Positions 1 to 31,601 of a stretch of DNA of 31,601 nucleotides are shown here, in pieces. The notes under the pieces were generated by a model. That model saw nothing but the letters and a program-made list of their open reading frames with translations. It was not told the origin of the DNA and did not search any database. How positions within the stretch are numbered: position 1 is the stretch's first letter; each line of letters begins with the position of its first letter. Position numbers and translations under genes: made by a program. Source of the stretch: Gracilaria vermiculophylla (Eukaryota > Rhodophyta > Florideophyceae > Gracilariales > Gracilariaceae); NCBI GenBank assembly GCA_019155205.2, contig JAHNZQ020000004.1, forward strand, positions 3,912,269-3,943,869. Direction: 5' to 3'.

Positions 1-1651
1 GTTTGTCCGAAAGTGGAGCATGGCTGCGACGAGCGGCACGGTGGGTATCTCTATAGGATTCCGCGAAACGTGCTAACTCCGTATAGGTGGTCTTTGGGTG
101 CGTGGTCAAGTGATTACGCACCCTCGCGCGTATCGAGGGAAGGAGTCCCTTGATAAACAACGACTTCAACCGCCGTTCGGAGTACAAATTTTGCACACCG
201 CAGAGCTTTCGTCCACAGCTTCTGTGAGAACTGCGTCTCGGTCATTCCGGTGTTCTGCCTATAGGTGGTGACTTCAGCATCAGCATCGGCTATCACCTCG
301 TCCGTGGCCTACCTTTTAAGGAGGAAATTGACTACCGCCGGGTACGTCGTCAAGATCTCCGTTCCAGGATCATCCACAATGGTGCTCTCCCCCGTGAGGC
401 GCGGCTGCACCAGCGAGTGCTCTTGGCCTGTGAGGTAGAACTGAAAGCACCATACGGCGGTACCTTCATGGACACCATTTCTGTTACACGCCGAACGGAA
501 GCGCGTGAGAAAATTCAACGCCGAGATGGGGTCTTCGCCTGAGAAGGAGTGCTTCTTCATTTGAATATCCACACGGCGCTGCATCTTCGTGAGTCGTTTA
601 GGGACCGACGCGTCGTAAAGTGTGGAGCGATCATTCAACCTGTAGGTGTCATAATCCACCACTTTGGCGAAGAGGTCGTTAAGCGGGACGACCTTCCTGA
701 CCCTTCTGCTCTCCTCCTTGGGAGGTGTACTGTCCTCCGAGCTGGAGCTGTTTACGGATTCAGAGTCTGAGCTTCTCTCCGAATCGGTGTCTCGCTTTCT
801 TCTTTTCTCCCTCCGTTTGTTTCGGCGTCTTTCCTTGAGGTGGTCTGGGTTGCTGACAATACCCCCGTTATTGCGATCCACCCGAGGAGTATCCTGTCCT
901 TTTCTCCTTAGGTGGAACTCTTAGCGACTGGTATCCTGTCATCCTCCGCGAGGCTTCAGGTCCAGCCGGTGCATAGAAAGATTCCTGAGGTGTCTCGTTT
1001 TCTTACGGCAGTATCCTGTCCTTCTCTGCCCGGGGTCACCTTAGGTGTAGATAGAGGGAACCTCTCCTGTACGGAAGAATAACTTTGAAACGCCGCTGCG
1101 GGGAGCAGCTGCGCGGTTTTGGAGCGAACCTCCGCACGGATAACATCTGAGATCACCTCGAGGAAAGGATCGGAATCCAGAAAAGCATCCACAGCACGGT
1201 GAGCGCTCTCTGTTGCGATTTCCTCCACAAGGGTAAGGCGGCGCGCTCCGAAGTGGGCTTCAACACCTGCAGGTAATCTCTCTACCAGCTCTTGTGAGAG
1301 CCAATCCGTAAAGCGCGGGGCCAGGGACTCCGGGAGGGAGTTAGCCTCCGGTTATTCCCGTTTCTGCAGCTCCTGAGGTGGCAGCTGCGATGCCGTGTGC
1401 GGATCTTTAAACTCCACATCGGCGTTCTCCGGAGGTGTCGCGGGGGATTCCGCTTGCCTGCGATCATGCATTCTCCTAAAGCGATTTCTGAAACGTTCCA
1501 CAGAGGAGCCAGGATTCCGAAGGAGACTTTCAGGGTCCTCCAGTGTGGCGGCCACCTCCTGGGGAGCGCTGTGCGTGCTGCGCCCACCAACGGATCCGGG
1601 TACTTGAGGATCCTGTAGGGGGCGTTCCATTGAGGGTTCCGACGGGTCCAT
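1..1651 (-). pseudogene. gag: Gag of Ty3/Gypsy (broken, partial)
   Basis: Gag forms the particle that packages element RNA. From the ATG at 1651 the reading runs through a Pro/Ser-rich, Arg-rich stretch to a TAA at 1352-1354. It continues in the same frame to about 956 (conserved segment with TDWLSQELVERLPAGVEAHF), then shifts frame and continues 881-309 and 296-114. The last part has a Lys/Arg-rich tract (KRREKRRKR), a Ser/Glu-rich acidic stretch, and a capsid-like core (FSGEDP, NFLTRFR, FYLTGQ, LWTKALRC). The order matches the right copy at 27804-29327 segment by segment. Breaks are one shared stop, at least one frameshift and a stop near 306. The zinc-knuckle region and pol lie beyond the window. 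Confidence 0.82.
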
Positions 1652-1789
1652 AGAGGAGTAAGTCGGGGGGATTTTCTTCCATTTCCAAATCATCTTAAGG
1701 GAGAATTCCACTGTTGGGGGTTGGTCGTTGCAAACTAGAACACGTTTCTGAAGCCACTTGTCCGAATCCTTTAAGAACTGTGACCTTTT

Positions 1790-1803
1790 AAGTCGGGATA
1801 CCA
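1790..1803 (-). other. Primer-binding site (reverse transcription)
   Basis: Two bases after the LTR end, the minus strand reads TGGTATCCCGACTT. A TGG start just inside the LTR is the normal form of a site that pairs with the CCA end of a tRNA primer. The right copy has TGTTCTCCCGACAT at the same place, so it has decayed there. I cannot name the tRNA. Confidence 0.55.
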
Positions 1804-1805
1804 GT

Positions 1806-2357
1806 TGTGGTACTGTCAGCCCTCCTCTCCAGGTAGTAAAGCACAATGTCCGTTAGGAGTTTTTGTTGACTCCAAAAGCGCGTGTTCCTAAAGGTGCTCT
1901 CCGGTATCCGCTGTCGTGAGCCGGGGGAGTTCTTGAAGGGGATCAGCAAACACCAAGCGGAGGGGAGGTTCACTGGGCGGAAAATGCTCCTACAGGCGCT
2001 GCTACGATGCGACCTGAGGACCGTCGGCTCAGAAACCTGAGTTGATCGACAAGAGACTCCAGCCGGAAAAGTAGATGAAGACTCAAGGGTTCTTGTCTTT
2101 ACTTCCCCAGAGGTGGAGCTCAACCGGCAAATTAAGTATCAAGCCGGGAAGACGCCTCGGCAGGTCTCGCTACTATACTAATTACCTGCATAAAATATCT
2201 AAAAGAAATTATAATTCTACCATCCCTTAATGATACTGTAGCGCACACGGGTTGGATTATGCACTACGTGGCGCCGCTAATAAAATAAGAGCCCTCCTTA
2301 GGAATATTAAACCATAAGGCCACATCACCGTATCCCCTTAGGAGCCACTGAACTACA
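1806..2357 (-). repeat. 5' LTR of left Gypsy copy
   Basis: On the minus strand it opens with TGTAGTTCAGTGGCTCC and closes with CAGTACCACA. The right copy (27098-27649) aligns along the whole length and is also 552 bp. Both have TG...CA ends, and both are followed two bases later by a TGG-type or similar primer site. A third, more diverged copy lies at 21856-22426. An AT-rich TTTAATATT about 50 bases in could be the promoter core; that part is a guess. Confidence 0.8.
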
Positions 2358-2959
2358 ACAGGAACCACTTCTTTCCAGGATGTTGAGGATATGTTGATGG
2401 TACTCTCTGCAAAATACGGCCACTCAGGAGCGCTTATCATCGTGCATATTTTAATGGCCATAAGAAAATGTACTGTTTAAATAACGCTGTCGTAATTGAT
2501 CACAACGGTTTGTTTCGGTTTGTTGCTGCAGGTTACGCGTGTTCTTTTCATGATATCTCCGTGTTACCTGACACAGATCTAGCACGCAACGGGCAGCATT
2601 ACTTTGCTGTAGATCACAATTTGCCTTATCTTGTAGAGTATCTGCTGGGTGACCCCGGGTATTTGGGACTAGAACACTTTATTTTGCGACGGATTGACGC
2701 ACGTGAGGTAGCTGGCATGGATTCAGACCCATTCATGCGAGCATTCAACAAATTGCATTCTGGATACCGGGTGAAAGTAGAGTGGGGAATTGGCGGAATG
2801 AAAATGCTTGTTAAGAGATTTCTAGATATCTGTCCCAATTGACGGTCGTCAAATGCTCTTATGTTCGAAAGTGCAGCCATCCTGACTAACGTTTTGCATC
2901 GAAGACGCCAGGACTTCAGCGTAAGTCTCCAACAACTTGAATCGATTGAGGGTGAATAG
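2358..2959 (+). pseudogene. PIF/Harbinger transposase (DDE_Tnp_4 type), C-terminal two thirds
   Basis: This nuclease-type transposase cuts and joins element ends. All three acidic residues of the RNase H-like fold are visible in order: D in GYVDGT (about 2396), D in LLGDPGYLG (about 2650), and E in RVKVEWGIGG (about 2779). Between them, NNAVVIDHNGLFRFVAAGY and FHDISVL are family hallmarks. The frame has an in-frame TGA at 2384-2386 just before the DGT block and another at 2840-2842 (DICPN-stop-RSSNALM). It then runs on as a normal C-terminus (AAILTNVLHRRRQDF) to TAG 2957-2959. The helix-turn-helix N-terminus is missing because of the Gypsy insertion. No ATG is needed: 2468 is internal. Confidence 0.85.
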
Positions 2960-2964
2960 CATGG

Positions 2965-4077
2965 CTAACAGTGTACGAACGCTTTCATCTTTTCTTTAAA
3001 CTCTTCGCCTGTTAAGACTTGTTGGTCCCGCAGTAGTATCAGACGCTTCATCTTTCTGTCCACTTCCTCACTCTCGAGCATCTTGGTCTTAATATAACGA
3101 AGCTCTTGGCGGTTTCAGACGTCTTTTGAATGCAGTTTCGTCTGCTCCAGCACAGCACATGTCAAGTCTGAAGGCTTTGTCTCAATCACGTCGATCATAC
3201 TTGAAACGGCATCGACCGCATTCTGCATCAACTCCCGTTTACTCTGACGTTGCGTTTTATTGTTTATCTCATCGAGGCGGCTCTTGCTTGCGACTTTTTC
3301 GGTCGCTGAAGCGATATCGGAGACTAAAGAGTCATTTACGAGATGTTCTCTAAACTCAGACATTTTTTTCTTGGTGAATGTGTCAGTGTTCTTGAGATGT
3401 TGCATTAAATCATTGTCTTGCGATAAAATGTTTTGAGAGGCTTGTGGGTCAGCTGGGCCGGTTGATACTTCTCCCAGAGCAGATCGTAGTGCATACTGCA
3501 AGGTTCTTTTCTGTGGCAGATCCCTTTCATTTAACACAGTGCCCGTTGCCGCGTGTTGGATCTTTGTAGCCTCCAAAAAGTCTTTGTAGACTGTTTTACA
3601 CATTAGAGCCGGTATGTTTTGTTGAACAGCACGCTTTCTCCCCTTGCAGTAGTAATCAAAATATTTGCCATAGATGCATGCATGAGATGCGAATACTTCA
3701 GCACCAACCACTCTCCTTTTCTTCTGTAAACCCCTGACCGTGTAGTCGACAGAGCCAGTAGTCTCAAAATCTTTTGGATCTTGCTCCACAAGTCACCGGA
3801 TACCAATCCGGGCGTTGCTGTGAGATGCCTTCTTGTTTTCTTCCAAACCGATGCTCTCATTGCAGTTCATAGACCTTCCAGCGCCTTCTTCGTCATTTAG
3901 ATAGCCGGTACAACTTTTAAGGTTTCTTCCAACATCACTCTCTAGGATTTTTCTTCTCATCACAATGGTCACTATCAAAGTCTTGTCACTCAGAGTTTTT
4001 GGGTATGGCATTTTGGATGTAGCCTCAGTAGCACGCCAACCACGATCAATGTGTTCGCATGCGTGTCGAAGAGGCAT
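2965..4077 (-). pseudogene. Second gene of the Harbinger element (unknown DNA-binding partner?)
   Basis: From ATG at 4077 one frame runs 370 codons to TAG 2965-2967. It is broken only by TGA at 3793-3795 and TGA at 3115-3117; both could be former CGA (Arg) codons. The stretch after the second stop is still protein-like (TKMLESEEVDRKMKRL, LLRDQQVLTGEEFKEKMKAF). This ending of charged helix, LL and G.EF resembles short C-terminal oligomerisation tails, by inference only. The body is charged and probably helical, with a KKRR basic spot near 3720. Harbinger elements normally carry a Myb/SANT-like partner here, but I see no tryptophan spacing typical of SANT, so the role rests on position. It ends 5 bp from the transposase stop. 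Confidence 0.6.
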
Positions 4078-4552
4078 CGCAAATTATGCTGCGGATGAAA
4101 TTGTTTGGCAATTAGCTTCAGTGCGACAAAATAAAAACGATGACAAAACTGACAGAGTATTCCTTTTCTGCGCATGTGTTCGAGACAGATACTGACCGCT
4201 CGTGACTGCTTGTATGTAAATGTTATGCGTATAGCGTGCGCAGAGGTGGTCACGAATATGGGTTGCTGTGCATGCAGTTTGTAAGATGTGCAGGGTGTTT
4301 GGGTGCGCAGCGGCTCAGCGTGAGCCTTAGGGGACGGACACGACGAAGCTACGGTTCGGTAAGCTTGGTGATGGCGAGAGGCGGGAGTGCTATAGCCGCG
4401 GCGGAGCAACGCTTATCTGGATTGTAACATGAAAAGGGGTGGGGGGCAAATCTGACAACAGCGGGTTTTGATTTGCGGCTTGAAACGAGCCGATATGTTT
4501 GCGATAATCACTTCGTCGATTTCCGGCCAAGTCTAGTGAATTGGTAAAGTCA
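4078..4552. other. No gene seen; possible right part of Harbinger element
   Basis: I see no convincing coding frame here. A G-rich stretch (about 4434-4446) and several short open frames are present, but none looks like a protein. The right end of the Harbinger element should lie here or nearby. Confidence 0.4.
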
Positions 4553-4658
4553 GTTTCAGAAGTAAATGACACCTGGCATTTTGATGCAAATCATTAATTT
4601 TAGTACTGTAGGCCTCTGCAAACCAGTTTTTGAAAAATGATAAGTTACTTTAAAAAAT

Positions 4659-5744
4659 CGTTTCAAAATAATTGGACACTTTACTTCAAACGGTCATTAT
4701 CTCTTGTTCAATAATTGATTCTTGCACCTTTTTGCTGGATTACAGTAATGCAACGCTTTAGCATGGAATCTATGTAAGAATGTATAGTTGAACTATTGAT
4801 AGTTTTCCAACAATTTTCAATACAAGTTCTTAAAGCAGAAACCGTATTAAACTGCCTGCCATGGCCATAAACCATCCTATCCAATAAACCCCAGACGTTT
4901 TGAATAGGGTTTAAATCCGGCGATCGCGCTGGCCACTGCATGACATTCATGCCAAGCTCAGAGAACCAATATTTCATGTAGGTAGAAGTGTGTACCGCAA
5001 CGTTATCTTGCTAAAAAACAAAATCATTTCCATGCAACCAATATGCAAATGGTAACAAATAGTTATGTAGAACATTTGGATAACTTTCCGAATTCATATT
5101 ACTCTCAATAAAAGCAATTATAGTTGTACCGTTCTGAAAGATTCCAGCCCACACCATAACAGAAGCTCCACCTACATGCCTGCATTTGAAACTTTTCTTT
5201 TCTTTTCTCAGACCATGCCAATAACATTTGCAGCAATCTGGCTCGTCTAGAATTGAAAATATTTTCATCTGAGAATATAATATCTTTCCATTCATTTTTC
5301 CAGAAGGCCATATGAGCTCACCATACAATGCGATCTGCCTTACGGCAGTCCCACAAAACGAATGTTTTCTTCATGTTGATGAATTGATATATATTTGGTT
5401 TCTTGATTGCTCGCCATACCGTTGATTTTGAGACTTGTTTAGGCAGTTCTCTTGCAATTTTTGTGAACGACGCATTTCTTCGCGATAGTTTGCGCTTTGC
5501 AAGCCTCTTATCAGCCGGTGTCAGAAGTTTGGGGCGTCCAGTGGAACGTTTAAATCCATATTTTGTCGCATTTTATAGAAAAGATGCTACAACATGACGC
5601 GAACGGCCGAGTTTTCTGGCAATATTGAACACGTTGTGTCCTTCTTCTTTATATTCTAGGATTTGGTGCCGTTCTGAGAGCGAAAGAGGACTTCCTTTTG
5701 CTATAACTGCGGGATATTACGGAATGTACTATACTTTTGAAACG
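4659..5744 (-). mobile_element. Tc1/mariner transposon, copy 1
   Basis: The ends carry a short inverted repeat: CGTTTCAAAATAATTGGACAC at 4659-4679 against the reverse complement of 5726-5744 (CGTTTCAAAAGTATAGTAC). The one gene inside is a Tc1-type transposase. Further copies of the GTTTCAAAA motif lie outside (4553 on the left, 5827-5836 on the right), so the true ends may be further out. Confidence 0.75.
4708..5704 (-). pseudogene. Tc1/mariner transposase, nearly full length
   Basis: Cut-and-paste transposase with DD34E layout. The N-terminal helix-turn-helix reads SERHQILEYKEEGHNVFNIA then RSTGRPKLLTPADKR. Catalytic region: IFSDEN (first D, about 5270), GGASVMVWAG, QDNVAVHTS (second D), and PARSPDLNPIQNVWG, where the third position, normally E, is Q (CAA at 4900-4902), exactly 34 residues after the second D. 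The start codon is ATA at 5704-5702 where copy 2 has ATG. There are in-frame stops before KYGFKRS, before AHMAFW (TGA) and TAG at 5011-5013, and one frameshift near 5258. Length about 332 codons is normal. It is dead several times over. Confidence 0.9.
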
Positions 5745-6105
5745 CGTTTTTGATGGTATTAACGAAGAAGAGTGGCTATAGTAGGCAAAAATCCATATTT
5801 TGGCGCGCTTTTGTAGTATCCTCTACTTTTGAAACGCCCTTCACGTTTAAGAGCATTGTCTGTTCTGGTTTCAAGTGTAAAGTCTGTTTCAAAAGTATAG
5901 GACACCTGACATTTTGATGCAAATCAGCGTTTTTAGTACTGTAATGGTACAAACTGTTTCGAAAACATATGAAATGCTGTGAAATCTCAGAAAACTACCA
6001 AATAAATACTATACGCCTACAAGAATAGGGTTCAGAAAAAATTAAAGTCGAAAAACCGTTTCAAAAACATATGATCATCAATAAAAAATCTTTACTGCGA
6101 GACGT

Positions 6106-6347
6106 TCAATAGTTTGTTTTGCATCCTTTTTGCTGTATAACGCTAATGCAGCATTTTGGTCTCAAATTGATGTACTTTCCTACACTTGAAACTGTCATAG
6201 ATTTCCAGCAATTTTTAATACAGTTTTTGAGTTCAAAAACTGTCTGAAATTGCCTTCTATACGCATAAACCATCCTCGCCAGCAGTCCTCAGACGTTTTA
6301 ATTTGGGTTTTAATCTGGGGAGCGCGCCAGCCACTCTAAAATAGATA
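6106..6347 (-). pseudogene. Tc1 transposase, C-terminal part (copy 2)
   Basis: Continues the frame that breaks off at 19441. After the junction it reads VSILEWLARSPD then, with several stops, NPN.NV.GLLARMVYAYRRQF and ends CCISVIQQKGCKTNY before TGA at 6106-6108. Copy 1 ends CITVIQQKGARINY, and the spacing is the same residue for residue. The third catalytic acidic position is a TAA here. Joined length with 19441-20196 is 998 bp against 997 bp in copy 1. Confidence 0.88.
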
Positions 6348-6405
6348 CAGGGGACTACACGCAATAGTGCTGCCCTATGACAATGTAAAATAAGTGGCAC
6401 TATTG
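6348..6405 (+). repeat. pogo left terminal repeat with internal hairpin
   Basis: The terminal repeat covers 6348-6370. A CAATAGTGC at 6362-6370 faces GCACTATTG at 6397-6405, a 9-base inverted pair with a 26-base spacer. The same AGTGGCACTATTG block occurs at the other end (about 19409-19422). The transposase frame appears to end within this block, at TAG 6400-6402. Confidence 0.65.
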
Positions 6406-8223
6406 TGGAGTAGGCACAACTGAGTGGACGAGCAAGAACGAGGTCCATAAGACCTCTGTTATCAGCGTTTGTTGCAATTCCATCCCTCTCCACCTTCGTT
6501 TGGCGTTCGAAAGAGCGGATTTTGCTCTGCGTAGGTGGAGAACAGCGTAACTGCCGGCAGAATTAACTGCTACTTCTTCGATAGCCTTGAAAAGAGAACG
6601 AATATCGCTCTCCGCTGAAAGAGCCGCAACAATGCCATTGTTCTCATCACTATCTTACTGAACAACACCGTCCCCGTCACCGTTAACATCTTCCGCCGCC
6701 ATCAAAAAAGCATCCTCAACCAATGAATCCTTTACGGCGTCATCTTCCTCAATTACTAACCACCTCTCAATATCTTCCACGCCTATTTCTTCGGCCAATT
6801 GATCCCTAATGGGATCTCTCTCGTCAGATAAAATGGAAAGCTTCTTTAAAGGCTTTACCATCTCCTAAACACTAGATGCTTGTTTCGTGCTCTGCGACAT
6901 TTTGCCTTCTACTGCGTTAATTTTTGGGGCATAATGCGCATGGAGAACATGAGATTTTCCCAAACACCTGGAAATTGTCGTAGACGAAACATGATCCCAG
7001 CTCTTAGAAACAATTCGACAAACGTCTAACATAAGCGGATCATACTCGTCTGCAAGCCCTCGCATTACCCGCTTTGCACTTGCAGACTCACGACTTGATT
7101 GTCTGGTCTCAATTCCTGAGACAATCTCACGAAAAGGAAGTCACCGATACCTCGTCTTCCATGCTGCAATAATTCCAAAATCCATTGGTTGATATATTGA
7201 AGTACAGCTGGGAGGCAATGTCAGCAATTCTATTTGATGTCTAATATCCATGATATTTGTTCCATGTGGGCCGCAGTTGTCCATTAGAAGCACACATTTC
7301 CGGGATGTCAACCTTCGCACAAACGGTAGAAATGTATCCAGAGACCATTTGCGAAACGTAACAGTGTCCGACCATGCGTTTTGCTGATATAGGTACGGTA
7401 CAGATGGGACCCCGAGGCGAAAGCATCTTAGATTCCTGGCCGTGCCGATAACAGCCATCGGAAGTTTGGCGGAACCGTCAGCATTGGTGCACACGTATGC
7501 CGTGCTGCGATCTTTTGCTTTCATTGCCTTTGTACCACGAACCGACTTACGACATTCACCAGTAGCGATATACTTCCGACGAGGTAGGAGCTTATAGAAA
7601 AGACCGGTTTCGTCAACATTGAGTATGCAGTCCATGTCATACTCTTTCAGACGTTCTCGTAGAGGTCTCATATTTGCGGCAACACTCTGCGCGGAAGCAC
7701 TGCCGGCTTCGCCACATAAAGATACTGAGCGCAGTGCATGTCGTTTGACAAACTTGGAAACCCATCCGTTTGTTGCACGGAATTGAAGCAGCTGCTGCTT
7801 CTCTATCGCTGGTATACTGCTAGACAAAAGTGTTTCTCGAATATTCAGAACTCATTGCTGTAGAATGGCTTGCGAGACAGGTATTTTGGCGCAGCGCGCG
7901 ACATGTATGAATGTGAGAAGGATAGTTTCTATGATCTGAAAAGGCAGGGATCTCACTGTTCCTGTTAATAGTTAAAGTGAGTTTGCATTTTTTTGATCAA
8001 CTAAACACGCAGTTCTGCGTTTGATATTGGTGACGGTGCGCCAAGAAATGGAGAAACGAGACAAGATAACGCCTGCATTGTACCCCTGCCTCAGTAGACG
8101 GTAAATCGCAATATATTGCCTGAGAATGAAGCGAGTACGCTTTTGGATTGGTTTGGAGGTAGAGCTTACTATGCTTGACCTGCCTAGGGAGTCTTGAGAT
8201 CGAAAATGCTGTGGGGTCGTGCA
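6400..8223 (-). pseudogene. pogo/Tigger transposase (CENP-B/jerky relative)
   Basis: One minus-strand frame spans the gene with no frameshift, broken only by stops: TAA 7972-7974, TGA 7852-7854, TGA 7141-7143, TAG 6865-6867, TAA 6655-6657. Order: psq-like helix-turn-helix (IAIYRLLRQGYNAGVI, SWRTVTNIKRR), CENP-B-type second helix-turn-helix (VSQAILQQ-stop-VLNIRE, NGWVSKFVKRH), then the DDE core. The core has D in NVDETGLFYKLLPRR, D in CVLLMDNCGPH and D in SIYQPMDFGII, all kept. The C-terminus is acidic, then basic (LRRAKSALSNAKRRW). No start ATG is seen in this frame, so 8223 is an approximate limit; the true start may have been lost. About 600 codons is within family range. Confidence 0.87.
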
Positions 8224-8331
8224 CAGATGCCTATAAGTATGCGGTCTCGATTGCAGGCTTTCTTTGCTTTGATAGCTGTCCTGAAAGTGTGCCACGCGCC
8301 TGAGAGGGACGTTAATTAGAAAGAGGCCCTG

Positions 8332-9078
8332 TGTAGAGTAATGCCCGGTATCAAGGAGTTTTGTGGCTTTGATTGATAACCTCGTTGAGGACTGGTACAG
8401 TATTTTTATTATAGTAATGACGCCGCATGGTGCAGATGGTACATTTGGACCACAGAATGGTTGGTAGAGGTGTGCCACGAATTGTGGGTATTTTGAATAT
8501 CTTAAGAACCCAATTTTGGGGAGCATGACACTGTGCACTGCACAGTGTGCCAGTACTTAGCGCACTGGCCCCGCGGCCGGCGCGCACAGTAAAGTTCCCC
8601 ACCGAGGGTTTTGGTCCTAAGCTTCTACGCCTTCGGACGCTCTCTACTCCTCATCGGAGGGACTGCCCGTTGCATACGGTAGCTTAGCCGCCTTGCGTGT
8701 TACAGAACCCAGCTTTATGAGTGTTTCTATCGTTGTCACGTTCGTCCTCAAACGAGGTACATTTCTCCGGATCTCCGGATAAATCTACGACCCTTTCCTT
8801 TTCCCCTTACGCCCCGTGGCACTGCCATGCTCGCGCGACCCTCTACCAGAGCAGGCCCGCGTTCCCCATTAGCTTGGCTCAAACCTCGCTAGAGGATTGC
8901 ACCCGGTTCACCGGTTCTTCGCTCTACGCCCTATGCGCTAGTCGCGAAGGTGACGCCCCGGTGTATACCTGGCTAGTTGGGCCTCACTTGAGGGTGCTCT
9001 GTTCGCTGCGGCGTTTCATAGAGAGGGAGGTTCCGAACGCGTTCGTTGTCGTTTCCCATTTTGGGGCATTGCACTACA
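8332..9078 (+). repeat. 5' LTR (747 bp)
   Basis: Begins TGTAGAGTAATGCCCGG and ends GCATTGCACTACA, so the ends form the inverted pair TGTAG/CTACA. It aligns end to end with 18653-19398. By eye they are a little over 90% identical, with transitions clearly outnumbering transversions. Tiny length differences lie near 8400 and 8510. Confidence 0.92.
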
Positions 9079-9081
9079 AAG

Positions 9082-9097
9082 TGGTCTCCTGATTTAG
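9082..9097 (+). other. Primer-binding site
   Basis: Three bases after the 5' LTR the sequence is TGGTCTCCTGATTTAG. A TGG directly inside the LTR fits pairing with a tRNA CCA end. The tRNA is not identified. Confidence 0.55.
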
Positions 9098-9316
9098 AAT
9101 TCGTTTGATTGACGTTGTGCTCTTCCTTGTTTGAGGTACCTTATCTACTCCCGGAATCGGCGGCAACTCCCGTCGAAACGGTACCATGCCCAAAAGGCAT
9201 TCGGACGCACCGCCCGCCGTCCCCCGCAGCCACTCACACGTAAGCGCGGACGGGCTTGACAATCGGTTTGTGTCGAAATTCCCACTCGGGGTGGCAGCTG
9301 GAAGACAGAAAAGAAC

Positions 9317-11096
9317 ATGTCTCGGGCCTCAGATCTGGTCCGTGACAACCGAAAGGTTCCGCAACCTCCGTTGGACATCCCTCAGGATGAGATGACACCC
9401 GCTGTTGCGGCGTCTCGCCCTGTACAGAGAAGTGGCGATGACCCCAAGATCAGAAGCCTGGAGTGCCAACTCCGTCATTTGTAGACTGCCCATGACACGG
9501 TCGTCGTAGTCTTCCGGGAACTCCGGGCAGCCGTCGTAGAACACCTTATGAGAGAAATCACTGAGGTTCTCCGCACAAAACTCCATAATGGAGACTTTTG
9601 GTGAGCCCGCCACATTTGTGGAAAACGTCGACGAGCAGTTTCGCCGAGTCTGCGCCAATCTCGAGACGGCGGAACAACCCATTCTCATGGACTACCTGGA
9701 CACTCCGGCAGCCCACTCGCAACGCGCTCGGGATACCGGAAAGGACAAACGCCCCAAGAATCGGAAGGACCCACATGGGGATAGTGACAATGACTAATCA
9801 TCGTCAGAGTCCTCCCGAAACCGCTCGGATAATTCCTATCCGTCGGATTCGGACCCCGACCATGACGATCGCAGGCGTATTTCCCGCTCTAAGCGGTCAA
9901 CTGCCACGTATGGCGCGGTAAGTACCCGACCACGGGGAAAATCCCACAATGGGTTGGAGGAGCTAAAGCCGACGAACCGCCTCTATCGGAAGCTCCTTTC
10001 ATACCAGTTCTACCGACGTGAAGATTTCTCGCTGGATCGAACGCCCCATAAAACGGGGAAGGTGCGCAACTGCATCAAACATATGTAGTTGTCGCTACGC
10101 AACCACCAGTTTAGTGGAGAAGACCCAATATTGGTGCTCGACCTACTCGCGCGCTTCGTCGCGGAAGCCGATGTACTCGGCATGAATGAAGACAAAGCCT
10201 TCGTTGCACTGCGCTGTTTCTTAAGCGGAGTTGCGGAGGACCAGTACAACTCAGTACGTGGTTCTTCGCGTGCCTCCGAAGTAGGAGTGACGTGCTGGCC
10301 GGAGGTGGTGCAGTACCTGTTGCGCTCGTACGCAACAAACACCTCCATCCAGAACACAATCCCCGCCCTGATGGAAACCCGCCAACGCCCTGAAGAGGGA
10401 GAGACCGAATACTCGGTACGGCTCAACAAAGCCTTCCACCCCTGTGAGAATATCTACCGCACTGGGGAACGCTGTACGATGTTCATCGATGGACCCATCC
10501 CGGCAATCCGGACTCTCGTGGCCCGTCGCCGGAAGACAAACCGAAGTCGACGTACCTCGTGTTGGTGCAGTACGCACAAGCAGAGGGGGATGCGCTCCGC
10601 GCACGAGGCCTCAAAGAACGGGGGAAGTCCACCAAAGCGTTGTTGGTGAGCACCGGGTCATCCATCGCATCCCCGTTGTCGGGAGTGGAGCCCCAGTTGG
10701 GGTACGATAACGTTCAGCTCCCGCAAAAACGGCGCACTATCTGTACCTACTACGTACCTGCCATCTACCGCGGACACCTTGTCCGAAACGGCCAAAACTG
10801 GGTCCGCGCTGTACGTCAACGCACCGCACGTACCGTATTCGAACGGGATATTCCGCACTCAATGGCCTGGATGGAAGGCCTCTCGTCCCGCAGTGGGCCT
10901 CCCGGATAACCGGCGAATTCACCCTCAACAGAGGAGATCGGCTCTCATCTGTCACCTGTGCTATATGCATGGCCACACCTCTCCACAATGTCTCTTCTCA
11001 CTGAGAGACATGGGGAAGATGGTGGTGAACTATGAGACCCTCACCCCGAAAGAGAAGGGAACGGTACCCATCGCGTCGTACCGCCGAGCCAAGTAA
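9317..11096 (+). pseudogene. gag: Gag of the 11-kb element
   Basis: Starts at ATG 9317 (SRASDLVRDNRKVPQPP). It runs through TAG 9482-9484, a frameshift at about 9585, TAA 9795-9797 and TAG 10086-10088, shifts frame near 10530 and again near 10780, and ends at TAA 11094-11096. Parts in order: N-terminal helices (SLECQLRHL, FRELRAAVVEHLMREI), a Ser/Asp-rich charged stretch, a capsid core (HQFSGEDPILVLDLLARF, EADVLGMNEDKAF, FLSGVAEDQY), and a zinc knuckle CHLCYMHGHTSPQC at 10950-10991. The knuckle is a perfect CX2CX4HX4C nucleic-acid-binding motif. About 590 codons, normal for chromovirus-type Gag. The role is particle assembly and RNA packaging. Confidence 0.85.
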
Positions 11097-11314
11097 GACT
11101 TCTCGCATGTCGTCCACTTATTGACGGCAGCGCCATTGAGGCAGTACTCGGCACGTCCGGTTCGCTCCGCCAACGCGGCTACCGATCCTAACCCCCCTCA
11201 TTGGGAAATCACTGCTCAAGCAATGGGTGCCGAGCAGCCTGAATCCCTGCCTCCGGCGAAGTAGACCCAGGAAAACTAACTGAGGGACTCTCCCCTTAAG
11301 AAGAGGCGTCCTCA

Positions 11315-12145
11315 TTGTCGAGGTTGAGGACATACGAGGCGTCGCTGCTTCGCTCCCCGGTGAAGATCCTTACAAAGAATGACAGCGCAAACGCGGATTC
11401 GAGACACTTTGGTGTCCTGCGTCGCCCGTGGATTCGGAAGAAAAACCCCCGTTTCCGAGACCGAATCATGGTGATGGCCAAGCGCAACTACAAAGTATAC
11501 GCTAACTTTGGCCTGAACCCCCAGTTCATGGTGCGCACGTTAACCGTATGAGACACGGGAGCGGGACCCAACTTCATCGTTGAGTTCCTTTTACCCCTAC
11601 ACTTGCGGTCCCGCGTTCGTGCGGGCGCTCCATTGGACGTCGCTGACGCGAACAAAAATCCGTTGAAAACGGAGGGCACGGTCGATTTGGTCGTCCGGCT
11701 TGCATTCCTCGTGTTGAGGTTGGATTTCATCGTTTGTCGCTCGGTCGCGGCCACAGTCATATTGGGATGTGACTACTGCGACCGGTTTGTCGACGCCATC
11801 CGATCCCGACTCAAGCAGGTGGAGCTCGAGGATGGGTCGAAAATACCGATCGTCCGACGTCCGCTACGCCACGCGTCGAAAAAGCATGTTTCTCTCCCTG
11901 CCGTGCAGGAACCATCCCCAGCTGCTCGGGAATCGACAAAGCTTCGCGTCGCCGCGTCCGTGCGAATACCACCTGAATTGCAGGTGATGGTTCAAGCGAC
12001 TTCTCGTCAACACGGCGTCAGGGTGGTACAACCACTGCCCTCGCTGTACGAAAAGTCCCCACTCGCCGTTGCCAACAGGATTGTGCACGTCACACCAGAT
12101 GTCCCATCGGGGATACTCGTCGCGAACCTCGGACGCACTTCCTAG
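11315..12145 (+). pseudogene. pol: Aspartic protease region of pol
   Basis: This domain would cut Gag-Pol into mature parts. The active-site motif is DTGAGPNF at 11552-11575, intact but preceded immediately by TGA 11549-11551. The flap-side partner motif ILGCDYCDRFVDAI (about 11761-11802) completes the retropepsin pattern. The frame continues unchanged through a linker to TAG 12143-12145 and then into RT, so PR and RT form one frame (11315-13200) broken by only three stops. Gag stops at 11096; the 218 bases between show no clear motif. Confidence 0.85.
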
Positions 12146-13215
12146 TACCTGGTGAAGAACCAAATTAATGGGATGGTCACGCTGCATCCGCTCGCAATGC
12201 TTCCGGTGAAGCTCACAAGCGCTGATGTACTCGGCCTGGTCCAGTCTTCAGACGATACCGCATCCGCGGAGGTCGCCTCGACCGAGGAGGGGAGCAGCCC
12301 AGCGCTTGCTATTGACCCGGCATCGGGAGAAGAAGAGCACACTGGTACCAGTTACGACAAACTGGACCCAGTTAAGGCACTCGAAGAATTGCATCTCAGC
12401 CACGTGCCCGACTTGCACCGCGAAAGACTCCGCCATATTATGCGGGAGCTAACCTCAATGTGGGATGGCCCACTCGGTGAGATCAATACCACGGAACACC
12501 GGATCGACTTGTTGCCGCACGCCCATCCGGTTGGGCAACCCCCATATAGAGCAGGCCCAAGAGCTCGGGAAGAGGAGCGGTTACATGTAAACAAGATGCT
12601 CCGAGCTGGATTGATCGAGCCCTCACAGTCGTCATGGGCTTCCCCAGTCGTATTGGTATTGAAGGCGGACGGGACCTGGCGGTTCTGTGTCGACTACCGT
12701 TGATTGAACGCCGTCACGGTTTGCGATATCTCGACCATACCCCATATGGATGATTGCATAGACTCACTGGGGGAAGTCACCGTATTTACGGCACCCGACG
12801 CCAATTCGGGATATTGGCAGGTCAATGTCAGGGAGGAAGACCAGGAAAAAACGGCTTTCGTCTGTCAGTCTGGGTCCTACTGCTTGAAGCGGATGCCGTT
12901 TGGTTTGACCAACCCAACAGCTACCTTTCAAAGGGCGATCGAAATACTGTTGAACCGCTTCAAGTGGCGCACGTGCTTGGTCTACCTGTATTACATCATC
13001 ACCTTTCGTAGCAGTCTGGATGACCACTTGACTCACGTCAAGGAGGTGATGACCGTACTCCGCGATGCGGGAATTAGCCTCAAGCTGAGGACATGTGAGT
13101 TCTTCACAGATACAATCAAGTATCTGGGCCACATCATCCGTCCAGGACGGCTTATGATCAAGCAAACTCGCGTCAAATCCCTACAAAGGCAAACGAACCG
13201 CGCACGCAAACGCAA
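12146..13215 (+). pseudogene. pol: Reverse transcriptase domain of pol
   Basis: Copies element RNA into DNA. Conserved blocks in order: GEINTTEHRIDLLPHAHPVG, PYRAGPRAREEE, GLIEPSQSSWASPVVLVLKA, WRFCVDYR then TGA 12701-12703 then LNAVTV, DDCIDSLGEVTVFTAPDANS, GYWQV, RMPFGLTNPTATFQRAIEIL. The catalytic YXDD box reads YLYY (codons TAT 12989-12991, TAC 12992-12994): both metal-binding aspartates are tyrosine, so the enzyme cannot work. After IKYLGHIIRPG the frame breaks near 13200. Confidence 0.92.
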
Positions 13216-13933
13216 CTACGATCCTTCCTTGGACTCGTCAACGTACACCAACGGTTCATCCCAAACGTTTTGGACACGGCCGCACCGCTTAAGGCGTTAC
13301 TGCGGAAAGGCCATAAACCTAAACTGGACCCCGTCAATGTCGTACAAATGGAAGCGTTTCAATCGCTTACCAAGGCTGTCACGACGGCTCGAATTCTCTC
13401 GTTGCCCACATCGGGACTACCGTACTCCGTCGACACGGATTCGAGCGATTACCAGGTGGGAAGCGCTCTTTTCCAAACCACCCTACATGGGGAACGAAAC
13501 CCCATTGGGTACTTGTCGCGTTCGCTAAAGTTTCATGAACGGAACTACTGCGTGTCGGAGAAAGAGTGCCTCGCAGTTGTGTGGGCTCTCTCCACCCTCC
13601 GCCCCTACCTTCTGGGGATACACTTCACTGTATATACGGACCATTTCTCGTTGAGGTGGTTGATGAACATCTCCGATCCATCGAGCCGCCTCATGCAGTG
13701 GAGACTCCGCCTTGCGGAATACGACTTCGACGTCGTCTATAAAGAGGGGCGCACAAAATGGTCAAGCCGACGCCCTTTCTCGTTTAACCACAAATGGGGA
13801 GGCACTCGCGTTGGAGTACGACCACAAAATTCCGTGTTTCGTAACGGGAGAGCCCTCACTTGAGGAAGAGAATCACGAACATGATCGTTGGCCAGAAGAT
13901 ATGAATGGGACGACGAGTTTGGCGAAGCCCTGA
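13216..13933 (+). pseudogene. pol: RNase H domain of pol
   Basis: Removes the RNA strand during cDNA synthesis. The frame resumes with the RT-RH connection LRSFLGLVNVHQRFIPNV, then shows VDTDSSDYQVGSALFQ (first D), EKECLAVVWALSTLRPYL (E) and FTVYTDHFSLRWL (D). After a one-frame shift near 13758 it shows GQADALSRL (last D). All four acidic residues are present. The linker after ADALSR runs to TGA about 13933. Overlapping frames at the end reflect the frameshift, not a second gene. Confidence 0.9.
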
Positions 13934-15586
13934 TCGCGAATGAAGCCCAATCTGGGACACTCCTCTCGGAACTTTTTCCTTTCTCTGCCGAGGAGATGGT
14001 CCGGGAGCAACAGAGTGATCCTTTTCGCGCGAGGATACGGGCCCGCATAAACAGAGTTGCACAACTGCCCTTCGGGGTAGATGACATTGGTTACCTCGTT
14101 AGGACAGTTTAACAAAACCCACAAGTCGTGGTATCGCACTCCCTGCAATCTAGGGTCCTGCATCTGTCACATTACACCAAATTGGGCGGACACTCCGGAG
14201 GCTGGAAACTCTTTCTCATCCTACGTAGGGATTTATACTGGCCCGCAATGGCGGTAGATTATTACGCAACGGTAAGGTTCTGCACCGAGCGCGCGAAGAC
14301 TCGGGTGAAGCTCCGGAAGCACTCCATAGAGTTGACGCTCTTCTCTGAAAGAGCACCGCTGGAGTTTGTCGCGATTTAAATCCTCTGCCCACTCCTCAAA
14401 ACATGGAGAGGCAACAAGTTTTTGCTTGTTTTCACCGACCGTTTCTCGAAAATGGTTCGGACTGTCCCGCTTAAGCGGATTACCGCGTACACAGTTGCGC
14501 ACGCGTTCGTGACACATTGGGTATTCGTTTACGGTCCTCCCGTAGAGGTGCTCTCCAAAAACGGGAAACAATTCGTGTCGCGCTTCTTGAGGATGTCTGT
14601 CGCATCCTGGAGGTCACGAACCTGTTCACAACGACGTATCATCCCCGATGTAATAGATACGTGGAACGGTTTAACCGCACGATACTGGAATCTATTCGTT
14701 CCTACGTTGCAGATCACCCGAAGAAGTGAGACATGTACACTGACGCGTTAACCTTCGCATACAATACGCTAGTTCACCAGACAACCGGAATATCCCCATT
14801 CGAGTTGGTACTCTCGCGCACGCCGCCGCCTATCGCGTTGGAATTCCAAGCAACGCTTGATAACTTTCCATCGGTGGGCGACTATTGCGCGCGCTGAAAA
14901 GAGTGGTTAACGAAGGTTATCCCCGCTACGCGGCAAGCCGTGCAACGCGCACAAGTTGCCTATAAAAAGGGATTTCTATGCCCGCTTGCGTCGGGAAAAC
15001 GCACGCCCCATCTAGAAGGGAGACCATGTGTTTGTTCACAGGGGAGCAGTATAACCCCACAAGGGAGAAACGACACAAACTATCGCCCATCGCCGACGGC
15101 ACCTTTCGGGTCATCTCTGTATCAACGGGCACAGTTGTCGCCGAGACCGATGGTGCACACGAATGTTTGTCGCGCGACCGCGTCGTTCTCGCACCGCCCC
15201 CTTCATCTGAGTTTGTGCTACAGTCAGGTCCTCCCGCTTTGGTGGATTCAGCAACGCCAGGTACAACCGTGATATCTCGGCCCCCGACGCTGCCATTCTC
15301 TACTCGAGGACTCTCAGATTTCCCGTCTGATACGGATTCACCGGATATACCGGATACGCTGGGCCTACCCAGCCCCCCTTCGAACACCCCCCATAATACA
15401 GATGTGTTACCCCTTGCTCCGTCTAGGGAGGGGGAGAAGACTACAATCTCAACTGAGGCTACTGTAAAACCGCCATCGCAACGGGAAAACGACCGTGAGA
15501 AACGGGAAAGGCGCACTGCAATACCAAATGTCGGGAGAGAACGCGCAACTACAGAAGTGGGCACTTACCCCATACCCTCGCGTTAG
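13888..15586 (+). pseudogene. pol: Integrase domain of pol with GPY/F-like module
   Basis: Inserts the cDNA into the host genome. Zinc-binding region: H...H in LHLSHYTKLGGHSG, and only one clear Cys of the CXXC pair (VRFCTERAK). Catalytic core: first Asp position is TAA (14377-14379, EFVAI-stop-ILCP), second is Lys (VLSKNGKQF, AAA 14557-14559), third Glu kept (YVERFNRTILES, in a shifted frame after about 14590). Then FAYNTLVHQTTGISPFELVL. A GPY/F-type module follows (KLSPIADGTFRVISVSTGTV, about 15078-15137) and a long Pro/Ser/Thr linker. The DDE triad is destroyed at two of three positions. Confidence 0.88.
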
Positions 15587-15601
15587 GAAAGCCCCAACCA
15601 C

Positions 15602-16566
15602 TTGGAGCAACAAGCGAGGCTGATCGTTCCGCCGACCTCATCGAGGGATGCACCGCGCTCATTGCCTGCCGTCACGAACCGCGTGGCAACGAACCCACAT
15701 ACCGCAGACCGCGGCAACTCCCCACAATGGGTTGGACAAGTCATGGAAGGCGCTCGGGTTGTTGCGTCAGAAACGGCCAAACCTTCAAAGGGAACGTTTA
15801 ACGAGAGCGCGAAACGGCAACCAGTACTCGAAAGCCTTGGGCCAAACGATAGGAAGCCGCCGGAGATTCCCGAAAATCGCTGCGTGAACAACAACTAACC
15901 TCCCTCGTCAAGGGTCAAAATGCCCCAAGTATCTGGGATGAATAGGCCACAGCCACGTGGACAACCCCTGCCACCATCAAGACTGGAGGAAGTTCGTCAC
16001 CTTGCAGTGAGGGGTGAGTACAGCGAAGTGCAAGGTCCCCACCTGTATCGGATGTCTCGGACTTCGCTGCAGCCACTTTGCCCAAGCCGGAATCGTCACC
16101 GGGGAGCGCGAACGCGCAGCTGCTGGCGCATCATTTCGGCACGCTAACGAACCCAATCCGGAAAGTGACACCCACGCACGTAGAACAGCCGACACCACCC
16201 ACACAGGGGATGTCAACCCGGGAGCGGTAAACGCCGCCGAGGCAGAGCTACGAATACGACGTACGCCCCGTATGGAAAGCGGAGTGGGTTCACTCGGCTC
16301 AGGGCGCCGCGTCCCGCGCATTTGCAATCCCTGCACAGGGAGACTCCCGTTTTGGGGCGGTAGCAACAACCACGGAAGGCCGGAATGTCTACTCACAGGA
16401 GTACGTAGTGGAGCGCTTCGTCGGCCACTCCTGGGATCAGGACGGTATACTGCAGTACTGCGTACGTTGGTACGGCTATCCCCCTGAAAGGGATACTTCC
16501 GAACCAATCGAGCACCTTCCCAGATCAAAACTGGTACAGTACCACCGCCATGCGGGAACAGCATAA
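15602..16566 (+). pseudogene. pol: C-terminal tail of pol with chromodomain
   Basis: A low-complexity, charged linker (frames shift at least once) leads to a chromodomain at about 16390-16560: YVVERFVGHSWDQDG, YCVRWYGYPPERDTSEPIEH, LPRSKLVQYHRH, ending at TAA 16564-16566. Aromatic residues of the methyl-lysine cage region (Y at the start, W/Y in RWYGYP) are in place. In chromoviruses this domain steers integration into marked heterochromatin. The family fit is W-x-G-x-x-x-x-x-x-T-W-E-P, here T-S-E-P, so one cage-side tryptophan is serine. Confidence 0.85.
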
Positions 16567-16710
16567 CCGACTACATTTCACAAAGCCCAGGTTGGCCAAC
16601 TATCATGCCGCATACGCGGGACACCAGCCACAAGTGGATCACGTTTAATCCATATGGCTACAACACTATCATAAGCCCTAGTCAGGAAACGACCTGGCAC
16701 CGGCAAATGG

Positions 16711-18617
16711 TTAACCACTGCCCCAAGTTGGGGAAGGACCCCCGCCAAAGCGGTTCGCGGGCGCATCCCGCATCGCGGAGACGTCACCCCCCGCCTCGTC
16801 GGAGCTCAAACCGGAAGTGCAGAGGAACCTCGCGATGATCTTGGCCTCGCCGGGGCTGCTCGCGTTCGAGCCCGGCGTTGCCGCGCCCGCCACATAACCA
16901 GCCGAGCTGGGTGCAGCACCCCCTCCATGGGAGCCGACTGCTGTTGCAGGCATACATTCGCTTGGGACATTCGGCGCGACATCATCCACCCCAGATGGGA
17001 AATTTCAACTAACACCGCATGCGGAGGCCATATCCATCGCATATGGCGCTTCACCACCCGAGTCGAAATCGTTATCCACCATTGGATCACTACCCAGATA
17101 TGCTTGTTGGTAGTCGTCCGAATCAACGAACCGAATGTGGTGCCCTTCGGGAATCCGGCGTGGCGCTTCGCAAATATCTCCCGCCTCTGCAGCCGTCAGT
17201 TCCCTATACTCCCAGGGGTCGAAGAACACATAATCGCCCGCGAGTGCGGTATAGCGCCCGAGACCGGGACCTGAAAAAGCGGCCGCTTGGTCGCACTTGC
17301 TCTGCGTAATGGGGACCTCACTACAATCTACTCCGTCGATGAAGTCGAGGAGAGTCAACAGCACCCCAGCGTTCACCTCACCCCCAAGGGAAACACGCAG
17401 ATCCAGACTTCGTATCGCCGCCCGTACTCGGGAAGGGATATACCACAAGCGATATTGGTCGTACGCCTCAGCAAGGGTATATGCCGCGACGCGGGCAGCC
17501 CTCTCCGTGACCACCACAGACCACTACCCCGCGTGGGGATCCGTCATAAATACCCTTGTCTGGATCGCCAACGCCGTTCGAAACGGATGAAGTGCTGCAG
17601 AAAGTTAAACCGATAGTCTCGTGAAAGATATCTGAACTCTGCCCGAAGAATCGGTCGATCCCAAGATAGGGCTTTTTGCCGAGCAATCGGGATACGGTGC
17701 CATGAAAATTTCTCTAACGCGGCTAAGCCCTCACAGTACGCGACCTCTGCGCGTGTGCAGTACAACTCGATGTCAAACCGGAAGCCCGGAGGTATCGGCG
17801 TCTCAAACGGCGCGCGATTCTGCCGCTGATACGCGATAGTAATAAGTGTCGTATGTGCGGAGGCTACGCTTTCCCGGGGAAGCCGACGGATGTGATGAAC
17901 CGAAATGGACATCCGGTGACGTTAGTCCCACGAGGTCGTAAAGATATCGGGGAGATTTCTGGGCACGTTGTCCGATGTGTCCGCGTATGCGGAGGTAAAA
18001 CCCTAATCGAGGACAGCGACCTGGTGGAACCCCGGTGCCAAGTGCAAACGCATCGCATGCCAAGTAGTGTTTGGGTTTAGCCCTACGAGAGAGTCAAACC
18101 TTGGCCACTCATGGCCTCCCGCCGCCGAATGAGCCGGGGGGAGAAGGTGGGCCGCAAGCCAGCTCTCCATCGGCATTGGGTACGGAACCCCGAACGGAGA
18201 GGGTACGAAGCCTGGCAGTTGCGCGGCGACGGTTTGAGGCGCGTGTACGGATGCTCCGAGGTCGGGTTGAGCTGCGTTTGCACTGGTCCTGATACCAGGT
18301 TGGCGACCACGACCCGCTGACGGGAGTGGCACGGACCGGAACCCGGGGAAGTATCCTTGTAGAGGTTTGTTTTGCGGCTGACTCGGAGACATTTCCCTCG
18401 TAGTGAGGTCGATTACTGGAGTGGCCGGGGTGTGTGACGGTGTAAGACTCGCAGAGACGGTGGAACGATCAGAAGGTGAGGATGGAGACGACGGTGGTGC
18501 AAAGATGGTCGGATCGGATGTCGCGTTGAAACGGTAGTTGCCCTTTGTGGGGAGATTAACCGGAGGACCCGGGGCAGTTGCTCTTTTACATTGCATCTTC
18601 GCCGGTGCTCTGCCCAT
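16711..18617 (-). pseudogene. Antisense gene of the LTR element (unknown protein)
   Basis: Runs against pol from ATG 18617, 36 bases inside the 3' LTR border, to a stop at 16711, 145 bases past the end of pol. About 635 codons. Frame 18617-17544 has stops at 18003-18005 and 17922-17924; a shift near 17540 leads to frame 17517-16711 with one stop at 17005-17007. The N-terminal third is Pro/Ser/Thr-rich with TPVIDLT, which looks like a SUMO-interaction motif. The middle (HTTLITIAYQRQNRAPFE, FRFDIELYCTRAEVAYCEGL) is globular-looking. The C-terminal third has DYVFFDPWEYREL and an acidic FVDSDDYQQAYLGSD, then an Ala/Gly-rich tail. I recognise no family. Antisense genes at this place are known from plant Tat-lineage Gypsy elements (for example Grande). 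No sequence link to those is claimed. Confidence 0.65.
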
Positions 18618-18637
18618 CTGGGGATGTGCGCCCTGTC

Positions 18638-18652
18638 TTGGGGAGAGGGAGG
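18638..18652 (+). other. Polypurine tract
   Basis: Reads TTGGGGAGAGGGAGG directly against the TG of the 3' LTR. A purine run at this exact place primes plus-strand DNA synthesis in LTR retrotransposons. Confidence 0.8.
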
Positions 18653-19398
18653 TGTAGAGCAACGCCCGGTATCGGGGAATTTCGTGGCTTTGGTTGATAA
18701 CCCCGTTGGGGATTGGTACAGTATTTTATGATATTAATGGCGCCGCATGGTGCAGATGGTACATTTGGGCCACAGAATGGTTGGTAGAGGTGTGCCACGA
18801 ATTGTGGGAATTTTGCATATCTTTAGAACCCATTTTTGGGATGCATGACACTGTGAACTGCACAGTGTGCCAGTACTTAGCGCACTGGCCCCGCGGCCGA
18901 CGCGCACAGTAAAGTTCCCCACCAAGAGTCTTGGTCTATAGCTTCCACGCCTTCGGACGCTCTCTACTTTTCATCGGAGGGACTACCCGTTGCACACGGT
19001 AGCTTAGCAGCCTTGCGTGTTACAGAACCCAACTTTGTGAGTGTTTCTATCGTTGTGGCGTTCGTCCTCGGACGAGGTACATTTCTCCGGATCTCCGGAT
19101 AAATCTACGACCCATCCCTTTTCCCCTTACACCCCGTGGCACTGCCACGCTCGTGCGACCCGCTACCAGAGCAGGCCCGCGTTTCCCATTATCTGGGCTC
19201 GCACCTCGCTAGAGGATTGCACCCGGTTCACCGGTTCTCCGCTCTACGCCCTCTGCGCTAGTCGCGAAGGTGACGCTCCGGTGTACACCTGGCTATTTAT
19301 GCCTCACTTGAGGGTGCTCTGTTTGTTGCGGCGTTTCATAGAGAGGGAGGTTCCGAACGCGTTCGTTGTCTTTTCCCTTTTTGTGGCATTGCACTACA
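18653..19398 (+). repeat. 3' LTR (746 bp)
   Basis: Direct repeat of 8332-9078, with the same TGTAGAG start and GCACTACA end. It is followed by CTCTACTC, the interrupted pogo 5' end. The antisense gene begins just outside its left edge, so a minus-strand promoter, if any, would lie in this LTR. Confidence 0.92.
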
Positions 19399-19438
19399 CT
19401 CTACTCAAAGTGGCACTATTGCGTGCTCCTTCCCACTG
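19399..19438 (-). repeat. pogo right (5') terminal repeat
   Basis: Read inward on the minus strand it begins CAGTGGGAAGGAGCACGCAA and matches the left end at 6348 in the CACGCAATAGTGC core. The next two bases outward (19439-19440) are TA, the duplicated target. Only 40 bases of the 5' end remain on this side of the LTR retrotransposon. Confidence 0.82.
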
Positions 19439-19440
19439 TA

Positions 19441-20196
19441 CCTCAGACTCCTGTAACCAATTTTTGAATAAAGATGAAGTATGTACAGATGCAGTGCGCT
19501 GTTGAAAAATGAAATTTTCTTCATGAAAACTTTAACCAAACAGTAGCAAATAATTGTATAAAACTTCTTGATGTTTTTCCGCATTCATGTTTGTTTCAAT
19601 AATGGCAATTTCCGTTTAATCTTTTTAAGAAATGCCCACCCAAACCGTTACAGAGCTTCCGCCTGAATGCCAGGTATAAAACTCCTGACGTTCCTTACGA
19701 AGATCGTGCCAATAATATTTGTAGCAATCTGGTCCGTCCAAATTGAACTTTTTTTCATCAGTATAAGTAACATTTTGCCTTTCATTTTTTAAGTACGCTT
19801 TTTCAGCACACAATTCAACTCTCTTGTGCTTGTGATGGTCTTAAAGAAAGAAAGTTTTTTTCATTTTTTTAATATTTAGATAAATTTGTGCTGTCTATCG
19901 GCCTCCATATAGTAGATTCAGAAACATTGAGATTGAGATTTTTTCTAATTTTCCTGCACGATACTTTTCCTTTGCATAAGTCTCTTTCAATTCCTCTTTT
20001 ATCTGCTTGGCTGAGCTTCTTCGGGCCTCCCGGAGATCCTTTTAAGCCATGAAGAGTCGGATGTTTGAGAAAAATAGCGATTGTGACACTGGAACGCTTT
20101 AATGTTTTAGCGATAGCACTGTTAGAATTTTTTTTCGGCGTGTGAGTTCACGATTTGAAGCTGTTCTTGCTTGGAAAGTGGCGAGTCTCGAGCCAT
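19441..20196 (-). pseudogene. Tc1 transposase, N-terminal part (copy 2)
   Basis: ATG at 20196 opens ARDSPLSKQEQLQIVNSHA, the helix-turn-helix; then LKGSPGGPKKLSQADKRG and MKKTFFL with stops around it. The first catalytic D is in TYTDEKKFNLDGPDCYKYYW; GGSSVTVWVG follows. The second D position reads FQQRTASVHTSS, that is Arg instead of Asp. The frame stops at the pogo insertion (19441, WLQESE) and resumes at 6347. Stops are scattered (after SKY, after KKTFFL, after VGIS). Confidence 0.88.
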
Positions 20197-20519
20197 TTTT
20201 ATTAGAAAGAAGGCGGTGTACATATCTTTTTCAAACGATTCTACATAGACCATGTGCAAAATCTAGTCTAAAGTATAGTTCTGGCGCACTTCTGAGGGAC
20301 AATATGTTTTTGAATCGCACTGTACCGATATATCAGTTTTCAAATCACTTTCGAACTTCATTCTGCCTTCATTTGTACTTGACTTTTGCTTTTATTTAAT
20401 AAAGAATACTAATTCAACGCTTCTTCATCGCCTTTCTCAAACGTCCGATAGGTAAAATATTCAAAGTTTTCGCGCCATTTCCAATGCTTTTATTATAATC
20501 AAACCCTGCTCAAATTGGC

Positions 20520-20600
20520 ATGTAATGGCCATACATCATTCGGGTGAGAACAGATTATTCCTTTTGAAAAGGGTTTAAATGAACTTATCGCGTAATTATC
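20520..20600 (-). pseudogene. Probable third Tc1 remnant (fragment)
   Basis: The plus-strand stretch from ATGGCCATACATCATTC to AAAAGGGTTTAAATGAA lines up, with many mismatches, with 4862-4918 of copy 1 (the codons around SPDLNPIQNVWG). No open frame remains. Low confidence because the match is short and judged by eye. Confidence 0.35.
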
Positions 20601-21040
20601 TGCGTTGCATTAATTTATAGTTAGCGAAGAACGTTTATCATTGTTATAGACTAGTTCACTGTAACGCTATCTTATTGAGTTGTCCGTCGCGAGGGATCAA
20701 CCGCCGAATTACCTCTGCAGAGGAAGATTCGAACGTCTTCGTGTGCTTTTCCTGCCTGAGGGATGATGCAATACACATTACTTTTCGAAACGGACTGGTA
20801 GAGCGGGAAAAAGTGATGCATGTCAGCGGGGCAAAAGGAAAGTTGAGGGGATGCAAAGGAAGCTCGCTAGCTCTGGCTTGGATTTACTTGGAGGTGCCTC
20901 GAGGCCACCTTATACAGTAGCAAACGTGCACCAACTCTATCAGACTTTAACCTACACTACAATTCAGGGACAATCAAGACTACCAATCATATTAAAGCAT
21001 TACATAAATGTGTTACCCATGATGTTACCCACAATTCAAT
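20601..21040. other. No gene recognised
   Basis: AT-rich sequence after the Tc1 remnant. A short open frame (20675-20920) has no recognisable motif and I do not call it. Confidence 0.4.
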
Positions 21041-21391
21041 ATGGCTGACAACAACAAAGCGCAACAAGGCACAAATGATGCACAAAAAGGCATAACCGTT
21101 ACACAAAATCACGAGAGCATGACGGTGCACAAATTCACGGATCCTGGGTGTCACCATTATCCGTTTCCATACACAAGCAGCCATATGTGTCAGGAACAGC
21201 CATGCGCTGCGAGAACAGAGACAGTAGCTTATTCCTGCTTACAAAAAAAAGCTGAAAAAAGTTACTCTAGCAGGGGGTCTTCGACGACTGCAACGAAAAG
21301 ATACAAGGCCAGAAATGCAGAAGAAGAGAACCAATCGAAAGTAGAAACTGGTTACATGCTCGGGCTCGGATACGTCAAATTTCGAATTTAA
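21041..21391 (+). CDS. Hypothetical 116-residue protein
   Basis: ATG to TAA, 116 codons, uninterrupted in a region where almost all else is broken. It is polar: Gln/Asn/Lys-rich at the start, a patch with His and four Cys (PGCHHYPFPYTSSHMCQEQPC), then a Ser/Lys/Arg-rich stretch. No family is recognised. It may be chance or part of an unidentified repeat; no similar frame was noticed elsewhere in the window. Confidence 0.22.
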   Translation: MADNNKAQQGTNDAQKGITVTQNHESMTVHKFTDPGCHHYPFPYTSSHMCQEQPCAARTETVAYSCLQKKAEKSYSSRGSSTTATKRYKARNAEEENQSKVETGYMLGLGYVKFRI

Positions 21392-21855
21392 AACTTACAT
21401 CCTGACATACAAGGACAAAAACCGCGGAAGGACAAATCGGAAGAAGTCCCATCGAAAGATAGAACGCCGCCTCAATGGGAATATTAATCGACTCGCTATG
21501 TCAGATTTGGAATCTGATTCATGAGGATCTTGATTTCCTGCAGCTACACAATGCCTTCCTCACAAAAACTGTCGAATTCTCGACCTCCATATATACTATT
21601 CTCGACGCTGCATATACCTAATGCATTTAACAAAAGGTGACTAAACAATATCGCGGACTTCGTTTCCAAATAAGAGATCCAACTGATGAGTACACCAGAT
21701 TCTCAAGGTAATCTCTTACATGGGCTCTTACTGAGAAATTCGCTATAGAAAACTGATACGCGTAAGTTCTGCACAAGCTGTCGGCGGCACAAGTCCACCA
21801 CGTGTGCTACGGAGACCTCCGGGAAGGAATGGGGTCTGGGACATTGCAAAGGTGG
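21392..21855. other. No gene recognised
   Basis: No coding frame of note. The part next to 21856 may contain weak similarity to the start of gag of the left copy, which would change the reading of the neighbouring LTR (see findings). Confidence 0.35.
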
Positions 21856-22426
21856 TGTGGTACACTCAGTTCTTCTTTCAATGTGGTAGCGTACAACAAC
21901 CGTTAAAAGTTTGGTGCCTCCAAAGGCGCGCGTTCTTAAAGTTGGTCCCCGATAGTCTCGGTCACGAACTGAGGGAATCCTAAAAAGGATTCCACAAGCA
22001 CCAAGCGGAGAAGGGACTTCAGTGGGTGGACAGTGTTCCTACAGGTGTTGCAATAACGTGACCTGGGGATCAGTGGCCTAGAATCCTGAACGCGTTCTAC
22101 AGGAGTCTCCAACCGAACAAACGGCGAGAAGACTCAAGGGTGCTTGGTTTACTTCCCAGAGAGGTACAGGTCGAGGGTCAGATTAAGTACCGTGCAAGGA
22201 GCTCGCCTTAACAGGTCTCATTACTGTAATAATTACCGACACCAATTAACGAAAATAAATCTAAATTGAACCATTTCTCAAGGACAATATCAACTTTGGG
22301 TCCAATGTTCTACATATTCCTTTTCCTGAATTGCACCACGTCTCTGAGGTACATCTCATCATATATCAATCCTTCAGTGGCTCCTACTAATGGTGACGTC
22401 ATAACGGTTTTCCCACGATGCGACAC
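21856..22426 (-). repeat. 3' LTR of middle copy
   Basis: Diverged but collinear with the 552-bp LTRs at 1806-2357 and 27098-27649. Shared blocks include the AGACCTG region, TACTTAAT and the CTCTGGGAAGTAAA block. It ends (minus) GTGTACCACA like the others. The start is uncertain; 22426 (TGTGTCGC on the minus strand) is chosen because a purine-rich GTGGAAGGCGGGA lies directly before it, as a polypurine tract should. 22401 is an alternative. Confidence 0.6.
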
Positions 22427-22503
22427 ATCCCGCCTTCCACGAGGATCCCTTGAAGTCCCCAGTCTTCCCGTGTAGGACCGACTGCGGGTTCGCGTATCTC
22501 CTT

Positions 22504-22821
22504 TTAGAGGTTTTGAATCCCTAGCTCTTCTTGACCTGGCCTCATCTGCTCCTTTTTGGCGTACCCCGCTGAGGCTATAGCGCCAGTCAGTGGTTCTCTC
22601 TTCCGCACAACCCGAGTTTCTTCCATATGGTGTGTAGGCGTACTGCGTTTGTGGCGAGGGCGCGGACCAGTCCCGCCTGTTCTCCAGTTTCTCCTTGTGG
22701 TGCCGTGCCGCCGATCCTCTTCGCGGCGCTCGACGATTTGATTTCCTCGAGGATCCCTTTCGGGAAGTGCCTGAGTCGCGGCGTCCACTCGTTCATCCCT
22801 GGAGTAGGTTTCTTGAATCAT
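22504..22821 (-). CDS. Possible 105-residue reading frame before the 3' LTR
   Basis: ATG at 22821 to stop 22504. Rich in Arg, Glu and Gly (RRNWRTGGTGPRPRHKRS), like a disordered basic tail. It could be the end of pol of the middle element, a leftover, or chance. No motif. The rest of 22427-23044 shows nothing I can name. Confidence 0.25.
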   Translation of the reverse strand: MIQETYSRDERVDAATQALPERDPRGNQIVERREEDRRHGTTRRNWRTGGTGPRPRHKRSTPTHHMEETRVVRKREPLTGAIASAGYAKKEQMRPGQEELGIQNL

Positions 22822-23044
22822 AATCTTTTCTCATGCGCTATCGTCGATTTCCGTGAGAAAAAAACTCACTATTTGCCATGGTGCTCACGGTAACCCACGC
22901 GGCTCTTTGTCCGTCTTCTTCGCGTACTACACGATGGTGTCCTGACATGACACCCTCCCCTGTCGGGCATAAAACCGCGGTCCGCTCCCCCAGGGGCGTT
23001 CCGACGATCTCCTCTGGTGCTACTACAAATTCAGTCTCCATCCT

Positions 23045-23835
23045 GTGAACTACTTTCAATTTCAGGATTATATAATTCATTCAGACTCCTACGTCCCTGT
23101 CCGATCCGAAGGTGTGTACCTCCACGGTGCACATCTCTGCCCAGAGGAGCACTTCGACCATCGTGCTACATGGGTCTTTGTGCACTTCCAGAACAGGCGC
23201 ATCAGTCTCTCTTGCTCCGTAGAGGATTACATTCACCATTTCGGATCGCACCTTCAGGCACCGCGATTTCGCGCCGTACCAGAGGTCGCTTGGAACACCG
23301 GAAGCGGAACTGTGTGCACGCCTTCCGTTCCCAGCGGCTCCACATTATAATGCACGGTGACAGCGCTCCGACCACGGTGGGACGCTGCAACACTCCTCAT
23401 TTCAGGTGAGCTGAGGAGCGCAAGGTTCAGTCTCGCCTCCAACCGCTTCTGCACAGTGAAAGCGCTCACCAGCGATCGGGGCGTCTTGGAAGCATCGTTG
23501 ATGGATGCTCCCCCATTGTGGCATTTCCATTTTATCACCCTTACGATTACCTCTATGGGCTTCATCGCAACCGATGGGGGACCCACCTTGCGGATGAAAC
23601 CCAATTGCGGAACGCCTTCGAATACGTATACGGTTGCGACAACACGGATTACCATGAAATGCCTTCCGGGCAACAACCGAAGTATGATATCAAGGTGAAC
23701 GACTTCTTGAGCGACCATTGGGTCTCTCCGCCTCTCTATTTGGCGGCGCCCACCACATTCGCGTATTATACCTCGAAGGTTCTAGATCCACATGACTCCT
23801 TAGAACGGTTCATCATGTTTATCGCCTCGACGTAA
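23045..23835 (+). pseudogene. Antisense reading frame of the middle Gypsy element (unknown protein)
   Basis: Opposite to pol and between integrase and the 3' LTR, the same place as the antisense gene of the 11-kb element. Frame 23045-23698 carries one stop (23348-23350); near 23518 the reading shifts to 23518-23835. Coding-like stretches: YLHGAHLCPEEHFDHRATW, HPYDYLYGLHRNRWGTHLAD, DNTDYHEMPSGQQPKYD, VNDFLSDHWVSPPLYL. The series F-Y-H-P-Y-D-Y ... T-D-Y ... N-D-F resembles F-F-D-P-W-E-Y ... D-D-Y ... N-D-F of the other gene. The match is weak and by eye. The minus strand is also partly open here, so strand choice is not certain. Confidence 0.42.
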
Positions 23836-24089
23836 TTCGCGGTCAGCACCATAGCGGCTTATCTCTAGTCAGCATCTGAGAGCACCACTTCCTACACTCG
23901 GTGCCGGGACGGTCGCCTCTACTGGGAGTCTTTGTATCAGCAAACCGCCGGATATTTGCTCCCCTTTTCGGTGCCGACCATCACAGACCTCCGCTGATTA
24001 GGGATTCAGAACTTGGTTTAAAGCACCTTCTAAAGCAAGTCCGAGGCGGAGACGCTGTTGGACTTCAAACCTCAGGTGGCGTGGAATGA

Positions 24090-24520
24090 TACGCATAATT
24101 TTCTTTGATATGATTACGGAGAAGACAATTTTCACTCTATTTTGGGGAGCCCGAATGGAGACGATGATAGAAAACAATTACTGCTACATTGGTGATCCGG
24201 AGGGAAATGGCGCGCATGAGCTTCGAGAACCGATCGGTGTTCACCAAGACAATCTGGTATCATTTCTTTGACTTCGGAAGAGGCCCGAAAGTATCCAAGG
24301 GCACGAACTCCAAAGATCTGGAAGTCGGGAAAAGGATGATCTGCGTCCAGTGTTTGGAGAAATTCCACCGAGCGGCGGCGCACGAGTGGTAATCCGCCTT
24401 CGTTTGGATTGTCTCATTAGCCATGCGTGGCCGATGAAACTATCTCCTCATAGAGAAATACATGCCTGATCCACCAGGAAGCCTAACATGGCGAGGATAG
24501 CGCGACAGATACTGCATCCT
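24090..24520 (-). pseudogene. pol: Integrase remnant (middle copy)
   Basis: On the minus strand SLEFVPLDTFGPLPKSKK, then a stop, then YQIVLVNTDRFSKLMRAISL match the integrase core of the 11-kb element (APLEFVAI...LLVFTDRFSKMVRTVPL). The first catalytic Asp (PLD) is present. The zinc-binding part before it is poorly kept (one Cys). The second Asp and the Glu were not found. Confidence 0.65.
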
Positions 24521-24526
24521 TGCTCG

Positions 24527-26536
24527 TTAGCTTGCCGGGACTACCTTTTGGGGAGCTTCATCCATGGGAGTACGGCGTACAAATACGTCTTCTCTGTTGC
24601 CATCAAATGACGATTTTAGACTCTCCACATTGTCGAGGCGCTCTTTGTAGTACGCCATCGTACTTTGGTTCTTCAGGAACTCCGCCATGGTGATGAGGAG
24701 GATTTCTTTCTCCTTCGCAACGAGGGCCATCACCTCCGCGACTCCAATTAACGTGCCTCCAGGCTCCATGAATTCCAAGCATTCTCCTTCGGGTCATTCT
24801 TTCCTGTCAGCGTTTTCGACTTTTAGACCCGGAACAGTGCCCTCTAGAGGCGTTTTATCTCCCTCCATGGTAAAGATACGCGACAGAGCGTCCGCCGCCT
24901 CGTCTTCTATGCTAAAGCAGTGGACGACATCAAACTTGTACTCCAGGAGGCGCAGTCTCCACCTCGCCAGGCGAGTGGAAGTATTCGTCAAGGACGATAA
25001 GATAAAAATCATAAATTAAATTTTGCAAACACGTTAACCATTTACGTTATACCCTAAAATTTTCAAAATTAACAACACCGCCCATAAGATGGCGAGATAT
25101 TTGCGCTCCGAGATGGAAAACTTCCATTCTGTAGGTTAAAGGCCGCGACTCCAGTATCCAGTAAGTTGAAGTCACGCTTCGCGTTGTTACTCTAAGAGGC
25201 CCTATCCAACCTGATATTTTTAGGCGTCTGTGCACAGCACTATCCGGCAAATTTTTCGCGTCGTGAGAACCAAGATCGGTGGCTCTACTAGTCTCTTCTT
25301 CAAGCTGCTGAAGGCTTCGAGCTCTTCCTACGTAAAAGGGCCAATTGCGTCAGTTTTATATCATCCAAGAGGCAATTTGACAGCGCCGTAATGCGGGAGA
25401 AATTGGGTTCAAACCTCCTGAATACATTACACAACCTCAGAAAGAAGCAGAGCTCCGTCTGGTTTGTGGGATGGTGATATTCTTTGATGGCGTCCTGAGT
25501 CTTTTTCGAAACCTATAGGCGGCCCAAGAGCACAACGGACCACAGTTTGTCCACCGAAGACTTGACAAAGAAACATTTCGCCACCTTCAGGGTGAGTCCA
25601 GCATCCTTCAGTACTATGAGCACGTGCTTGAAATGCATAAAGGGCTTTTTCACGCTGCGCGAGTACATATTGGTATCGGTAATATACACCAGGGCGTACT
25701 GCCACTATAATTTCGACAGAAGTATCTCCACCGCTCGTTGGAAGGTAGCGGATACATTTTTCAATCCAAATGCCATCCTTTGGAATCTGAAAATTTTACA
25801 AAGAGATGTCAACTTTGACTTATTCTTATCAAACTCATCCCATGCAATTGACCAGTAGCCATTGTTGGCATCCAACGTGAAGAAAACGGACTCATCATCT
25901 TAAGAGTCAATGCATTCATCCATACGGGGTATGGGGTACGAATCGCTGACCGTCACGTCGTTGAGGCGTCTATAGACAATTCGTAATCTCAAGTAATTAT
26001 CTTATTTCTTCGTGAACACAACTGGGGAGACCGATTCACAGTTGCAGGGCTTTATAACGCCCTTCTTCAGCATCCGCTGGATCTCATTGAGTTCAAAATC
26101 ACGCGCATGAGGCCTGGCTCTCCTTCGGGAGTTGGTGTACCGGTTTCGCATCATGTGTGGGCTGAGTCCGGTGCTTTGCCAGACTTACCTGTGTAAGGAG
26201 ACTAGACCACATGTTTTCAAAGGCGGATAGAATCTCCACTATTCTATGGCGATACTCTTTAAACCCCTCGCCAATTTGGAGCTTCTCCTCCGACTTGACA
26301 TGCTTCTATTCTTCTGGAATCTTCGATACCGCTTCGGCTTCCATGGTGGCGATTGTACCGCAGTCAACAACGTATTCTACACGCGGAAGATGAGCCCGTC
26401 CTGCAGGGGCGGGTAATGGCAATCCGACGACAGATACTTTTTCAAGCCGAAAAGGCGACTCCGTGATGTTAGCAAGAACGAACCTGAAGGGATTAGTCAG
26501 CAATATTTCCGTAACGTCATTGGCCATCATGAAGCA
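24527..26536 (-). pseudogene. pol: RT-RNase H region (middle copy)
   Basis: The linker MANDVTEILLTNPFRFVLAN (26530 down) leads into RT: HARDFELNEIQRMLKKGVIK, SVSPVVFTKK-stop, VYRRLNDVTVSDSYPIPRMD, FFTLDANNGYW (first catalytic D kept), FRFQRMAFGLKNVSATFQRA. The YXDD box has become VYITDTN, so RT is inactive. RNase H ends with LARWRLRLLEYKFDVVH and AADALSR (24880-24990). A tether of about 80 residues follows (AEVMALVAKEKEILLITMAE) to 24527. Several stops and frameshifts. The sequence tracks the right copy closely where both exist. Confidence 0.83.
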
Positions 26537-27097
26537 CTACTTAGTTTCCAGATTTGGACCACACTGTAAGAATGAAAGGGAGGATGCAGAGGTCTGCACC
26601 AAAACTTCGGCCTGACTCCTTGCTGATTTTTCGATACTCTTCACCACCCGGAGCTTATTCGCATGCGTCTCTTTTGGAAGGCTACCCACTTGACGCGCAA
26701 TAAGATCCGGTCCAGGAGACGCAGATATGATACGTATAAGAGCGGCATTGTGAAATGTCACCTCCCGCAGGCATCGGTATATTGCACGTACATACCAGTC
26801 CACAAAGGCAGTGCCCAATATGCATTGTGCTGCCACGTTGATCTCCACTAGAAACCACATCTTCCCCTGTAAGGAGCCCAGCCAGAGATGCAAAGGAAGT
26901 GCGCTGAGGATGTTTAATGAACGATGCGACGCGTCTCCTACCGTAGAGAGCTTGCCAGTCCTCAAGAAGCCGAGAACAGATCATAGGAGCACGTCAAAGT
27001 GCACCAGGTTTTGGCCATCTCCAGTATCTAGGATAGCGTGCACCGTTATGGAAACGAGTGAAGAACATCCTATAATGGCGAACACCTTATAGTTCTT
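26537..27097 (-). pseudogene. pol: Aspartic protease region (middle copy), cut by insertion
   Basis: From 27097 the minus strand reads NYKVFAIIG, then AILDTGDGQNLVHFDVLL with the active-site D-T-G kept (about 27010-27040), a TGA, then SVLGFLRTGKLSTV and the partner motif CILGTAFVDWYVRAIY. The right copy has ENYKVFASIG at the same point, so the break lies inside the protease; upstream coding is missing because the right copy's LTR begins at 27098. Confidence 0.83.
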
Positions 27098-27649
27098 GTA
27101 GTACAGTGGCTCCTAAGGAAATAGGGTGGGTTGACCTTGTGGTATAATATTCCTAAGGAGGGCTCGTATTTTATTAGCTGGGCCACGTGGTGCATAATTC
27201 CGCCCACGTGCACTACAGTATCCTTGAGAGACGGTAGAATTATTATTTATTTTAGTTAATTTGTGCAGGTAATTAGTACAGTAGCGAGACCTGCCAAGGC
27301 GGGCTCCCGGCTTGATACTTAATATGCCGGTTGAGCTCCACCTCTGGGAAAGTAAAGACAAGCACCCTTGAGTCTTCATCTACTTTTCCGGTTGGAGTCT
27401 CTTGTCGATCAACGCAGGTTTCTAAGCCGCCGATCCCCAGGTCGCATCATAGCAGCGCCTGTAGGAGCATTGTCCGCCCAGTGAACCTCCCCCTCCACTT
27501 GGTTTTTGCGGATCCCCTTTCAGAATTCTCCCGGCTCGCGACAGCGGATACCGGAGACCACCTTTAGGAATACGCGCCTTTGGAGTCAACAAAAACTTCT
27601 AACGGACATTGTGCTCAATTACCTCGAGAAGAGGGCGACCAGTACCACA
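27098..27649 (+). repeat. 5' LTR of right copy (552 bp)
   Basis: Begins TGTAGTACAGTGGCTCCTAA, ends CAGTACCACA. Same length and ends as the left copy (1806-2357, opposite strand). Possible promoter core GGTATAATATT near 27141. The base before it belongs to the protease of the middle element. Confidence 0.85.
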
Positions 27650-27651
27650 AC

Positions 27652-27665
27652 TGTTCTCCCGACAT
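27652..27665 (+). other. Primer-binding site (degenerate)
   Basis: TGTTCTCCCGACAT, two bases after the LTR, matches TGGTATCCCGACTT of the left copy at 10 of 14 positions. The TGG start has been lost here. Confidence 0.4.
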
Positions 27666-27803
27666 TGTTCGTCACAGTTCCTAAAGGATTCCCACAAGTC
27701 GCAGCAGAACCGTGTTCTAGTTTGCAACGAACAGCCCCCAACAGTGGAATTCTTCCTTGAGGTGATTCGGAAGTGAAGCAAATCACCCCCGACCTACTCC
27801 TCT

Positions 27804-29883
27804 ATGAACCCGTCAGAACCTCCAATGGAAACCCCCCTACAGGATCGTCAAGCAACCGACTCCATCGGTGGGCGCAGCACGCGCACCGCTCCCCAGGAGA
27901 TGGCCGCCACACGGGAAGACCCTGGAAGACTCCTTCAGAATCCTGGCTCCTCTGTGGAGCGTTTCAGGAATCGCTTTAGGAGAATGCATGATCGGAGGCA
28001 AGCGGAATCCCCCGCGACACCTCCGGAGAACGCCGACGTGGAGGTTGAAAATCCGCACACGGCATCGCAACCACCACCTCAGGAGCTGCAGGGACGGGAA
28101 TAACTGGAGGCTAACTCCCTCCTGGAGTCCCTGGCCCCGCGCCTTACGGATTGGCTCTCACAAGAGCTGGTCGAGAGATTACCTGCAGGTGTTGAAGCCC
28201 ACTTCGGAGCTCGTCGCCACACCCTTGTGGAGTAAATCGCAATGGAGAGCGCTCACCATGCTGTGGATGCTTTGCTGGATTCCGATTCCTTCCTTGAGGT
28301 GATCTCAGATGTTCTCCGTGCGGGGGTTCGCTCCAAAACCGCGCATCTGCTCCCCGCAGCGGCTTTTCAAAGTTATTCATCCGTACAGGAGAGGTTCCCT
28401 CTATCATCACCTAAGGTGACTCCGGGCAGAGAAGGACAGGATACTGCCACCCCATACGCCAGAGGAGGAAAGGATACTGTCGTGGGGAAACGGGACCACC
28501 TGAGGAATCTTGCTATGCACCGCCTTGACCTGATGCCTTGCGGTAGGGGACCGGACACCGGTCGCAAAGAAGTTCACCTAAGGAGAAAAGGACTGGATAC
28601 TCCTCGAGCAGATCGCGATAACGGGGGTATCGTCAGCAACCCAGACCACCTTGAGGAAATACGACGAAAGAAACGGAGGGAGAAAAGAAGAAAGCGACAC
28701 AACGATTTGGAGAGAAGCTCAGACTTCGAATCCGTGAACACCTCCAGCTCGGAGGACGGTATACCTCCCAAGGAGAAGAGCAGAAGGGTCAGGAAGGTCG
28801 TCCCACTTAGCGACCTTTTTGCCAAAGTGGTGGATTATGACACCTACAGGTTGAATAATCGCTCCACACTTTACGACGCATCGGTCACTAAACTACTTAC
28901 GAAGATGCAGCGCCATATGGAGATTAAAACAAAGAAGCACCCCTTCTCCGGCGAAGATCCCATCTGGGAGTTGAATTTTCTTACGCGCTTCCGTTTAGGG
29001 TATAATACCAATGATGTCCATGAAGGTGCCGCCGTATGGTGCTTTCAGTTCTACCTCACAGGCCAAGCGCACTCGCTGGTGCAGCCGCGCCTCACGGGGG
29101 AGAGCAACATTGTGGATGATCCTGGAAAGGAGATCTTGACGACGTACCCGGAGGTAGTCAATTTCCTCCTTAAAAGGTACGCGACGGACGAGGTGATAGC
29201 CGATGCTGATGCTGAAGTCACCTCCTATAGGCAGAACACCGGAATGACCGAGACGGAGTTCTCACAGAAGCTGTGGACGAAGGCCCTACGGTGTGGGAAT
29301 GTGTACTCCGAACGGCGGTTGAAGTAATTTTTTGTCGAGGAACTCCTTCCTTCCATACGCACGAGGGAGCGTAATCACCTAACGACGCACCCAAGAGACC
29401 ACCTACACGGAGCTAGCGCGTTTCGCGGAATCCTATGGGGATACCCACCGTGCCGCTCGCCGCAGCCATGCCCCCCTTTCGGAAAAACCGGCGACCTCAA
29501 GGACCCGTAGGGCATCCGCCTTGACGTTGGACTTCAGCACCTCGAAGGAGGTCAACGAGCACACGGTCGTAGGAGAGCAAGAGGGCCTTGCCCTCACATA
29601 CGCCTCCTTCCAGAGACCACCGTCTAGGACGAGGACTCCTTCGTCTCTCACTTCGTACGCCTCGACAGGAACCTACAGGAGCGTACGATTTGAGAACCCT
29701 CGAGGCTACCCACCGCCTTGCAGGATTTGCTTGTCACGAGAGCCCGTACACTGTGCGACTCTCACCCCGGCAATGAGGGCGGCCATCCTGCAGGAAAGAG
29801 AGAAAAACTTCCAGGACCTGGAGGACACACCAACGGTGAGCGGAAGTTATCGAACCGCGAATCGCGACATCCGCTCCCCTTAA
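27804..29883 (+). pseudogene. gag: Gag of right copy
   Basis: ATG 27804 opens a Pro/Arg-rich stretch (NPGSSVERFRNRFRRMHDRR) to TAA 28101-28103. The same frame goes on to TAA 28233-28235, and then from ATG 28242 to 29327 without a break. That part has helices around SFLEVISDVLRAGVRS, a region with repeated G-K-D-T / G-L-D-T-like turns, a strongly basic tract, an acidic Ser-rich tract, and the capsid core (FSGEDPIWELNFLTRFR, FYLTGQ, LWTKALRCGNVYSERR). A frameshift near 29290 leads to frame 29521-29883 with a reduced zinc-knuckle-like CRICLSREPVHC (about 29721). Lengths agree with the left copy, which shares the first TAA. Confidence 0.85.
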
Positions 29884-30832
29884 GGAAATTGCAGTTACCG
29901 TGCTCCACCGGGAATGCAGCCTGTCCCACTATCACTGCAACCCGCAACGCAGGTGCCGGTGTCCCAGCCGGTTGCACTTCCAGGAAACACGTCGCATCGC
30001 GATGCACAACCGCAGAAGCCGTCCCTGCCTGGAACCCTGCCCCTCTCCAACCAGAAAAACCCTCAGAGCCACGCGTAGAGGCTCCGCGTGGCTCTCCAAC
30101 ATCGAGCCTAAGCTCCACGGAGGTCGCCTCTAGAAAAGGGGGAGAGGCCATCTGCTCCGTTGACCCAGAATCGACGGGCCCCCCAATCCCGTTGGACCCC
30201 TTTGACACCTTTGAGGACTCTGTTTGCACGCTCCACCGTGAGAATTACAAGGTCTTCGCCTCTATAGGATATTTCCCGCTCACCTCCACCACTGTGTGCG
30301 CTATCTTCGATACCAGAGCTGGCCCCAATCTGATGCACGCCGACGTGCTCCCGCGGTCTGTTCTCGGCTTCTTGAGGACTGGAAAGCTCCCGACAGTGCG
30401 TGATGCGTCACGACGCGCATTGACCATCCTTGGCGCACTTTCCCTATACCTCCAGTTGGGCTCCTTACAGGTGAAGGTGTGGTTCCTCGTGGCGACCAAC
30501 TTGGCCGTACAATGCATATTGGGCACTTTCTTTGTGGATCGATATGTACGTGCAATCTACCCACACCTGCAGAAGGTGACGTTTTAAGACGCTGCCCCTG
30601 TAGGTATTGTGTCCGCATCTCCAAGACCGGACGCGAACACGCGTCAAGTGGGTACCCTTCCGAAGAATACGCAGTCGAATAAGCTCCACGTGGTGAAGAG
30701 CACCAAAATACCCGCGAGGAGTCAGGCCGAAGTCTGGGTGCAGACCTCTGCATCTGGCCTTCATTCCTACAGGAGAGTCCACACCTGACGACGAAGCAGC
30801 ATTTCATGATGGCGAACGGTGTTATGGAAGTA
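29884..30832 (+). pseudogene. pol: Protease region of pol (right copy)
   Basis: The frame used (open 29718-30587) shows a Pro/Ser-rich linker, then ENYKVFASIGYFP, the active-site box AIFDTRAGPNLM and the partner motif CILGTFFVDRYVRAIY. The glycine of the D-T-G triplet is Arg (AGA 30315-30317), which fits a G-to-A change and would kill the enzyme. TAA at 30585-30587, then in-frame linker (ARSQAEVWVQTSAS) to about 30790, where frames shift before RT. The middle copy reads on through the equivalent place. Confidence 0.83.
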
Positions 30833-31601
30833 ATACCGAACATCCTCTTCAGGGTCGTGCTCGCTAACCTCAAAGAGTCGCCGTTACGGCTCCAGAAAGG
30901 AATTGTTGTCGGACTGGTACTCCCCGCCCCTGCAGGACAAGCTCATCTTCCACAAGCGGAAGACTTTGCGAACCGCGATGCTATCGCCACCATGGAGGCG
31001 GAAGCGACTTCCTCGGCTCCAGAGGAAGAGAGTCCTGCGACCTGGCAGAAAAAGCTCCAATTTGGCAATGAATTCGAAGGGTATCGCCATAGGATAGTGG
31101 AGATGCTATCCGCTTTTAAGGACATTTGGTTTGGTCGCCTGGGTCAGGTCATCCTGGCCAAGCACAGGATCCAGCTCACGCCGGATGCAAAGCCGTTACA
31201 TCAACTCCCGAGGAGGGCCGGACCCCACGCGCGCGACTTCGAACGCGATGAGGTTCACCGTATGCTGGAGAAGGGCGTTATAGAGCCTTCCAATTCCGAA
31301 TGGGTCTCCCCGGTGGTGTTTGTCAAGAAGAAGGATGGCTCCCTACGGTTCTGTATTGACTACAGGCGCCTTAACGAGGTGACGGTACGCGACTCGTACC
31401 CGATACCGCGGATGGATGAATGTATCGACTCCTTAGGCGATGCGTCCGTTTTCTCCACGCTGGATGCCAATAGTGGCTACTGGCAGATAGAGATGGACGA
31501 CTCCGATAAGGATAAGACAACGTTCACCTCGCACTGTGGGATCTTCAGATTCCTAAGGATGCCATTCGGGTTGAAGAATGCACCCGCTACGTTCCAACGA
31601 G
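30833..31601 (+). CDS. pol: Reverse transcriptase of right copy (partial, open to window end)
   Basis: 256 codons with no stop. First ATG 30991; upstream frame is still pol-like (VVLANLKESPLRLQKG). RT blocks: VILAKHRIQLTPDAKP, RRAGPHARDFERDEVHRML, KGVIEPSNSEWVSPVVFVKK, RFCIDYRRLNEVTV, RDSYPIPRMDECIDSLGD, STLDANSGYWQIEM (first catalytic Asp present), RMPFGLKNAPATFQR. The window ends before the YXDD box, so I cannot tell whether the enzyme is intact. Upstream of 30833 the frame is closed by a stop at 30830-30832. Confidence 0.92.
   Translation, partial: MPNILFRVVLANLKESPLRLQKGIVVGLVLPAPAGQAHLPQAEDFANRDAIATMEAEATSSAPEEESPATWQKKLQFGNEFEGYRHRIVEMLSAFKDIWFGRLGQVILAKHRIQLTPDAKPLHQLPRRAGPHARDFERDEVHRMLEKGVIEPSNSEWVSPVVFVKKKDGSLRFCIDYRRLNEVTVRDSYPIPRMDECIDSLGDASVFSTLDANSGYWQIEMDDSDKDKTTFTSHCGIFRFLRMPFGLKNAPATFQR

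What the first reader, a model, noticed from the sequence alone, without database searches (positions are those of the whole stretch)
16711..18617. A long antisense gene between pol and the 3' LTR of a chromovirus-like element
A coding-like minus-strand frame of about 635 codons starts 36 bases from the 3' LTR and ends just beyond pol. It has a Pro/Ser-rich head with a possible SUMO-interaction motif (VIDLT), a compact middle and an acidic segment. It holds few breaks (about five), in line with pol, as if it had been under selection. Antisense genes at this place are known in plant Tat-lineage Gypsy elements; one in a chromodomain-bearing element of what looks like a microbial eukaryote would be unusual. 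An LTR-driven antisense product could act on silencing, Gag expression or copy number; that is inference.
Basis: partly seen in the sequence, partly recalled or inferred. Interest (0 to 1): 0.78.

Follow-up and report, generated by a model that had tools for sequence, protein, structure and literature searches.

The report
Red-algal retrotransposon with antisense protein gene
A jumping element in a red alga carries, on its opposite strand, a broken copy of a real protein gene that stays open in sister copies, shows the marks of natural selection, and resembled no known protein family in the searches made here.

Summary
Between the chromodomain end of pol and the 3' LTR of a Gypsy-type element lies a minus-strand frame with about five breaks (four in-frame stops and a ~154-bp deletion). 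Sister copies keep it open: 722 codons stop to stop in one, 627 in another subfamily ~46% identical; simulated sequences of those copies reached at most 467 and 423. Between subfamilies dN/dS is 0.17-0.23 with synonymous sites saturated. The genome holds about 75 loci of the family. 46 of 75 have a listed chromodomain hit within 3 kb, all 46 convergent; 29 have none listed in a capped search. Thirteen database relatives were found; the two named are from Gracilariopsis chorda. A tree puts one of these with the window's subfamily, apart from the genome's other subfamily, so the gene is old. No significant Pfam, NCBIfam, PHROGs, PDB or fold match was found. Antisense genes at this place are already known in plant Retand/Grande and fungal Boty elements, so this is a new variant of a known kind with its own protein family. 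Function is unproven; I favour a trans-acting, probably nuclear accessory protein. The SUMO-type motif is limited to one subfamily.

The parts
16711..18596 (-). Antisense gene (broken copy), from ATG 18596-18594 to stop TAA 16713-16711
   Evidence: ATG and TAA read directly; homology to the open frame of L011 in two blocks, 77% and 80% identical
17547..17548 (.). Place of a ~154-bp deletion in the window copy, with change of frame
   Evidence: 10 of 10 other copies first fetched have about 152-174 more bases here; frame change
16399..16566 (+). Chromodomain at the end of pol, ending in a stop at 16566
   Evidence: 55 residues then stop; Pfam Chromo over cut-off in the sister copies L020 and L012; 89-100% matches to this piece in the genome
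11603..16566 (+). pol-like region (RT, RNase H, integrase, chromodomain), broken; limits approximate
   Evidence: pieces; RVT_1, RT_RNaseH, Integrase_H2C2, rve and Chromo in sister copies
9598..11096 (+). Region between 5' LTR and pol, presumably gag; broken, no Pfam match to the one piece tested
   Evidence: position and ORFs; piece 10089-10646 gave no Pfam family; inference
8332..9078 (+). 5' LTR (TGTAG...CTACA)
18653..19398 (+). 3' LTR (TGTAG...CTACA), 686 of 746 aligned bases identical to the 5' LTR
18640..18652 (+). Polypurine tract-like run next to the 3' LTR
   Evidence: read from the sequence printed; role inferred

Best explanation
The stretch is a decayed copy of an accessory protein gene carried antisense, between pol and the 3' LTR, by a lineage of chromodomain-bearing Gypsy-type retrotransposons of a red alga. 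Shown by computation: an open frame in sister copies, protein-level constraint, convergent placement next to the chromodomain, relatives in at least one other red alga, and a predicted folded core between disordered arms. Inferred: it is transcribed from a promoter in or beside the 3' LTR, because only 56 bases, which include the polypurine run, separate the ATG from the LTR. Most likely, but not shown: the protein (P/S-rich head, mainly helical core of about 350 residues, acidic linker, short C-terminal helices) acts in trans, probably in the nucleus, to help the element, for instance by regulating sense transcription or weakening chromatin silencing, as proposed for antisense proteins of Grande/Retand.
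For: Open frames of 722 and 627 codons in two subfamilies ~46% identical in protein; null maxima 467 and 423 of 2000 simulations each. dN/dS 0.17-0.23 in the four pairs between subfamilies. Differences by antisense codon position 235/219/396 of 608 codons. L011-L019 pN/pS 0.37-0.47 in residues 201-600 against 0.65-0.79 outside. Chromodomain hit within 3 kb of 46 of 75 loci, 46 of 46 convergent; 5 of 5 distant loci read have the chromodomain just before it. RT matches of at least 50% identity: 20 of 48 have the gene listed downstream; below 50%: 1 of 39, as for a gene belonging to one lineage. Thirteen database relatives. Tree split P0002+P0003 with the window's subfamily, support 100/99, apart from L019's group. 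AF2 model of P0008: pLDDT about 75-96 over most of residues 91-444, pTM 0.63.
Against: No transcript, protein or localisation data. Nothing points to a biochemical activity: no domain or fold match. A nuclear role is analogy: a simple basic-cluster search found NLS-like runs in only 3 of 17 proteins (L016, P0005, P0007). Close copies give dN/dS 0.42-0.99, i.e. mostly decay after insertion. In L011-L016 the core is not clearly more constrained than the ends (0.25-0.71). dS between subfamilies is saturated (2.5-3.0), so the ratios are rough. 29 of 75 loci have no chromodomain hit in the capped lists.
Confidence: 0.5

Rival explanations
1. The protein is a particle or envelope-like component, or helps intracellular movement, and only its orientation is unusual.
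For: Position between pol and 3' LTR, where env-like genes lie in other elements (PMC7264820, read); large size and a helical core.
Against: Antisense, whereas env-like genes are sense. Highest 19-residue hydropathy is under 1.6 in 15 of 17 proteins (P0009 1.86, P0014 1.78), so no consistent membrane span. No Foldseek match in PDB or BFVD for model 1, nor in PDB for model 2.
Confidence: 0.12
2. The antisense RNA, not the protein, is the product: it makes double-stranded RNA with the genomic RNA and limits copy number.
For: Such a role is discussed for antisense transcripts of retroelements (PMC7264820, read); it can coexist with a protein.
Against: Constraint is on antisense codons (third positions vary most; dN/dS 0.17-0.23), and relatives at 36-45% protein identity keep long frames. 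RNA action alone needs neither.
Confidence: 0.1
3. The protein restrains its own element (copy-number control, self-limitation in trans), like restriction by truncated Gag in Ty1 (recalled).
For: Moderate copy number of the lineage (about 75 loci of the gene); made from the integrated copy.
Against: No similarity to Gag was tested or seen; persistence across lineages is easier to explain if the gene helps.
Confidence: 0.13
4. A host gene or the gene of another mobile element, captured once by an ancestor and now kept as in the best explanation, or merely carried.
For: Origin unknown; lineage-limited presence fits a single gain.
Against: No relative outside the family was found in the protein search, which scored only about 8000 word-sharing candidates. 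Mere carriage does not fit the constraint.
Confidence: 0.1
5. Chance open frame or a shadow of plus-strand coding.
For: The window's own pieces (240, 172, 125 codons) are within chance; G+C 58-62% lengthens chance frames.
Against: Sister frames of 722 and 627 codons exceed every simulation. Plus-strand frames of the region in the 16 copies have at least 6 stops each, except none lower (longest plus run 310). The protein is conserved to 36% identity in other sources.
Confidence: 0.02

Closest known systems
Antisense additional ORFs of plant Retand / Grande / RIRE2 elements (Tat-type Gypsy)
   Same: Gene antisense to gag-pol, between pol and 3' LTR, kept in most copies; Grande gene23 is nuclear and has its own promoter (PMC7264820 parts 1-2 read; PMC11963269 abstract and passages).
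   Different: Retand is described as non-chromovirus and restricted to flowering plants; its usual domain TRP28 (PF04195) was not matched by any of 14 proteins here at E up to 1. Here the host is a red alga and pol ends in a chromodomain.
Boty of Botrytis cinerea, antisense gene brtn
   Same: Antisense additional gene between pol and 3' LTR of a non-plant LTR element (PMC7264820 read; PMC8365987 passages, which cite Zhao et al. 2011).
   Different: Different kingdom; the brtn protein was not compared (sequence not at hand), so homology is untested.
Retroviral antisense genes such as HBZ of HTLV-1
   Same: Antisense gene near the 3' end, antisense promoter in the 3' LTR, nuclear regulator (PMC11963269 and PMC7264820 passages).
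   Different: No similarity claimed or tested; the promoter here is inferred only.
Chromodomain-bearing Gypsy elements / chromoviruses
   Same: RT, RNase H, integrase and C-terminal chromodomain.
   Different: Carries the antisense gene; whether RT phylogeny puts it in the chromovirus clade was not tested. In brown algae, chromodomain-bearing Gypsy lineages fall outside chromoviruses (PMC12477816, passages).

Membership tests
Ty3/Gypsy-type LTR retrotransposon | Two LTRs flanking RT, RNase H, then integrase | tested here: met
   LTR pair in the window; RVT_1, RT_RNaseH, Integrase_H2C2 in L012 and rve in L020, sister copies. Order read. No matching 5-bp target duplication (CCCTG / CTCTA).
Chromovirus | Chromodomain at the C-terminus of integrase | tested here: met
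   PF00385 over cut-off in L020 and L012 pieces (26.6 and 32.9 against 25.1 bits)
Chromovirus | RT phylogeny within the chromovirus clade | not tested
   No reference RT set at hand
Retand-type element with TRP28 antisense protein | Antisense ORF between pol and 3' LTR | tested here: met
Retand-type element with TRP28 antisense protein | TRP28 domain (PF04195) in the antisense protein | tested here: not met
   Pfam-A scan of 14 family members, E up to 1: not among the 2 weak families listed; nor in 10 database relatives at E up to 0.1
Retand-type element with TRP28 antisense protein | Non-chromovirus pol in a flowering plant | tested here: not met
   Chromodomain present; genome has phycobilisome genes
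Boty/brtn-type element | Antisense protein homologous to brtn | not tested
env-like additional ORF | Sense orientation and membrane-spanning segment | tested here: not met
   Antisense in 46 of 46 loci with a chromodomain neighbour; hydropathy under 1.6 in 15 of 17 proteins (threshold recalled)

The most novel reading that the evidence does not exclude
Red-algal Gypsy elements have independently evolved a Tat/HBZ-like strategy: a trans-acting antisense accessory protein, with a new fold, expressed from the 3' LTR of integrated copies and working with the chromodomain integrase, for example to hold off chromatin silencing. The family is spread across florideophyte or wider red-algal lineages.
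Probability: 0.25. Interest if true: 0.82.

Novelty: new variant of a known kind. Interest (0 to 1): 0.58.

Why it matters
Antisense proteins between pol and the 3' LTR have been reported for plant Tat-type elements and one fungal element, always without a known function. A third, apparently independent case, in chromodomain-bearing elements of red algae and with its own conserved, foldable protein, would suggest that this position and orientation are repeatedly useful to retroelements. It also gives a compact, conserved domain on which the question 'what do antisense retroelement proteins do?' can be tested, and a marker gene that annotation now files as hypothetical protein (for example BWQ96_03215).

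Tried and rejected

A possible domesticated host gene at C21:2319968 (967-codon frame, 60% to P0008) was rejected: the frame joins a fragment of the gene to copia-like RT sequence (the copia label is my reading, no search).

Comparison with pol: C-terminal pol pieces between subfamilies give pN/pS 0.60-0.64 against 0.51 for the whole antisense frame (pN 0.372, pS 0.736); pieces and linkers differ, so this is only rough.

Literature: nine searches. No listed title or abstract start describes an antisense gene in a red-algal element; most listed papers were not opened, and subscription papers and preprints are not held. Seen: PMC7264820 parts 1-2 of 3 (part 3, references, not read); PMC11963269 abstract and passages; PMC12477816 and PMC8365987 passages; Zhao et al. 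2011 and Gomez-Orte et al. 2013 only as citations.

Row choices: one search used all 150 rows and 24 rows picked by eye as not already. One search used 81 of the 93 rows (the 12 weakest chromodomain rows dropped) and all 87 rows; it gave 33 of 75 loci with a pol neighbour within 6.5 kb, 32 convergent and 1 (C4:1352487) with a pol hit on the other side, which has its own convergent chromodomain. The 75 loci come from 83 rows, merged when closer than 1.5 kb on one strand.

Full report
What is there. The window lies on contig C17 of a 44.8-Mb genome in 27 contigs. The element runs from the 5' LTR (8332-9078) to the 3' LTR (18653-19398); the LTRs begin TGTAG and end CTACA and share 686 of 746 aligned bases, and the flanking five bases (CCCTG, CTCTA) do not match. 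Plus-strand pieces of pol end in a chromodomain with a stop at 16566. In sister copies Pfam finds RVT_1, RT_RNaseH, Integrase_H2C2, rve and Chromo, each over its cut-off.

Is it a gene? In the window it is broken: four in-frame stops (five by the slightly different blocks) and a ~154-bp deletion near 17547 that changes the frame; 10 of 10 other copies first fetched have about 152-174 more bases there. Its own pieces are no longer than chance. Other copies settle the matter. L011 is open for 722 codons stop to stop, L013 for 687, L016 for 614, and L019, of another subfamily, for 627. In 2000 Markov-1 simulations each of the L011 and L019 regions the longest run in six frames was 467 and 423. 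Other copies are broken to varying degrees (for example L015, L017, L018 and L023 have no run over 263 there).

Selection. Pairs between the two subfamilies give dN/dS 0.17, 0.19, 0.20 and 0.23, with synonymous sites saturated (dS 2.5-3.0); three pairs against L016 give 0.39-0.43; pairs of close copies give 0.42-0.99. This is the pattern of a gene constrained while the lineage was active, then decaying after insertion. Differences fall mostly on third antisense codon positions (235/219/396). In L011-L019 the middle (residues 201-600) is more constrained (pN/pS 0.37-0.47) than the ends (0.65-0.79); L011-L016 does not show this clearly (0.25-0.71).

Placement and spread. tblastn of three family members finds about 75 merged loci. 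A chromodomain match was listed within 3 kb of 46; in 46 of 46 it is convergent, on the side of the antisense stop. For 29 none was listed, in lists capped at 150 rows. In 5 of 5 distant loci that I read, the chromodomain lies just before the gene. RT matches at 50% identity or more have the gene listed downstream in 20 of 48, weaker ones in 1 of 39, which suggests that it belongs to one lineage of the chromodomain elements in this genome and not to its sister lineage; the lists are capped, so these are lower bounds.

Relatives. Protein searches, which scored only about 8000 word-sharing candidates each, gave 13 relatives. Two carry names, both hypothetical proteins of the red alga Gracilariopsis chorda (BWQ96_03215, BWQ96_10156); the others are from unnamed sources. 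In a maximum-likelihood tree P0003 (G. chorda) and P0002 group with the window's subfamily (100/99), apart from the L019 subfamily of the same genome. So the subfamilies are probably older than the split of the hosts, unless elements moved between species. The host is probably a red alga: its genome holds phycobilisome genes (17 matches) and light-harvesting proteins (10 matches), and the named relatives are red-algal. The species was not identified.

The protein. A P/S-rich, disordered head; a mainly helical core; an acidic linker; a short conserved helical end. Alphafold2 with 15 sequences gave pTM 0.53 for P0003 and 0.63 for P0008, where most of residues 91-444 have pLDDT of about 75-96, with dips near 228-236 and 390-410. 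No significant match to solved or viral structures or known families. No consistent membrane span: 15 of 17 proteins stay under a hydropathy of 1.6. The VIDLT motif is a feature of the window's subfamily.

How it may work. With 56 bases between ATG and LTR, including the polypurine run that the element needs, an antisense promoter should lie in the 3' LTR or beyond; this is inference. Reviews report that maize Grande's antisense protein is nuclear and has its own promoter, and suggest regulatory roles (PMC7264820, read). By analogy I favour a nuclear accessory protein acting in trans, about one chance in two for the statement as a whole; that it is a protein-coding gene under past selection I hold near certain. 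Self-restraint, a particle role and an RNA-only role are the main rivals.

Novelty. The kind, an antisense gene between pol and 3' LTR, is known from plants and from fungal Boty. The protein family, the red-algal host and the link with a chromodomain pol appear new in the nine searches made, which do not cover subscription papers or preprints. I file it as a new variant of a known kind.

Noticed in passing
G000:C17:3006506-3176520 and C20 (L026, L025): Phycobilisome genes occur twice: on C20, which looks like a plastid contig, and inside C17, the window's own large contig; the two pieces compared are 79% identical over 2182 bases with different G+C (28% and 32%). This suggests a second plastid-like stretch: chimeric scaffold, contaminant or plastid-to-nucleus insertion.
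   Followed up: partly
L024 (G000:C21:2319968-2320573 and neighbourhood): A fragment of the antisense gene runs on in one open frame into copia-like RT sequence, as if another element had inserted (copia by eye).
   Followed up: partly
window 1-2358 and 27096-31601: Long inverted near-copies (89-90%) of another element with a gag-like ORF flank the region on both sides.
   Followed up: no
window 7141-7827 (-) and 2468-2842 (+): ORFs that look by eye like a pogo/Tigger-type and a Harbinger-type transposase (no search made).
   Followed up: no
L011 about 255-3084: The 5' side of this copy is very G+C-rich, arginine-rich in translation, and followed by an N gap, so its pol is missing or replaced.
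   Followed up: no
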